In this document: one piece after another, positions 1 through 64,000 of the stretch
Numbering within the stretch: position 1 is the stretch's first letter
Layout of the letters: every line of letters starts with the position of its first letter
Assembly (NCBI RefSeq): GCF_017813335.1
Contig: NZ_JAGIYY010000010.1
Span: 62,001-126,000 of the forward strand
Direction of reading: 5' to 3'
Length of the DNA: 64,000 nt
DNA from: Tianweitania sediminis
Lineage (GTDB): Bacteria > Pseudomonadota > Alphaproteobacteria > Rhizobiales > Rhizobiaceae
Program-made: the position numbers and the translations under genes
The notes under the pieces: model-generated
Database searches by the model: none
What the model was told of the DNA's origin: nothing
What the model saw: only the letters and a program-made list of their open reading frames with translations

Positions 1-165
1 CAGGACTTGGACGAACTCTTTGAGATCGCTGACGCCATCGCCGTCATGCATGACGGCCGGCTATCAGCGCCGCTGCCACGCTCGGAAGCGACTTTCGAAG
101 CGATCGGCCTCCTCATGGGCGGCGCCGAACCAGGGCATGCCGGTCGCGCGGGGGAAGCAGCCTGA
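1..165 (+). CDS. ABC transporter ATP-binding protein, C-terminal end (partial)
   Basis: This is the last 54 codons of an ATPase gene that begins outside the window. The frame opened at base 1 reads QDLDELFEIADAIAVMHDGR and then LLMGG, which matches the end of the second nucleotide-binding domain of BMP/PnrA-type nucleoside importers (double-NBD ATPases of the YufO/NupA kind). The Walker motifs lie upstream and cannot be seen. The TGA stop shares its A with the ATG of the next permease (TGATG), so the two are probably translationally coupled. The assignment rests on the sequence style and on the two matching permeases and BMP binding protein that follow. Confidence 0.85.
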   Translation, partial: QDLDELFEIADAIAVMHDGRLSAPLPRSEATFEAIGLLMGGAEPGHAGRAGEAA

Positions 166-1253
166 TGCGCGTCGAACTCGTGAAGCGTCCACAGCACTCC
201 AAACTGTTCAGCGCGCTGTCGCCACTGATCGCGCTGGCGCTGACCTTGCTGTGTGGCGCAGCCATTTTTGCCGCACTCGGGAAAAACCCCGCCGAAGGGC
301 TCTACTTCTATTTCATCGATCCCCTGCGGGAAGTCTGGTCTCTGCACGAGCTTGCGGTGAAAGCCGGCCCGCTCATCTTGATCGCGGTTGGGCTTTCCGT
401 CTGCTACTTGTCCAACAACTGGAATATCGGTGCGGAAGGACAGTTCATCATCGGGGCCATTGCTGGGGCAAGCCTGCCGGTGCTCTTGCCCGACTTCCAA
501 TCTCCCGTTGTCCTGCCGCTGATGCTGATTTTTGGGATGCTCGGCGGAGCGGCTTACGCCTCTATTCCTGCCTTTCTGAAGACGCGGTTTGGTACCAACG
601 AGATCCTGACCAGCCTCATGCTGGTTTATGTCGCGCAGCTTTTTCTCGACTGGCTCGTTCGCGGACCCTGGCGCGATCCTGCCGGCAACAATTTTCCCCT
701 GACCCGCCGGTTCCACCCGGATGCTGTTCTGCCGGAGATCATGCCCACATCGGGCAGCGCGCACTGGGGCATTGTCTTCGCGCTGGTGGCCGCCGTGGTG
801 GTCTGGTTCCTGGTCAGTCGCACCATCAAAGGCTTCGAGGTGCGCGTGCTGGGTGCAAGCCCACGGGCCGGGCGCTTCGCAGGATTTTCTGGCAAGCGCA
901 TGGTCTTCTTTGCGTTTCTGCTGTCCGGCGCCCTTGCCGGCCTTGCGGGGATTTCCGAAGTGTCCGGCGCGATCGGTTACCTTCAGCCGGTCATTTCTCC
1001 GGGCTACGGCTTCACGGCAATCATCGTCGCCTTCCTCGGCCGACTGAACCCGCTGGGCATCGTTGCCGCAGGCTTTGTTTTGGCGCTGACCTATCTGGGG
1101 GGCGAAGCGGCACAAATCTCGCTTGGCATGTCCGACAAGGTCGCCCGCGTGTTTCAGGGCATGCTGCTTTTCTTTGTTCTGGGATGCGACACACTCATTC
1201 ACTACCGCGTGCGCTTCGCCGGCCGCGGCGACAGCATGGCGGAGGCGCGCTGA
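165..1253 (+). CDS. ABC transporter permease, BMP/nucleoside type (first permease)
   Basis: A 362-residue polytopic inner-membrane protein of the BPD_transp_2 (RbsC/YufP-like) family, one of two channel subunits of the importer. Near residue 85 it carries YLSNNWNIGAEGQFIIG, typical of the larger permease in PnrA/BMP systems. Most of the rest is alternating hydrophobic segments, about ten by eye. The ATG overlaps the ATPase stop by one base, and the TGA is followed directly by the ATG of the second permease, so ATPase, permease 1 and permease 2 form one operon. By family the substrate is probably a purine nucleoside or similar small polar compound; nothing in the window fixes it. Confidence 0.9.
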   Translation: MRVELVKRPQHSKLFSALSPLIALALTLLCGAAIFAALGKNPAEGLYFYFIDPLREVWSLHELAVKAGPLILIAVGLSVCYLSNNWNIGAEGQFIIGAIAGASLPVLLPDFQSPVVLPLMLIFGMLGGAAYASIPAFLKTRFGTNEILTSLMLVYVAQLFLDWLVRGPWRDPAGNNFPLTRRFHPDAVLPEIMPTSGSAHWGIVFALVAAVVVWFLVSRTIKGFEVRVLGASPRAGRFAGFSGKRMVFFAFLLSGALAGLAGISEVSGAIGYLQPVISPGYGFTAIIVAFLGRLNPLGIVAAGFVLALTYLGGEAAQISLGMSDKVARVFQGMLLFFVLGCDTLIHYRVRFAGRGDSMAEAR

Positions 1254-2219
1254 ATGCTGTTTGAAAGCGTATTGATCACCATCGCCACGGCTGCCACCCC
1301 CTTGTTGCTGGCGGCGATCGGCGAACTTGTGGTGGAGCGTTCGGGCGTGCTCAACCTTGGCGTTGAAGGCATGATGGTCATGGGTGCCGTATGCGGTTTT
1401 GGTGCCGCCGCCCTGACCGGCTCGCCGTGGCTCGGCGTGCTGGCGGCAGTTGCTGCAGGCAGCTTGTTTTCGCTGCTGTTTGGCTTCCTGACCCTGTCAA
1501 TTGCCACAAACCAGGTGGCGACCGGCCTTTCCCTCACACTGCTGGGGCTTGGCCTTTCCAGCATGATCGGAGAGGCTTTCGTTGGGTCGGCCGGAACCAA
1601 GCTGCCGACGCTGGCCGCGGGCCTCGGTGCCGTCCCGGTGGTCGGCCCACCGCTGCAGAACCTTCTGACGAACTTGGCGGAGCTTCCGCTGATCGGGCGC
1701 TTCCTTTTTGGCCAGGACCCGATCTTCTACATCTCCATCCTTCTTGTTGTGGGGGTGGCGTGGTTTCTGTTTCGCACCCGCGCCGGCCTCACGCTGAGAT
1801 CCGTGGGAGACAACCATGCCTCGGCCCATGCGCTGGGCATCAACGTCCTCGGCATCCGCTATCTGGCCGTGATGTTCGGTGGTGCCTGCGCCGGCCTCGC
1901 TGGCGGTCACCTGTCGCTCGTTTATACGCCGCAGTGGGTGGAAAACATGACGGCGGGGCGCGGCTGGATCGCGCTTGCCCTGGTGGTGTTCGCATCTTGG
2001 CGACCGCTGCGCGTGCTGGCGGGCGCTTATCTGTTTGGCGCTGTCACCATCGGCCAGTTGCATGCCCAGGCGATGGGCTTCGGCATTCCATCACAGCTTT
2101 TGTCCGCCATGCCCTACCTCGCGACGATCCTGGTTCTCGTTTTGATATCGCGCAACCGGCGCCTGACCTTGATGAACACCCCAGCGTCGCTCGGGCAGCC
2201 CTTCGTGCCCGACCGTTGA
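1254..2219 (+). CDS. ABC transporter permease, BMP/nucleoside type (second permease)
   Basis: A 321-residue integral membrane permease, partner of the preceding one (YufQ-like). The signature ERSGVLNLGVEGMMVMGA near residues 29-46 is characteristic of the smaller permease of these importers. The start codon directly abuts the previous stop. It is followed by a 47-bp gap and then the periplasmic binding protein, giving the order ATPase-permease-permease-binding protein on one strand. No truncation or frameshift is visible. The ligand is not certain; purine nucleosides or deoxynucleosides are the best family-level guess. Confidence 0.9.
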   Translation: MLFESVLITIATAATPLLLAAIGELVVERSGVLNLGVEGMMVMGAVCGFGAAALTGSPWLGVLAAVAAGSLFSLLFGFLTLSIATNQVATGLSLTLLGLGLSSMIGEAFVGSAGTKLPTLAAGLGAVPVVGPPLQNLLTNLAELPLIGRFLFGQDPIFYISILLVVGVAWFLFRTRAGLTLRSVGDNHASAHALGINVLGIRYLAVMFGGACAGLAGGHLSLVYTPQWVENMTAGRGWIALALVVFASWRPLRVLAGAYLFGAVTIGQLHAQAMGFGIPSQLLSAMPYLATILVLVLISRNRRLTLMNTPASLGQPFVPDR

Positions 2220-2266
2220 CGAGGCGCGATCAACCATCTTCCCCCCACTTCCCACAGGAGAACACA

Positions 2267-3337
2267 ATGAAGAAACTGCTCCTCGGCGTGTCGAGCGCCA
2301 TGTTGATGGCCTCAGTCGCCGCGCCCGCGCTCGCACAGGACAAGACGAAAGCTTGCTTCGTTTACATCGGCTCAAAAACCGACGGCGGATGGACCCAAGC
2401 GCACGACATCGGCCGTCAACAGGTTGATGCCGAACTGGGCGATCAGGTTGAAACGGCCTTTGTGGAAAACGTGCCGGAAGGCCCCGACGCCGAGCGCGCC
2501 ATCGAGCGCTTGGCGCGTTCCGGCTGCGACATTGTTTTCGCCACGTCCTTCGGCTTCATGGACCAGACGGTGGCCGTGGCGCAGAAGTTCCCGGACGTGA
2601 AGTTCGAGCATGCCACAGGCTACAAGACGGCGGATAACCTCGCCGTCTACAATGCACGCTTCTATGAGGGCCGCTACATCCAGGGGCAGATCGCAGCAAA
2701 GATGTCGGAGAAGGGTGTCGCCGGCTATATCGCGTCCTTCCCGATCCCCGAAGTCGTGATGGGCATCAACGCGTTTGTGCTCGGTGCCCAGTCCGTGAAC
2801 CCGGACTTCAAGGTGAAGGTTGTTTGGGCCAACACCTGGTTCGATGCTGGGAAGGAAGCGGACGCGGCCAAGGTGCTGATCGACCAGGGTGTTGACGTCA
2901 TGACGCAGCACACCGACTCAACCGCACCGATGCAGGTAGCAGCGGAACGCGGCATCAAGGCTTTCGGTCAGGCTTCGGACATGATCAAGGCTGGTCCTGA
3001 AACACAGCTGACGGCAATCCTGGACACCTGGGGTCCTTACTACGTGAAGCGTATCAAGGCTGTGATGGACGGCACATGGACGTCCGGAAATATCTGGGAC
3101 GGTCTGGCGGAAGGCATTCTCAGCATGGCGCCCTACACGAACATGCCGGACGACGTGAAGGCGATGGCGGAAGAAACCGAGGCGAAGATCAAGTCGGGCG
3201 AACTCAAGCCGTTCACCGGCCCGATCAACAAGCAGGACGGCACCCAGTGGCTCGCTGCCGGAGAAAACGCCGACGACAAGACCCTGGCCGGCTTGAACTT
3301 CTACGTGGAAGGCGTGGACGACCAGCTGCCGAAGTGA
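2267..3337 (+). CDS. BMP family (PnrA-like) periplasmic substrate-binding protein
   Basis: A 356-residue binding protein that delivers ligand to the two permeases upstream. The start is the ATG preceded by AGGAG six bases upstream. A longer open frame runs upstream but lies inside the permease gene. Residues 1-23 form a signal peptide (Lys-Lys, hydrophobic core, then APALA before QDKTK). The mature N-terminus has KACFVYIGSKTDGGWTQAHD, the typical BMP start, with an aspartate and aromatic residues that in PnrA-type proteins hold the base and ribose. There is no lipobox, so the protein is soluble and periplasmic. A strong terminator follows 20 bp after the stop and ends the operon. Confidence 0.92.
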   Translation: MKKLLLGVSSAMLMASVAAPALAQDKTKACFVYIGSKTDGGWTQAHDIGRQQVDAELGDQVETAFVENVPEGPDAERAIERLARSGCDIVFATSFGFMDQTVAVAQKFPDVKFEHATGYKTADNLAVYNARFYEGRYIQGQIAAKMSEKGVAGYIASFPIPEVVMGINAFVLGAQSVNPDFKVKVVWANTWFDAGKEADAAKVLIDQGVDVMTQHTDSTAPMQVAAERGIKAFGQASDMIKAGPETQLTAILDTWGPYYVKRIKAVMDGTWTSGNIWDGLAEGILSMAPYTNMPDDVKAMAEETEAKIKSGELKPFTGPINKQDGTQWLAAGENADDKTLAGLNFYVEGVDDQLPK

Positions 3338-3357
3338 TCTGCCAAGAGCATGACGGG

Positions 3358-3382
3358 AAGAGCGCCTGCGGGCGCTCTTTTT
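3358..3382 (+). terminator. Rho-independent terminator of the BMP transporter operon
   Basis: A 9-bp perfect stem (AAGAGCGCC / GGCGCTCTT) with a TGCG loop is followed by a run of T. It starts 21 bases after the binding-protein stop. The minus-strand acyltransferase gene ends just beyond it, so the hairpin also separates convergent transcripts. Confidence 0.9.
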
Positions 3383-3386
3383 GTTT

Positions 3387-4490
3387 CTAACGCGGGCTGA
3401 GACGGAGGAAGCCGGAGGCGGCAAGCCTTGCCAGTCGACCCTGCAGCCAATGGCGGAGTGGCGTTTCCCCATACTTCCAGAAGAGCAATGAAGCCGTCAG
3501 CATCGCCGCCGTGACCAGAAGGACGGCTTGCCAGCGACCCATGGAAGGCGTCAGCGCATTGAGCCCGAGGTAGCCGATGTTCTGGTGCAGGAGGTACAGC
3601 GGGTAAGTGAGCCCACCGAGCAGGAGCGTTGTTTTCGACGCAGGCACGCGCCGTCCGAGTGTCACCGCCAGCAGGAAGAGCGCAAACGCAGCGACGACGC
3701 CGAGGGACAGCTGTGTTTCGGTCAAGGCTGTTCCATAGTGCTCCAGCATCCACGACCGCCCGCGGAAAGAGGTGGCCAAAGCAAGCAGGAAGGCTCCGGC
3801 AAGAAGCCAGCGCGAGGCCGATGGGGGAGAGCGTTTGGCAAGGATCTGGTAGCTGACGATGCCCCCGGCAAACCAGCCGGCATATTCCGTGATGAACACC
3901 ATGCGCAGAACGGGATGGTCGATCACGAACTCATTGACGGCGGCCAGGAGCAACCATCCAGCGACGAGGACGAGAGGACGCTTCTGGAACTGACCTGTGG
4001 CGAGCGCGAGCGTCACCCAGCCGTAGAAGACGAGTTCCAGAACGATGGACCAGTACACGCCATCGACGAAAGGCTGCCCCAGCGCCGGCGAAAGGATCAC
4101 CAGGTTCGCCGCCCATTGCTCCGGCGTCACAGGCAAACGGCTGTCACCGACGGCAAAAAGAACAAGGAAGCTGGCGGTCATGCCAATCAGGAAGCCAGGG
4201 TAAAGCCGGGTGAAGCGAGAGGTGGCGAAGCCGATCCAATCCCGCCCTTCCGCAGACCAGGCAATCACGAAGCCGCTGATGGCGAAGAACAGGCTGACGC
4301 CGAGATAGCCATAGAGGGCGAACGGCGCCAGTTCAGGATAGCCGGCGTCGAGAAATGGCTCTCCCGCAGAGCCACGGAAAAGATAATGAAATGCCACCAC
4401 GCCAAGCGCCGCCACCAGCCGCAGCAGGTCGAGGGCTGCCAGGCGACCGGACGTAGAGGCGAGGGGTTCGGCAGTGGGGTGTCGGGTCAT
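3387..4490 (-). CDS. Acyltransferase family 3 (OafA/YrhL-type) membrane protein
   Basis: A 367-residue polytopic membrane protein that probably transfers an acetyl or other acyl group to a surface polysaccharide or other exported glycan. Near residue 17 it has the hallmark RLAALDLLRLVAALGVVAFH with the conserved family histidine, followed by about ten hydrophobic segments typical of Acyl_transf_3. There is no SGNH extension, so it is the short form. It lies downstream of rimO on the same strand with a 78-bp gap and ends against the terminator of the convergent transporter operon. The acceptor is unknown. The cellulose genes upstream make an exopolysaccharide target imaginable, but rimO lies between them and no link is visible. 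Confidence 0.85.
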   Translation of the reverse strand: MTRHPTAEPLASTSGRLAALDLLRLVAALGVVAFHYLFRGSAGEPFLDAGYPELAPFALYGYLGVSLFFAISGFVIAWSAEGRDWIGFATSRFTRLYPGFLIGMTASFLVLFAVGDSRLPVTPEQWAANLVILSPALGQPFVDGVYWSIVLELVFYGWVTLALATGQFQKRPLVLVAGWLLLAAVNEFVIDHPVLRMVFITEYAGWFAGGIVSYQILAKRSPPSASRWLLAGAFLLALATSFRGRSWMLEHYGTALTETQLSLGVVAAFALFLLAVTLGRRVPASKTTLLLGGLTYPLYLLHQNIGYLGLNALTPSMGRWQAVLLVTAAMLTASLLFWKYGETPLRHWLQGRLARLAASGFLRLSPR

Positions 4491-4568
4491 GAGCAGACCC
4501 TAGCCGAACCCCCGCACCGCGAGAATTGCTCGAGATGGAAACCTTAAGAGAAGGTAAATGCCAGGCCC

Positions 4569-5882
4569 CTAGGACACGGTGCCGTGGAGATCATAGGCTT
4601 CGGCGCGTTCCACCTTGGCAGTGACGATGTCGCCCACCCGCAAGGGTCGGCGCGCGCTCAGCTTAATGACGCCATCGATTTCCGGCGCGTCATACTTGGT
4701 GCGCCCGACTGCCGTCAGTCCATCAGATTGATCGATGATCACCGGCAAGCGCTTGCCGACCTTCTTCTGCAACTGGTTTGCCGAAATCTTCTGTTGCCGG
4801 GCCATGAAGCGGTGCCAGCGCGAACTTTTGACCTCTTCCGGCACTTGCGGCAAGCCGAGGTCGTTGGCGCGCGCACCCTTCACCGGTTCGTATTTGAAGC
4901 AGCCTGCGCGATCGATCTTCGCTTCGTCCAGCCATTGGAGCAGGAGCTCGAAATCCTCGTCCGTTTCACCCGGAAAGCCCACGATGAAGGTCGAGCGCAC
5001 CGCAAGATCCGGGCAGGTTTCCCGCCATTTGGTAATGCGGCCGGCTGTTTTCTCGGCATGAGCGGGGCGCTTCATGTTCTTCAGAACGGCCGGCGAGGCA
5101 TGCTGAAATGGGATGTCGAGGTAAGGCAGGATCTTGCCTTCCGCCATCAGCGGAATGACGTCATCGACATGCGGATAGGGATAAACGTAGTGCATGCGCA
5201 CCCAGATGCCCATCTCGCCGAGTTCACGCGCCAGGTCGATGAACTTGGCACGGACCTCGCGGTCGCCCAGCAGGCTTGTCTGGTATCTGAGGTCGATGCC
5301 GTAGGCGCTGGTATCTTGCGAGATCACCAGCAGTTCCTTGACGCCCGCCTTGGCGAGCTTTTCGGCTTCACGCAGCACATCGGCTGCCGGGCGCGAAACC
5401 AGATCCCCGCGCAAAGCCGGGATGATGCAAAAGGAACAGCGGTTCGAGCAGCCTTCGGATATCTTCAGGTAGGCGTAGTGGCGCGGAGTCAGCTTGATAC
5501 CCTGCGGCGGGACGAGGTCAACGAAGGGATCATGCACGGGCGGCGCAGCTTCATGCACCGCTGCCATGACGCTTTCATAGGCCTGCGGACCAGTAATCGC
5601 CAGAACGTTGGGGTGCCTTTGCCGGATCACCTCCGGCTCGGCGCCAAGGCAACCGGTGACGATCACGCGGCCGTTCTCGTTCATGGCCGAACCGATCGCG
5701 TTGAGCGACTCGTCACGCGCGGAGTCGAGGAAGCCGCATGTGTTCACCACCACGAGATCGGCGCCGTCATGCTTGCGCGAAATCTCATAACCCTCGGCGC
5801 GAAGGCGCGTGATGATCCTTTCGGAATCCACCAGGGCCTTGGGGCAGCCAAGGCTGACGAAGCTGACGCGCGGAGCGGACAT
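4569..5882 (-). CDS. rimO: Ribosomal protein S12 methylthiotransferase RimO
   Basis: A 437-residue radical-SAM enzyme that methylthiolates the conserved aspartate (Asp89 in E. coli numbering) of ribosomal protein uS12. The N-terminal UPF0004 domain opens with [18 protein letters not shown], where the cysteine is one of three ligands of the auxiliary cluster. The radical-SAM motif CSNRCSFC (CxxxCxxC) follows in [18 protein letters not shown], and a C-terminal TRAM domain ends the protein. The start is the ATG giving MSAPRVSF. The frame stays open for 26 more codons upstream, but that stretch is not family-like. The cyclase gene upstream ends 85 bp away on the same strand. Confidence 0.95.
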
Positions 5883-5967
5883 GAACGACTTTCGGAGGTG
5901 ATCGGAGAAGGGCGGGCCTTTACACGACAACAGGCGCCTTGTCACGCGCCACGCCGTCACAGGCGCG

Positions 5968-7812
5968 TCAGGCGACCAGTGCGGGGTCGGCTGCCGGTCG
6001 CATTTCAGCCAGGGTGTAGACCATCGTCGCCGCTGTTCGGCCCTTGACCAGGATAGGGCGAAGCGGCGCCAGCTCGATCTGTTCGGCTGCCGCCAAGGCG
6101 GTGGCTTCGCCGATCACGACCGGCACGCCGAGCTCCTTCGACGATCCCTCCAGCCGCGACGCTAGGTTCACCGCATCGCCCAGCGCGGAATAATCGAAGC
6201 GCTGCTCGGAGCCCATGTTTCCAACAACGCAAGCGCCCGTGTTGATGCCGATCCCCACATTCAGCACCGCTGCCGCTTCGCCGCGCTCTTGCGCTTCGCG
6301 GGCGAGCACAAGGTTGAGCTCGGCGACCGCCTGCACCATCTCGCGCGACGCCTTGACGGCGTGCAAGGCATGGTCGGGATCATCCAGCGGCGCATTCCAG
6401 AACGCCATCAGGCAGTCGCCGATGTATTTGTCGATCGTGCCGCCGTGAGCCATGACCACGTTGGACAGTGGTGTCAGCAGCCGGTTGATGAGGCGCGTCA
6501 AACGCTCCGGGTCGTCCTTCATCGCTTCGGCAATCGTGGTGAAACCGCGAATGTCGCAAAACAGCACCGTGATGGTCCGCAGTTCACCGCCGAGCTTCAG
6601 GAGATCGGGATTGCTGGCCAGCCGGTCCACCAAGGCAGGCGAAAGGTACTGCGAAAAGGCGCGCGTAATTCCTTTGCGCAATTGCCGTTCGGAGGCGTAG
6701 TCCAGGAGGCTCTGGCTGCCGGCAACAACCGTGAGCGCGAGGGCTGGAGCAAGCGGTGGCACGAAGATGCGGCCGAAGCGCATCGCCAGGAACGCGCCAA
6801 GGCCGATCACGAGCATCCCACCGGCGACGCCAAGCAGAGTGCGCCATCCAGTGCCGCGCCAAACAAGCCCCGCCGCCAGAAGCGCACCGCATATCCCGGT
6901 GGCGAACAGCAGCCAGGCTGGCGCTCGTGCGATCGCGTGCCCCTGCGCGAGGTTGTCATAGATGGTGGCCTGAATCTCTACGCCCGGCACCAGTCGGCCG
7001 GTTCGCAGCGTCGCCGACGTCGGATAAGCATCCGAGCCCTTCTGGTCGAGCGTCGGCGCGTTCTGCAGGCTCAAGCCCACCATCACAACGCGGTCGCGGA
7101 AGAAATTCGGCGGCAGGAAAGCGTCGGGGTCTAACGCCTGGTAGTAGGACACGGTGGTGAAGGTGCGCGCCGGGCCAAGCACCTGCATCATGCGTCCTAG
7201 CGCAGGGGGAACGGCAGTGCCGGCGGCCTCGAGCAATGCTCGCGCGAACCCGTCTTCGTAGCCCGGCAAGCGGCGCAAGATACCGTCGCCATCCGGGGAG
7301 ATCGATGCAATACCGGTGCGCGCGCCGGCTTCGGTAAACTGCGCCAGCGGCTCCACCCGCACGTGTTGCGTGCCATGCGGATCCTCAACGAAGGTTTCAT
7401 CGCCAGCCAGCACCACATCCGGCCCGACGTTAGCCGCAAGGACGGCATCGGACCGAATGTTGGAGGGTTCGGCGAAGATGATGTCGAGGCCGACCGCCTT
7501 GGCACCAGCTGCGCGCAGCTGGCTGACAAGCTGTCCGTGCAGATCCCGCGGCCATGGCCACTGCAGGCCGATTTCAGCGAGCGATGGCTCATCGATCGCA
7601 ACAATGATCGGGCTGGCTGCCGTTGGTCTCGGCGGGTCGATCGTCGACAGATAGTCGAAGGCCCGCGCTTCGAGGAGTTGCCATGGGGCGAGGTGGCCGA
7701 GCGCGCCCGCGAGAATGGCGGCTGCTGCCGCCAGCAGGAGGATGCCAAGTCTTCTGTTTTCGCGGTGGCGGCGGCGTGTCGACGGGCGCCACCACGGACG
7801 CCGCGGGTTCAT
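5968..7812 (-). CDS. CHASE2-domain class III adenylate cyclase, membrane bound
   Basis: A 614-residue sensor cyclase. After a basic N-terminus comes TM1 (about 22-44), then a periplasmic CHASE2 domain (about 45-295, with [13 protein letters not shown] and WPWPRD). Three hydrophobic segments (about 299-318, 324-345, 350-370) lead to a cytoplasmic cyclase domain (about 412-600). Catalytic residues are present: metal aspartates D420 (LFCDIRGF) and D466 (YIGDCLMA), adenine-contacting K462, and transition-state N549 and R553 ([10 protein letters not shown]). The second base-selecting position holds S542 where Asp or Thr is usual. The enzyme should make cAMP in response to a periplasmic or envelope signal. 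Its ATG overlaps the stop of the FecR-TPR-barrel gene (ATGA), so the two are probably co-translated. Confidence 0.9.
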
Positions 7813-10800
7813 CAGAATCGGACCTTCAGCGAGCCGACAAAGGTGCGGCCCCAGCCCGGTGTCCGCGGCGCTATCTCGAAATCCTCGTCCAGCAGGTTGT
7901 AGGCGGCAAGATCAAGCACGAGGCGCTTGTCGAACGGTTCCCAGGTCAGGAAAGCGTCCGTGCTCCAGTAGCCGTCGATCTCCGTTCCCGCTTCATCACC
8001 CGCGCGATCACCGACATAGGTCGCCGCGAGCGTGGCCTTGACGTTGCTCGGATGAACATAAGTAAGCCCCACGCGGCCGCTGTGCTCGGGGACGAACGCG
8101 AGAGGTTGGCCAAAGCCGACGCTGTCTGGATCCTCGTTTGAGCTGTCCGTGTAGGCGTAAGTGGCAAAGGCACCGAGACCACCACCGATCCAGACATTGG
8201 CAGTGGCGCTGACCCGATCGAGCCGACCTTCGGAAAGGCTGATTGTGTCAGCCGTTGCGGGAATGCCGATCGTCTGATCGTGAAACTCCTGATGCTGATA
8301 ATCAACGGCCGTGAACAAGCGCTGCGTCCACTGCGATTCCCAGCGCGTTGCGATCGTGTCCATATAGCCGTTCGGGGCCAAGCGTGCCTGGTTCGACTGC
8401 AAGCCCACCACGCCGATCGGCGCCAGAGTGGTTGAACTCAGAACCGAAGACTCCCGCAAAAAGCCGGCGCGGAGATATTGGCCTTCGAGGGGGGCCCACG
8501 CGATGCCGACACGCGGCTCGAGCCGCTCTTCGTCGACATCCGTTCCTGTGAACTCCCCTTGCAAGGACGTGCCGAACAATCCCGCTTCGACCTTCAGGTC
8601 TGGGGTGATCTCGTAAAGCGCATCAAGATAGGCGCGGCGCGTGTCCAGGTCCGTTTCGAATGTGGACACGTCCTCCTCAAGCGGGGGCACGGGAGGCACG
8701 AAGATCGCCGTCATTGTGTCGCCGCGGATTGTCCCGGCTTCCACGCCATAGCGGAGCGTAACGGCGCCAAGCTCCAGAGAGTGGTTGAAGGCCCCAATGT
8801 AAGTTTGCTGGCTGTTCTCGATTTCGGTACGCGGCAGAAGCGCGTCACCATCTGCGGTGATGAAAGGCGTATCAACCGACGAGTTTTCGTCGAGCAGGTT
8901 TGTCAGGAACCCGACTGTCGCAACATTGTGGTAGCCGAAGGTGTGCGCCCAAGCCACACCGGCGTTCGTGCTGCGTGCATCACCCGATTGCGGCACGCTT
9001 TCTCCGAAAAAAGGAACGAAGATCTCAGGCGTGATCACGCGGAGATCGAATTCGAAGTTCTGCGACGTGACGTAGCCAACCACCGTGTCGTTGAGTGTCG
9101 GCCGCGATGCGATGTAGCCGGTGCCGGTGATGGACCGGTCATCGAGACGATACTGTCCCGTTTCAACCGGATCGTCGCCGCGCAAGGAGCCGGCCTCAAG
9201 GCCCTCCACATTCACGTAAAGACTGGTCGGGATCGGGCCAGCGGCAAAGCCCTGGACCTCGAGCGAGGCTTGCCAGCCGACATCGCCATTATCCACTGTG
9301 ACGCCGCCACCCGCGAGCACCTCCAGGAACGGGTAAAGCAGCGCCGTCGGGCTTCCGGAAGGAGCCGCAAGCGATTGCGGGCTGAGCAGCAGGCCCTGCA
9401 GCAGCGATGACGCCGAGGTGTCGTTCGTTTCAGGTTCGGTGGGCACGTTGCCGAACCGGAGGTTGTTGATGAACGGGTTTACAGAACCCGCAAGACTCTG
9501 ATCGAAGTAGGACGAGCCGGAAAAGGGGTCGAAGACCGCATCGCCGTAGAAGCGTCCCCAAGCGTTGAGGTTGAGCAGCCGGAAAGCGTCGTTGAGAGTG
9601 GAGCCGGCATCACGGCTGGCGCTGAGCGCGGCGTAATCTCCGCCTCGGTCCCGCGTACGCTTGAGGGCATCCTGCGCCGCGATGATTGCATCGTCGGCGC
9701 GGAATTCATCCACGGCGATCGCCGTGCGCACGGATGCGATCACAGGATCGTTGCGGTCTAGCCGATCCGCGTTGTCGAGCGCTTGTTCCCCCGCAACAGG
9801 ATTGCCCGACTGGTAGTATGCCGCGGCCAGGAGAAGAAGGCTCTGGGCGGACGCCGGGTTGGCGGTGGTGGCGGCGAGCAGATCCTGTTGTGCTTTCGCG
9901 TGGTCGTTGGTTTGGAGGTAGTACCGACCGCGTGCGGCAAGCGCCGCATCGAGAGAAGGATCAAGCTGAAGCGCGATATCGATCTGCTCCTTGGCCTCCG
10001 CGAAGCGGTTTTCTTCCATGTAGATGAAGGCAAGATTGGTGCGCGTCAGGGGATCAGCCGCATCAAGCGCGATCGCCTTTTGCATGGAAGCCACGGACTC
10101 GCGAAGCGCCCCGCGCTGGGATTGGGCAAGCCCCAGCGTGTTCCAAAGCGTTGCAGAGCCGGGTGCAATCGAAACAGCGAGCTCGGCGTCACTCAGCGCC
10201 CCCTCGACATCGCCCTTGATGCCAGCTCTGTAGTAGGAGCGGGTTTCCAGCGCGAACGTGTCTTGAGGGTCAAGCGAAAGCGCGCGGGCGATCGCTTCTT
10301 CCGCTTGTTCGCGGTCGTCGATCAGCAAAGCAAATCGGGAACGGATCGCCGGCAGGGAAGATTCCTGCGGGTAGCGCTGTTCGGCTCTGCGAAGCACCTC
10401 GATGCCCGCCGGCAAACCCTCGATATAAGCCTTTGTGACGGCGTCGGCGATCGCGCCGCCCACGCCTACGATCCCGCCCGATGGTGGCTCTTCCTGCAGG
10501 TCGGGATTGGCGAGGGAGCGGGCGAAATATCCGCCAAACCGCGCCACGGATCGCCGCTCGGCGTCGAGGCCGGGCAGCGCCCGCTCGTAAAGCGCAGCGG
10601 CTTCGGCATAGCGTCCCGTCTGGTAAGCCGCATTGGCGCGAACAAGGGCGACGCGCGCTTGCTGCGCTCCGGTTAGTCCCCGCCGCTCTGCTTCGTCGGC
10701 GGCCGCCACGGCTGCTTCGGGGCCGTCGAATTGCAACCGGATTTCGGCCAGAGCGAGCCAATCTTCCGTGCTGCGCGCCGCGGGCGGGAGCGCCTCGATC

Positions 10801-11483
10801 CGTCCCCGCTCGGAGCCAAGAGCCGTGCCGGGAAGAGTGGTTGCCGGAAGGATGGTGTTGGTATCGCGGCCGCGCAGCGAGAAGTAGAACTGCATCTGCT
10901 CGCGGTCATCGGAGTCCGTCACAACGGTCTTCGAGGGTGCTTGACCGATCGTCGCCGTTGCAGCTTCGCCCGCCGTCAAGGACACCGAACCTTGCGGATT
11001 GGAGAAGTCGATTCGCCCCTCAAGGACGATCAGCGATGTGGTGTCCCCGTTCACCGACATCGTCCAATCGGTTCCGCGGATAGCGGCAGCGGCTGCCGGC
11101 GTGTCGATCGTCAAGCCTGCGCCGCCCCGTTCGGCGCGGGCCCACAGCGTCCCTGACTGAAGCTCGAAGGCTGAATCGCTGGTGGCGCCCACCTGCTTCA
11201 CCAGCAAGGTCGTGTTTCGACCAAGCCGCATCTGCGTGCGATCCGAAAACAGAACCGCAAGATTGCCGTTGGCGTTGGTGCGCAGGATGTCTCCAGCCAC
11301 CACGTCCTGATTGATGTCGACCGTGCGCCAGGCTGGGATTTCGATGAACTTCGCTTCTTCACCCGTTTTGCGGGCGATCACCGCGCCTGCGACACCCTGC
11401 GTGCGCGGAAGGATTTCAGCAGAAGCCGAGCCAGCAAGCATTGAGCCGGCAAGAAACAAGCCAACGAACGGCAAAGAACGCAT
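7812..11483 (-). CDS. FecR domain / TPR / C-terminal outer-membrane beta-barrel fusion protein
   Basis: A 1223-residue exported protein with three visible parts. Residues 1-22 are a signal peptide (GSASA before EILPR). Residues about 55-160 form a FecR-type periplasmic domain, with DINQDVVAGDILRTNANG and the typical TPAAAAAIRGTDW. Residues about 225-620 hold tetratricopeptide repeats (for example GSATLWNTLGLAQSQRGALR). From about 700 the chain becomes aromatic and alternating, and it ends FVGSLKVRF with a terminal Phe, as expected of a BAM-inserted barrel. No TonB box or plug is evident. FecR proteins usually partner ECF sigma/anti-sigma systems; here the translational partner is a CHASE2 cyclase instead. 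The upstream neighbour on the same strand is the cellulose operon. Function is inferred only from architecture. Confidence 0.82.
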   Translation of the reverse strand: MRSLPFVGLFLAGSMLAGSASAEILPRTQGVAGAVIARKTGEEAKFIEIPAWRTVDINQDVVAGDILRTNANGNLAVLFSDRTQMRLGRNTTLLVKQVGATSDSAFELQSGTLWARAERGGAGLTIDTPAAAAAIRGTDWTMSVNGDTTSLIVLEGRIDFSNPQGSVSLTAGEAATATIGQAPSKTVVTDSDDREQMQFYFSLRGRDTNTILPATTLPGTALGSERGRIEALPPAARSTEDWLALAEIRLQFDGPEAAVAAADEAERRGLTGAQQARVALVRANAAYQTGRYAEAAALYERALPGLDAERRSVARFGGYFARSLANPDLQEEPPSGGIVGVGGAIADAVTKAYIEGLPAGIEVLRRAEQRYPQESSLPAIRSRFALLIDDREQAEEAIARALSLDPQDTFALETRSYYRAGIKGDVEGALSDAELAVSIAPGSATLWNTLGLAQSQRGALRESVASMQKAIALDAADPLTRTNLAFIYMEENRFAEAKEQIDIALQLDPSLDAALAARGRYYLQTNDHAKAQQDLLAATTANPASAQSLLLLAAAYYQSGNPVAGEQALDNADRLDRNDPVIASVRTAIAVDEFRADDAIIAAQDALKRTRDRGGDYAALSASRDAGSTLNDAFRLLNLNAWGRFYGDAVFDPFSGSSYFDQSLAGSVNPFINNLRFGNVPTEPETNDTSASSLLQGLLLSPQSLAAPSGSPTALLYPFLEVLAGGGVTVDNGDVGWQASLEVQGFAAGPIPTSLYVNVEGLEAGSLRGDDPVETGQYRLDDRSITGTGYIASRPTLNDTVVGYVTSQNFEFDLRVITPEIFVPFFGESVPQSGDARSTNAGVAWAHTFGYHNVATVGFLTNLLDENSSVDTPFITADGDALLPRTEIENSQQTYIGAFNHSLELGAVTLRYGVEAGTIRGDTMTAIFVPPVPPLEEDVSTFETDLDTRRAYLDALYEITPDLKVEAGLFGTSLQGEFTGTDVDEERLEPRVGIAWAPLEGQYLRAGFLRESSVLSSTTLAPIGVVGLQSNQARLAPNGYMDTIATRWESQWTQRLFTAVDYQHQEFHDQTIGIPATADTISLSEGRLDRVSATANVWIGGGLGAFATYAYTDSSNEDPDSVGFGQPLAFVPEHSGRVGLTYVHPSNVKATLAATYVGDRAGDEAGTEIDGYWSTDAFLTWEPFDKRLVLDLAAYNLLDEDFEIAPRTPGWGRTFVGSLKVRF

Positions 11484-11589
11484 GAAAAGCCACCCCTCGG
11501 CCGACGCTCCCTCAAGCGTCCCCTTCGGCAGCCTTATTCTGCCGCAAGGTCACTTCGTCAATATCTTCTCATCAGCAGCAGCAGAAAAG

Positions 11590-11603
11590 AACAAGATCTT
11601 GTT
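11590..11603. promoter_or_regulatory. 14-bp perfect palindrome upstream of the FecR-barrel gene
   Basis: AACAAGATCTTGTT is self-complementary and lies in the 153-bp gap between the end of the cellulose TPR gene and the FecR-barrel start, 107-120 bp upstream of that start. A dimeric regulator site is plausible, but no regulator has been identified. Confidence 0.35.
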
Positions 11604-11636
11604 GCGGCAATCGCACACTGATCCTGGTGCAGCAGG

Positions 11637-14054
11637 TCAGGGACGTCCGCGGGTTGCGTTCACGGCAGCAAGCCCCTTCAGGCCTTCCCGGTTGCCTACG
11701 GCAGCAACTGCGCGAAAGACCCGCTCCGCGTCATTCAAGCGCTGCATATTCAGGTAAGCATATCCACGCAGAACCATGAGGTCGGTGCGCTCAGTTGCAA
11801 GGCGGGAACGCTGATCCAGAGCCAGAAGCGCCTCGTTATAGCGTTCCTGTTCGAAGAAGCCGGTGGCGCGCTGCGTCAGAATGTCGACTTCGAGCTGATG
11901 CGTGCGGTCGCTGGGTTGCGGTGCCTTGACCGCCGCAACGGCCGCGTCATCAACAAGGTTGCGGCGCAGATAAGCCAGCGACTGGCCATAGGCCGCGTCG
12001 CGTTGAACGGCAGCATTCCCGGTTTGCAGGGCGCGCTCGAACGCATCGGTCGCCTCAAGCGGCCGGTTGAGGTCCATCAGGCACCAGCCACGCGCCAAGG
12101 CGGCTTGGCCAGATAGCTGGTTGTAAAGATCCGTGGTGGCGCAGCCGCGTCCCTGCGGCGTTCGGGCTCTGGGTGCTGCGCTGCCCGATGCGGTTGCGGG
12201 CGATGCTGCGCGCGGTCCAGTTAGGGCGGCGGTATACGCCTGGGGAAGCGGCGCAGCGCCGCTCGCCTCGTGCGCTGGGGCTCCCGCAAATCGCTCCACC
12301 GCGGCCTGCGGCGTTTGCACGGTTACCGGCGGGGCCGATTGCAATTCCTGCGACGAAGAGGCCGTTTCGCCCGCGGGGGAGGCAACGCTCGAACGCGCCG
12401 GGCGTGCCGGCCTTTGGCGCCGGTCTTCGCCCAAGTCGGCGATCCGCTCGGAACGGCCGGCCCAGAGGCGCTGGATTTCCCGAACACCGGCGTGGTCGCC
12501 CAGAATATTACGGGTCAGCGCGAGACCATAAGCCGACGCTTCATCGTCAGGCTTCCAGCCGAGTGCTGTTTGAAACCACTGGCCGGCCGTTTGATGCTGG
12601 TTCAGGTCACGCGCATACCAGCCAAACTGCTGCGCCGCCGCAGCGTCCTTCACTTCTGCCGTTTCGCCCGCCATGCGCGTCAAAACAGCGGGATCGATGG
12701 CAACCCGCGGTTCCGTGGCAAGGTAGTTGGCGACCGCAGCCATGTAGACCCGGCCGATCTCGTCATTTTCATCACGCCACTTGTAAAGCACCTCTTCCGC
12801 TTCACCCGGCTTGTCCTGAGCAACGAGGGCAAGAGCCTGCCCCTGCGAGGCCTCCGCCGTATCCTCGCGCTCCCGCGCAGTGGAGAACCATCGCTGCGCG
12901 TCTTGCGGGCGATCCCGACGAAGATAATACCAGCCAAGAAGCCGCGCATCCGACGCAGTGCCCGCTTCGGGTTCTGCGGCGGCGGTGACTGCCTGCAGTT
13001 CGTCGTCCTGAACAGTTAGGGACGGATCTTCACCGGCATCCGCAACCGATTTGCGGGCGAGCGACAAACGGGCGGCCGCGAACTCATCGCTGCCCGGACG
13101 TGCGGTTGCCAAAAGTTCGTCGACCAAGGTGCGCGGCAGAAGCGGAATGGCTTTCTCAACGGTCGCAACGCGCTCTTCCGCATTGTCGCAGTTGTCGAGG
13201 ACGTATTTGTATGCGTCTCGGGCCCGCTCGGGCCGGTCTGTTTGCGCGAAGGCTTCTGCCACGCGCCACAAAACGTCGACTTCGCTGCAAGTCAGGAGGC
13301 TCGGTGTCTCGGAGGCCGTTCGAACCACGGTTTCGAACTGCTTCAGATCAGAGGCGTTCACCAGTCGCTCACGCGCTTCGGCGACTTCGACGCGGTCCAG
13401 CAGGTCTGTTGGAGTCGTCCAGGCGGGATCTGCTGCCTGCCGATCGGAAATGGCCTTGCGCAGTTCCGCATACCGGCCTTGGGCGTAGAGTTGCCACATC
13501 GCATCGAGTTGCGGATCGCTGACGGCTGGCACCGCGAGTGGATCCGCGGGCGGTGTCCAGTTGGGGTAAAGCGTGCGCAAACGCGCGATCTCGGCTTCCA
13601 GGCGGCGCTGGTCGCCTTCGCGAGCGAAGTAGCGCAAGGCTGTTTCGTCCACTTGCGGCTGGCTGACGTCGGGAGCGGTCGTTGCAGCGTTTTGCGCGGT
13701 TGCGGCGCTGTCCGCTTGTGCCAGCATCACAGGAGCCGGCGTAGCAGAGGTGGACGGGCGCTTTTGCTCGCCGAGAAAGGCGGAAAAGCGCTCCAGGTTT
13801 TGGGGGGCAGCCATGCGCAGCACCCTCCCAGAGCCCGCCGGCGGCGAGCCAGTCGTTCCCTCGGGCGTGCTGGATTGGCTTTGCGTCAGTTCAAACTTTG
13901 AAGCGGGCAGCGCGCTGGTTGTTGCCGCATCGAGCATGGCTCTTGCCGCCCTTTTCGGGGGCGCAGGAGCCGTCGGTGCCGGCTCCATCGCGCGCAGCAC
14001 GAGAGCCGTGCTCAGGCTTGTTGCAAGGGCCGTGGCGATCAGAGCGGTTTTCAT
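11637..14054 (-). CDS. Periplasmic TPR protein of the cellulose operon (BcsK-like)
   Basis: An 805-residue exported protein rich in tetratricopeptide-like helices (for example KQFGWYARDLNQHQTAGQWF-type units and LARGWCLMDLNRPLEATDAF). It has a long Ala/Pro/Thr-rich linker near residues 20-110 and another near 550-630. It lacks a C-terminal beta-barrel, so it is not a full BcsC. In rhizobial type III cellulose operons this slot holds a TPR protein called BcsK, and the same role is likely here: a periplasmic scaffold for glucan passage. The start is ATG 14054, because GGGAGG sits 6 bases upstream of it and directly abuts the alternative ATG at 14060. This start also gives the same ATGA overlap with bcsZ as the other junctions. 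Confidence 0.75.
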   Translation of the reverse strand: MKTALIATALATSLSTALVLRAMEPAPTAPAPPKRAARAMLDAATTSALPASKFELTQSQSSTPEGTTGSPPAGSGRVLRMAAPQNLERFSAFLGEQKRPSTSATPAPVMLAQADSAATAQNAATTAPDVSQPQVDETALRYFAREGDQRRLEAEIARLRTLYPNWTPPADPLAVPAVSDPQLDAMWQLYAQGRYAELRKAISDRQAADPAWTTPTDLLDRVEVAEARERLVNASDLKQFETVVRTASETPSLLTCSEVDVLWRVAEAFAQTDRPERARDAYKYVLDNCDNAEERVATVEKAIPLLPRTLVDELLATARPGSDEFAAARLSLARKSVADAGEDPSLTVQDDELQAVTAAAEPEAGTASDARLLGWYYLRRDRPQDAQRWFSTAREREDTAEASQGQALALVAQDKPGEAEEVLYKWRDENDEIGRVYMAAVANYLATEPRVAIDPAVLTRMAGETAEVKDAAAAQQFGWYARDLNQHQTAGQWFQTALGWKPDDEASAYGLALTRNILGDHAGVREIQRLWAGRSERIADLGEDRRQRPARPARSSVASPAGETASSSQELQSAPPVTVQTPQAAVERFAGAPAHEASGAAPLPQAYTAALTGPRAASPATASGSAAPRARTPQGRGCATTDLYNQLSGQAALARGWCLMDLNRPLEATDAFERALQTGNAAVQRDAAYGQSLAYLRRNLVDDAAVAAVKAPQPSDRTHQLEVDILTQRATGFFEQERYNEALLALDQRSRLATERTDLMVLRGYAYLNMQRLNDAERVFRAVAAVGNREGLKGLAAVNATRGRP

Positions 14055-15106
14055 GCGCATCCTCCCGGCAAGGCGCGCAAATGGGCAAGCGACAGGAGAT
14101 GCAGGGTCGATGGGTAGTAAGCGGTCGGCGTGAACTCGAGCAGATCCTCCGGCAGCGCCGTGCCATCCAGAACGCAGGCAACAAGCGCCGGGATAATGCG
14201 ATAGCCGGGATCAGTGAGGGTCGTGTGGGTGCGGCCGGTTTTGAGATCCACAAGGCTCAGGCCAGCGCCGCCCGCATCTTCCGCGAACGGTCGCAACAGG
14301 GCGGGATCGTCGATGCCGGCGCGCAGAAGATAGAGTGGAATGCGGATGGCGTTGTAGCCGAACTCGACTGCAAAACCCTCGGCGGGAGTCGGCCGCTGCT
14401 TCAGCGACACCCACTCTGGAGGAAGCTGACGCTCGCTGAAGCGAGCGTTCTTTACGAGAGCCTGACCGGCACGCGCAAGCGCCTTCCAGTCTGTTGCCTT
14501 GTCCTGGCTGGCAAAGCGGGTGAAGGCTTCGAACACCCAGTAGGACGGGTTTACCACCGGACCGTCAGGCCGATCGTCGCGGCCAAAGCCGTTGGCTGCC
14601 GGAAGAAGGGTGATGCTGCTGTTTAACGGGATCACGACCTCGCGTCCGATCGCGGCTATCAGCCCTTGCGCAGCCGCAGCCAAGTCTGCGCGCTGCCACG
14701 CCTCGCCGGCCAGAGACAAGGCGTAAGCGATCAGAACATCGCCGTCGCTGGCATTGTTGGGGTCCGATACATGTGGCGTTTTTCCCGGCTCCCACCGCCA
14801 CGCCGCCAAACCATCATCGCGCAGCAGAAGCTCTGTTTTCGTGAAAGACCAGATCTGGTCGAAATCCGGGGCGCTGTTTGCCAAAAAAGCCAGAAGCAGC
14901 CCATAGCCCTGTCCCTCGGAATGGCTGATTCCTCCATTGCCGGTGTCGACGACCCGGCCCGTGCCTTCGACGAAGCTGTTCTTGAAGGCGCTCCATTCCG
15001 CAGCGGTGATTGTGCCGGGCGTGACGGCGACGGGTTGTGCGTTGGCAGGAGACGCCATGATCATCATGAGCGCGCCGATAACAGCTGAAACGAGGCGGTT
15101 GGTCAT
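14051..15106 (-). CDS. bcsZ: Cellulose operon endoglucanase, glycoside hydrolase family 8 (BcsZ)
   Basis: A 351-residue periplasmic endo-beta-1,4-glucanase. Residues 1-23 are a signal peptide (SPANA before QPVAV). The GH8 acid is E64 in SHSEGQGYGL. A GH8-like block around the probable base D121 reads NASDGDVLIAYAL. In cellulose-producing bacteria this enzyme trims or disentangles nascent glucan and is needed for normal export and fibril quality. The ATG overlaps the bcsB stop (ATGA), and its own TGA overlaps the start of the TPR gene. A longer frame extends upstream inside bcsB and was not used, because the signal peptide begins exactly at the overlap. Confidence 0.92.
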   Translation of the reverse strand: MTNRLVSAVIGALMMIMASPANAQPVAVTPGTITAAEWSAFKNSFVEGTGRVVDTGNGGISHSEGQGYGLLLAFLANSAPDFDQIWSFTKTELLLRDDGLAAWRWEPGKTPHVSDPNNASDGDVLIAYALSLAGEAWQRADLAAAAQGLIAAIGREVVIPLNSSITLLPAANGFGRDDRPDGPVVNPSYWVFEAFTRFASQDKATDWKALARAGQALVKNARFSERQLPPEWVSLKQRPTPAEGFAVEFGYNAIRIPLYLLRAGIDDPALLRPFAEDAGGAGLSLVDLKTGRTHTTLTDPGYRIIPALVACVLDGTALPEDLLEFTPTAYYPSTLHLLSLAHLRALPGGCA

Positions 15107-17523
15107 CAGCGTCGCCCAAGATTCTGCAGCAACAGCAAAGTCGCCACGCCGAGGAGCATGCAAGCCACAAACAACGCGGCCGCGAAGGAAAGCACGTTGC
15201 CCGAAAGCCAGTTGGCGACCACCAGGCGCACATTGGCGAACGTCAGTGGACCGGTAGGGCGGAAATTGAAGGTGCTGACGGCGTGCGTCGAGGTAGATTG
15301 TTCTGTAGCGTTGAACAGCACCATTTCGCCGCCGACCCGGTTCCATTGGGGCGTTTGCGCGAGACCTTCAGCCCCCTCCCACAGCGCATCTGCTGTTGGG
15401 GCGGTGACCATGGTCCACACGGCTTCATCGTCCGGTGCCGGCCGCTGTGCGATCAGCAGGGACGTTTCAGCCGAAGGGGTGAATTGGTCAGCTCCGCGCG
15501 GCGTCAAGCGCAGCGATTCCAGGGTGATGTCGAAGTTCCGGTTCAGCCACTCCTGCAAGGAGCTGACTTGCCCGCGCCAGCCGGCATTGGACAGTTGATC
15601 GCGCCACTTTTCGAACGTCGCGGTGGTTTGCTGCAGATCGATTTCCGGCTGAGGCAAGGCTGTTTCGTCGCCCCAAGCCATGCGGCTTTGCGGCGCGATG
15701 CCGACCTGAGCCAGCACCTCAGGCTGGAACTGCGAAATCGGCCCGAAGAACAGGGCGTCGCGCTCGCCGACCATGGCCATCGAGCTGACCGGTTCGATGG
15801 CCAGGGGACGACCTGCCGCCACCGACATCTTGGCGAGAAAGGTGGCGGCTGTGGAAAGCGAAGCCGTTCCGCCGCCATTGATCACAACAGGCGTCGGCTG
15901 AGGCGAGCGGTTGTAAGGAAAGCCGGTGCCAGCGAGGCCCGCGAGGTTTGGAACCTGAGCCATGCGGGCGAAGTCAGGCATCTCGAAATTACTGGTGTCG
16001 AACAGAACGAAGCGGCCTCCGGCATCGGCCTCGCCCCCCGGCACGCAGGCTTCATCGGCCGCGGTGCGCAGATGCGCTTCAACGGCAATCGTGTTCGCGC
16101 CCGGCCGGAAGTGCCGCATGGTGACCGAAACCGGCAACTGCCGCAAAATAGCGCCGCCGCCGCTTGTGATCGGCAGCGTCGAAGCGATGTTGCCATTGAC
16201 ATAAACGTCGATGTGGCTGCCGGGCAGAACGTCGGCCGTGTACGCGGCATCCAGCAGGATCCGGGCTTCGCCATAATCGTTGGCGTAGAAGTCGGCTGGA
16301 ATGCCGATCAGGATCTCTGTTCTGAAGCGCCGCCCCGAAAACTCCTGCGTCGACGCGCCAAGTTTGGCGAAGCTTTGCTTGCCGCCGGAAAAGAAGATCG
16401 GTGCATTCGGATAATGCCAAGCCTGCGTTGAAAGAGCACTGCGCTGGGTGTCTATGGGGCGATCAACAGGTGTGGTGATGGTATCCACCGCTGTCTCGAT
16501 GGCCTGCCACGTCGGTCCGGTCACGACCATTGTTCCGGCGCCGGTTTCCGGGTCGTCCACGAAGCTGATCGTGGGGGAAACCGAAGCTCCGTTGGGCACC
16601 TCCGCCAGAACGCGCTGGACATCGGCCGGCAAGCCTACCACGATGTTCAAGCTGCCGGAGCCTGCTGGCCTGACCGCCTCTTGCGTGATCTGGACGCTCT
16701 GGTTCGGCATGTTGGCATAAACGGCCAAACCTTCTGCCAAACGTAAAACGGGCTTGGTTGCGGTGACAACATCAATGCCGGGCGCGATGATGTTGAAGCG
16801 GGTTTTCCCGGCCGCATCGACGCCGATGCTGGCAACATCCTCCAAACGCGTCATGCGGCGGGTGTCGCCGCGGAATGACAGATACGTCCGTTCCGGTGCG
16901 ATCTCCGTCCAGAGCTCGTAGGTGGATTCAATCGTGCAGTCTGTTCGATGGCGTTGCTGCGCTGCAATCGTGATCAAGTTCGACCCTTGCCGGACAAGGC
17001 CTGCAGGCAGCGGAACAGCGACTTCGCTGATGCCGTCGGGGCTTTTTACCGGGTTTTCCAGGATCGGAACGCCGTTTACGAAGACCCGAAGCACCGAGGT
17101 CTCGGGCGCGACAACGATTGCGTTCTGGTAAGCCACGTTCAGCGTGGTTGCGGCTTCCGCTTCTTCCGCGCTGAGTTGTATGGTCCACTGCTTGCTATCA
17201 ATTTCTCCGGTCAGTGACAGGCGGTCACTGGGAATGACGTATCGCCGTAACGTCGCATCGGTGGGGGTTCCCGAGGGGGCAGGCCTCGAGGCGATGGGCG
17301 CGGGTGAGGGCGCAACAGGGAGCTGCCCATTCGATGGGGCGGGGCTCGGAGCTGGTGCCGCTTTTGCAGCTGGTGCGGGAGTTGCAGGTTGCCGCGCTGG
17401 CGGTTCGGTCTTGACGGGAGGAGAGGCCTTCCTTTCGGGTGACATGTCGAATGGAGCCGGCTGGCTGGACACCAGTCCGGTGGAGGCAAGCAGCAATGCA
17501 AGCAGGGCGGCTGTTCGGGTCAT
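15106..17523 (-). CDS. bcsB: Cellulose synthase periplasmic subunit BcsB
   Basis: An 805-residue periplasmic, inner-membrane-anchored partner of BcsA that guides the glucan through the periplasm. Residues 1-20 are a signal peptide (LLALLLASTGLVSS). Residues about 25-80 are a Pro/Ala-rich linker. A long BcsB domain with paired carbohydrate-binding/ferredoxin-like modules follows (for example VLRVFVNGVPI and GSHIDVYVNGN). The C-terminal transmembrane helix (about 775-800) ends LLLLQNLGRR, the tail that docks to BcsA. The start is the ATG overlapping the bcsA stop (ATGA). The upstream extension of the open frame lies within bcsA. Confidence 0.93.
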   Translation of the reverse strand: MTRTAALLALLLASTGLVSSQPAPFDMSPERKASPPVKTEPPARQPATPAPAAKAAPAPSPAPSNGQLPVAPSPAPIASRPAPSGTPTDATLRRYVIPSDRLSLTGEIDSKQWTIQLSAEEAEAATTLNVAYQNAIVVAPETSVLRVFVNGVPILENPVKSPDGISEVAVPLPAGLVRQGSNLITIAAQQRHRTDCTIESTYELWTEIAPERTYLSFRGDTRRMTRLEDVASIGVDAAGKTRFNIIAPGIDVVTATKPVLRLAEGLAVYANMPNQSVQITQEAVRPAGSGSLNIVVGLPADVQRVLAEVPNGASVSPTISFVDDPETGAGTMVVTGPTWQAIETAVDTITTPVDRPIDTQRSALSTQAWHYPNAPIFFSGGKQSFAKLGASTQEFSGRRFRTEILIGIPADFYANDYGEARILLDAAYTADVLPGSHIDVYVNGNIASTLPITSGGGAILRQLPVSVTMRHFRPGANTIAVEAHLRTAADEACVPGGEADAGGRFVLFDTSNFEMPDFARMAQVPNLAGLAGTGFPYNRSPQPTPVVINGGGTASLSTAATFLAKMSVAAGRPLAIEPVSSMAMVGERDALFFGPISQFQPEVLAQVGIAPQSRMAWGDETALPQPEIDLQQTTATFEKWRDQLSNAGWRGQVSSLQEWLNRNFDITLESLRLTPRGADQFTPSAETSLLIAQRPAPDDEAVWTMVTAPTADALWEGAEGLAQTPQWNRVGGEMVLFNATEQSTSTHAVSTFNFRPTGPLTFANVRLVVANWLSGNVLSFAAALFVACMLLGVATLLLLQNLGRR

Positions 17524-19733
17524 TGATGGGCAACTGCTTGCACGTTGGGCGGGGTGAGCGCGGCTTCCTGCTCGCTGCGGGTTGAGCGGAACAGGTAAAC
17601 GAGGCCGCGATAGGTCTGGAAAAGCGCCAGTCCAAAGAACCGGACCGAGCCCCGCACCAGTCCAGGATTGCCGCGACGCGACATCTGGAACTGGGTCCAC
17701 TGGCTTGAATCGGCAAAGACGAGATCCGCGATCAGTTTCTGGTGCATGGGCGCAGCCGGTGAAAACAAGCAACCGACAGCGGTTGTTTCACCCAGCGTCC
17801 GCACGTTGCGCACGGTCATCGGCAGAACATGTTGCTCGGCATCGAAGTAGGTCTTGAAGCGAACTCCTGACACGTCGCTGATCTTGGCCGCCGACGCATC
17901 ATGGCCGTAAAGCACGATGCGCGCGCCATACACGTTGACGTCCTCGATGGTGCCGGGGAGCCAGCGATCCCCCATCTGGAAGTCGCAGCGACGGCTGACC
18001 TTGATGCGCCGCGTGATCTGCTTTTCGCCTCGCTCCGAAACGACGCCCAGCGCCGCGCCCGCCATGATGAGGTTCAACAGGTTCCAGCCGCCCACCACCA
18101 GCGTGACATCGGCTTTGTAGGGTTCGGTGATGACGCGGTAGATCGTGACGCCGACCGCCACGAGGAGCACGGCGAAAATGATAAAGAAAGGCGCGGCGAT
18201 CTCCGACAAGCGGCTTTTTGAGATCGACTCGTCCTTCGCCGTCACCTTGAAGGTCGGCTTGCTGGGATGAAGGATGACCGAAACCACGGCCGGCAGCAGG
18301 TGGACCGTTTGCACATATTCATAAAGCTCGGAAATCCAGGGCCAGCGGAATGCCCCGTAAAGGTAGTTCTGCATGATCAGGTTCACGATCATGTAGGTCA
18401 GCGTATAGGCCATGAACTCACCGCCTGATGCGGTGAAGATCTCAAGATCGAAGAAGAGGTAGAAAAGTGGCGCGACCAGAAAGATGGCCCGCGGAAACGG
18501 AAACAGCCAGAACAGCGTCGAGGACATGTAGCAAAGACGCTGCGGCAGGGAGAGGCCGCGCTTCAGGGGCGGGAAGCGATAGCGCAGGATCTGCATCATG
18601 CCCTGCGCCCAGCGGCTCCGCTGGCCGATAAAGCTTGCAAAAGTTGCTGGCTGAAGACCGGCAATCAAGGGGCGGTCGATGTAAACGGACTTCCAGCCCT
18701 TGGCGTGGAGCGCCAGGGCCGTTTCGCAGTCTTCCGTGATCGAGACACCGCTGAAGCCGCCGGTTTCAGCGAGGGCCTTCCGCGAAAGAACAGCCGCAGA
18801 CCCGCAAAAGAAGGATGCGTCCCACTTATCGAGCCCGCGCTGGATGATGCCGTAAAACATCTCATTTTCGGACGGCATCTTCTCAAAAGTCTGGAGGTTT
18901 CGCTCCAGGGGGTCTGGATTGAGGAAGAAATGCGGGGTTTGCACAAGGAAGAGCTTTGGCTCGTCCAGGAAGTAGCCCACCGTTTCCAGAAGGAAGTCGC
19001 GCGCCGGAGCGTGGTCGGCGTCGAAAACCGCAATCAGATCGCCCGTGGAGTGAGCGAGAGCGTTGTTGAGATTGCCGGCCTTGGCATGCTCGTTGCGTTC
19101 ACGGGTGATGTATGTTGCGCCCAGATCCTGGGCGAGCTGCTTCAGCTCGATGTGGCGCGCTTCGGCTGCGTGGGCATCCGCAACCTTGGCAGAGTTGCGC
19201 TTCTGCACGCTTCCGCCGTCGTCCAGCAGCCAAACCTTGAACTTGTCGGCGGGATAATCCATCGACACACAGGCCGCGATGGTCTTGGCAAGAAGATCGG
19301 CGTCTTCGTTGTAGGTGGGGATGAATACGTCGACGGTGGGAAGATTTTCGCGATTCTGGCCCTGTGCTTTCGCGCGCGACGGCTTGGATGGAAGCGGGAG
19401 CGCAACCACGAACAAGCTGATGGCCAGCATCATGACACTGTACATTTCAGCCATGTACAGCAGGAAGCCTGGAATGAAATCTTCAGGCTGGTTGAAGGGC
19501 GGCAGGGTGCTCGTGGTGCGCCAATACACATAGCGTAGAACGATCGCGGTGCCGAAGGCCAGCGAGATCAACCTCCAGATGCCTTCCGGCTTGATGGTCT
19601 TCAGCACCATCATGACCACGAGCACGAAAAGGCCCGCGATGAGTTGGGCCCGCAGGTTGATCGGGAGGGTGACGAGCGCCAGGACGATGATCGACATCAC
19701 TGCCCAGATCGCGATGATCCCTAACTTTCGCAT
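17520..19733 (-). CDS. bcsA: Cellulose synthase catalytic subunit BcsA (UDP-forming)
   Basis: A 737-residue membrane GT2 synthase that polymerises UDP-glucose to beta-1,4-glucan and threads it through its own channel. Active-site motifs are all present: DDGG (171-174), DAD (238-240), FFCGSAA (308-314), TED (333-335) and QRSRW (371-375). Four or so N-terminal and several post-GT helices flank the GT domain. A C-terminal PilZ-like domain (about 572-690) is recognisable but its c-di-GMP motifs are unusual: RRIKVSRR in place of RxxxR, and DVNVYG in place of DxSxxG. The start is the ATG giving MRKLGIIAIW, with GGAG about 9 bases upstream. bcsN lies 184 bp upstream, with a CtrA-like box in between. 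Confidence 0.95.
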   Translation of the reverse strand: MRKLGIIAIWAVMSIIVLALVTLPINLRAQLIAGLFVLVVMMVLKTIKPEGIWRLISLAFGTAIVLRYVYWRTTSTLPPFNQPEDFIPGFLLYMAEMYSVMMLAISLFVVALPLPSKPSRAKAQGQNRENLPTVDVFIPTYNEDADLLAKTIAACVSMDYPADKFKVWLLDDGGSVQKRNSAKVADAHAAEARHIELKQLAQDLGATYITRERNEHAKAGNLNNALAHSTGDLIAVFDADHAPARDFLLETVGYFLDEPKLFLVQTPHFFLNPDPLERNLQTFEKMPSENEMFYGIIQRGLDKWDASFFCGSAAVLSRKALAETGGFSGVSITEDCETALALHAKGWKSVYIDRPLIAGLQPATFASFIGQRSRWAQGMMQILRYRFPPLKRGLSLPQRLCYMSSTLFWLFPFPRAIFLVAPLFYLFFDLEIFTASGGEFMAYTLTYMIVNLIMQNYLYGAFRWPWISELYEYVQTVHLLPAVVSVILHPSKPTFKVTAKDESISKSRLSEIAAPFFIIFAVLLVAVGVTIYRVITEPYKADVTLVVGGWNLLNLIMAGAALGVVSERGEKQITRRIKVSRRCDFQMGDRWLPGTIEDVNVYGARIVLYGHDASAAKISDVSGVRFKTYFDAEQHVLPMTVRNVRTLGETTAVGCLFSPAAPMHQKLIADLVFADSSQWTQFQMSRRGNPGLVRGSVRFFGLALFQTYRGLVYLFRSTRSEQEAALTPPNVQAVAHQ

Positions 19734-19821
19734 CTGGGCTGATCTCCCACGGATCGCAGCTGGCGGAAGAGATTGCACGCAGTCCGTCCAGAGTCGGCTT
19801 TCCTGAACCAAAGAACATGTT

Positions 19822-19849
19822 CGGTTAATCGCCGGTTAAGATCGGTTAA
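19822..19849 (-). promoter_or_regulatory. CtrA-like site: three CGGTTAA repeats upstream of bcsA
   Basis: CGGTTAA occurs at 19822-19828, 19833-19839 and 19843-19849, that is at 11- and 10-bp steps, placing the copies on one DNA face. The first two contain a perfect TTAA-N7-TTAA (19825-19839), the CtrA consensus. Read toward bcsA, each repeat is TTAACCG. The array sits about 90-115 bp before the bcsA start. Confidence 0.55.
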
Positions 19850-19917
19850 CCGACGGGCTCAAAGCCGCTTCTGGTGTACCTTTCCTTACGGTGCAGGGTA
19901 CAAATCGCGGCGCGGCG

Positions 19918-20856
19918 TTAGTTTCCAGGCGGTGGGGGCACGATGGTGCTGGCGCCGACGATAGCTGCCGCGTCGGTCGGCGGTACCAGCGTGGTGCTGA
20001 CCGCGCCGGGCGGTGGCGGCGGAACAACCGGGCCGATCGGCTGCGGCAGCTGCGGCTCAGCCTGCCGGGGTGCCGGGCGGGCCGTTGGTCGGCGCGCCCT
20101 TTGTACGAGACGCGGGGGAGGCGGTGCCGGGGGCAGCACTGTTTCCACCTGTCCGCGCGCAGAAGGATACAGGTCGGGTCCCGGGGCGCCGAGGCCCTCC
20201 GGCGGCTTCGCAGCTTCGCCATACGGGTTCCATCCCGTTGCATCTACGAAGGCATTGACGGTGTAGCCATACATGAAGGCAAGCAGGTCCGCCTCGCTTG
20301 CATCCGCCTGGCAAAGTCGAACGCGAATGTCGATCGAGCCTCGGTCGTTCCACGAGTACTCACGCGACCGGATGCGCTGAAATCCGTAAAGGCAGGTTTC
20401 CGAGCCGCGGCGTCCCACGGCATAGCCGAATGGTCCGTAGCGGTTCTGGACGTAGAAGGGGCTCTTTTGCATCGGCAGCCCCGGAACAGCACGGCGGATG
20501 TCATTGTCGACCGAATGCAGCGGCAGGAACTCTTCGGGCATCCGGGTCTGGCCTTCGGAGGGCGCGCGGATTGGACCATAAAGCCGCACCCGAAGTGAGT
20601 TCTGCCCCGGGAGGCCGGACCTGGTCGCAAGCGCGATGTCCTGCTGGATGCCATTGGCATAGGTGCGCTGGGTTACGGCAACGATCGCGGGTCCACCGGG
20701 CGCCGGCAACACGTAGGCTTCATTCGCCGGAACGACCCGATCCAGCCCGGCCGACCCGACCTGCATGGAGCGGGTACATCCTGTCACCGCGAAAAGGGCA
20801 AGTGCTGCCAGCAAGCTGGCGCGGCGTCGATAGGTAAACAGGGCGCATGTCGGCAT
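19918..20856 (-). CDS. bcsN: Cellulose biosynthesis lipoprotein BcsN
   Basis: A 312-residue predicted lipoprotein. The N-terminal signal ends in the lipobox VTGC (Cys27). The middle part, including VVPANEAYVLPAPGGPAIVAV and a cysteine near residue 158, fits the BcsN family, which marks type III cellulose operons of Rhizobiales. The last 80 residues are proline/arginine-rich and low in complexity. The role of BcsN is not settled in the family; it is an accessory for cellulose secretion or fibril assembly. It is first in the operon, 184 bp before bcsA, and divergent from the CAP-domain gene, with which it shares a 175-bp intergenic region. Confidence 0.85.
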   Translation of the reverse strand: MPTCALFTYRRRASLLAALALFAVTGCTRSMQVGSAGLDRVVPANEAYVLPAPGGPAIVAVTQRTYANGIQQDIALATRSGLPGQNSLRVRLYGPIRAPSEGQTRMPEEFLPLHSVDNDIRRAVPGLPMQKSPFYVQNRYGPFGYAVGRRGSETCLYGFQRIRSREYSWNDRGSIDIRVRLCQADASEADLLAFMYGYTVNAFVDATGWNPYGEAAKPPEGLGAPGPDLYPSARGQVETVLPPAPPPPRLVQRARRPTARPAPRQAEPQLPQPIGPVVPPPPPGAVSTTLVPPTDAAAIVGASTIVPPPPGN

Positions 20857-20927
20857 GGCTGCAGGTTAGAAGATTCGAGCGCCAGCCAGAAGTGCTTGGG
20901 ATCTCTCCTGTCCAGACCGGCGCAAGC

Positions 20928-20942
20928 TTCGAAGCATTCGAA
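20928..20942. promoter_or_regulatory. Double TTCGAA palindrome in the bcsN/CAP divergent region
   Basis: TTCGAAGCATTCGAA comprises two self-complementary TTCGAA hexamers three bases apart. It lies midway between the divergent bcsN and CAP-protein starts. It could bind a regulator of either gene; chance cannot be excluded. Confidence 0.3.
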
Positions 20943-21031
20943 CGAAATCAACAAATAAGCCGAAACACTTCTCGTGCAGTAGCTCACGCCAGGGGGTTGT
21001 CTCTAGCGCAAGCGCATGAAAGGCGGCGGCG

Positions 21032-22468
21032 GTGAATCCTACTGCTTACGAGCAATATCTTCTTGAACTGATCAACCGGGCACGTGCCAATCCCCTGAGC
21101 GAGGCGACGAGCCTCGGCATCGATTTGAACCAGGGGCTCGCCTCTTCTTCGATCAACTCGGACGGCAAGCAGCCGCTGGTTTTCAACGCCACACTCTTGG
21201 ACGCCGCACGCAGTCACAGTGGCTGGATGCTGGACACCGATATCTTCTCGCATATCGGCGTGAACGGATCGAACCCAGGCAATCGCATGGCGGCAGCAGG
21301 CTACAACTTCGCCGCACCTTCTGGTTGGGCCGAAAACATCGCCTATACCGGCACCACCGGCGTCTTGGACCCGAAAACCCACACTTTGCAGAACCACGAA
21401 AACCTGTTCCGGAGCCCGGGGCATCGGGTGAACCTGATGGATGCCGACTTCAAGGAGATCGGCATGGCGACACAGGTTGGCGAGTTCTCGTCGGACGGCC
21501 GCGTTTTCAAAACGATGATGGTGACTGAGAACTTCGCTTTCTCGGGCTCTCAATCCTATCTCACCGGCGTTGTTCTGGACGATCGCGACCGCGACAAATT
21601 CTACGATGTCGGCGAAGGTGTTGGCGGCGCCACAATCAAGGCCAGCGGAACCGGCGGATCCTTCGAGACCAGCACCTGGGGCGCGGGCGGTTATTCGTTG
21701 GCGCTGCCATCCGGCACCTACACGGTCACGGTCGGTTATGCGGGGCGCGAAAGCACCACCACGGTCTCCATCGGCTCACAAAACCTGAAGCTCGACGCGA
21801 TGCTGGCGGACATGCAGGCGGCAACCATTGCGCGCACGGAAGATTCCGGCCCGAACGTGCCGCTGGGCGTGATCTTCACGGGAACGGAGGGTTCAAGCGT
21901 CTACCAGGGCACCAGCGGCTTGGATGCGATTGTTTATGAAGGCGTGCATTCCGGCTTCACCTGGTCGCTCGACACGTCGGGAGGGCTCGCCCTCAACAAG
22001 CCTTCAGGCGATCGCGACATGCTCCTTGCAATCGAGCGCATAGGCTTCGCCGATGGCGTTCTGGCCGTGGATGTGGGGATCGACGACACCGCAGGGCAGG
22101 CTTATCGCATCTATCAAGCTGCCTTCGACCGGACGCCGGATGCAGCGGGGCTGATCTACTGGATCGATCGCATGGACGACGGTTTGAGCCTCGGCGATGT
22201 CGCAAAAGGCTTTCTCGCGTCCCAGGAATTTGCATCGATCTACGGCACCGGGGTTTCCGCCATCGACTTCGTGGATCGGCTCTACGAGAACGTCCTTGGA
22301 AGGTCCGGCGAAGCCGCCGGCCTGGAATATTGGGTCGAGCAACTCGACACCGGCGCGCAGGATGCGGTGGACGTGCTCGTCGGCTTCTCGCAAAGCGCGG
22401 AAAACGTCGCCCTGGTGGGGCAGGCCATCAGCAACGGTGTTTGGTTGCCGGGCGCCCAGTTCGCCTGA
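21032..22468 (+). CDS. CAP/SCP-domain protein with SdrB-like and DUF4214 domains, probable type I secretion substrate
   Basis: A 478-residue protein. The CAP fold spans about 3-170, with the usual residues H62 (SHSGWM), E101 (WAENI) and H131 (SPGHRVNLM). An SdrB/carboxypeptidase-regulatory-like beta module (about 176-258) follows, with an acidic DDRDRDKF loop. The C-terminus (about 325-465) has the [14 protein letters not shown] transition seen in RTX/type I substrates and a DUF4214 domain ([19 protein letters not shown]). There is no signal peptide. The start is GTG, with AAAGG 8 bases upstream; an in-frame stop at 21017 rules out a longer form. Export by a C-terminal type I signal is therefore likely, though no transporter is in the window. 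It is divergent from bcsN. Confidence 0.8.
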
Positions 22469-22590
22469 AGCAAGGCAGCCGAAGCCAATAACGGCAAGCA
22501 CAGGGAAGTGACCCCCTGACGCATTGGGCAAAGCGCGTTGGCCGCGTTATAGGGTCTTCCGCAAGCGAACGGAGCCGGAGCACCTCAACC

Positions 22591-23331
22591 ATGGCGATCG
22601 ACGTCGGCTACCTCAGCGCCATCGGCGCAGGGGCCCTGTCCTTCTTGTCGCCTTGCGTTTTGCCGCTTGTTCCGCCCTATCTTTGCTACATGGCCGGCGT
22701 CACCGTTGACGATTTCCGACAGGGCCAGGCGGCGCCGGCTACCCAGCGAACCGCGCTCGTCGCGGCAGCTTCCTGCTTTGTGCTCGGCTTCTCCACCGTG
22801 TTTGTGATCCTTGGGCTGACGGCCTCCGTGTTTGGTCGTTTGCTTCTGCAATACAAATACGAGCTTGGTCTCGTTGCAGGCGTCGTGATCGTGGTGATGG
22901 GCCTTAACTTCCTTGGGCTCGTGCGAATCCCGTTTTTGTCCCGCGAAGCACGTTTTCAGGCTGAAGGCCGGCCAGCCAGCATGCTGGCGTCCTATGTCAT
23001 GGGGCTGGCTTTCGCCTTTGGCTGGACGCCCTGCATCGGACCGGTGCTCAGTCCGATCCTGACGCTTGCCGCAGGTCGCGGAACCGTGGGCGAGGGCGCC
23101 GTGATGCTGGCTGCCTATTCGTTGGGACTGGGCATCCCCTTTCTGGCTGCGGCCCTGTTTTCCGGTGCCTTCATGCGGTTCCTCGCCCGCTTCCGCGTTC
23201 ACCTCGGCCGTGTTGAAAAGGTCATGGGAGCAGCCCTCGTAATTGCCGGCGTTGCCTTCATCACGGGCGGCATGCAAAGCTTCTCTTATTGGCTCTTGGA
23301 AAGCTTCCCCGCGCTCGGGATGCTTGGCTGA
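22591..23331 (+). CDS. ccdA: Cytochrome c biogenesis protein CcdA family (thiol transporter)
   Basis: A 246-residue inner-membrane protein with about six helices that carries reducing equivalents from cytoplasmic thioredoxin to periplasmic thiol proteins. The paired redox cysteines are visible in FLSPCVLPLVPPYLCY and FGWTPCIGPVLSP, the DsbD-beta/CcdA signature. There is no fused thioredoxin domain. It stands alone between the CAP gene (122 bp upstream) and glmU (69 bp downstream). No cytochrome c maturation genes are in the window, so its periplasmic partner is not known. Confidence 0.92.
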   Translation: MAIDVGYLSAIGAGALSFLSPCVLPLVPPYLCYMAGVTVDDFRQGQAAPATQRTALVAAASCFVLGFSTVFVILGLTASVFGRLLLQYKYELGLVAGVVIVVMGLNFLGLVRIPFLSREARFQAEGRPASMLASYVMGLAFAFGWTPCIGPVLSPILTLAAGRGTVGEGAVMLAAYSLGLGIPFLAAALFSGAFMRFLARFRVHLGRVEKVMGAALVIAGVAFITGGMQSFSYWLLESFPALGMLG

Positions 23332-23400
23332 CGACCTTCATTCATTTTTTGCCAGCGTTGCGATAAACGGGAACGGCCAATCGTCCCCGGGGAACCTCGC

Positions 23401-24753
23401 ATGACCGATCGCCGCTGTTTGTCCATCGTTCTGGCTGCCGGCGAAGGCACCCGCATGAAAAGTGCGCTGCCGAAGGTCCTCCACAAGGTCGCCGGGCTGC
23501 CGCTCGTCGGCCATGTGGTTGTAGCCGCTCGCGCAGCCGGCGCCGGTGACATCGCGGTCGTTGTCGGGCGTGGCGCCGCCGAAGTGCAGGCGGCCCTTGG
23601 CGACAGCACGCTTGACGTCTTCACCCAAACGGAGCGCCTCGGAACCGCCCATGCGGTGCTTGCGGCCCGAGAAGCCCTGGCGCGCGGCTACGATGACGTG
23701 CTCGTTCTCTTCGGGGACACGCCGCTGGTTGAGGCCGAGGCGCTGACCCTCGCCCGCAGCCGGCTCGCGCAGGGTGCCGCCATCGTGGTGATGGGCTTCC
23801 GCACCGAACGACCCGCGGGTTACGGTCGGCTGATCGAGCAGGATGGCGCACTGCTGGCCATTCGCGAGGACAAGGATTGCACCGAGGCTGAACGCACGAT
23901 CACCTTCTGCAACGGGGGGCTGATGGCCATCAGCGGCCGCGATGCATTGTCCCTGCTCGAGGCTGTCGGCAACAGCAACGCCAAGGGCGAATATTACCTC
24001 ACCGACATCGTGGCGATCGCACGGGAACGCGGCCTGCCGGTGGTTGCGCAGGAAGTCGGCGCCGAAAGCGTCATGGGCGTCAACAACCGGGCCGAACTGG
24101 CGGAAGCGGAAGGCATTTGGCAGCGCCGCCGCCGCACGGCCGCGATGCTCGACGGCGCGACCCTTCTTGCACCTGAAACGGTCTTCTTTTCGCACGATAC
24201 ACGGCTTGGCGCCGATGTGCTGGTGGAACCGAACGTCTTTTTCGGTCCCGGCGTGGAAGTGGCAGCGGGCGTCACGATCCATGCCTTTTCGCATCTTGAG
24301 GGCACAAATGTGGAAGCTGGCGCGGAGATCGGTCCCTTTGCCCGGCTGCGTCCCGGCGCCAAGCTTGGCCGCAAGTCCAAGGTCGGCAATTTCTGCGAAG
24401 TCAAGAAGGCAGTGTTGGGCGAGGGGGCCAAGGTCAACCACCTCACCTATATCGGCGATGCGAGCATTGGAGCCGGCTCCAACATCGGAGCGGGAACCAT
24501 CACCTGCAACTACGACGGCTTGAACAAGTTCGAAACCCGCATCGGCAGCAATGCATTCATCGGGTCCAACTCGTCGCTGGTGGCGCCTGTTTCCATCGGT
24601 GATGGCGCGTATGTAGCGTCGGGAAGCGTCATCACGCAGGACGTGCCAGCAAATGCGCTCGCCTTTGGCCGTGCCCGGCAAAAGGTGATCGAAGACCGGG
24701 CCGATGATCTGCGCGCTCGTCAACAAGCCATCAAGGCAAGCGCCAAGAAATAG
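23401..24753 (+). CDS. glmU: Bifunctional GlmU: glucosamine-1-P acetyltransferase / GlcNAc-1-P uridyltransferase
   Basis: A 450-residue cytoplasmic enzyme that makes UDP-GlcNAc for peptidoglycan and lipid A. The N-terminal pyrophosphorylase domain (about 1-230) begins [21 protein letters not shown], the nucleotide-binding signature. The C-terminal left-handed beta-helix (about 250-425) has hexapeptide repeats and the conserved [11 protein letters not shown] and [11 protein letters not shown] segments of the acetyltransferase site. It lies 109 bp before glmS, which supplies glucosamine-6-P, so two steps of one pathway are adjacent. No phosphoglucosamine mutase gene is in the window. Confidence 0.97.
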
Positions 24754-24862
24754 AGAGCGGCGTCAAACAAGCTGAAACGTCTGGTCATTATAAGTGACTT
24801 CTGGATGAGCGTAGCCGGCCGTAAACGTCCTGCGCTTGGAACAGCGATTCCTGGGGGCATTC

Positions 24863-26686
24863 ATGTGCGGAATTGTCGGCATCGTCGGTCGTGGCGACGT
24901 TGCACCTTTGATTGTGGATGCTTTGAAACGCCTCGAGTATCGCGGCTATGACTCGGCCGGGGTGGCGACCCTGGACGGCGGGCAGCTTGACCGCCGCCGG
25001 GCTCAAGGCAAGCTGGTCAATCTCGAGCGCAAACTGAAGGAAGAACCGCTCGGCGGCCGCATCGGGATCGGCCATACGCGTTGGGCCACGCATGGCGTTC
25101 CGAACGAGACCAACGCGCACCCGCATTTTTCGCATGACGTGGCGATCGTCCACAACGGGATCATCGAGAATTTCGCCGAGCTCCGCACTGAGCTGATGGC
25201 CGACGGCTATGAGTTCTCATCTCAGACTGACACGGAAGTGGTTGCGCACCTCGTTGCGCGCGAACGCAAGAACGGCGCGGAACCGGTTGCCGCTGCGCAC
25301 AACGCGCTGAAGCGCCTGCAGGGCGCTTTCGCGATTGCCCTGATGTTTCGCGGCGAGGACGATCTTCTCGTGGCAGCCCGGAACGGTCCACCTTTGGCTG
25401 TTGGCCACGGCGAAGGCGAAATGTATCTCGGCTCGGACGCGGTGGCTTTGTCGCCCTTCACCGACGTGATCACCTACCTGGAAGATGGCGACTGGGCGAC
25501 CGTGCGTCGCGACAGGGTCGAGATCTTCGATATCGAGGGTCGGCCGGTGGAGCGGTCGCGCACTAAAGCGCGCTCAACCAGCTTCATGGTCGACAAGGGC
25601 AACCACCGGCACTTTATGGAAAAGGAAATCCATGAGCAGCCGGAAGTGATCGGCCATACGCTGGCGCATTATCTGGATTTCGTTGGCGGCAAAACAAAGG
25701 ACATTGCGCTGCCGTTCGACTTTGCCAAGCTCGACCGATTGTACATCTCGGCCTGCGGAACGGCCTATCTCGCCGGATCGATCGCCAAATACTGGTTCGA
25801 GCGCTACGCCCGCCTGGCTGTCGACATCGATATCGCCTCGGAATTCCGGTATCGCGAAATGCCGCTGTCGCCCAACTCGGCGGCGCTGTTTATTTCGCAG
25901 TCGGGCGAAACCGCCGACACCCTGGCCTCACTTCGCTATTGCCGCTCCGCGGGCGTGCCGATCGCGGCTGTGGTGAATGTCCAGGAATCCACCATTGCAC
26001 GGGAAAGCGACGCGATCTTTCCGACACTGGCCGGCCCGGAAATTGGCGTCGCGTCGACAAAGGCCTTCACCTGCCAACTGTCGGTTCTGGCGAGCCTGGC
26101 AATCCGTGCTGCAGTTGAACGCGGCTTTGTTTCGCCCGAGCGTGAACGCGAGCTCGTCCGCGAGCTTTCCGAAACACCGCGCTTTGCTTCCGCTGCGCTG
26201 AAGCTTGACCGGCAGATCGAGAAGCTTGCCCGCGAACTGGCACAGGTGAAGCACGTTCTTTACCTCGGCCGTGACACCAGCTTCCCGCTCGCCATGGAAG
26301 GCGCCCTGAAGCTCAAGGAAATCTCCTATATCCACGCCGAAGGCTATGCGGCCGGTGAACTGAAGCATGGGCCGATCGCTTTGATCGACGAGTCGATGCC
26401 GGTGATCGTGATTGCACCGCATGACCGCATCTTCGACAAAACGGTTTCCAACATGCAGGAAGTCGCTGCCCGCGGGGGCAAGATCATCCTGATCACTGAC
26501 ACGGAAGGGGCGCGGCGCGCCACCATAGACGCGCTCGAAACGATCATCCTGCCCACCGTGCCCGAGCTGATCGCCCCCATCGTTTACGCCGTCCCGATCC
26601 AGATGCTCGCCTATTTCACGGCGGTGTTCATGGGCACGGATGTGGATCAGCCACGGAATCTGGCGAAATCCGTCACGGTGGAGTGA
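24863..26686 (+). CDS. glmS: Glutamine:fructose-6-phosphate aminotransferase (isomerising)
   Basis: A 607-residue enzyme that makes glucosamine-6-phosphate from fructose-6-P and glutamine. The start is fixed by the catalytic N-terminal cysteine: M-CGIVGIVG, preceded by a GGGGG element. The alternative start nine codons upstream would bury that cysteine. The glutaminase domain (about 1-220) is followed by two SIS sugar-isomerase domains (about 290-430 and 460-600). The C-terminus ends in the family signature DQPRNLAKSVTVE. The 109-bp leader is too short and unlike the glmS ribozyme, so no such regulation is proposed. Confidence 0.97.
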   Translation: MCGIVGIVGRGDVAPLIVDALKRLEYRGYDSAGVATLDGGQLDRRRAQGKLVNLERKLKEEPLGGRIGIGHTRWATHGVPNETNAHPHFSHDVAIVHNGIIENFAELRTELMADGYEFSSQTDTEVVAHLVARERKNGAEPVAAAHNALKRLQGAFAIALMFRGEDDLLVAARNGPPLAVGHGEGEMYLGSDAVALSPFTDVITYLEDGDWATVRRDRVEIFDIEGRPVERSRTKARSTSFMVDKGNHRHFMEKEIHEQPEVIGHTLAHYLDFVGGKTKDIALPFDFAKLDRLYISACGTAYLAGSIAKYWFERYARLAVDIDIASEFRYREMPLSPNSAALFISQSGETADTLASLRYCRSAGVPIAAVVNVQESTIARESDAIFPTLAGPEIGVASTKAFTCQLSVLASLAIRAAVERGFVSPERERELVRELSETPRFASAALKLDRQIEKLARELAQVKHVLYLGRDTSFPLAMEGALKLKEISYIHAEGYAAGELKHGPIALIDESMPVIVIAPHDRIFDKTVSNMQEVAARGGKIILITDTEGARRATIDALETIILPTVPELIAPIVYAVPIQMLAYFTAVFMGTDVDQPRNLAKSVTVE

Positions 26687-26781
26687 TCGCGAGGACGCAC
26701 TTTGTCTTCGCGCTGTCGCTTGATTGAGTTTTGCTGCAGCGCCCTGGTCCGCTAGAAGAATCAGGGCAAAGGCAGGAATTT

Positions 26782-27483
26782 ATGGCTGATCCAATCAAGC
26801 CACATGGCATGGCGCGCTTGCGGAACTACTTTTTGACGGGCGTTGTCGTGATCGCGCCGCTGGGGATCACCGCCTATCTGACGTGGTACTTCATCAGCAA
26901 GATCGACAGCTGGGTGAAGCCCTATATTCCGCACCGGTATAATCCGGAAAGCTATCTGCCCTTTGCGGTGCCGGGGTTCGGGCTCCTTGTGGCGCTGGTC
27001 TTCATCACGCTCGTCGGTTTCCTGACCGCGAATTTCGTGGGTCGCTCCATCCTGAATTTCGGCGAGCGGATCCTTGATCGCATCCCGCTCGCTCGCAACA
27101 TCTACCGCGGCCTGAAGCAGATCTTCGCGACGATCCTTGCCAATCGGGCGGATCTTTTCAGCCAGGTGGGTCTGGTTGAATGGCCGCGCCCCGGTTGCTG
27201 GTCCATCGTCTTCATCGCCCGCCAGCATGATTCTGAGATCAACGTCGCTTTGGCTGAACGGGAAGGCCGCATCCTTTCGGTGTTTCGCCCTATCACGCCG
27301 AACATCACCACGGGATATCTGCTTTACGTCAACGAGAAGGACGTCATTCCCTTGTCGATGACCATCGAGGAAGCTGCGCGACTGCTTGTTTCCGCAGGGC
27401 TGGTTGTGCCGGAGTTCCAGGGCACAAGGGAAGAGGTGGCCGAGAAACTGACGCCGCCAGGGGCCGCTTCAACCGGCGCGTAA
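26782..27483 (+). CDS. DUF502 inner-membrane protein
   Basis: A 233-residue protein of the DUF502 family. It has two transmembrane helices (about residues 13-34 and 57-80) and a cytoplasmic or peripheral C-terminal domain with the conserved GERILDRIPLARNIYRGLKQ and VGLVEWPRPGCW segments. The start is the ATG with GGCAGGA upstream; a frame 17 codons longer lacks support. Its biochemical function is not established. The setting between glmS and recG is conserved in rhizobia. Its last 15 bases overlap the end of the convergent recG gene. Confidence 0.88.
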   Translation: MADPIKPHGMARLRNYFLTGVVVIAPLGITAYLTWYFISKIDSWVKPYIPHRYNPESYLPFAVPGFGLLVALVFITLVGFLTANFVGRSILNFGERILDRIPLARNIYRGLKQIFATILANRADLFSQVGLVEWPRPGCWSIVFIARQHDSEINVALAEREGRILSVFRPITPNITTGYLLYVNEKDVIPLSMTIEEAARLLVSAGLVVPEFQGTREEVAEKLTPPGAASTGA

Positions 27484-29577
27484 CAGTCGAACCGCCTCGT
27501 CGCGCCCGAAGATATAAAGCAGCATCCGGATCGCTTCCCCGCGCGCCGACTTCAGGTCGGGGTCGCGCTGGAGGATCAGGCGGGCGTCGTCTCGGGCAAT
27601 CTCCAGCAGGTCGGCATGATGCTCGAGCCGAGCAACGCGAAACCCCGGTGTTCCGGATTGCCGAGTGCCCATCAATTCGCCTTCGCCGCGCAGCTTCAGG
27701 TCTTCTTCCGCGATCAGAAAGCCATCATCGGTGTCACGCAGCACGGACAGCCGCTTGCGCGCCGTTTCGCTCGTCGGCTCCTTGTAGAGGAGCACGCAGG
27801 TCGACGGCCTGGACCCGCGGCCGACGCGGCCGCGAAGCTGGTGCAACTGCGCCAAGCCGAAGCGTTCGGCATGTTCGATCACGATGATGGTTGCGTCAGG
27901 TACGTCGACGCCCACTTCGATCACAGTGGTGGCAACGAGTACACGGATGTCGCCACTCTTGAACGCGGCCATGGCGGCATCTTTCTCCACACCCTTCATG
28001 CGTCCATGCACCAAGCCGACGCTGGCGCCAAAGATCGGCTGGAGCTTGCGAAAACGATCTTCGGCAGACATCAGTTTGATCTCTTCCGATTCCTCCACGA
28101 GCGGGCAGATCCAATAGACTTTCTGACCCCCGTCGATCGCCCCCCGGATCCTCGCGACGAGATCATCAAGGCGCTCGAGCGGCAGGGTCACCGTCTTGAT
28201 AGCCTGTCGTCCGGCGGGCTTCTCCGTCAGCTTGGAAACATCCATGTCGCCGAAGGCCGTCAGCACAAGCGTTCGCGGGATGGGCGTTGCGGTCATTACT
28301 AGCATATCCGGCGCGGCCCCCTTGGCCGTCATGGCAAGCCGCTGATGCACGCCGAACCGGTGTTGCTCGTCGACGATCGCAAGCACCATGTCGTGGTAAA
28401 CCACGCCTTCTTGGAACAAGGCGTGAGTTCCGACAACGATGTGAATACTGCCGTCGGCGAGGCCGGCGAGGATCCGGCTGCGCTCCTGGCCCTTTTCGCG
28501 GCCCGTCAGAACCGCTGCACGCAGACCGGCCTTCTCGGCAAGGGGGGCGATTGTGCTGAAATGCTGCCGTGCGAGGATTTCGGTTGGTGCCATGAGGGCG
28601 GATTGCCCGCCCGCTTCCGCTGCTCGCGCCATGGCAAGGAGGGCCACCACGGTCTTGCCGGCCCCGACGTCGCCTTGCAGAAGCCGCGCCATGCGCTCAT
28701 CGTCCGCGAGATCTGCTTCGATCTCCTTGAATGCGCGCTCCTGGCTGGCGGTCAGGCTGTAGGGAAGGGCGCTGCGAATCGCTGCCACAAGCCGGCCATC
28801 GCCTTTGAGGGGACGCCCTTGCAGCCGCCTGAGCCGGGACCGCACGAGAGCCAGGGCGATCTGCCCAGCCAGCAGTTCATCATAAGCAAGCCGGCGAAAG
28901 GCCAGACTTTCCGGAGAAACATCTTCGGGTGCGTCGAGATCGTGAAGGGAAAGAAGCGCTTCCTTGAAGTCAGGCCAGGACTCACGCTCAGTCAGTGGCG
29001 GGTCGAGCCATTCCGGCAGAGCGGGGACCCTGCCAAGCGCATGGGCAATCGCCTTGCGGAGAACCTTGGACGACAGCCCGGCGGTGAGTGGATAGACCGG
29101 CTCCACGAGCGGCAGCGTATCGGCCTCAGACAGGAGCGCCATGTGGTCGGGATGCACCATGCTCGGCCGACCGTTGAACCAGTCGACGCGGCCGCTGACC
29201 ACAACCGTTTCGCCTTCCGGGAGCTGTTTTTCGAGCCAGGCGGCATGACCGCGAAAGAAGGTCAGCGCGATTTCGCCCGTGTCGTCATGGGCAAACACGC
29301 GGTAGGGCACGGAACGGTTGCCGCGCGGCGGCGGTTGATGGCGATCGATCCGCACCTCGAGCGTTACCACCGCACCGGGCGGCGCAAGCGCGATGCCAGG
29401 CCGGTCTCGCCGGTCGATCACGCCTTGCGGAAGAACAAACAGGAGGTCTCCAACGCGCACCTCGCGATCGCCCACGTCCACAGGCACCACATTTTCCAGC
29501 AGTTGCGCCAGCTTCGGACCAACGCCGTCGAGCGAGGTGACCGGGGCAAACAGGGGATCAAGCAGAACGGGGCGCAT
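27469..29577 (-). CDS. recG: ATP-dependent DNA helicase RecG
   Basis: A 702-residue superfamily 2 helicase that remodels stalled replication forks and branched DNA. It has an N-terminal wedge/OB domain (about 1-240), then Walker A GDVGAGKT, motif II as DEQH (IVDEQHRFGVHQR), the TATPIPRT motif and motif VI LRGRVGRG, followed by the RecG C-terminal domain. The start is the ATG giving MRPVLLDPLF, after which LDGVGPKLAQLL is the typical first block. It is divergent from sdhE, with 125 bp between the starts, and convergent with and overlapping DUF502 by 15 bp. Confidence 0.96.
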   Translation of the reverse strand: MRPVLLDPLFAPVTSLDGVGPKLAQLLENVVPVDVGDREVRVGDLLFVLPQGVIDRRDRPGIALAPPGAVVTLEVRIDRHQPPPRGNRSVPYRVFAHDDTGEIALTFFRGHAAWLEKQLPEGETVVVSGRVDWFNGRPSMVHPDHMALLSEADTLPLVEPVYPLTAGLSSKVLRKAIAHALGRVPALPEWLDPPLTERESWPDFKEALLSLHDLDAPEDVSPESLAFRRLAYDELLAGQIALALVRSRLRRLQGRPLKGDGRLVAAIRSALPYSLTASQERAFKEIEADLADDERMARLLQGDVGAGKTVVALLAMARAAEAGGQSALMAPTEILARQHFSTIAPLAEKAGLRAAVLTGREKGQERSRILAGLADGSIHIVVGTHALFQEGVVYHDMVLAIVDEQHRFGVHQRLAMTAKGAAPDMLVMTATPIPRTLVLTAFGDMDVSKLTEKPAGRQAIKTVTLPLERLDDLVARIRGAIDGGQKVYWICPLVEESEEIKLMSAEDRFRKLQPIFGASVGLVHGRMKGVEKDAAMAAFKSGDIRVLVATTVIEVGVDVPDATIIVIEHAERFGLAQLHQLRGRVGRGSRPSTCVLLYKEPTSETARKRLSVLRDTDDGFLIAEEDLKLRGEGELMGTRQSGTPGFRVARLEHHADLLEIARDDARLILQRDPDLKSARGEAIRMLLYIFGRDEAVRLLRAG

Positions 29578-29702
29578 GCATGCTTCTATGCTCTTGCCGG
29601 TCCGGTTCCAAGAACACGCTTCCTGCAGCCAGGCGGCTGACACTGACCAGCCGGCGCGCTATATGCGGCTCGACCTTCCTTTTCACCGTTTCAGGCAAGC
29701 CC

Positions 29703-30002
29703 ATGACCGGAACCAACCGCTCCAGCGAGGGCCTGGATAATCGTCGCCGGAAGGCCCTGATCCGATCATGGCGACGGGGCATTCGCGAAATGGACCTGAT
29801 TCTCGGTCGCTTCGCCGACGCGGAGATTGCGACCTTGTCCGACGGGGAAATCGAACAATATGAACGCCTTCTGGATGTTCCGGACGTCGACCTCTTTACG
29901 TTCGTGACTGGTGAACGTCCGACCCCACCAGAACTCGCCACTCCCTTATTTCAGCGCATCGTCGCTCTATCGCGCAGGCAAGGCCTCATCTTCTCAACAT
30001 GA
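29703..30002 (+). CDS. sdhE: FAD assembly factor SdhE (DUF339)
   Basis: A 99-residue small protein that helps attach FAD covalently to succinate dehydrogenase SdhA. The signature RGIREMD (RGxxE type) lies near residue 25, followed by an acidic helix and YERLLDVPDVDLF. The start is the ATG giving MTGTNRSS; the open frame extends 41 codons further upstream, but that part overlaps the recG promoter region and is not family-like. The stop overlaps the mfd start (ATGA), so the two genes are coupled. Confidence 0.93.
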   Translation: MTGTNRSSEGLDNRRRKALIRSWRRGIREMDLILGRFADAEIATLSDGEIEQYERLLDVPDVDLFTFVTGERPTPPELATPLFQRIVALSRRQGLIFST

Positions 30003-33000
30003 CTCTTCTTCCGAAACTCGGCCTTCCCAAAGCTTCCACGGGCTCGATCATCCTTGACGGCGTAGCGGACGGCTTCGAAGCCTTCGCCCTTGCGCGCGTC
30101 GTCACCGAAAGCGGCAACGGCCCGATCCTTTTCGTTGCGCGTGACGGGCAGCGATTGCCGGCGCTGGCGGACGCCCTTGCTTTCGTGGATCCGGGCATTC
30201 CTGTTCTGCAGCTGCCTGCGTGGGACTGCCTCCCTTATGACCGCGTTTCACCAGGGGTCGACGCCGCGGCCCGGCGTTTGGAAGCGCTCGCCGGCATCCT
30301 TGCGCTTCGTCAAAAGCCGCATCGGGCGGTGATCCTCACCACTGCCAATGCCGTTCTCCAGAAAATGCCGCCAATGGAAGTTCTGGCTGCGCAGTCTTAT
30401 ACGGCGCGGCCTGGCAACCAGATCGACATGAAGGCGCTGATCGCGCGGCTCGAAAGCGAAGGCTTTGACCGGGTCGGCACCGTACGCGACGTCGGTGAAT
30501 TCGCCGTGCGAGGCGGCATTCTGGATCTGTTCGTGCCGGGATCTCCCGAGCCCCTGCGGCTCGACTTCTTCGGCGATACGCTGGAGTCGATCCGCGCGTT
30601 CGACCCGGCTGACCAGCGCACGGTGGGCCAACGCAAGGAGTTCACGCTCCAGCCGATGAGCGAAATCACGCTGGATCCTGAAACGATCAGCCGCTTTCGC
30701 CGCAACTACGTTTCCACCTTTGGCGCGCCGAGCCGCGATGACGCCCTCTACGCGGCGATCAGCGAAGGCCGCCGCTTTGCCGGCATGGAGCACTGGCTTC
30801 CGCTGTTTTTTGATCGGGTGGAAACCGTGTTCGACTACCTGCCGGAAGCGCCCGTCGTGTTCGACCACCTCGCGCGCGAATCGCTGGGAGAGCGGCACAC
30901 GCTGATCAACGACCACTTTGAAGCCCGAAAGGCGCAGAGCGACACCAAGGGCCTGGCAGACGCGGTCCCGTATAAGCCGATCCGCCCCGAGCTCCTTTAC
31001 CTGACCCCGGACGATGTTTCGCGCGCCGAGCAGGATCGCCTGTCCGTGGAACTCACCCCTTTCGATGCGCCGTTCACGAGCGGTCGCAAGATCCTGCATG
31101 CCGGTTCACGGAGCGGGCGCACTTTTGCGGAAGAACGTGCTGACCCCAAGGCGAACGTTTTCGAGGCGGTGGCACGCTACATCGCCGATGATCGCGCTGC
31201 CGGCCGGCGCGTGCTGATCGCCGGCTGGAGTGAAGGCTCGCTGGACCGTTTGGCGTCCATCCTGGAAGAGCGAGGCCTCGAAAACCTGGTGATCGTCGAC
31301 CGGCTGGCGGGGGTCGAAAAGCTGAAGCCGGGGCAAGCAGCGCTTGCTGTGCTGCCGGTGGAAGCGGGTTTCTCCACCGACACGATGACGGTGATCGCCG
31401 AACAGGACATACTTGGCGACCGGCTTATCCGCCGCAAGAAGCGGAAGAAGGCATCGGACTTCATCGCCGAGGTGGCATCCTTGGCGGCCGGTGACATCGT
31501 GGTTCATGCCGATCACGGAATCGGCCGGTTCGTCGGCTTGCAAACCATTCAGGCGGCGGGCGCGCCGCATGACTGTTTGGAGATTCGTTACGCCGGCGAT
31601 GACCGGCTTTACCTGCCCGTCGAAAACATCGAGCTCCTGTCGCGCTATGGTTCGGACGCAGCGGAAACGACGCTCGACAAGCTCGGCGGCGTTGCCTGGC
31701 AATCGCGCAAGGCCAAGCTCAAGAAGCGGCTGCTGGAGATGGCAGGCCAACTGATCCAGATCGCGGCCGAGCGCAAGATGCGCGGCGCACCGACCATGGT
31801 CCCTCCGGAAGGCGTTTATGGCGAGTTTGCAGCCCGCTTCCCCTATGACGAAACGGATGACCAGCAGGCGGCAATCGACGCCGTGCGTGATGATCTGGGC
31901 GCAGGACAGCCGATGGATCGCCTGATCTGCGGCGATGTCGGCTTCGGCAAAACGGAGGTGGCGCTGCGGGCGGCCTTCATTGCGGCTATGGAAGGGTTCC
32001 AAGTTGCGGTGGTGGTGCCAACCACCCTGCTGGCGCGGCAGCACTTCCGCACCTTCTCGCAGCGCTTCGCGGGCCTACCCGTGACGGTTCGCCAAGCCTC
32101 GCGTCTCGTCACCGCCAAGGAGCTGAATGAAACCAAGAAGGGCTTGTCGGAAGGCACCATCGACGTAGTGGTCGGCACCCATGCCCTTCTGACCAGTTCG
32201 GTCAACTTCAAGCGCCTCGGTCTGCTGATCATCGATGAAGAGCAGCATTTCGGGGTCAAGCACAAGGAGCGCCTCAAGGAGCTGAAGAGCGACGTGCATG
32301 TGCTGACCCTGTCAGCCACGCCGATTCCGCGCACCTTGCAGCTCGCGTTGACCGGCGTACGCGAGCTTTCGCTGATCACAACGCCTCCGGTCGACCGCAT
32401 GGCCGTGCGCACCTTTATTGCGCCCTTCGATCCGCTGGTGATCCGAGAAACGCTGCTTCGCGAGCGGTTTCGCGGCGGCCAAAGCTTTTATGTCGTGCCT
32501 CGCATCGCGGACCTGAAGGAAATCAGCGACTTTCTCGCCAATGCTGTGCCGGAGTTGAAGGTGGCGGTCGCACATGGGCAGATGCCGCCAACGGAACTCG
32601 AAGACATCATGAATGCCTTCTACGACGGGCAATATGATGTGCTCCTGTCCACCACCATTGTGGAATCAGGCCTCGACATCCCGACGGCCAATACGATGAT
32701 CGTCCACCGCGCCGACATGTTCGGTTTGGCGCAGCTCTATCAGCTGCGGGGACGCGTGGGGCGCTCGAAACTAAGAGCCTTCGCGCTGTTCACTTTGCCG
32801 GCAAAAAAGACCATGACGCAAACGGCCGAGCGCCGACTCAAGGTTTTGCAATCCCTCGACACCTTGGGGGCCGGCTTCCAGCTCGCGAGCCACGATCTCG
32901 ATATCCGCGGCGCCGGAAATCTCCTAGGTGATGAGCAGTCCGGCCACATCAAGGAAGTCGGCTTCGAACTTTACCAGCAAATGTTGGAAGAAGCGGTGGC

Positions 33001-33493
33001 TGAGTTGAAGGGCAGTGGCGAGGTCCAGGATGGCAGCTGGTCGCCGCAGATCTCCGTCGGGACTGCCGTCATGATCCCGGAGTCCTACGTGCCCGACCTG
33101 CAACTGCGTCTTGGCCTTTACAGGCGAATTGCAGAGCTCGAGGGTGCGGCGGAGATCGACGCATTTGGCGCGGAACTCATCGACCGCTTCGGCCCGTTGC
33201 CGGAAGAGGTGCAGCACCTCCTGAAGATCGTTTTCATCAAGACCTTGTGTCGTCAGGCGAATGTGGAGAAGCTGGATGCCGGGCCGAAGGGTGTTGTGAT
33301 CCAGTTCCGCGAAAAGCAGTTCTCCAATCCGGCCGGGCTCGTGCGCTATGTCGGCGAGCAGGGCTCGCAGGCCAAGATCAGGCCGGACCACAGCATCGTG
33401 TTCATGCGCGACTGGCCGACACCGGAAAAGCGCCTCGCCGGTTCAGCCGTGGTTATGACGCAGTTGGCACGCCTGGTGGACAAGGCAGCCTGA
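29999..33493 (+). CDS. mfd: Transcription-repair coupling factor Mfd
   Basis: A 1164-residue translocase that removes RNA polymerase stalled at lesions and recruits UvrA. It has an N-terminal UvrB-like region (about 1-340), an RNA polymerase-interacting CarD-like domain (about 475-560, with GDIVVHADHGIGRFVGL), and helicase modules with Walker A GDVGFGKTEVALRA, DEEQHFGV and LRGRVGRS. The C-terminal TRCF domain ends the protein. It overlaps sdhE by four bases. It converges with moeA with only 9 bp between the stops and no obvious terminator. Confidence 0.97.
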   Translation: MTLLPKLGLPKASTGSIILDGVADGFEAFALARVVTESGNGPILFVARDGQRLPALADALAFVDPGIPVLQLPAWDCLPYDRVSPGVDAAARRLEALAGILALRQKPHRAVILTTANAVLQKMPPMEVLAAQSYTARPGNQIDMKALIARLESEGFDRVGTVRDVGEFAVRGGILDLFVPGSPEPLRLDFFGDTLESIRAFDPADQRTVGQRKEFTLQPMSEITLDPETISRFRRNYVSTFGAPSRDDALYAAISEGRRFAGMEHWLPLFFDRVETVFDYLPEAPVVFDHLARESLGERHTLINDHFEARKAQSDTKGLADAVPYKPIRPELLYLTPDDVSRAEQDRLSVELTPFDAPFTSGRKILHAGSRSGRTFAEERADPKANVFEAVARYIADDRAAGRRVLIAGWSEGSLDRLASILEERGLENLVIVDRLAGVEKLKPGQAALAVLPVEAGFSTDTMTVIAEQDILGDRLIRRKKRKKASDFIAEVASLAAGDIVVHADHGIGRFVGLQTIQAAGAPHDCLEIRYAGDDRLYLPVENIELLSRYGSDAAETTLDKLGGVAWQSRKAKLKKRLLEMAGQLIQIAAERKMRGAPTMVPPEGVYGEFAARFPYDETDDQQAAIDAVRDDLGAGQPMDRLICGDVGFGKTEVALRAAFIAAMEGFQVAVVVPTTLLARQHFRTFSQRFAGLPVTVRQASRLVTAKELNETKKGLSEGTIDVVVGTHALLTSSVNFKRLGLLIIDEEQHFGVKHKERLKELKSDVHVLTLSATPIPRTLQLALTGVRELSLITTPPVDRMAVRTFIAPFDPLVIRETLLRERFRGGQSFYVVPRIADLKEISDFLANAVPELKVAVAHGQMPPTELEDIMNAFYDGQYDVLLSTTIVESGLDIPTANTMIVHRADMFGLAQLYQLRGRVGRSKLRAFALFTLPAKKTMTQTAERRLKVLQSLDTLGAGFQLASHDLDIRGAGNLLGDEQSGHIKEVGFELYQQMLEEAVAELKGSGEVQDGSWSPQISVGTAVMIPESYVPDLQLRLGLYRRIAELEGAAEIDAFGAELIDRFGPLPEEVQHLLKIVFIKTLCRQANVEKLDAGPKGVVIQFREKQFSNPAGLVRYVGEQGSQAKIRPDHSIVFMRDWPTPEKRLAGSAVVMTQLARLVDKAA

Positions 33494-33502
33494 AGCAGCG
33501 CC

Positions 33503-34702
33503 TCAGCGTAGCTTGAAGACGCGGCAGGAGCTTCCGGCTTGCGCCGGCGGCGCGAAGGGCGGACGGATGATCAAGGCGTCTGACTGCGCCAGCGTGCTCA
33601 GCATGGATGAATCCTGCACCGGCAGCGGCGTGGCCACAAGCGCGCCGTCGACCAGCTTCGTTGTGGCGCGGACGTAATCCTCGCGCTCGCCGTTTTCGGC
33701 CATGGCCAAGCCCAAGCGGGCGTCGCGAATGTCTGCCACATACTCAAGCCCGCCAAGGCGCGCGAGGAGCGGTGCCAGAAACAGGTGAGAACAAACGAGG
33801 CTTGCCACCGGATTGCCGGGGAGACCAAGGACCCGTGTCGTGCCCAGGCGCCCAAACATCAGTGGCTTGCCGGGCCGCATTGCGATCTTCCAAAACGACA
33901 GGTCAATGCCGGCTTGTTCCAGTACTGGCCGCACCAGATCATGATCGCCGACGGATGCGCCGCCCAGCGTGACGATCACGTCGGCTTGCGCTTTGGCTCT
34001 TGCTATGGCGTCGCCGATCGCCTGCTTGTCGTCGGGGACAACGCCAAGATCGATAACCTCGGCCCCAACGCCGCGGGCAACGGCCGCAACCCCGAAGCTG
34101 TTGGACGCGATGATCTGGTCGGGTCCGGGCTCAGTGCCGGGAAGAACCAGTTCGTTGCCGGTGGCGATCAAAGCAACACGCGGGCGGCGCACAACCGGAA
34201 GCACGGAAAGGTTGGCGGCTGCTGCCAGTGAAAGCGCACCGGGATCCAGCCTGCGCCCTTTCGGCAGAAGAGATTGGCCTTCGGCGAAGTCCAGCCCGGC
34301 GCTCCGGATGTTTCGCCCTTCAGCAACCGGTTCGAGGGCAAGTATCAGATCGCCCGCACGATCAACGTTTTCCTGGATCAGAACGGCGTCTGCTCCTTCC
34401 GGCACCGGGGCACCGGTGAAGATGCGAACGGCTTCGCCGGCACCAACCCGTCCGCCGAAGCGCCGGCCGGCTACGGCCTCACCAATCACGCGCAGGTTCC
34501 GCTTCGGATCAGTGGTGTCTTCCGCTTGAACGGCATAGCCGTCCATGGCCGAAGCGTCGAACGGGGGCTGCGTACGGTGCGCGATCAATGACTCAGCCAG
34601 CACGCGTTCTGCTGCTTGGTCGAGGTCAACCCATTCCATTGGCAGCGGCTCCGCGCCGTCCAGAAGCCGATGATGCGCTTCACCGATGGGCAGCAGCGCC
34701 AT
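33503..34702 (-). CDS. moeA: Molybdopterin molybdenumtransferase MoeA
   Basis: A 399-residue enzyme that inserts molybdate into adenylated molybdopterin. It carries the usual blocks PPFDASAMDGYAV, the MoCF core GGASVGDHD and LGLPGNPVAS. The ATG at 34702 (MALLPIGEAHHRLL) was chosen; a TTG two codons upstream would overlap the moaC stop as TTGA and is the alternative. It is last in the trpD-trpC-moaC-moeA cluster. In many Rhizobiales lexA follows here, but the next gene is the convergent mfd. Confidence 0.95.
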   Translation of the reverse strand: MALLPIGEAHHRLLDGAEPLPMEWVDLDQAAERVLAESLIAHRTQPPFDASAMDGYAVQAEDTTDPKRNLRVIGEAVAGRRFGGRVGAGEAVRIFTGAPVPEGADAVLIQENVDRAGDLILALEPVAEGRNIRSAGLDFAEGQSLLPKGRRLDPGALSLAAAANLSVLPVVRRPRVALIATGNELVLPGTEPGPDQIIASNSFGVAAVARGVGAEVIDLGVVPDDKQAIGDAIARAKAQADVIVTLGGASVGDHDLVRPVLEQAGIDLSFWKIAMRPGKPLMFGRLGTTRVLGLPGNPVASLVCSHLFLAPLLARLGGLEYVADIRDARLGLAMAENGEREDYVRATTKLVDGALVATPLPVQDSSMLSTLAQSDALIIRPPFAPPAQAGSSCRVFKLR

Positions 34703-34704
34703 GG

Positions 34705-35187
34705 TCAATCGGCTCGCGGGCGAAAGTCGCCTGACTTGCCGCCGGTCTTTTCCACAAGGCGGACGCCCGTGATGGTCATGCCGCGATCAACCGCCTTGGC
34801 CATGTCGTAGATCGTCAGGCAGGCCACGGATGCGGCTGTCAAAGCTTCCATCTCCACGCCTGTTTTGCCGCTGACGCGCGCCAGTGCGGAAACACGCAGT
34901 CCGGGCAGGGCAGAGTCCGCCTCGATCTCCACAGCGACCTTGGTCAGGAGAAGAGGGTGGCAAAGCGGGATCAGATCATGGGTTTTCTTGGCGGCCATGA
35001 TGCCGGCAACACGCGCAACGCCCAGAACGTCGCCTTTTTTCGCGTTGCCTTGCATGATCATGGAGAGCGTTTCCGGCTGCATCAGGACAAGCCCTTCTGC
35101 TCGCGCCGTCCGTTCTGTTTCGGCTTTGGAACCGACATCCACCATGCTGGCCTGGCCGGCAGCGTCGAGATGCGTGAGGTCGCTCAT
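34705..35187 (-). CDS. moaC: Cyclic pyranopterin monophosphate synthase MoaC
   Basis: A 160-residue enzyme of molybdenum cofactor synthesis that, with MoaA, converts GTP to cyclic pyranopterin monophosphate. The diagnostic segments [15 protein letters not shown] and [13 protein letters not shown] are present, and the length is typical. Its ATG overlaps the trpC stop (ATGA), and moeA follows within a few bases. Tryptophan and cofactor genes are therefore transcribed together, an arrangement common in Alphaproteobacteria. Confidence 0.96.
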
Positions 35188-35999
35188 CCCGCGATCTCGA
35201 CCACGTTCTCGCCGTGGAGCAGGCGGCGCGTTGCCGCTTCCACATCGGCCTGCCGCATCAAGCTTTCACCGATCAGGAAGGTGCCGATCCCGACCCGCGC
35301 GAGGCGCAAGCAGTCCGCATGCGTGAAGATGCCGCTTTCACCCACCAGCAGACGGTCACTCGGGAACTCGGCAGCCAATCGTTCTGAAACCGCGAGATCG
35401 ACCTCGAAGGTGCGGAGGTTGCGATTGTTGATGCCGATCAGGCGCGACGAAAGCTTTAGCGCGCGCTCCATCTCGGCTTCATCGTGAACCTCGATGAGCA
35501 CGTCCATGCCAAGCTCATGCGCCAGATCTTCGAGCGTCTTCGCGTCGCTGTCGCTGAGACTGGCCATGATCAGGAGAATGGCATCGGCGCCCCAGTGCCG
35601 CGCTTCGTAGACCTGATAGGGCTCGAACATGAAGTCCTTGCGCAGAACGGGCAGGCGGCAGGCGTCGCGGGCGGCGATCAGATATTCGGGCGCCCCTTGA
35701 AACGAAGGCGTGTCGGTCAACACGGACAAGCAGGCAGCGCCGCCAGCTTCATAGGCTCGAGCTAGGGCCGGCGGATCAAAATCGGGTCGGATTAGGCCCT
35801 TGGAAGGGCTGGCCTTCTTGATTTCAGCAATCAAGCCGAACCCGCCATCCGCCCGCTTTGACTCGATGGCTTCGATGAAGCCGCGCGAGGAGGGCGCATT
35901 ATGAACAAGATCGCGCAAGCCCTCGATCGGCAGCCGTTGTTTTGCCGCCGCGATCTCCTCACGCTTGTAGCGCTCGATCTTGGCAAGGATGTCGCTCAT
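35184..35999 (-). CDS. trpC: Indole-3-glycerol phosphate synthase
   Basis: A 271-residue (beta/alpha)8 enzyme that closes the indole ring in tryptophan synthesis. The conserved [10 protein letters not shown] loop with catalytic Lys, the [16 protein letters not shown] segment and the [13 protein letters not shown] block are present. It is monofunctional, with no TrpF domain. The start codon shares a base with the trpD stop (TGATG), and its stop overlaps moaC, so it sits inside a tightly packed operon. Confidence 0.96.
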
Positions 36000-37015
36000 C
36001 AGTTTGTCTCGCTGGAAACATGAACGAGCCGGTCCAACGCGGACAGCGCATCGCCATTGTCGATGGAATGTGCCGCGAGCAGCAGTCCGCTCTGAAGATC
36101 AGGTGACTTGCCGGCAATCACAAGCGCGGCGGCTGCGTTCAGAAGCGCAATGTCGCGATAGGGTGTCTTCGTGCCAGCCAGCACATCGCGGAGCGCTTCC
36201 GCGTTGTGCGCGGCGTCCCCGCCCTTGAGATCGGCCATGCCGACGCGCTGGAGGCCCAGGCTCTCGGGTTCGATGGTGAACGTCCGCACGTCCCCGCCCT
36301 GAACGGCAGCCACTTGCGTAGTGCCAGCCGTTGTCATCTCGTCGAGGCCGTCGCCATGCACGACCCAGACATGCTCGGCACCGAGCCCTTTCAGCACGTG
36401 GGCGATCGGCTCAACCCAGTTGGGCGAGAAAACGCCGACCAGCTGGCGCTTGACACCCGCTGGATTGGACAAGGGGCCAAGCAGATTGAAGATCGTGCGC
36501 GTGCCGAGCTCGACTCGGCTTGGACCGACATGGCGCATGGCGGCGTGGTGCGCAGGCGCGAACATGAAGCCCAGTCCTGCTTCCCTGATGCAGCGGGTGA
36601 TCGCCTGGGGTGAAAGTTCGATATTGACCCCGAGAGCGGTCAAAGTGTCAGCAGCGCCGGATCGTGACGACAACGCACGATTGCCGTGTTTGGCAACCTT
36701 GACGCCGGCGCCGGCCACGATGAAGGCAGCACAGGTGGAAACATTATAGGATCCGGACTGGTCGCCGCCGGTGCCGACAATATCCACCGCATCGGCTGGC
36801 GCTTCCACCCGCAGCATCTTTGCCCGCATGGTGGCGACTGCGCCGGAAATCTCATCCACGGTTTCGCCGCGAACCCGCAGTGCCATCAAGAACCCGCCGA
36901 TCTGGCTGGGTGTTGCTTCGCCCGACATCATGATGTCGAAGGCGTCGCGCGCTTCCGCGAAATCGAGCGCTTGTCCTTGTGCCGCTTTGCCGAGGTAGGT
37001 CTTGAAGTCCGCCAT
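35999..37015 (-). CDS. trpD: Anthranilate phosphoribosyltransferase
   Basis: A 338-residue enzyme joining anthranilate to PRPP. The glycine-rich PRPP loop [15 protein letters not shown] is clear, followed by [12 protein letters not shown] and the FAPAHH block. It lies 2 bp after the stop of the PpiD-like gene and overlaps trpC by one base. With so little space upstream, no trp leader or attenuator can exist here. Expression must come from the ppiD promoter or from one inside ppiD. Confidence 0.96.
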
Positions 37016-37017
37016 GG

Positions 37018-38910
37018 CTAAAAGGCGAGCGCCCCGTCGATCGCGGCCCGATTGATGGCAACCGGATACTCGCCCTGCAGCCGAGCAACAAGCTGATCCA
37101 GAAGATCATCAGCCATGCCCGTGTTGAAGCGACGGCGCTGGTCTTCGGGCAGGCTGGCGGCATCGGCGCCGACAGGCTGCGTCACTTCCGTAACCTGGAA
37201 CAGGATCTGCCCGCCGTCTTGCGGAGCCGGGGTGAGGCCCACAGCGCCTTCAACGACGCCAAAGATGGCTGCCACACCCTCGCGGCCGAAATCCACGTCG
37301 TCGGCTTCACGCTTGAGGCCCCGCTTTGTTTGCTTTTCCAGCCCCAGTTCTGTCGCCACCTGGTCTAGCGTCGCGGTTCCGTCGGAAACGCGCTTTTGCA
37401 ATTCCGCCGCTCGAGCTTGCAGCCGGCTTGCGGATTGTTCGTCCTTCCATTCCTCGATAGCCTGGGCGCGGACTTCATCCAGCGTGCGGTCGCGCGGCGG
37501 GATCACCGCATCCACGGCAAAGAAGACATAGCCATTGGCATCTGTTTGGAGTGCCGGATTATCCGCCCCGACATCGGTTTCGAACGCTTCCCGGAGGAGG
37601 TCGGCCGAAGCAGGCAGATCGTCGACGATGGTTCCATCCGGCCGTTGCGCCTGCCGGTCCACCGCTTCCACCGTGGCGACGCGGAGGTTGAGCTGCTGCG
37701 CGGCTTCGCTCAGCGTCGACCCGGCTCCACGCGCATCTTCGAAGCGGTCATGCGCATCGAGAAGGATCCGGTTGGCCTCGCTCAAGGCAAGATCACGGCG
37801 GATCTGCTCGCCCACTTCTGCGAGGGGCCGCACGATCTCGGGGGTGATCTCGGTCACGCGCACGATCACAGGTCCGAAATTGCCTTGCACCACGCCGCTG
37901 GTCTGGCCGGCCTGCAGTCCGAAGGCCGCTTCGGCAATCGCCTGATCGGCAACTTCCGACTTGGCCAGCGTGCCCAACTGGACGTCGTCCATCGTTTTGC
38001 GCTGCCCCTGCACCACGCTTTCGAAAGAAGCTCCGTTGTTCAGGGCCGTGGATGCGGCTTCCGCATCGGCGGCGTTGCTGAAAACAAGCTGCTCGATCCT
38101 GCGGCGTTCCGGCGTGGTGAAGCGCGCCCTATTGGCATCGTAGTCACGCTGCACTTGTTCGTCTGAAATAGACGCAGGATCGGCAATATCGGCCGGCTCC
38201 ATGCGCACATAAGAGATCTTGCGGTACTCGGGAGCTGCAAAGCGAGACTTGTTCGGTTCAAAGAAGGTCTGCAGCTCGGCTTCCGTCGGTTCGGCAATCG
38301 GCTCCACCAAGGAAGGGGGAAGGGTGATGAAGTCGGCTGTTCTGTCTTCGCCACTGTGAAGCGCGACCGCCTGAAGGAAAGCATCAGGAGCGTTCAGGCC
38401 GTCCGAGACGGCTTCCACGATTTGCTGCCGCACTGCTACCTGTTCCCGGTTGAGAAGGTAGTCCTGCGGCCGCATGCCGACCTGGCTTAGCACATACTGG
38501 AACTGCTGCCGGTTGAACTGTCCGTCAGGGCCGTGAAAGGCGGTATCGGATGCCGTCAACGAAGCCACGCGGTCTTCCGAAACGCCTAGACCCATGTCTT
38601 TGGCCTGCTCGTCGAGCAGGGCGCCGGCCACCAGCTGCGCGATGACCTGGTTTTCGATGCCGAAGCTGCGCGCTTGTTCGCGGGTGATCTGCATTCCCAG
38701 CTGCTGCGAATAAAGGCTGAGCTGCCGGTCATAGGCAAGTCGGAAGTCCTGCTGCGAGACGCGGGTGTCCCCGGCCGTGATGACGCTGCTGGCTGCACCA
38801 CCGCTGACCATTTGGGCCGAAATGCCCCAAACGGCGAAGCTGATCACAAGAAGGACCAGCAGCAGCTTGGCGACCCAGGTCCCGGCAGCGCTTCGAAGGA
38901 ATGACAGCAT
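37018..38910 (-). CDS. ppiD: PpiD/SurA-type membrane-anchored periplasmic peptidyl-prolyl isomerase
   Basis: A 630-residue chaperone anchored by one N-terminal helix (about 14-33), with the rest in the periplasm. A SurA_N-like chaperone region (about 45-200) contains [15 protein letters not shown] and [15 protein letters not shown] degenerate parvulin-like domain (about 240-380) follows. It should help outer-membrane proteins fold as they leave the Sec channel. The start is the ATG giving [12 protein letters not shown]; the open frame extends 140 codons upstream across the promoter region into tpiA and is not coding. It leads the trp-moa operon and is divergent from tpiA. Confidence 0.9.
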
Positions 38911-39052
38911 AAAGAGTTCCGTAGCTCGATCGGCGGCCCTTTGAATGGGCCATGTCAAGCGTCGGGCAATAACCCGCCCGGCCGGCAGTGTCGATTGCTT
39001 TGTACCGGCAATTTGATACGGAAGCAGCTTCAGGGAGCATCGAGGAGGAACC

Positions 39053-39820
39053 ATGACCCCGGGCATACGACCGCTTGTAGCCGGCAATTGGAAGATGAAC
39101 GGCTTGGGCGCTTCCCTGGACGAGCTGTCGCGGATCGCGCAGGGTTTCATGCATGGGCTGGATGCGGAAACCGAAGCCCTGATCTGTGTCCCGGACACGC
39201 TTCTTTCGCGCGCGGTTGAACGCACAAAAGGAACACCGGTGCGGATCGGCGCGCAGAACTGCCACACGGCCGAAAGCGGCGCGCACACCGGCGACGTTTC
39301 CGCCGAGATGCTCAGGGATGCGGGTGCCAAATATGTGATCGTCGGCCATTCGGAGCGCCGTACCGATCACAAGGAAACGGACGAACTGGTGCGGGCGAAA
39401 GCAGAAGCCGCCTGGCGGGCCGGACTGGAAGCGATCTTGTGCATCGGGGAGACCCGTGACCAACGCGACGCGGGGCAAGCCCTGCAGGTTCTTTCGCGGC
39501 AGGTTGCCGGCTCGGTGCCGAGAACGGCCACCGGGCACAACCTGGTTCTTGCCTACGAACCTGTTTGGGCGATCGGAACCGGCTTGACGCCCACGGTCGG
39601 CGATGTTGCAGCCGCGCATGCCCATATCCGGGGAGAACTTTCGAAGCTGATCGGCGATCAGGCGGCTCGAATCCGAATCCTTTATGGTGGTTCGGTGAAG
39701 CCCTCAAACGCCCGCGAGCTCTTGTCGATCGAGAATGTCGATGGGGCGCTTGTGGGCGGTGCAAGCCTGAAGGCTTCAGACTTCCTCGCCATTGCGGAAG
39801 CCTATCAACAGCTGCCCTAA
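39053..39820 (+). CDS. tpiA: Triosephosphate isomerase
   Basis: A 255-residue glycolytic enzyme. The active-site residues are visible: the Lys in GNWKMNG, the His in VGHSERR, and the Glu in [11 protein letters not shown], plus the phosphate loop near YGGSVKPSN. The ATG is preceded by GAGGAGGAACC. It is divergent from ppiD, with 142 bp shared upstream, and is followed 160 bp later by secG, the common order in Rhizobiales. Confidence 0.97.
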
Positions 39821-39980
39821 CGCGGGTTGCAGGGCTCTTTCACCGGCACCATATCAGCCCCGCGCCCGAGCGTGTCGTTACGCGGCGGGCGGCGCAGGGC
39901 TTGGATTGACGGCGGATTGCGTGTAGGAGCCGCCCAACAATCAAGCGGGCTGTCTAGCCGCAGGATCTTCCGGAACCATC

Positions 39981-40460
39981 ATGCAGACCATTCTTATCGT
40001 CATTCATCTTTTGGTGGTGCTCGCCCTCGTTGCCGTTGTTCTTCTGCAGCGATCCGAAGGTGGCGGACTGGGGATTGGCGGCGGCTCGGGTTTCATGACG
40101 GCGCGGGGTGCCGCCAACGCACTCACTCGAACCACGGCGATCCTCGCCACGGCCTTTTTCGTGACTTCGCTCGCGCTGTCCATTGTGGCGCGCTACTACG
40201 GTGACAATCCGCTCGATATTCTTGACCGCCTTCCAAACAACCAGCCGGGGCAGACGCAGCCTGTTGGCGGCGGCGGCAATGGCGTTCTGGATCAGCTTGG
40301 CGGCAGCGCCACGCCAGCCGCACCAGCAACGATCACTGAACCCACTCCTGCACCGGTAACGCCGCCTTCAGGTGATGTGGCACCGGTTTCCCCGGCCCCC
40401 GCTCAACAAGCTCCTGCTGCGCAGCCTCCTGCGGATGCCGGCGTTCCTTCAGGGCAGTAG
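39981..40460 (+). CDS. secG: Preprotein translocase subunit SecG
   Basis: A 159-residue SecG. It has two transmembrane helices (about 2-22 and 50-70) around the conserved LLQRSEGGGLGIGGGSGFMT loop. The C-terminal tail (about 85-159) is a long Pro/Ala/Gly/Gln-rich extension, as is usual in rhizobia and longer than the E. coli protein. It assists SecYEG during protein export. A terminator lies 27 bp downstream, so tpiA-secG form a short unit. Confidence 0.93.
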   Translation: MQTILIVIHLLVVLALVAVVLLQRSEGGGLGIGGGSGFMTARGAANALTRTTAILATAFFVTSLALSIVARYYGDNPLDILDRLPNNQPGQTQPVGGGGNGVLDQLGGSATPAAPATITEPTPAPVTPPSGDVAPVSPAPAQQAPAAQPPADAGVPSGQ

Positions 40461-40486
40461 TCGGCTGGAGTGTGGAAGGTTTAATG

Positions 40487-40511
40487 AAGGTCCGCTGCGG
40501 CGGACCTTTTT
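40487..40511 (+). terminator. Rho-independent terminator after secG
   Basis: AAGGTCCGC and GCGGACCTT form a 9-bp stem around a TGCG loop, followed by five T. It begins 27 bp after the secG stop. Confidence 0.9.
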
Positions 40512-40710
40512 GCTTTCCGAGTAACGCCCTTTGTGACCAAACAGTCACAGCCGGAGCTGAATAGCAAAACCGGGCTGCGTTCGGCGCCGCCGCGGACGCG
40601 TTGGATCTTGAGCGGCGGGCAACAAAGCATTACGACCATTTCTTGAGGGTGGCGCTATGGCGGGCGCCGTTGCGCGAGTCGCTCTCTTTAATCGATCTCA
40701 GGTTCGTCTC

Positions 40711-41667
40711 ATGCTGCTCCGTGACTTCGTCATTGCCGGGTTCTGCTCGGCCGTTGTTTTCGCCACGCCTGCCCTTGCACGCGACGGTGATAATCCGCAC
40801 AGCGCTCATCCGCAGCGTGTTGTGTCGGTGGAAACCACCGGCTCGACACCGAAAGCGTCAAAGCAGGCGGAAAGTTCGAAACGAGCTGATAACCGCAAGG
40901 GCGACAAGGCACAGCCGAAGAAGTCGGCCAACGCCGCCAAATCCACCAAGCGCCAGAAGCAGTTCGAAGCTGAACGGGCGGCCAAGCCGGTAAAGTCCGC
41001 AGCCAAGGCAATCCCCGTTTCAACGATGCCGACCGTGGATGTTGCGCTTGAAGGCAACAACGGCGAGTTGCGCAGCAGCGACAGGCCGCGCGGCGGCTTC
41101 TTTGACACAATCTTCGGCAAGGATGCCCCGCGCTACCTGCCGGAAACCACCACGCTCGACACCAAGCTCGCGGCGCGCTCTGCCGCGAAGCCTTTCACCG
41201 TTCGTCCCGAGTTCCAGCCGCAAACGGTGGCCTTCTCCGGTTATGAGCGCGGCACCATCGTGATCGATACCACTAGCCGCTACCTTTACCTTGTGGAGTC
41301 ACGTGACACGGCGCGCCGCTATGCCATCGCTGTCGGCAAGGAAGGCCTTGCCTTCAAGGGCACTGCCAAGGTCGGCGACAAGCAGGAATGGCCGCGCTGG
41401 TTCCCCACAAAGGAGATGCAGGAGCGTGAGCCGAAGAAATATGGGCCCTATAAGGACGGCATGAACGGCGGTCCGGACAATCCGCTCGGCGCGCGCGCGA
41501 TCTACCTTTACCAGGGCAAGCTTGATACCCATATCCGCATCCATGGCACCAACCAGCCGCAGAGCATTGGCAGCGCCTCCTCCAACGGATGCTTCCGCAT
41601 GATCAACGATCACGTCATGGATCTTTACAATCGCGTGCCGATGGGCACGGAGGTCGTCGTTCTCTAG
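40711..41667 (+). CDS. L,D-transpeptidase (YkuD family), secreted
   Basis: A 318-residue periplasmic enzyme that forms 3-3 crosslinks in peptidoglycan or links proteins to it. Residues 1-23 are a signal peptide (ATPALA before RDGD). Residues about 30-120 are a Lys/Ala/Ser-rich linker. The YkuD domain occupies about 180-318 and carries the catalytic HGTNQPQSIGSASSNGCFRM block, with the conserved His, Ser-Asn-Gly-Cys and Arg. The start is the ATG giving MLLRDFVIAG; an 18-codon longer frame would spoil the signal peptide. It has its own terminator, so it is probably monocistronic. Confidence 0.9.
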   Translation: MLLRDFVIAGFCSAVVFATPALARDGDNPHSAHPQRVVSVETTGSTPKASKQAESSKRADNRKGDKAQPKKSANAAKSTKRQKQFEAERAAKPVKSAAKAIPVSTMPTVDVALEGNNGELRSSDRPRGGFFDTIFGKDAPRYLPETTTLDTKLAARSAAKPFTVRPEFQPQTVAFSGYERGTIVIDTTSRYLYLVESRDTARRYAIAVGKEGLAFKGTAKVGDKQEWPRWFPTKEMQEREPKKYGPYKDGMNGGPDNPLGARAIYLYQGKLDTHIRIHGTNQPQSIGSASSNGCFRMINDHVMDLYNRVPMGTEVVVL

Positions 41668-41690
41668 GCGATCAAGGCCAAGGCATATCC

Positions 41691-41721
41691 GAGAGGCCGG
41701 CTCGCCGGCCTCTTTTCTTTT
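41691..41721 (+). terminator. Rho-independent terminator after the L,D-transpeptidase gene
   Basis: GAGGCCGG and CCGGCCTC form the stem with a short CTCG loop, followed by TTTTCTTTTG. It starts 24 bp after the stop codon. Confidence 0.9.
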
Positions 41722-41726
41722 GTTCA

Positions 41727-41755
41727 CAGTGTCATGGCGCGAAGGCATGACACTG
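41727..41755. promoter_or_regulatory. Perfect 10-bp inverted repeat upstream of pyrG
   Basis: CAGTGTCATG and CATGACACTG are separated by nine bases. The repeat lies between the terminator of the preceding gene and pyrG, ending 50 bp before the pyrG start. There is no T tract after it, so it looks more like an operator or 5' UTR hairpin than a terminator. Confidence 0.4.
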
Positions 41756-41793
41756 CCGATTTTGTTCTGGCGGAATCGATCCGCCCCAGCTAA

Positions 41794-43434
<1,641 letters not shown>

Positions 43435-43457
43435 ACAGTTCAGGCAGACCGCCCATC

Positions 43458-44351
43458 ATGAGCAACCAACTTCGACCCCTCGACCATCTTGTTCTGCCCG
43501 TCGCCGATCTGACGGTTGCCGAACAACGCTACGCTGCGCTTGGCTTCACCGTCGCGCCGCGCGGTGAACACCCGTTTGGCACGGTCAATGCCTGCGTTTA
43601 TCTTTCCGATGACACATTCCTCGAGCCGCTCGCCGTTGGCAATGCCGACGCCGCAACCACGGCCGTCGAAAGCGGCAACGTGTTTGTCAGCCACCACACG
43701 AAGTACCAAACCCGCGCCGGTCAGGAAGGCTTTTCCGCACTCGTGCTTGGAACCCTGGATGCTGCGGCGGACCACGAGCGCTTCAGGGCTGAGGGGATAT
43801 CCGGAGGCGACATGCTGCGCTTCTCGCGACCGTTCATCGGGAAAGATGGTTCAAGCGGCGAGGCGACTTTCCTGCTGGCCTTCGCGGCGGATCTGCGGGC
43901 GCCAGACGCGCTGTTCTTCACTTGCGAACGGATCGGCGTTCCGAAAGTTGATCGTGCCCCGCTGACGGAGCATGCCAATGGCGCGGCGCGGTTGAAGCGC
44001 GTCATCCTCGTTGCGCCCGAACCGCAGCTCTTTGAAACGCTTTTCACGAAGCTGCTGGACGATGCTGCGGTCGTGCCGACATCAAGCGGCTTCAAGATTG
44101 CCACGGCAACAACCGACATCGAGGTGCTTGAACCAAAAGCCGCCGCCACGCTTTTGGGAACTGAAACCTGGGATGCGTTCGACCCCACGCTGCAATTGGC
44201 TGCTGTCGAATTCGCCGTTTCCGATCTCGGGGCGACTGGCGAACTGCTTCAGCGCAAGGGCATCGCCAGTGATCAGCGGAATGGAATCATCTGCGTTGCG
44301 CCCGCACCCGGACAGGGCGTTCCATTCCTGTTTTCCGAGGACGGTCGATGA
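43458..44351 (+). CDS. VOC superfamily (glyoxalase-like) protein
   Basis: A 297-residue cytoplasmic protein of the glyoxalase-like type, with the opening LRPLDHLVLPVADLTVAEQRYAALGF reduced here to LDHLVLPVADL as the key motif. Two VOC-type halves (about 8-150 and 170-290) are suggested by repeated beta-alpha-beta segments. The substrate is unknown. The start was placed at the ATG giving MSNQLRP; a GTG nine codons upstream overlapping the pyrG stop (GTGA) is possible. The stop overlaps the kdsA ATG (ATGA), so it is translated with kdsA, but no role in Kdo synthesis is known. Confidence 0.82.
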   Translation: MSNQLRPLDHLVLPVADLTVAEQRYAALGFTVAPRGEHPFGTVNACVYLSDDTFLEPLAVGNADAATTAVESGNVFVSHHTKYQTRAGQEGFSALVLGTLDAAADHERFRAEGISGGDMLRFSRPFIGKDGSSGEATFLLAFAADLRAPDALFFTCERIGVPKVDRAPLTEHANGAARLKRVILVAPEPQLFETLFTKLLDDAAVVPTSSGFKIATATTDIEVLEPKAAATLLGTETWDAFDPTLQLAAVEFAVSDLGATGELLQRKGIASDQRNGIICVAPAPGQGVPFLFSEDGR

Positions 44352-45193
44352 CGACGATGCCCAACGCGCAAGTTTCTGTCGGCAATGTGCGGTTCGGGAA
44401 TGACCTGCCGCTAACGCTGATCGCCGGACCATGCCAGCTTGAAACGCGGCAGCACGCTTTCGATATGGCCGGTGCACTGAAGGAGATCGCAACACGGCTC
44501 GGCATCGGCCTTGTTTACAAGTCGAGCTTCGACAAGGCGAACCGGACCTCGCTCGGTGGAAAGCGAGGGGCAGGCCTCGATGCCGCGCTGCCGATCTTTG
44601 CCGATATCAAGAAGGACCTTGGGCTTCCGATCCTCACCGACGTCCACACGGAAGAGCAGTGCGCCCTCGCTGGAGAAGTCGTCGATATCCTTCAGATCCC
44701 TGCTTTTCTCTGCCGGCAAACGGACCTGCTGGTTGCCGCGGCCCGGACCGGGAAAGTGGTCAACATCAAGAAGGGTCAGTTCCTGGCGCCTTGGGACATG
44801 AAGAACGTGGTGGCAAAGGTTACCGAGTCCGGCAATGCCAACGTTCTTACAACCGAGCGCGGCGTGTCCTTCGGCTACAACACGCTCGTGTCCGACATGC
44901 GCGCTCTTCCGGTGCTTCGCCAGATCGGTGCTCCGGTTGTTTTCGACGCCACTCATTCGGTGCAACAGCCAGGCGGGCAAGGTGGCTCGTCGGGGGGGGA
45001 CCGCCGGTATGTCGAGACGCTGGCGCGCGCTGCCGTTGCGGTTGGTGTTTCCGCAGTCTTCATCGAAACGCATCAGGATCCGGACCATGCTCCGTCTGAT
45101 GGGCCCAACATGGTGCGGCTCGGCGACATGGAGGCGCTGCTCACGCGCTTGACGGCGTTTGACCGCGTCGCAAAGCAGGCAAGCCCAAGCTGA
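44348..45193 (+). CDS. kdsA: 3-deoxy-8-phosphooctulonate (Kdo-8-P) synthase
   Basis: A 281-residue enzyme that condenses PEP with arabinose-5-phosphate to make Kdo-8-P for the lipopolysaccharide inner core. Diagnostic segments are IAGPCQLE, FDKANRTS, IPAFLCRQTDLL and FDATHSVQQPGG. It overlaps the VOC gene by four bases. In many rhizobia eno follows; here a small acidic protein gene follows after 111 bp. Confidence 0.96.
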   Translation: MTTMPNAQVSVGNVRFGNDLPLTLIAGPCQLETRQHAFDMAGALKEIATRLGIGLVYKSSFDKANRTSLGGKRGAGLDAALPIFADIKKDLGLPILTDVHTEEQCALAGEVVDILQIPAFLCRQTDLLVAAARTGKVVNIKKGQFLAPWDMKNVVAKVTESGNANVLTTERGVSFGYNTLVSDMRALPVLRQIGAPVVFDATHSVQQPGGQGGSSGGDRRYVETLARAAVAVGVSAVFIETHQDPDHAPSDGPNMVRLGDMEALLTRLTAFDRVAKQASPS

Positions 45194-45304
45194 ACTTTCG
45201 TAAACTGCGCTCGGTACTAAGCACGCAATATTAGGAGGAACGCGTTACAACGCATCCAAATGCTGGCTCATGTGTTGTTGTGACATGATCCGCCAGGTGC
45301 GCTG

Positions 45305-45757
45305 ATGACGACCTCTGACCGCGACTTTGCTTTATTGCTGGACGAACTGCTCGCATCGGCGACGATTGTCGATGATCAGCCTTTGTCGGCAACGAAGGTC
45401 AGTGTTGACTATCTTGCCGTTGCTGACGAACTCAACCACATCTCGATCACCCCGGATGAGGCGGTTGCGGAGTACCACTCGCTTGACGAGCAAACGCCGC
45501 CAATCGAACCCAAGCTGGAGGAGATCGTCACTGTCGGGGATCTGCCGTCCATCGAGCCCGAAGAAATCGCGCGCGAACTCTGCATTGCGCGCGTGAGGGT
45601 CCCGCATGAACTCGACCGCATCCGCCGCGACTTCGCCTTCATCAATCATCCCGACCGGGTGGAAACCTGGGCCCGGTCGCGAGCCGAAATCCGCATGCAG
45701 ATCGCGAACCAGCTGATCGACGATGCCAAGAAACGTTTGGCCGGGAGCTTGGTCTGA
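45305..45757 (+). CDS. Uncharacterised 150-residue protein with a C-terminal HPD (J-domain-like) motif
   Basis: Its function is not recognised. The first 95 residues are acidic and of low complexity in charge (many Asp/Glu). The C-terminal 55 residues are helical and basic, and contain RRDFAFINHPDRVE with His115-Pro116-Asp117, the tripeptide that stimulates Hsp70 ATPase in J-domains. The region before it (HELDRIRRDFA) resembles J-domain helix II. The helix after it is also basic. It may be a divergent DnaJ-like cochaperone, but the domain is short. It lies between kdsA and the convergent tRNA-Leu gene. Confidence 0.65.
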   Translation: MTTSDRDFALLLDELLASATIVDDQPLSATKVSVDYLAVADELNHISITPDEAVAEYHSLDEQTPPIEPKLEEIVTVGDLPSIEPEEIARELCIARVRVPHELDRIRRDFAFINHPDRVETWARSRAEIRMQIANQLIDDAKKRLAGSLV

Positions 45758-45771
45758 CGGCCTCTGCGTGG

Positions 45772-45854
45772 TGCGGGCGACGGGAATCGAACCCGTACGA
45801 TCAAAGATCGAGGGATTTTAAGTCCCTTGCGTCTACCAATTCCGCCACGCCCGC
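45772..45854 (-). tRNA. tRNA-Leu (anticodon TAA)
   Basis: Read on the minus strand, GCGGGCG opens the acceptor stem and pairs with CGCCCGC at the end. The D arm contains GGTAGACGC. The anticodon arm is AGGGA-CTTAAAA-TCCCT, giving TAA. A long variable arm (CGATC-TTT-GATCG) marks a class II tRNA, and the T arm is ACGGGTTCGATTCCCGT. CCA is encoded at 45769-45771. It lies 18 bp after the hydrolase stop on the same strand. Confidence 0.97.
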
Positions 45855-45872
45855 AACGCACGGTTTCAGCCC

Positions 45873-46865
45873 CTAGCTCACCGTGAGTGGCGGATCAACA
45901 ATGAATGCGCGCTGTGCCACCCGCCTGATGAAGGCGACCACGCGCTCTGTTTCGCTGTACTGGGGCATGTGTCCAATCCCGTCCAGCAGTTCGAGGTCAA
46001 GCTCCTCCACCTGATCGAGCATGGGAAGCCCGTGTTCGCGGTAGTCGAGGACGCGGTCGGCCGTTCCGAACAGGATGCCGATGGGTAGCGAAAGCTCCCG
46101 GTAGCGGGACTGCTGGCGGGCGAGATCAAGAGGAATCGCGACTGCATCACTCGATGTCGCGTAGAAATGGCTGGGCCGCATGCCAAGAATTGCCCCACCT
46201 TCGACTGCGAAATCCTGAGGCGCTTTCTGTGGGCCGAACACGAAGTCGAGTGTGGCTTCTGAATGGCGCATCGACAGGGGCACCGCGAAGGAGTGGGCGA
46301 TGAAGCGGCGCAGCAGCGGGTTCGGAATGTAGAGGCTTCGAAATTCCGGGCGCAGTGTTTGGACCGGCTGCGTCAACGGTGAAATCAGGGCGAGTCCCCC
46401 GACGCTTTCCGGAAAGTCCAGCGCGGTGGCAAGGGCAACTGCGCCGCCAAGCGAGTGCCCGACAAGCAGAGGGCGCTCCAAACCAAGCTTTTCGATGATG
46501 TCGCGGATCAGCCTCGCTTGTTCCGTCAATCGACCCGTCATGCCCCGAGCGCGGGAAGAATGGCCGGAACCGGCCCGGTCAATCGCGATCAGCCGATATC
46601 CCGGCCCGAAAGCCTCCATGAGCGGCCTGCGCATATGGTGGTGATGTCCGCCAAGGCCATGGATGAAGAGGATCGGTCGACCTTCGCCGATCTCGTAGTA
46701 GTGAATGCGATTGCCGTCGACCTCGAGGAACTGGCCCATCGCAGGCGCCAGGCGGTTTGCCATGCGCGCGATGCGCCGGGTCGAGACCACGCCCCAGCCG
46801 ATCACGATCAGGGCAAGAAGAAGCAGAAGCGCAAGAACGACAAAGAGAATGCTTGAAGCTGTCAT
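45873..46865 (-). CDS. Alpha/beta hydrolase with N-terminal membrane anchor
   Basis: A 330-residue protein. One hydrophobic helix (about 5-26) anchors it to the membrane. The alpha/beta-hydrolase fold (about 45-320) has the oxyanion segment FIHGLGGHHHH, the nucleophile elbow GHSLGG, a probable acid in FGTADRVLD and the catalytic His in GIGHMPQ. The substrate is unknown; the fold covers esterases, haloperoxidase-like and other hydrolases. The start is the ATG giving MTASSILFVV; the 17-codon upstream extension overlaps the wrbA terminator region. tRNA-Leu follows on the same strand. Confidence 0.85.
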   Translation of the reverse strand: MTASSILFVVLALLLLLALIVIGWGVVSTRRIARMANRLAPAMGQFLEVDGNRIHYYEIGEGRPILFIHGLGGHHHHMRRPLMEAFGPGYRLIAIDRAGSGHSSRARGMTGRLTEQARLIRDIIEKLGLERPLLVGHSLGGAVALATALDFPESVGGLALISPLTQPVQTLRPEFRSLYIPNPLLRRFIAHSFAVPLSMRHSEATLDFVFGPQKAPQDFAVEGGAILGMRPSHFYATSSDAVAIPLDLARQQSRYRELSLPIGILFGTADRVLDYREHGLPMLDQVEELDLELLDGIGHMPQYSETERVVAFIRRVAQRAFIVDPPLTVS

Positions 46866-46921
46866 GGGTGCCAATTGCGTTGACAGGCAAATTAGCCCGT
46901 CGAACCCCTGCGGCAAGGCTG

Positions 46922-46948
46922 AAAAAGAAAGGGCAGCCGAAGCTGCCC
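46922..46948 (-). terminator. Rho-independent terminator after wrbA
   Basis: On the minus strand GGGCAGC-TTCG-GCTGCCC is followed by TTTCTTTTT. It lies 27 bp after the wrbA stop and separates wrbA from the hydrolase gene. Confidence 0.9.
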
Positions 46949-46974
46949 GTTCTCCTGAATCAGAGCGACGACGC

Positions 46975-47574
46975 TTACCCGTGCAGCTTGATGGCGATCT
47001 CGGCCACGCGCTTGCCCTGGAACGTTGCGCCTTCGAGCTCCTGAGCCGATGGCTGGCGCGACCCGTCTCCGTCGGACGTGGTCGTCATGCCGTATGGAGC
47101 GCCGCCGCGCACGACGTCATTGCCCATCTGGCCTTGGTAAGCATAGGAAAGCGGAACGATGACCATGCCATGGTGCTGCAGCATGATCTGGGTCGTTACC
47201 AAGGCGATCTCTGCGCCACCATGCTGCGTTGCAGTTGAAGCCATGACGGAGCCCACCTTGTTCACAAGCGCGCCCTTGGCCCAGAGCGGACCGGTCTGAT
47301 CGAAGAAGTTCTTGAGCTGCGCGGCCATGGCGCCGTAGCGGGTGGAAGCGCCCACAATGATCGCGTCATAGTTTTCCAGTTCGAGCGGATCAGCGATGGG
47401 GGCGTCCTGGTCGAGCTTGTAGTGTGCCGCCTTGGCGACTTCGACCGGTACCAGTTCGGGCACCCGCTTGATTGTCACATCGGCCCCTGCAGACCTTGCG
47501 CCTTCCGCAGCCGCTTTCGCCATCTGCTCCATATGGCCCCAGCTGGAGTAATAGATCACGAGTACCTTTGCCAT
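46975..47574 (-). CDS. wrbA: NAD(P)H:quinone oxidoreductase WrbA (type IV)
   Basis: A 199-residue flavodoxin-like FMN enzyme that reduces quinones by two electrons, protecting against oxidative stress. It opens [18 protein letters not shown] (FMN phosphate loop) and has the WrbA block [23 protein letters not shown] and a terminal region with GGAPYG. The length matches the family. It is divergent from the CinA-like gene, with a 169-bp region between the starts, and is closed by its own terminator. Confidence 0.95.
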
Positions 47575-47743
47575 TTCACGGCTCCTTGGAAATCAGTGGT
47601 CGGGTCAGTCAGGACCGGCAGATAGCACCACCATCGTTCATTGTAAGGTCTGCATCAGCCGACACATCGTTCATGAAAGTGGAACCATTGCGGCGCGCCG
47701 ACAACCCACGTACATCGTGATTCAGAGCCCAAAGGAATGCCGT

Positions 47744-48490
47744 ATGTCCGACGTCGTGACTGCCGCCATGATCGTGATAGGTGACGAGATCTTGTCGGGC
47801 CGTACCAAAGACAAGAACATCGGTCACCTGGCTGACATGCTCACGGCAGTGGGCATCGACCTCAAGGAAGTGCGGATCGTTCCGGACGAGGAAGACGAAA
47901 TCGTCGCGGCGGTGAACGCGCTGCGGAGCCGCTACACCTATGTCTTCACCACGGGCGGCATCGGGCCGACCCATGATGACATCACGGCCGACTCCATAGC
48001 AAAGGCGTTCGGTGTTCCTTGCGATTATGACCCCGCTGCCTACAAGCTCCTGCAGGAAACCTATTCAGCGCGCGGCCTCGAGTTCAGCGAAGCGCGAATG
48101 CGCATGGCCCGGATGCCGGTGGGTGCGACCCACATCGACAATCCCGTTTCCACCGCGCCCGGCTTCACGATCGGGAACGTCCATGTCATGGCCGGTGTCC
48201 CTTCCATCTTCCAGGCCATGCTCGACAATGTGCTGCCGACCTTGAAAACCGGTACGAAGATGTTGTCCGCTGCCGTGTCCTGTCCGCTGGGCGAGGGCAC
48301 CATCGGAGGACCGCTTGGGGATATTCAGAAGGCGCATCCCGACACAATCATCGGCTCATATCCGAAATATGCCGAGGGCAAGTTCTGGACCGAACTCGTG
48401 GTGCGCGCGCGCGACCCGCAGGTGCTGGAAACGGCTCGCGCGGAGGTGCAAGCGATGGTGGAGCGGCTGAGCACCCCGGTCGCGCGCTAG
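47744..48490 (+). CDS. Molybdopterin-binding / CinA N-terminal-domain protein
   Basis: A 248-residue cytoplasmic protein consisting only of the MoCF/CinA-N (COG1058) domain, with VIGDEILSGRTKDKNIGHLA and FTTGGIGPTHDDIT. The nicotinamide-nucleotide deamidase domain of full-length CinA is absent. Short forms like this are common in Alphaproteobacteria, often annotated as competence/damage-inducible protein A; their activity is not firmly known. The start is the ATG giving MSDVVTAAM. It converges with parE, with 9 bp between the stops. Confidence 0.9.
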   Translation: MSDVVTAAMIVIGDEILSGRTKDKNIGHLADMLTAVGIDLKEVRIVPDEEDEIVAAVNALRSRYTYVFTTGGIGPTHDDITADSIAKAFGVPCDYDPAAYKLLQETYSARGLEFSEARMRMARMPVGATHIDNPVSTAPGFTIGNVHVMAGVPSIFQAMLDNVLPTLKTGTKMLSAAVSCPLGEGTIGGPLGDIQKAHPDTIIGSYPKYAEGKFWTELVVRARDPQVLETARAEVQAMVERLSTPVAR

Positions 48491-48499
48491 TTCCGCCTC

Positions 48500-50662
48500 T
48501 CAGATATCCAGCGCTTCGGCGAATTCCGCATTATCCTGGATGAAGCGGAAGCGCAGTTCCGGTTTGGTACCCATCAGCGCGTCCACTGACGCCTTGGTTG
48601 CGTCGGCCTCGTCTTGCAACTGCGGAACCTCGACGCGCAGAAGCGTGCGCTTCTTCGGGTCCATCGTTGTTTCCTTGAGCTGTGCCGCCATCATCTCGCC
48701 TAGGCCCTTGAAACGGCCAAGCTCGACTTTTCCGCGGCCGGTAAACTCGGTTTTCAGCAACTGGTCCTTGTGAGCGTCGTCGCGCGCATACATGACTTTG
48801 CCGCCCTGGCTGATGCGGTAAAGCGGTGGCACGGCCATGTAGAGGTGGCCGTCTCGGATCAGGTTCGGCATTTCCTGGTAGAAGAAGGTGATCAGCAGCG
48901 ATGCGATATGCGCGCCGTCGACATCGGCGTCCGTCATGATGATCACGCGATCATAGCGCAGGTCTTCGTCCCGGTATTTCGAGCGCGTCCCGCAGCCGAG
49001 CGCCTGGATCAGGTCCGAGATCTGCTGGTTGGCGGAAAGTTTCTCCGACCCTGCGGACGCGACGTTGAGGATCTTGCCACGCAGCGGCAGCACCGCCTGG
49101 CTGGCGCGATCTCGCGCCTGCTTCGCCGAGCCGCCGGCAGAGTCGCCTTCGACGATGAAGAGTTCTGCGCCTTGCGCCGCGGTCTGGGTGCAGTCAGCAA
49201 GCTTGCCAGGAAGGCGCAGCTTTCGCACCGCGCTTTTGCGGCTGACTTCCTTTTCCTGACGCCGCTTCAAGCGTTCGTCGGCGCGCGCGATCACCCAGTC
49301 AAGCAGCTTGGACGCTTCCTGCGGATTGTCGGCCAGCCAGTGGTCGAACGGATCCCGAATGGCGTTTTCGACAATGCGCTGCGCTTCCAGCGTGGCCAGC
49401 TTGTCCTTCGTTTGCCCGACGAACTCCGGCTCTCGGATGAAGACCGACAGCATGCCGGCGGCCGAAATCATGACATCATCGGCGGTGACGATTGTCGCGC
49501 GCTTGTTGCCGGTGAGCTCCGCGTAGGCTTTCAGGCCGCGGGTCAACGCCGTGCGGAAACCCGCTTCATGCGTCCCTCCTTCCGGTGTCGGGATCGTGTT
49601 GCAATAGGAGTTGACGTAGCCGTCGCCGCCAAACCAGGTGACGGCCCATTCCAAACCACCATGCCCGCCCTGTTTCTCGCTTTTGCCGGCGAACACTTCG
49701 CGGGTGACCTGCATCTCGCTGCCGAGCTGGGCCGCGAGATAGTCCTTCAAGCCTCCCGGAAAATGGAAGGTGGCGCGCGCCGGCGTGTCGTCCTTCTCCT
49801 TTAGGAGAGCCGGATCGCAGGACCAGCGGATCTCAACGCCACCAAACAGGTAAGCTTTCGACCGCGCCATCTTGTAGATGCGCGCCGGCTGGAACGCCGC
49901 GCCCTTGCCGAAGATGTCCGCATCGGGATGGAAGCGGACCCTGGTCCCGCGGCGGTTGTGCACCTCGCCGAGGCTTTCCAACCCGCCCTGCGGCACGCCA
50001 CGCGAAAAACGCTGGCGCCACAGCTGTCGGCCGCGCGCGACCTCCACTTCGAGATCGTCAGACAATGCGTTCACCACCGAAACGCCGACGCCATGAAGGC
50101 CGCCCGACGTTTCATAAACCTTGGAGTCGAACTTGCCGCCTGCATGCAGCGTCGTCATGATGACCTCGAGAGCCGACTTGTCCTTAAACTTGGGATGAGG
50201 ATCGACGGGGATGCCGCGCCCGTTGTCGGTCACGGTCAGGTAGCCATCCGCGTTGAGTTCGACTTCGATGAAGGTCGCATGACCGGCAACCGCCTCGTCC
50301 ATCGAGTTGTCGATGACCTCGGCGAAAAGATGATGCAGCGCCTTTTCGTCCGTACCGCCGATATACATGCCCGGACGGCGGCGCACCGGCTCAAGCCCTT
50401 CCAAAACTTCGATGTCAGCCGCGGAATAGCCCTCGCTGCCATCCTTGCCGGCAGACCGCGGCTGCGGGGAAGGGCGCGTGGGCGTTGTTGGAGCGGTTGT
50501 CTGGCTTGGCTTCGGTTCTGCCGACACGGTCTGAGCAACCTCCGCCGCCGGTTGTGCCGCCTTGCGGGCGCGGGCTGCTTCCAAAATCGGATCAACCGGC
50601 CGCGGCTGCTTCTGCCGCGCTGGCGCTGCGTCGAAACCGAAGAGATCGTTGGTGTCGTTCAT
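48500..50662 (-). CDS. parE: DNA topoisomerase IV subunit B
   Basis: A 720-residue ATPase subunit of topoisomerase IV, which decatenates daughter chromosomes. The GHKL ATPase begins near residue 80 (EGLEPVRRRPGMYIGGTDEKALHHL). The TOPRIM domain has FIVEGDSAGGSAKQARDR, PLRGKILNV and DADVDGAHI. The absence of a gyrase-type insert and the KQ/AKQARD wording favour ParE over GyrB. The first 75 residues are a Pro/Ala/Thr/Lys-rich extension absent from the E. coli protein. The PAS gene lies 109 bp upstream on the same strand. Confidence 0.94.
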   Translation of the reverse strand: MNDTNDLFGFDAAPARQKQPRPVDPILEAARARKAAQPAAEVAQTVSAEPKPSQTTAPTTPTRPSPQPRSAGKDGSEGYSAADIEVLEGLEPVRRRPGMYIGGTDEKALHHLFAEVIDNSMDEAVAGHATFIEVELNADGYLTVTDNGRGIPVDPHPKFKDKSALEVIMTTLHAGGKFDSKVYETSGGLHGVGVSVVNALSDDLEVEVARGRQLWRQRFSRGVPQGGLESLGEVHNRRGTRVRFHPDADIFGKGAAFQPARIYKMARSKAYLFGGVEIRWSCDPALLKEKDDTPARATFHFPGGLKDYLAAQLGSEMQVTREVFAGKSEKQGGHGGLEWAVTWFGGDGYVNSYCNTIPTPEGGTHEAGFRTALTRGLKAYAELTGNKRATIVTADDVMISAAGMLSVFIREPEFVGQTKDKLATLEAQRIVENAIRDPFDHWLADNPQEASKLLDWVIARADERLKRRQEKEVSRKSAVRKLRLPGKLADCTQTAAQGAELFIVEGDSAGGSAKQARDRASQAVLPLRGKILNVASAGSEKLSANQQISDLIQALGCGTRSKYRDEDLRYDRVIIMTDADVDGAHIASLLITFFYQEMPNLIRDGHLYMAVPPLYRISQGGKVMYARDDAHKDQLLKTEFTGRGKVELGRFKGLGEMMAAQLKETTMDPKKRTLLRVEVPQLQDEADATKASVDALMGTKPELRFRFIQDNAEFAEALDI

Positions 50663-50771
50663 TGCCGAGGTGGACCTGCCTAGTGCGAATCACCCCGCAA
50701 TATGGCACGCCCGAGCTCGCGTTGCGACAAAGGTTCCGGTTCTGTTCACAGGCTGGGCCTGTTCTTCCCCG

Positions 50772-51410
50772 TTATCCCTCGCGTCCCCCATCGAAAACAA
50801 CGAGGTGACGGATCCGTCGTCCTGCGACGTTTGGCTCCCGGAGGTCCGTCAGGTGGCGGGAACCCGGCGCGAGGGAGGGCACTTCAACAGCTGGGCGGTT
50901 TTTCAGGAACATGGGCTCGAGGTCGGCGTCGATCACCCGGACGGTGTCCACGACGTTGAAGCGGATTGGATCGGCGCCTAGCCAGAACGGGCGCGTTGCG
51001 GCGCTAACGATTCCCAGGCAGCGCGGACTTTCACGGCCACCCGAAAGCGGAAGGAGCAGCAGCTCGAACTCGTTCTGCCGCTGAGTGTCCGTGTGGCCCT
51101 GATAGGTCACGCAAATCACCGTCTTGTCCGTGAAGGCAGCGTTGTAAAGGCGCGCGATCATCGCTTGATCACGGCCGATCCAGAGCGATGCGAATGTGAA
51201 CCCCTTCAGTTCTCGGCCATGGGTGGCGCAAAGCCGGGTTCCGGCCAAGCGGAACACGGCCGCTCCCCGCGCGTCGAGCTCCAAGATAAAAGTGTCGGCA
51301 AGCAGGCTCTTGATGTCAGCAGGCTCGATCTCGGTCCGCTGGGGAGCAGGGCGCCCGTCGCGCAGCCGATTCCAATATTGGAACAGCTCTGTTGAACCCT
51401 GCAGCTTCAT
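50772..51410 (-). CDS. PAS-domain (PAS_5) protein
   Basis: A 212-residue soluble protein of the PAS_5 family found in Rhizobiales. The N-terminal part (about 5-150) reads LFQYWNRLRDGRPAPQR and then DIKSLLADTFILEL, typical of the family, with a PAS core that ends in ELLLLPLSGG. The C-terminal 50 residues are less ordered. No output domain is fused, so it may sense a ligand and act on a partner; its role is unknown. The start is the ATG giving MKLQGSTELF, and 28 extra open codons upstream are unsupported. It may share a transcript with parE downstream. Confidence 0.85.
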   Translation of the reverse strand: MKLQGSTELFQYWNRLRDGRPAPQRTEIEPADIKSLLADTFILELDARGAAVFRLAGTRLCATHGRELKGFTFASLWIGRDQAMIARLYNAAFTDKTVICVTYQGHTDTQRQNEFELLLLPLSGGRESPRCLGIVSAATRPFWLGADPIRFNVVDTVRVIDADLEPMFLKNRPAVEVPSLAPGSRHLTDLREPNVAGRRIRHLVVFDGGREG

Positions 51411-51719
51411 CTCGTTCTGTCTCTCCAGTGTCGTCGCCAGGCCGCGGTCGGTGTGCCATCGGTGAACATGTTGGAGCCACCCGAAGCCCTTCATGGGGCG
51501 CGGAGCAGGATGCGTGCCAGTCGGGCTTGCCGGCTGTGCACGGGAGGGGTCGGTTAAGGTTAACGGTTGGTTTACGTTGCCAGCGGCGTTGTTTCAGGTC
51601 ACGCTGCAAAAACCGCAGAGAAGCGCGGTTATGGCATCATCTTTGGGGAGCGTGGGGCTCGACCGGGGCCGTTCGAGGGAAACCTTGAACGGCCTTCTTT
51701 TTCGTCCAAAAAGCAGGTC
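51411..51719. other. 309-bp divergent intergenic region between PAS and rhomboid genes
   Basis: No gene is seen here. It must hold the promoter of the PAS gene (minus) and of the rhomboid gene (plus). It contains a GGTTAA cluster at 51552-51564, where TTAA-N7-TTTA at 51560-51574 is one mismatch from the CtrA consensus. At its right end is a strong terminator-like hairpin (51667-51703). The part between them, about 51575-51666, could be transcribed as a leader or small RNA ending at that hairpin. Confidence 0.6.
51667..51703 (+). terminator. Terminator-like hairpin just upstream of the rhomboid gene
   Basis: A 12-bp stem (GGCCGTTCGAGG / CCTTGAACGGCC, one G-T pair) is capped by a GAAA tetraloop and followed by TTCTTTTTC. 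It ends 17 bp before the rhomboid ATG. No protein gene precedes it on this strand for 3.2 kb, so it either ends a small RNA or attenuates rhomboid transcription. Confidence 0.75.
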
Positions 51720-52451
51720 ATGACACAGCAAACCGAGAATCACACCGAGTTCGACGATCCGCCTCCGAGAGAGCCGGTGTTCAACCTACCAAAGGTGGTG
51801 CTGGCAGCGATCGCGCTGTGCGTCGGCATCCACATCCTGCGCTTCTACGGGTTGAGTGTCGAACAGGATGTGGCGCTTCTTGTACGCACCGCCTTCATCC
51901 CTGTTCGGTATTCCGGCGACTACATCCTGGACATCTACGCGTTCACCAGCCCTTTGAGCTATTCGCTCCTCCATGGCGGCTGGCCTCACCTGATCATCAA
52001 CATGGTCTGGCTCGCTGCATTCGGAACGCCGTTGGCGAACCGGCTCGGAACCAGTCGCTTCCTCTTGTTCTGGGTCGCGACCACCCTGGGCGCTGTCGGC
52101 CTTCACTATGCGCTCCACCCCCTCGATAACATTCCCCTGGTGGGCGCTTCGGGCTCGATTTCCGGCATGATGGGCGCGGCGGCTCGCTTTGCCTTCCGCA
52201 TCGACCGCTCATTGGGCCATGGCCGGTTTTCCGGACGCCCGCTGACGATCCTGGAAAGCCTGACATCCCGCACGGTGGTCGTTTTCCTGGTGGTGTGGTC
52301 GGCCGTCAACTACATCTCCGGAATGGGTTACCTGACGCCCGGCGAGTCCGCGTCGGTCGCCTGGGAAGCTCATATCGGCGGCTTTCTTGTCGGCTTCCTG
52401 TTTGTGGGCGCCTTCGGTGAGACGCGGCCGCGCCAGATCGGGAGTAGTTGA
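51720..52451 (+). CDS. Rhomboid family intramembrane serine protease
   Basis: A 243-residue membrane protease with about six helices. The catalytic Ser is S144 in VGASGSISG and the His is H218 in WEAHIGGFLVG. The conserved HGGWPHLIINMVWLAAFG with the oxyanion-side His and Asn lies at 85-102. It cleaves transmembrane helices of unknown client proteins. The start is the ATG giving MTQQTENHTE. The frame is open 51 codons upstream but runs through the terminator hairpin. The CBS gene follows 73 bp downstream. Confidence 0.9.
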   Translation: MTQQTENHTEFDDPPPREPVFNLPKVVLAAIALCVGIHILRFYGLSVEQDVALLVRTAFIPVRYSGDYILDIYAFTSPLSYSLLHGGWPHLIINMVWLAAFGTPLANRLGTSRFLLFWVATTLGAVGLHYALHPLDNIPLVGASGSISGMMGAAARFAFRIDRSLGHGRFSGRPLTILESLTSRTVVVFLVVWSAVNYISGMGYLTPGESASVAWEAHIGGFLVGFLFVGAFGETRPRQIGSS

Positions 52452-52524
52452 TCCGCCTTGTCAGGATCGCTGTCCCGAGGCACGATGCAGGGCGTAGGGA
52501 TTGGACGACCGGAGGAGTACGCTC

Positions 52525-52956
52525 ATGACGGTGAATGACATCCTGGCGGTGAAAGGTCGTGACGTCACCACGATCAGCCCCGATCGAACGGTGCAGGAAG
52601 CGGCCGTTCTGTTGGCGCAACTGGGTATTGGCGCCCTGGTTGTGACGGACAGCTTCAACCGCATCGTTGGCATCTTGTCCGAGCGCGATGTCGTTCGCGC
52701 CATCGGACAGAGCGGCAGCGCCGCCTTGCAAGGTTCGGTCGAAGCGCTGATGACCAAGCAGGTCACGACCTGTCACGATGACCAGAACACCCGTGATCTG
52801 CTGGAGATCATGACGGCCGGTCGCTTTCGGCACATCCCGGTTGAAAAGAACGGTTTTCTCGACGGGATCGTGTCTATCGGTGATGTGGTGAAGCGTCGGC
52901 TCGAAGATGTCGAGCGCGAAGCCGAAGAGATCAAGCTTTACATCGCGACAGGCTGA
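52525..52956 (+). CDS. CBS-domain pair protein
   Basis: A 143-residue protein made of two CBS domains (about 8-62 and 75-130), a fold that binds adenosyl ligands such as AMP, ATP or NAD. Typical lines are GALVVTDSFNRIVGILSERD and GRFRHIPVEKNGFLDGIVS. No catalytic domain is attached, so it is a regulatory module with unknown partner. The ATG is preceded by GGAGGAG. It lies between the rhomboid gene and gatB on the same strand. Confidence 0.92.
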   Translation: MTVNDILAVKGRDVTTISPDRTVQEAAVLLAQLGIGALVVTDSFNRIVGILSERDVVRAIGQSGSAALQGSVEALMTKQVTTCHDDQNTRDLLEIMTAGRFRHIPVEKNGFLDGIVSIGDVVKRRLEDVEREAEEIKLYIATG

Positions 52957-53068
52957 ACCCTGACCGTGCAGCCCTGTATCGCTTCTTACGTGCCTTTTGT
53001 TGCGTTCGGGTGGCGAGGTGGCTAGATGCGAGTGACTTTGCCCGCCACCTTCTGTTCGGACTTCGCCC

Positions 53069-54571
53069 ATGACCATCGTCGACACGCGCACGCCTGATCC
53101 CAAACGCTTCCTTCCTGGCGCCACCGGCGATTGGGAAATCATTATCGGCCTGGAAGTTCACGCGCAGGTAACATCCGAGGCGAAACTGTTTTCCGGCGCA
53201 TCCACGACCTTTGGCGCCGCGCCAAACGAGAATGTCAGCCTTGTGGACGCGGCGATGCCCGGCATGCTGCCGGTGATCAACGAGGAATGCGTGCGGCAGG
53301 CGATCCGCACGGGCCTCGGCCTCAAGGCGCAGATCAACCACAAGTCGGTGTTCGACCGGAAGAACTACTTTTATCCTGATCTGCCGCAGGGCTACCAGAT
53401 CTCGCAGTTCAAGCAGCCAATCGTCGGCGAGGGCAAGATCATCATCTCGGTCGGTCCGGACCGGCAGGGCAATTTCGAGGATATCGAAGTCGGCGTTGAG
53501 CGGCTGCATCTGGAACAGGATGCCGGCAAGTCGATGCATGACCAGCATCCAACCATGTCCTTCGTCGACCTCAACCGCTCAGGCGTGGCGCTGATGGAGA
53601 TCGTGTCAAAACCGGACATGCGTTCGGCCGATGAGGCCAAGGCTTACGTCACCAAGCTGCGGACCATTCTGCGCTACCTCGGCACCTGCGACGGCAACAT
53701 GGACGAAGGATCGATGCGTGCCGACGTGAACGTGTCGGTCCGCAAGCCGGGCGACCCGTTCGGCACGCGTTGCGAGATCAAGAACGTCAACTCCATTCGC
53801 TTCGTCGGGCAGGCGATCGACTACGAAGCACGCCGTCAGATCGCGATCCTGGAAGAGGGCGGCGCAATCGATCAGGAAACGCGCTTGTTCGACCCGAACA
53901 AGGGCGAAACCCGCTCCATGCGCTCCAAGGAAGAAGCGCATGACTATCGCTACTTCCCCGATCCCGACCTTCTGCCGCTCGAATTCGACCAGGCTTATGT
54001 TGATGCTTTGGCGGCAGAACTGCCGGAACTCCCCGACGACAAGCGCAAGCGGCTCGTCAACGAGCTCGGCCTTTCTGTCTACGACGCTTCGATCCTCGTT
54101 TCAGAAAAGGCGATCGCCGCGTATTTTGAGCAGGTCGCGAAAGGCCGCGACGGCAAGCTTTCCGCGAACTGGGTCATCAATGAACTGCTCGGTGCGCTGA
54201 ACAAGGCTGGCCGCGACATCGAGGACTCGCCGGTTTCGCCTGGTCAGCTGGGCGCCATCGTCGACCTCATCAAGGATGGCACCATCTCCGGCAAGATTGC
54301 CAAGGATCTGTTCGAGATCGTCTGGAACGAGGGCGGCGACCCGAAGGAACTGGTGGAAACACGCGGCCTGAAGCAGGTCACCGATACCGGAGCCATCGAG
54401 AAGGCTGTGGACGAGGTCATTGCGGCCAATCCCGACAAGGTCGAACAGGCCAAGGCCAAGCCGACCATGGCGGGCTGGTTCGTGGGCCAGGTCATGAAGG
54501 CCACGGGGGGCAAAGCCAATCCGCAGGCCGTCAATGATCTGGTGAAAGCCAAACTTGGACTGGACGCTTGA
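53069..54571 (+). CDS. gatB: Asp-tRNA(Asn)/Glu-tRNA(Gln) amidotransferase subunit B
   Basis: A 500-residue subunit of the GatCAB complex that amidates Glu-tRNA(Gln), and Asp-tRNA(Asn) where needed. It has [19 protein letters not shown] at the start, the [16 protein letters not shown] and [17 protein letters not shown] signatures, and the C-terminal GatB/YqeY tail domain (about 355-500). gatA and gatC are not in the window. Its stop overlaps the TTG start of the GNAT gene. Confidence 0.97.
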
Positions 54572-55062
54572 GCGTTTACGTTCGCACGGCTGGCGTGCGG
54601 GATATTCCCGCGCTTCAGGCACTGCTTCTGGAAACGTGGCACGCCACCTATGATGCGCTTTACGGCGCAGATGTCGTGGCCGCACTGACTTCCCGCTGGC
54701 ATTCAGAAGCGGCGCTTGCCGCCATGCTCGAGCGGGAGAGGTCGGATTACCTCGTTGCCGACGATGGCGTGCGCTTGTGCGGCTGCGCCTATGCGGCGGC
54801 AACCGGCGAGGACGGGCGGGTCGTGACGCTGTTCCAGCTTTATGTCCTGCCACTGCATCAGGGCAGGGGCATCGGCGGCATGCTTCTGGAGGAGATCGAG
54901 CAGTCCTTCTTCGAATCGGAACTTTTGCGCCTGGAAGTCGAAGAGCAGAACAGCCGCGCCATCGCCTTTTACAGGACTCAAGGATACGCCGAGATCGGGC
55001 GCGAAGTGCATGCGGGTGAGATGGCACGAACCGTTCTTATCTTCGAGAAGTCGCTGGTGTGA
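54568..55062 (+). CDS. GNAT family N-acetyltransferase
   Basis: A 164-residue acetyl-CoA-dependent acetyltransferase. Motif A with the pyrophosphate loop reads [20 protein letters not shown] (about 91-110), and motif B is [20 protein letters not shown]. The start is TTG, whose last two bases form the gatB stop (TTGA); the next in-frame ATG would remove the first strand. The substrate is unknown: protein N-terminus, small amine or other. Coupling to gatB suggests only co-expression. Confidence 0.88.
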
Positions 55063-55164
55063 GGCCTTTCGCCTCCTTGCCAATCCCGCTCCAGGACGCC
55101 ATAACCCGGACATTCTGATGGTCTGCCTGCTGTGCAGGATTGCGTGACCTCAAAGGACAATGCG

Positions 55165-55566
55165 ATGTCGAAGAAATTCCTGACGCAATTCTTCACCTGG
55201 TGGAACGGGCAGACCCTCGGCACCCGTTTTCACACTTGGCGGCACGGCACCAAGGTCGGGCAGGACGAGTTCGGCAACGTTTACTACGAAGGTGGGAAAA
55301 ACTCGGACGGCATGACGCGCCGTTGGGTGATCTACAACGGCTATTCCGAAGCTTCTTCCATTCCGCCCGGCTGGCACGGCTGGATGCATCACCGGGTCAC
55401 CACGCCTCCGACGGCGGAGGCTTACACGCCTCGTGAATGGGAAAAGGGCCATCAGCCCAATCTCACCGGCACACCCTTGGCTTATCGCCCGAAGGGCTCC
55501 ATTCTGCGGGAAGGCGAGCGGCCGCGCGTCGACGGCGATTACGACGCCTGGACGCCGGGAAGCTGA
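55165..55566 (+). CDS. NADH:ubiquinone oxidoreductase subunit NDUFA12 family
   Basis: A 133-residue accessory subunit of complex I, homologous to mitochondrial NDUFA12 (B17.2), found in Alphaproteobacteria. Characteristic segments are FFTWWNGQTLGTRFHTWRHG, GNVYYEGGKNSDGMTRRWV and PPGWHGWMHH. The ATG has AAGGA 8 bases upstream, and an 11-codon upstream extension lacks support. The other nuo genes are not here. DUF2155 follows after 79 bp, an adjacency known in rhizobia. Confidence 0.93.
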   Translation: MSKKFLTQFFTWWNGQTLGTRFHTWRHGTKVGQDEFGNVYYEGGKNSDGMTRRWVIYNGYSEASSIPPGWHGWMHHRVTTPPTAEAYTPREWEKGHQPNLTGTPLAYRPKGSILREGERPRVDGDYDAWTPGS

Positions 55567-55645
55567 CACGCGGCATCTTTGTCGCCACATTCGCACTTTA
55601 TCCGAAAGTGGCGGCGGTGAGTCGCGTTTTTCTGCCGAGGACCTG

Positions 55646-56053
55646 ATGAAGCGCACGAAGCGGATCTTGATGGCAGCGCTGTTCAGCGCCCTGGCTGTCT
55701 CGCCAGCCCTGTCGGAGCGCATCAAGAACCCCGTGGCCGAGTTTGCCGGCATCGACAAGATCACCGGCCGCATCATCAACTTCGATGTGTATATCGACGA
55801 GACCGTGCAGTTCGGCGCTCTTCAGGTGACGCCGCGGGTTTGCTTTGCAAGCGCGGAGAACGAAGAGCCGAACACGGACTCCTTTGTCGAAGTCGACGAG
55901 ATCACGCTCGACCGCAAGATCCGACGCATCTTCACCGGCTGGATGTTTGCTGAGAGTCCCGGCCTGAACGCGGTGGAACATCCCGTTTATGACGTGTGGC
56001 TGAAGGCCTGCAAGCCGAACTCCGATGTTCCCGCCCCCACTGCCTCGAACTGA
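55646..56053 (+). CDS. DUF2155 secreted protein
   Basis: A 135-residue periplasmic protein. Residues 1-22 form a signal peptide (LAVSPALS before ERIKN). The family block AEFAGIDKITGRIINFDVYIDETVQFG, here shortened to KITGRIINFDV, and FTGWMFAESPGLNAVEHPVYDVWL are clear. Two cysteines (near 72 and 124) may form a disulphide. Function is unknown. The start is the ATG with GAGGA upstream. In many Rhizobiales this gene adjoins aat; here a Pycsar-type gene follows instead. Confidence 0.88.
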   Translation: MKRTKRILMAALFSALAVSPALSERIKNPVAEFAGIDKITGRIINFDVYIDETVQFGALQVTPRVCFASAENEEPNTDSFVEVDEITLDRKIRRIFTGWMFAESPGLNAVEHPVYDVWLKACKPNSDVPAPTASN

Positions 56054-56131
56054 GGCTGCATTCCGCACTTGAACAAGCGCCTTTGCTTCGCCATTACAAC
56101 CGCCGCAAACTAATTCGAGGCGGGCGAGCGG

Positions 56132-56695
56132 ATGAGCGAGTTCAACGAGCCGGAACCGATGCTCCAAAGCGAGCCGACGGCAATCATCGTCGAAAACAAG
56201 ATCGGCGATCGCGAATATTTCGATCACGTGAAGAAGGTGAACGACACCTTCTACGATCAGGTGAAGGCGGCCGACCAGAAGGCAGCCTATATCTTCACCT
56301 TCCTTCTCGCTTTCATGATCAGCTCAACGGAAGGCAGGGGCGTTTTTCGTTTCTCTCAGTATACCACTGGCGACATTCCAACCATCATTGCCTCGGCATG
56401 CTTGGCCGGGTCGCTGGTCTTTTCGATGGTCGCGGCGATCCTGGTGGTTCTTCCCCGGGTGCGGCTGACCTCGGCAACATCGCTGTTCTGGGGAACCTGG
56501 CACATCAACCAGCTTGAGGTGCGCGCGGCCCATGACCGCATGGATCAGAACTTCCTGTTCAACGAGTACATGGAAAACGCGACCAACCTGTCGTTGATCG
56601 CCAAGGCGAAATACCAGTATGTGGGACGCGCCTTCAGAGCGCTGATCGTGGCGGTGCTTTCCTATGTCGCACTGCTGATTACCGCTGCAAACTGA
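56132..56695 (+). CDS. Pycsar-type transmembrane effector family protein (DUF5706-like)
   Basis: A 187-residue inner-membrane protein. The start VKAADQKAAYIFTFLLAFM (about 44-62) matches the ADxKAxxIL motif that opens the transmembrane effectors of Pycsar anti-phage systems. Three hydrophobic segments lie at about 51-66, 83-107 and 167-184. Between them LFWGTWHI and NLSLIAKAKYQYVGRAFRAL fit the family. In Pycsar, cUMP or cCMP made by a dedicated cyclase opens such effectors to collapse the membrane potential. No cyclase is adjacent here, so it may be a stand-alone or repurposed member. An XRE regulator gene ends 2 bp away on the other strand. Confidence 0.78.
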   Translation: MSEFNEPEPMLQSEPTAIIVENKIGDREYFDHVKKVNDTFYDQVKAADQKAAYIFTFLLAFMISSTEGRGVFRFSQYTTGDIPTIIASACLAGSLVFSMVAAILVVLPRVRLTSATSLFWGTWHINQLEVRAAHDRMDQNFLFNEYMENATNLSLIAKAKYQYVGRAFRALIVAVLSYVALLITAAN

Positions 56696-56697
56696 CG

Positions 56698-57081
56698 CTA
56701 TTCGCCGTTGTTCAGCCGCTGGAGCTCACGGCTGACGCGATCGATGATGCGGCCGGTATCTTCATGGATCCGCCGCAAGCGCTCGATCTGAGCGTTTAGC
56801 GAGGCGAGGGGATCCGGGCCGATCTCATCGGCCGGAGCGTCGCCCACGCCGTGCAACAGCCACATCATGTGAACGTTCAAAACGCCCGCAAGCAGGGAAA
56901 GGCGCTCGACGCTAGGCTCCGACCGGTCATTTTCCCAGTCGATCAGCGTTTGCTTCTTTGTTCCGATCCGACGCGCAAGTGCGGCCAGGCTGATGCCCTG
57001 GGCGTCACGCGTGCGCGACAAGCGACCGCCGAGCGTATCGGTATCGACGCTGCGCGATGGAAAAGCGCGAATAACGGTCAC
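56698..57081 (-). CDS. XRE-family HTH transcriptional regulator
   Basis: A 127-residue DNA-binding protein. The helix-turn-helix (about 20-75) reads GISLAALARRIGTKKQTLIDWENDRSEPS, followed by LSLLAGVLNV, the usual XRE layout. The C-terminal 45 residues are a probable coiled coil (AQIERLRRIHEDTGRIIDRV). The start is uncertain: the GTG at 57081 has GGGGG five bases upstream and is preferred over a GTG twelve codons further up. It converges tail to tail with the Pycsar-type gene. Its target is unknown; autoregulation is likely by family. Confidence 0.82.
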   Translation of the reverse strand: MTVIRAFPSRSVDTDTLGGRLSRTRDAQGISLAALARRIGTKKQTLIDWENDRSEPSVERLSLLAGVLNVHMMWLLHGVGDAPADEIGPDPLASLNAQIERLRRIHEDTGRIIDRVSRELQRLNNGE

Positions 57082-57225
57082 GGCTGCCCCCAGAACCAGT
57101 GAAACACCCGACCACACCTAGCATTTGCAAGCGGCAAGGCAAGGCCGCCACGGCGCCGCCATGCGACGCTTCTTGAACAATCGTTAGGTCGCCCGCAGAA
57201 AGAATCCGTCCGTGTCCCGGTTGGC

Positions 57226-57696
57226 TCAAACGAGCTGTTCTGCCGCTGCAAGCACTTCCTGTGCATGGCCGGGAACCGAAACCTTGCGCCAGATTTGTGC
57301 CAAGCGGCCGTCCTTGTCGATTAGGAAGGTGGATCGCTCGACGCCCATATACTTGCGCCCGTACATGCTCTTTTCCTTCCAAACGCCGAGCGCTTGGAGC
57401 GTCGTCTTTTCCTCGTCTGCTATCAGGTCGACGTCGAGCCCGTGCTTCTGCTTGAACTTGTCATGTTTCTTGGCGCTGTCCGGCGAGATGCCGACCACGG
57501 TGATGCCCTTCTGTTCGAAGGCCGGTTTCAAGGTGGTGAAATCAACCGCTTGCGCGGTGCATCCGCTCGTGTCGTCCTTCGGGTAGGCGTAAAGCACCAC
57601 CGGGCGACCTCTCAGCGCTTGCAGTGACATAGTTCCGCCCCCATCGCGTGGAAGTTCGAAGTCCGGTGCGATGTCGCCGATTTGAAGCTCTGCCAT
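57226..57696 (-). CDS. bcp: Peroxiredoxin, Bcp/PrxQ type
   Basis: A 156-residue thiol peroxidase that reduces hydroperoxides. The peroxidatic Cys lies in PKDDTSGCTAQAVDF. The resolving Cys five residues later, present in E. coli Bcp, is replaced (CTAQAV), so this is a one-Cys type or uses another partner. GVWKEKSMYGRKYMGVERSTF is the typical C-terminal half. The start is the ATG giving MAELQIGDIAPDF. It is divergent from the large AsmA-like gene with about 75 bp between them. Confidence 0.93.
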   Translation of the reverse strand: MAELQIGDIAPDFELPRDGGGTMSLQALRGRPVVLYAYPKDDTSGCTAQAVDFTTLKPAFEQKGITVVGISPDSAKKHDKFKQKHGLDVDLIADEEKTTLQALGVWKEKSMYGRKYMGVERSTFLIDKDGRLAQIWRKVSVPGHAQEVLAAAEQLV

Positions 57697-57771
57697 TGTT
57701 TCACCGTTTGCCGTTCGAACTGCATCGCGAGATATAGGGCTCACCTGGATTCGTCCATCATTCGTCAGGAC

Positions 57772-60700
57772 TTGTCGACCCCGTTGGAACAAGAGCGTCG
57801 CGCGCACAAGAAGATCCGTTTCCGCCGCGACGAGATCGTCAATCTTGGCTCAATGCCCTCCGCTGCGCCGCCATCGGTCACCCTTGGCACTCCCGGGCCG
57901 CTCAGAAAGCGGCGGCGGTTCCATCGCGCAGGAATGCTGTTTGGCGCCTGCGTCGCTCTTTTTCTTCTGATCGGCTTCCTTGTGGCAGGGATTGGCCTGC
58001 CGAGCCTTGGAACAGAGCGGCTGCGCTTGCAGGCCGAACGTGCCGCAAGCCGGTTTGCCGGCGAGCCTGTTCTCGCTTCACTCGGATCCCTCGGCATTTC
58101 GTTTGACTCCGCACGCTTGCTGTCCTTGCAGGTGTCTGCCGTGGAAATGGCGGCCCAGAACCCGCTCGGGCCCCAAGTGTCTGCAGGCGAGGTGCGCTTC
58201 GGCCTGCAACTGCTCCCACTTCTTCAGGGTCAGGTTCGCCTGGGGAGCGCGTCGCTTGTGGACGGGCGCATCGTTGCCGGTGCGCTACAGCAGGACGGAC
58301 AAGCGGATTGGGCGGCAGGGCTCAAGAACAAGGACGGTTTGATCGAGCCGGACCGGGTTCTGAACGCGCTGTTCGATGGATTGCACCGAGCCTTCAATGG
58401 GCTCGATTCCGGCGCGACGCGTGAGCTTGATCTTGAAAACGTTCAGATCGTCCTTCCGGGCCGAGAGCAAGGCGGCACCTTTGTGGTTCAGTCCGCCACG
58501 CTTAGGAGGGAAGGCGCCAATCTGGAGATTGCCGCCAAGCTCAACCTAAACGGGCGCCTCGTGACGCTCAGCGGCACGGCCACGCGGGATGCACCGGATG
58601 CCCCGATCAGCGACCTGGTTTTTGCGGCCGACTCCGACCCAATCGAGCGGGACGATCCCGTGATCGACGATGGCGCGGCAACTGTCGACCCCTCGCTGGG
58701 CATTCTGGCCATCGACGTTGCGGGTGCGGAAGCAGCGGGTGGCGCGGCAAGCCGGCTCAACGCGCGCGCGTCCATGACGCAGGCGGCGATCGACCTCGGC
58801 AAGAACGGCATCATTGCCGGGGATGCGGAGCTTCAGCTTGCACTCGTCGGCGGCACAAACAAGCTGGAGGTCAAGCACGCCGTTCTGCAAACGGGCCAGT
58901 CGAAGCTGGCTTTTCACGGGCATTTCGCTCCCGACGCCGGTCTCCCCGGCGTTGAGGCGGCAGCCGGCAACTACCGTTTCGAGATCCTGAGCGACGGTTC
59001 GCAACTGGCGGCGGAAGGCTTGTCTGAGCCGCCGCTGACCATCCAGTCGCGATTGGTCGGCGCATACAACCCCGAAACTTCGAAGCTCCTTGTCGATGAC
59101 CTGCGTGTCAGTGCCGGAGACGGCGCCTTCACCGGCCGCGGAGAATTGCAGTTCGACGGCCGACGCGCGCCGGGCTTGCAAGCCACCATGACCACCACCG
59201 CTATGCCGATTGCTGCGGCCAAGCAGCTGTGGCCGTTCATTGTTTCACCGAACGCCCGCCGCTGGGTTCTTCAACACGTCCGGGGTGGGGAACTCGTCGA
59301 GAGCGCCATCAAACTGGCGATCGCGCCAGGACGGATGGGTGACGGCATCCCCTTCCGGGCCGACGAAGCGAGTGGCCGCTTTGTGATCGAGAACACCGAA
59401 TTCGATGTTCACGGTGACATCCCCCCCGTGCATGACGCCGACGGCATCGTGACCTTTGGCGGGAACGACGCCGAGATCGCCCTTTCCGCAGGCGTCGCTT
59501 CCATGGCCGAGAACAAGCCCGTGACGATCAGCAACGGCACGTTGCGGATCCCGGGAAATCAGCATGATGGCACGGTCGGTGAACTCACTCTCGACGTTGC
59601 CGGCGACGCGGTCGCGATTGCTGAACTGGTCTCTCATGAGCCGATGAACGCGATGCAGGTTCTCGGCATGCAGCCGAGCGATCTCAAGGGCGACATCTGG
59701 GGGACCGTGCACGCCAGCATCCCCCTCAGCGACAATGTTCCGCGTGAACGGGTGAACTGGGGCGTGGAGCTTGCCTATGACGGCCTGGCATTTGCCAAGC
59801 CCTTCGCCGGACAGCTCGTTTCCGAAGCATCTGGAACAGCCACGATCAACCAGGCGAGTGCAACCATTGCTGGCAAGGCTCGGCTGAACGGCATTCCGGC
59901 CGACCTTGATCTCGTGGAGCCTCTCGGGAATGCCAGTATTCAGCGAAAACGCTCTGTTCGGCTGGATCTCGACGATGCGACCAGGCGAAAGCACTTTCCA
60001 GCCCTGGATACGCTGGTCTCCGGGCCGATGAAGCTCACGGTGGATGCCACGCAGGCCGAGCAGCAACGCGTCACGGCCGAACTGTCAGCCACCGAGATCC
60101 GCCTCCCGTGGGTGGGCTGGAATAAGGGGGTGGGCGTACCGGCGAGCCTGAAGTTCAATCTTGCGCAGAAGGACGGGCGGACAACCCTTTCCGATTTCGA
60201 GCTGTCTGGCGACAGCTTCAGTGTTGCCGGGGATCTGAGCCTGGACAAGGACGGCCTCCTTTCCGCGAAGATGAACAAGGTGCGCCTCAACCGAGAGGAT
60301 GATGCGCAACTGACCGTCGAACGGAAGGGCAAGGGCTATTCCGTGCGCGTGCGCGGCTCGCGCTTCGACGCGCGGGCGCTGATCAAGAAATATCTGGCTG
60401 ATTCAGCCGCCACCGCCGGCAAGCCTGCGGATGAAACACCTGTTTCGCTGGATGCTGCACTCGACAATGCGGGAGGCTTTTTTGGCGAATCGCTAAGCAA
60501 CCTCTCGGCAACCTATGAAAGCGCAGGCAATGCGCTGCGCATCAGCGGGGTTCTCGCTTCTGGCGGAGCGGTTGCGGTGCAAACCGACAGCGTTAAGGGA
60601 ACCAGCAGCGTACGCGTTCAATCAACCGACGCCGGCGCGGCTCTTCGGTTTGTTGACCTGTATGAGTATATGCGCGGCGGTCGCATAGAACTGGCGCTTT

Positions 60701-61194
60701 CCGGCCCGACCGGCCGCTCCTTGATCGGCAGCGTGGATGCGCGTGACTTCTCGATTGTCGGTGAGCCGAAGCTGCGCTCCATCGTGTCCTCGGCGCCAGC
60801 TGACGGACGTTCGCTGAACCAGGCGCTGGACCGCGAGATCGACACCAGCAGCGTTTCCTTCGAGCGGGGCTTCACGCGCATAGAAAAAGCCCCGGGCTTC
60901 CTGCGGCTGGCCGACGGTGTCGTGCGTGGCCCGTTTATCGGCGCAAGCTTCCAGGGAACCGTTTATGATCCAAACGGCAACATGGATATGACCGGCACCT
61001 TCTTGCCAGCCTATGGGGTCAACCGGATCTTCGGCGAAATTCCGCTGATCGGCCAGATCCTCGGCAACGGACGTGATCGGGCCCTGATTGGCATCACCTT
61101 CCGCCTTGTGGGTGATGCCAAGAAGCCGGACCTTCAGATCAACCCGATTTCGGCCATCGCGCCGGGCATCTTCCGCTCGATCTTTGAGTTCTGA
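57772..61194 (+). CDS. Large AsmA/YhdP-like (DUF3971) envelope protein
   Basis: A protein of about 1140 residues. One N-terminal membrane helix (about residues 55-80 from the chosen start) is followed by a very long periplasmic beta-rich repeat region. It ends with the AsmA-like C-terminal domain: DMTGTFLPAYGVNRIFGEIPLIGQ in outline, then a final SIFEF. Proteins of this kind (YhdP, TamB, AsmA) form bridge-like grooves thought to move phospholipids to the outer membrane. The start is uncertain. TTG 57772 was chosen because the 27 codons before ATG 57853 show the high GC third positions of coding DNA; ATG 57853 is the conservative alternative. Confidence 0.85.
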   Translation: MSTPLEQERRAHKKIRFRRDEIVNLGSMPSAAPPSVTLGTPGPLRKRRRFHRAGMLFGACVALFLLIGFLVAGIGLPSLGTERLRLQAERAASRFAGEPVLASLGSLGISFDSARLLSLQVSAVEMAAQNPLGPQVSAGEVRFGLQLLPLLQGQVRLGSASLVDGRIVAGALQQDGQADWAAGLKNKDGLIEPDRVLNALFDGLHRAFNGLDSGATRELDLENVQIVLPGREQGGTFVVQSATLRREGANLEIAAKLNLNGRLVTLSGTATRDAPDAPISDLVFAADSDPIERDDPVIDDGAATVDPSLGILAIDVAGAEAAGGAASRLNARASMTQAAIDLGKNGIIAGDAELQLALVGGTNKLEVKHAVLQTGQSKLAFHGHFAPDAGLPGVEAAAGNYRFEILSDGSQLAAEGLSEPPLTIQSRLVGAYNPETSKLLVDDLRVSAGDGAFTGRGELQFDGRRAPGLQATMTTTAMPIAAAKQLWPFIVSPNARRWVLQHVRGGELVESAIKLAIAPGRMGDGIPFRADEASGRFVIENTEFDVHGDIPPVHDADGIVTFGGNDAEIALSAGVASMAENKPVTISNGTLRIPGNQHDGTVGELTLDVAGDAVAIAELVSHEPMNAMQVLGMQPSDLKGDIWGTVHASIPLSDNVPRERVNWGVELAYDGLAFAKPFAGQLVSEASGTATINQASATIAGKARLNGIPADLDLVEPLGNASIQRKRSVRLDLDDATRRKHFPALDTLVSGPMKLTVDATQAEQQRVTAELSATEIRLPWVGWNKGVGVPASLKFNLAQKDGRTTLSDFELSGDSFSVAGDLSLDKDGLLSAKMNKVRLNREDDAQLTVERKGKGYSVRVRGSRFDARALIKKYLADSAATAGKPADETPVSLDAALDNAGGFFGESLSNLSATYESAGNALRISGVLASGGAVAVQTDSVKGTSSVRVQSTDAGAALRFVDLYEYMRGGRIELALSGPTGRSLIGSVDARDFSIVGEPKLRSIVSSAPADGRSLNQALDREIDTSSVSFERGFTRIEKAPGFLRLADGVVRGPFIGASFQGTVYDPNGNMDMTGTFLPAYGVNRIFGEIPLIGQILGNGRDRALIGITFRLVGDAKKPDLQINPISAIAPGIFRSIFEF

Positions 61195-61213
61195 TGTCCG
61201 GCGCAGCGTGTTT

Positions 61214-62467
61214 TCACGCCGCGCGCACCAGGATGTGCTTCTTCTTGCCCAGCGACAGCTTTATGGCGCCGCTTTCGCCGACTTCACCGGTACCAACCGT
61301 CATGCGCTCATCGCTGACGGGCTTATCGTTGATGCGCACAGCGCCGCCCTGGATATGCCGGCGCGCTTCGCTGTTGGTCGCCGCGAGCTTGGCCGTCACC
61401 ATGAGGGCGAGCAGGCCGATGCCGCTTTCGAGATCGGCGGCCGGCACTTCGATGGTCGGCAGGTCAGCGGCGAGCGCGCCTTCCTCGAAGGTCTTGCGCG
61501 CCGTTTCTGCAGCCTGTTCGGCATTGTCGCGGCCGTGCAGCATAGCGGTGATCTCGGTGGCGAGGATCTTCTTCACCTCGTTGATCTCGGAGCCACCCAG
61601 CGCCGACAGACGCGCGATCTCGTCCATCGGCAGCGTCGTGTAGAGCTTCAGGAAGCGCGACACGTCGGCATCCTCCGTGTTGCGCCAGTACTGCCAGAAG
61701 TCATAGGCCGAAAGCATCTCCGGGTTGAGCCACACTGCACCGGACATGGACTTGCCCATCTTGGCGCCCGATGATGTGGTCAAGAGCGGCGAGGTCAACG
61801 CATAAAGCTGCGGCGTTTCCATGCGGTGGCCGAGATCGATGCCGTTGATGATGTTGCCCCACTGGTCGGAGCCGCCCATCTGCAACCGCGTGCCGGTGCG
61901 CTTGTTCAACTCGACAAAGTCATAGGCCTGCAGGATCATGTAGTTGAATTCGAGGAATGACAGCGACTGCTCGCGGTCGAGCCGCGTCTTCACCGAGTCA
62001 AAGGACAGCATGCGATTAACAGAGAAATGCCGACCCACATCGCGCAGGAACTCGAGGTAATTGAGATCGAGCAGCCAGTCGGCATTGTTGATCATCAACG
62101 CGTCTTGTGGACCGTCGCCGAAGGTCAGGTAATTTGAGAAAACCTTTTTGATGCCGTCGATGTTCGTCTGGATGATCTCGGGCGTCATGAGCTTGCGCGC
62201 TTCGTCCTTGAAGGACGGGTCGCCCACCATGCCCGTGCCGCCGCCCATCACGGCGATCGGACGATGGCCGGTTTTCTGCATCCAGTGCAGCATCATGATC
62301 TGGATGAGCCCGCCGGCATGAAGGCTGGGTGCCGTCGGATCGAAGCCGATATAGCCTGTCACGATTTCGCGCGAAAAGAGCTCGTCCAAACCAGCCTCAT
62401 CGGAGATCTGGTGGATGAAGCCACGCTCCGAAAGCGTGCGCAGGAAATCGGACTTGAAGGCGGGCAT
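61214..62467 (-). CDS. tyrS: Tyrosyl-tRNA synthetase
   Basis: A 417-residue class I synthetase. The HIGH-type motif appears as PSLHAGG, the KMSKS loop as [10 protein letters not shown], and the tyrosine-binding blocks as QAYDFVELN and [16 protein letters not shown]. The C-terminal S4-like RNA-binding domain (about 345-410) ends [11 protein letters not shown]. It converges with the AsmA-like gene (19 bp between the stops) and is divergent from anmK (93 bp between the starts). Confidence 0.97.
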
Positions 62468-62560
62468 GGTTCCAGACTTTCGGGATTGATTGCTCGGCCG
62501 TTAAGAAACGGGAAGACTGCGCGGCTTTAGCATCGCCGAACAGGGAATCAAAGGGATCGC

Positions 62561-63682
62561 ATGGTGGCGTTGACGACGGCAATCGGCTTGATGAGCGGCA
62601 CGTCCATGGATGGCATCGACGTCGCCGTTTTGCGCACGGACGGCGAGGCCGTCGTCCAACAGGGACCGTCGCTGTTTGTGCCTTATGACGATGCTTTTCG
62701 CGCCCGCATCGAAGCTGGTTTGAAGACAGCGAAAACGATTGCGAAGAGAGCCGAGCGGCCCGGTGACCTCGCTGAGCTTGAGCGCGATCTGACGCTTCGC
62801 CATGCTCAAGCGGTTCAGGCGTTCCGGACTCAATATCAGGATTGGCGAGCGGAACTGGTAGGCTTTCACGGGCAAACCATTCTGCACCGCCCGGGTGAAG
62901 CGCTCACTGTGCAGCTTGGGGACGGTGCCTTGCTTGCGCGCGAAACAGGGCTGCCTGTGGTTTACGACATGCGTGCAGCCGACATGACGGCCGGCGGGCA
63001 GGGGGCACCTTTGGTGCCGGCCTACCATCAGGCACTGGCGAACAGTCTGGCTCCGGATTTTCGCGCGAAGATGCCAGTCGCGTTCGTCAACATCGGCGGC
63101 ATCTCCAACGTCACCTATGTGCCGGCGGATGGCGACCCGATTGCATTCGACAGCGGACCCGGAAACCAGCTGATCGACCAGTGGATGCAGCGAGAAGGCG
63201 ACATGGCTTTCGATGAGGATGGCAACACGGCGGCAAAAGGATCGTCTAGTGCCAAGATCGTTGGCGATTATCTGCGTCTGCCGTTCTTCTCCTACCCTGC
63301 GCCGAAGTCACTTGATCGCGGGGATTTCAGCCTTGCTGGGCTGGAGGGCCTGAGCCTCAGCGATGGCGCCCGCACGCTGGCAGCGCTTGCGGCCGAAGCG
63401 GTGTTTGCCGCGCGCAACCACATGCCGGAAGAGCCCGAGCTCTGGATCCTCTGCGGCGGTGGACGCAAGAACCCTCATATCGTGGGGGATCTTCGGAGAC
63501 TTGCGGGGACCACGGGAACAGTTGTCGTTGCAGCTGAAGACGTCGGTTTAGATGGCGATGCCATGGAAGCCGAGGCATGGGCGTATCTTGCCGTGCGTTC
63601 GCAGCAGGGACTGCCGCTGACCTGGCCCGCCACAACGGGATGCAGGAAGCCAATGCCGGGCGGTGTTCTGGTTCAGCCATAA
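62561..63682 (+). CDS. anmK: Anhydro-N-acetylmuramic acid kinase
   Basis: A 373-residue enzyme that converts 1,6-anhydro-MurNAc, released during peptidoglycan turnover, to MurNAc-6-phosphate. It begins AIGLMSGTSMDGIDVAVL, the phosphate-binding signature. It also has NIGGISNVTYVP, FDSGPGNQLID and WILCGGGRKNPHI. It is divergent from tyrS, the usual neighbour in Rhizobiales, and ends at a bidirectional terminator shared with ald. Confidence 0.96.
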   Translation: MVALTTAIGLMSGTSMDGIDVAVLRTDGEAVVQQGPSLFVPYDDAFRARIEAGLKTAKTIAKRAERPGDLAELERDLTLRHAQAVQAFRTQYQDWRAELVGFHGQTILHRPGEALTVQLGDGALLARETGLPVVYDMRAADMTAGGQGAPLVPAYHQALANSLAPDFRAKMPVAFVNIGGISNVTYVPADGDPIAFDSGPGNQLIDQWMQREGDMAFDEDGNTAAKGSSSAKIVGDYLRLPFFSYPAPKSLDRGDFSLAGLEGLSLSDGARTLAALAAEAVFAARNHMPEEPELWILCGGGRKNPHIVGDLRRLAGTTGTVVVAAEDVGLDGDAMEAEAWAYLAVRSQQGLPLTWPATTGCRKPMPGGVLVQP

Positions 63683-63683
63683 G

Positions 63684-63714
63684 AAAACCCGCCGGATCGC
63701 TCCGGCGGGTTTTT
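63684..63714. terminator. Bidirectional terminator between anmK and ald
   Basis: AACCCGCCGGA and TCCGGCGGGTT form an 11-bp stem with a TCGC loop. It is flanked by A-rich sequence on the left and T-rich on the right, so it works on both strands and serves both convergent genes. Confidence 0.9.
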
Positions 63715-63733
63715 GCTGAAACATGCCACCAGA

Positions 63734-64000
63734 TCAGGCGGCGAGTACGGCCTTCGGCTCGGCAAGATCGTAGCCGAGTGCTTCCGCCACAGCAGCATTG
63801 GTGATGCGACCCTTGTGGACGTTCAAGCCATTGCGCAGATGCGGCTCGTCCACCAGTGCCTTGATGCCCTTGTTCGCGAGCGCCAATCCATACTGCAGCG
63901 TGGCGTTGTTGAGCGCATGGGCTGACGTTACGGGCACTGCGCCCGGCATGTTGGCAACGCAGTAGTGGATCACGCCATCGACTTCATAGGTCGGATCGGC
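63734..64000 (-). CDS. ald: Alanine dehydrogenase, C-terminal part (partial)
   Basis: The last 88 codons of a gene that begins beyond the right edge of the window. The frame from base 64000 reads [20 protein letters not shown], then [15 protein letters not shown], the typical C-terminal region of NAD-dependent L-alanine dehydrogenase. The enzyme interconverts alanine and pyruvate plus ammonia. NAD-binding and catalytic residues lie outside the window. It converges with anmK. Confidence 0.92.

Follow-up and report, generated by a model that had tools for sequence, protein, structure and literature searches.

A 64,000-nucleotide stretch of the Tianweitania sediminis genome, referred to here as the window, carries a gene for a large protein with a FecR domain, TPRs and a predicted outer-membrane barrel, and its stop codon overlaps the start of a gene for a CHASE2 adenylate cyclase. 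The locus raises the question of whether the first protein controls the second across the periplasm, as a preliminary description had proposed, or whether the two genes are neighbours for some other reason. We consider it very probable that they encode a receptor-cyclase pair of the NsrA-CyaK type, in which a signal at the outer membrane would be converted into cAMP via FecR/TPR and CHASE2. The basis for this assignment is homology, kept linkage, predicted domain layout and conserved cyclase residues.

Features of the nsrA-cyaK locus, in window coordinates (residue 1 of the AlphaFold2 model is residue 24 of the nsrA-like protein)
Feature	Position	Strand	Evidence
nsrA-like gene, 1223 aa	7812..11483	-	ORF, Pfam and AlphaFold2 model
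cyaK-like gene, CHASE2 adenylate cyclase, 614 aa	5968..7812	-	ORF and Pfam
FecR domain, nsrA-like protein residues 66-158	11010..11288	-	PF04773, E 9e-15
TPR superhelix, approximately residues 206-673	9465..10868	-	Pfam TPR families; model helices 183-650
Predicted 22-strand barrel of TonB-dependent-receptor type, residues 719-1223, no plug match	7815..9329	-	Model strands and Foldseek
TGATG junction, nsrA stop and cyaK start with one base in common	7810..7814	-	Sequence
CHASE2 domain, after one N-terminal and before about three later membrane segments	6880..7716	-	PF05226, E 1e-39
Class III cyclase domain	6022..6579	-	PF00211 (Guanylate_cyc), E 5e-22

Both open reading frames were found on the minus strand where the preliminary description had placed them (11483-7812 and 7812-5968). 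The same description had the stop of the barrel gene and the start of the cyclase gene overlapping as ATGA. An overlap is indeed present, but it is not the four-nucleotide ATGA: the letters at the junction are TTC TGATG AAC, with the TGA stop (7814-7812) ahead of the ATG start (7812-7810), so that a single nucleotide is shared. A Shine-Dalgarno-like AAGG can be read 10 bases 5' of the cyclase ATG. The domains assigned earlier were recovered in Pfam searches, with FecR and TPR matches in the first protein and CHASE2 and class III cyclase matches in the second, at the E-values given in the table. The signal peptide of the first protein (MRSLPFVGLFLAGSMLAGSASA) was accepted by eye, and the C-terminal barrel said to end in Phe appeared as 22 strands in the structural model of a protein that terminates in ...KVRF. 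Promoter and terminator scans around the pair gave no signal above shuffled sequences, and the GC and GC3 of the pair were not distinct from those of neighbouring genes.

A protein search against plasmid records matched the barrel protein to NsrA of Sinorhizobium meliloti, encoded on pSymB (49% identity over 98%), and the cyclase to CyaK, whose gene adjoins nsrA on the same replicon (59% identity over 93%). In the annotated record CP140934 the two genes are named nsrA and cyaK, and they have identical order and the same 1-nt overlap. As in the S. meliloti proteins NsrA (SMb20775) and CyaK (SMb20776), FecR, TPRs and a C-terminal barrel are predicted in one protein, a CHASE2 cyclase is encoded directly downstream, and the domain layout, gene order, overlap and cyclase group are alike. 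Judged from sequence, gene order, junction and tree, the window pair is clearly a relative of the NsrA-CyaK pair. In the available text of PMC7529298, perception of signal 1 by S. meliloti is read with a cAMP-dependent reporter assay and needs both outer-membrane NsrA and inner-membrane CyaK; the ribosomal protein uL2 is put forward there as a candidate signal. A brief statement on NsrA-CyaK perception in PMC13001267 agrees. The earlier proposal made from the window, in which a FecR/TPR barrel of the outer membrane signals to a CHASE2 cyclase, thus matches what the accessible part of PMC7529298 reports, and it is not new, because that text already describes it in S. meliloti. What the present analysis adds is a general linkage between FecR and CHASE2, a plugless barrel of TonB-receptor type and a genome in which no paralogues were detected.

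Structure prediction gave a more detailed picture of the barrel protein. Residues 24-1223 were modelled with AlphaFold2 from 53 sequences (1200 residues; pTM 0.79, mean pLDDT 87); the model has a beta domain followed by a TPR superhelix and then a barrel, in which 22 strands were counted. The predicted beta domain extends beyond the Pfam FecR match, the TPR region has TPR proteins as its best structural matches, and the segment preceding the barrel is predicted to be helical. The top Foldseek matches were TonB-dependent receptors, among them FoxA, PiuA and FecA (E 2e-18 to 7e-18, approximately 14% identity), and alignment of the barrel with such receptors in VIA-align gave Z 19-21 and rmsd 3-4 over 417-502 residues. 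NCBIfam matches to TonB receptors were weak (E 1e-6 or worse, far under the cut-offs) and covered only the last 90-140 residues. The predicted barrel therefore has the 22 strands of a TonB-dependent receptor but not the N-terminal plug: in agreement with the preliminary description, neither the Plug nor the TonB_dep_Rec family of Pfam matched the nsrA-like protein at E-values up to 0.1. On this model, NsrA looks like a FecA-type barrel in which a TPR arm tipped with a FecR domain would take the place of the plug.

FecA, FecR and FecI together mediate iron citrate signalling, and one could ask whether the window encodes a classical route of this kind, with the cyclase as a bystander and an ECF sigma factor as the target of FecR. 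The two systems share a FecR domain and a FecA-type barrel, FecA itself being among the top structural matches. Here, however, FecR is fused to the barrel rather than standing alone in the inner membrane as an anti-sigma factor; this fused FecR domain is the sole FecR match in the genome, no plug was matched, and the inner-membrane neighbour, in the window as next to nsrA in relatives, is a cyclase. We therefore regard a Fec-type route as extremely improbable.

The fold also bears on a second reading, in which NsrA is mainly a transporter or porin that lets in a small ligand, CyaK senses this ligand on its own through CHASE2, and the two are merely co-expressed. A barrel of TonB-receptor type is a transporter fold and would suit such a role, but the absence of a Plug or TonB_dep_Rec match in Pfam means that no gated uptake machinery is evident. 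The charge of the barrel is of interest for the kind of ligand. When residues were assigned to the outer and inner halves by reading strands alternately, the outer half contained 54 acidic and 16 basic residues and the inner half 16 acidic and 12 basic residues. The NsrA of S. meliloti 4H41 is alike in this respect, with 48 acidic and 19 basic residues in the outer half, and across the family the outer-half charge ranged from -4 to -47 (53 rows, compiled without a control barrel). The available text of PMC7529298 describes outer loops rich in acidic residues in S. meliloti NsrA, and the acidic outer half found here agrees with the electrostatic idea published for the ligand.

Conservation of the pair was assessed in two sets of genomes. 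Among 297 genomes of the order, NsrA was detected in 14 (E 1e-20, with the two best candidates per genome scored), and a cyclase lies directly downstream of nsrA in all 13 relatives besides the window; the 1-nt overlap is present in 8 of these 13 and also in S. meliloti. In the second set, the best 80 of at least 216 confirmed loci, which is weighted to Rhizobiaceae and shares 4 genomes with the 13 order relatives, the cyclase is directly downstream in 79 named loci and the 1-nt overlap occurs in 72. The one exception, locus L104 of Shinella sp. WSJ-2, had no cyaK match within the 3.6 kb available downstream of nsrA. Gene order is thus kept in relatives; rare adjacency, which the preliminary description had named as counting against its proposal, was not observed. 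Such strict adjacency, together with the overlap, also speaks against NsrA being a transporter that is merely co-expressed with CyaK.

The cyclase itself appears intact. Residues D420, K462, D466, D540, N549 and R553, which we take to have catalytic roles, are invariant in 10 aligned members. A simple hydropathy scan gave peaks at residues 24-42, 299-317, 326-344 and 346-364. Its best relatives of solved structure are adenylate cyclases, and none of the 46 matches to solved sequences covers the CHASE2 part. In a tree of 54 CHASE2 cyclases, built with a quick method without bootstrap and leaving out three wrong-frame sequences (L151, L162 and L179, 3 of 42), all 15 NsrA-paired cyclases fell on one side of a branch with SH-aLRT 99. 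The window cyclase belongs to a subgroup with S. meliloti and Rhizobium members. It groups with CyaK and not with CyaD1- or CyaD2-like CHASE2 cyclases, whose S. meliloti 4H41 representatives lie outside the NsrA-paired group.

The surroundings of the pair differ from those in S. meliloti. In the window, a bcsN-A-B-Z-TPR row with the same orientation ends approximately 150 bp upstream of nsrA, and on the other side the pair is followed by a rimO-like gene and then an acyltransferase gene. Exporters of the BcsC type combine TPRs with a barrel. It could therefore be argued that the barrel protein is the outer-membrane cellulose exporter of the adjacent operon, substituting for BcsC, with the cyclase as a bystander: none of the 7 scanned proteins matched BcsC, and both the position of nsrA and its TPR-barrel combination would fit. 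However, the BcsC family did not match the barrel protein in Pfam or NCBIfam at E-values up to 0.1, and the predicted 22-strand barrel is of the TonB-receptor type. Moreover, no bcs match was found near nsrA in 80 other loci (the best 80 of at least 216, with flanks of at most 10 kb that were often cut by contig ends) or in the 13 order relatives. We rejected the exporter identity on finding that both genus mates keep the bcsN-A-B-Z-TPR row without nsrA, and we judge it highly unlikely overall. Proximity to the cellulose operon is not a conserved property of the pair.

Neither of the two genus mates searched contained an NsrA, and the pair is absent from both. In genus mate G298, a homologue of the window acyltransferase comes immediately after the TPR gene of the bcs row; because this row runs straight into the acyltransferase, nsrA, cyaK and the rimO-like gene constitute an extra block in the window genome. 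This suggests either a gain in the window lineage or a loss in the genus mates. At E 0.001 the window genome has one CHASE2, one FecR and one class III cyclase (PF00211) match, all within the pair, in which it differs from S. meliloti; the two genus mates have no class III cyclase (PF00211) match. With a single match of each kind and no paralogues detected, one deletion could test cAMP control cleanly, which makes this genome a clean test bed for control of cAMP by an outer-membrane protein.

The neighbours of other CHASE2 genes are informative as to which part of NsrA would meet CHASE2. We cut out 40 other CHASE2 loci, hand-picked from the strongest listed matches and spread over the families of the order; Pfam recognized CHASE2 in 37 of these reading frames and a cyclase domain in 36. 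The initial search for FecR used an HMM that we constructed and refined iteratively on these very loci; Pfam was applied afterwards. A FecR gene lay within approximately 2 kb of 31 of the 40 CHASE2 genes, a proportion that does not come from a random sample because the loci were hand-picked, and Pfam confirmed FecR in all 31 neighbours. All four arrangements of the two genes occurred, with the upstream or downstream label unreliable for a few overlapping frames. The remaining 9 had no FecR gene nearby, some of them at contig ends. In S. meliloti 4H41, three FecR and three CHASE2 matches make up three neighbouring pairs. Genome counts point the same way: CHASE2 is present in 203 of the 297 order genomes, and FecR occurs in 180 of these 203 compared to 20 of the 94 without CHASE2 (203 CHASE2 and 200 FecR entries in the lists; Fisher p approximately 1e-30, a value that ignores phylogeny).

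The FecR neighbours of CHASE2 vary widely in size and are often too small for a large barrel, which leaves some room for a separate role of the barrel as a transporter. The recurring partner of CHASE2, on the other hand, is the FecR domain, and this favours FecR as the domain in contact with CHASE2. Weighing fold, linkage and partner together, we consider it unlikely that NsrA is mainly a transporter or porin serving a cyclase that senses its own ligand. FecR and CHASE2 look like a general partnership.

Returning to the NsrA-CyaK type of pair, we propose that NsrA would form a plugless, TonB-receptor-like outer-membrane barrel. Its outer face would receive an external ligand, which may be a basic protein, as has been suggested for S. 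meliloti. A change in the barrel would then be relayed to the tethered periplasmic TPR and FecR domains, and these may influence CyaK through its periplasmic CHASE2 domain. CHASE2 would in turn alter the cAMP output of the cytoplasmic cyclase via the membrane segments, and translational coupling would keep NsrA and CyaK balanced. In this scheme, the contact between FecR and CHASE2, the nature of the ligand, the direction in which cAMP would change and the target of cAMP are inferred.

For the cAMP target, Clr was considered. The accessible text of the paper on the S. meliloti Clr regulon locates clr close to cyaD1, and a cNMP-binding HTH protein encoded next to the gene for the CyaD1-like protein in S. 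meliloti 4H41 was therefore taken as Clr. This query was run against the CRP-type proteins of the window genome and against 16 genomes. No Clr orthologue was found in the window genome, where the best long matches had 20-27% identity (the top one 27% over 190 residues); among 13 other sampled NsrA genomes there was one match at 50% and two at 36%. A scan for a Clr-like DNA motif gave one site in the window, at 36005 and distant from the pair, where 0.29 were expected. With no orthologue and a single site near chance, the output described for S. meliloti does not apply here; Clr was rejected as the output, and it is unlikely to be the cAMP target in the window genome. One CRP-type protein of this genome (G000:C5:18188) lacks a close counterpart in both genus mates, but it gave no Clr-like GE...RS motif in a pattern scan, which makes it a weak candidate effector.

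Related arrangements are known outside the order. According to the available text of PMC9239204, CHASE2 cyclases of Campylobacterota occur with FecR outer-membrane and TPR proteins; the likeness, drawn from that description only, lies in a CHASE2 cyclase with a FecR outer-membrane protein, and the cluster differs in having four genes, a phosphodiesterase and a separate TPR protein. Likewise, an operon of Burkholderia contaminans described in PMC5192318 places a LysM-FecR protein beside a CHASE2 sensor, here a histidine kinase with a response regulator as output, and the accessible text mentions no barrel. That source stated in 2016 that what CHASE2 recognizes was unknown. CHASE2 is common and strongly linked to FecR, which provides a testable partner for the domain.

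A broader proposal, which we hold to be evenly balanced between true and false, is that FecR serves as a general periplasmic partner of CHASE2, forming a sigma-independent contact that would carry envelope signals into cAMP or histidine kinase outputs across many bacteria. NsrA would be a variant in which FecR is joined to a TonB-receptor barrel that has no plug, which would let the signal originate outside the cell, and in some relatives cAMP may act directly on an adjoining Na/H exchanger with a cyclic-nucleotide-binding domain. No such exchanger-cNMP fusion is present in the window genome, where none of the reading frames with the 11 cNMP matches exceeds 334 residues. In 5 exchanger frames, the region separating the exchanger from the cNMP domain showed no S4-like voltage-sensor pattern. 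In 7 of the 13 order relatives, an exchanger gene lies just downstream of cyaK in convergent orientation. Three of these exchangers were scanned with Pfam and all three carry Na_H_Exchanger and cNMP_binding domains, the other four being assigned by position and likeness. The best matches of one exchanger among solved structures are SOS1 and NHE exchangers.

A FecR gene adjoins the CHASE2 gene at 31 of 40 sampled loci in the order, hand-picked from the strongest listed matches across its families (L141-L180), and in S. meliloti 4H41 FecR genes lie next to both CyaD-type genes (L184 and L185). All four possible arrangements of the two neighbours occur. At one nsrA locus, in Shinella sp. WSJ-2 (L104, nsrA at 9764-13609), cyaK was not detectable in the 3.6 kb available downstream.

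Both genus mates of the window lack nsrA-cyaK yet keep the cellulose gene row that borders the pair. No scanned protein at the window row matched BcsC in Pfam or NCBIfam. On the other side, a gene that we take to be rimO-like from the look of its sequence separates the pair from an acyltransferase gene; in one of the two genus mates the acyltransferase gene sits right beside the bcs row.

Genes flanking the nsrA-cyaK pair
Feature	Location	Strand	Position relative to pair
bcsN-bcsA-bcsB-bcsZ-TPR cellulose gene row	window 11637-20856	-	directly upstream
rimO-like gene	window 4569-5960	-	next after cyaK
Na/H exchanger gene	relatives L022, L023, L025, L026, L028, L029, L030	convergent	just downstream of cyaK

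The window CyaK (5968-6020 region) stops approximately 35-60 residues before nine other aligned members, and the alignment shows that it is missing the C-terminal tail present in all nine.

A Na/H exchanger gene follows cyaK in 7 of 13 relatives carrying the pair, and all three exchanger proteins scanned with Pfam combine exchanger and cNMP-binding domains. The exchanger is a possible direct target of cAMP in those relatives.
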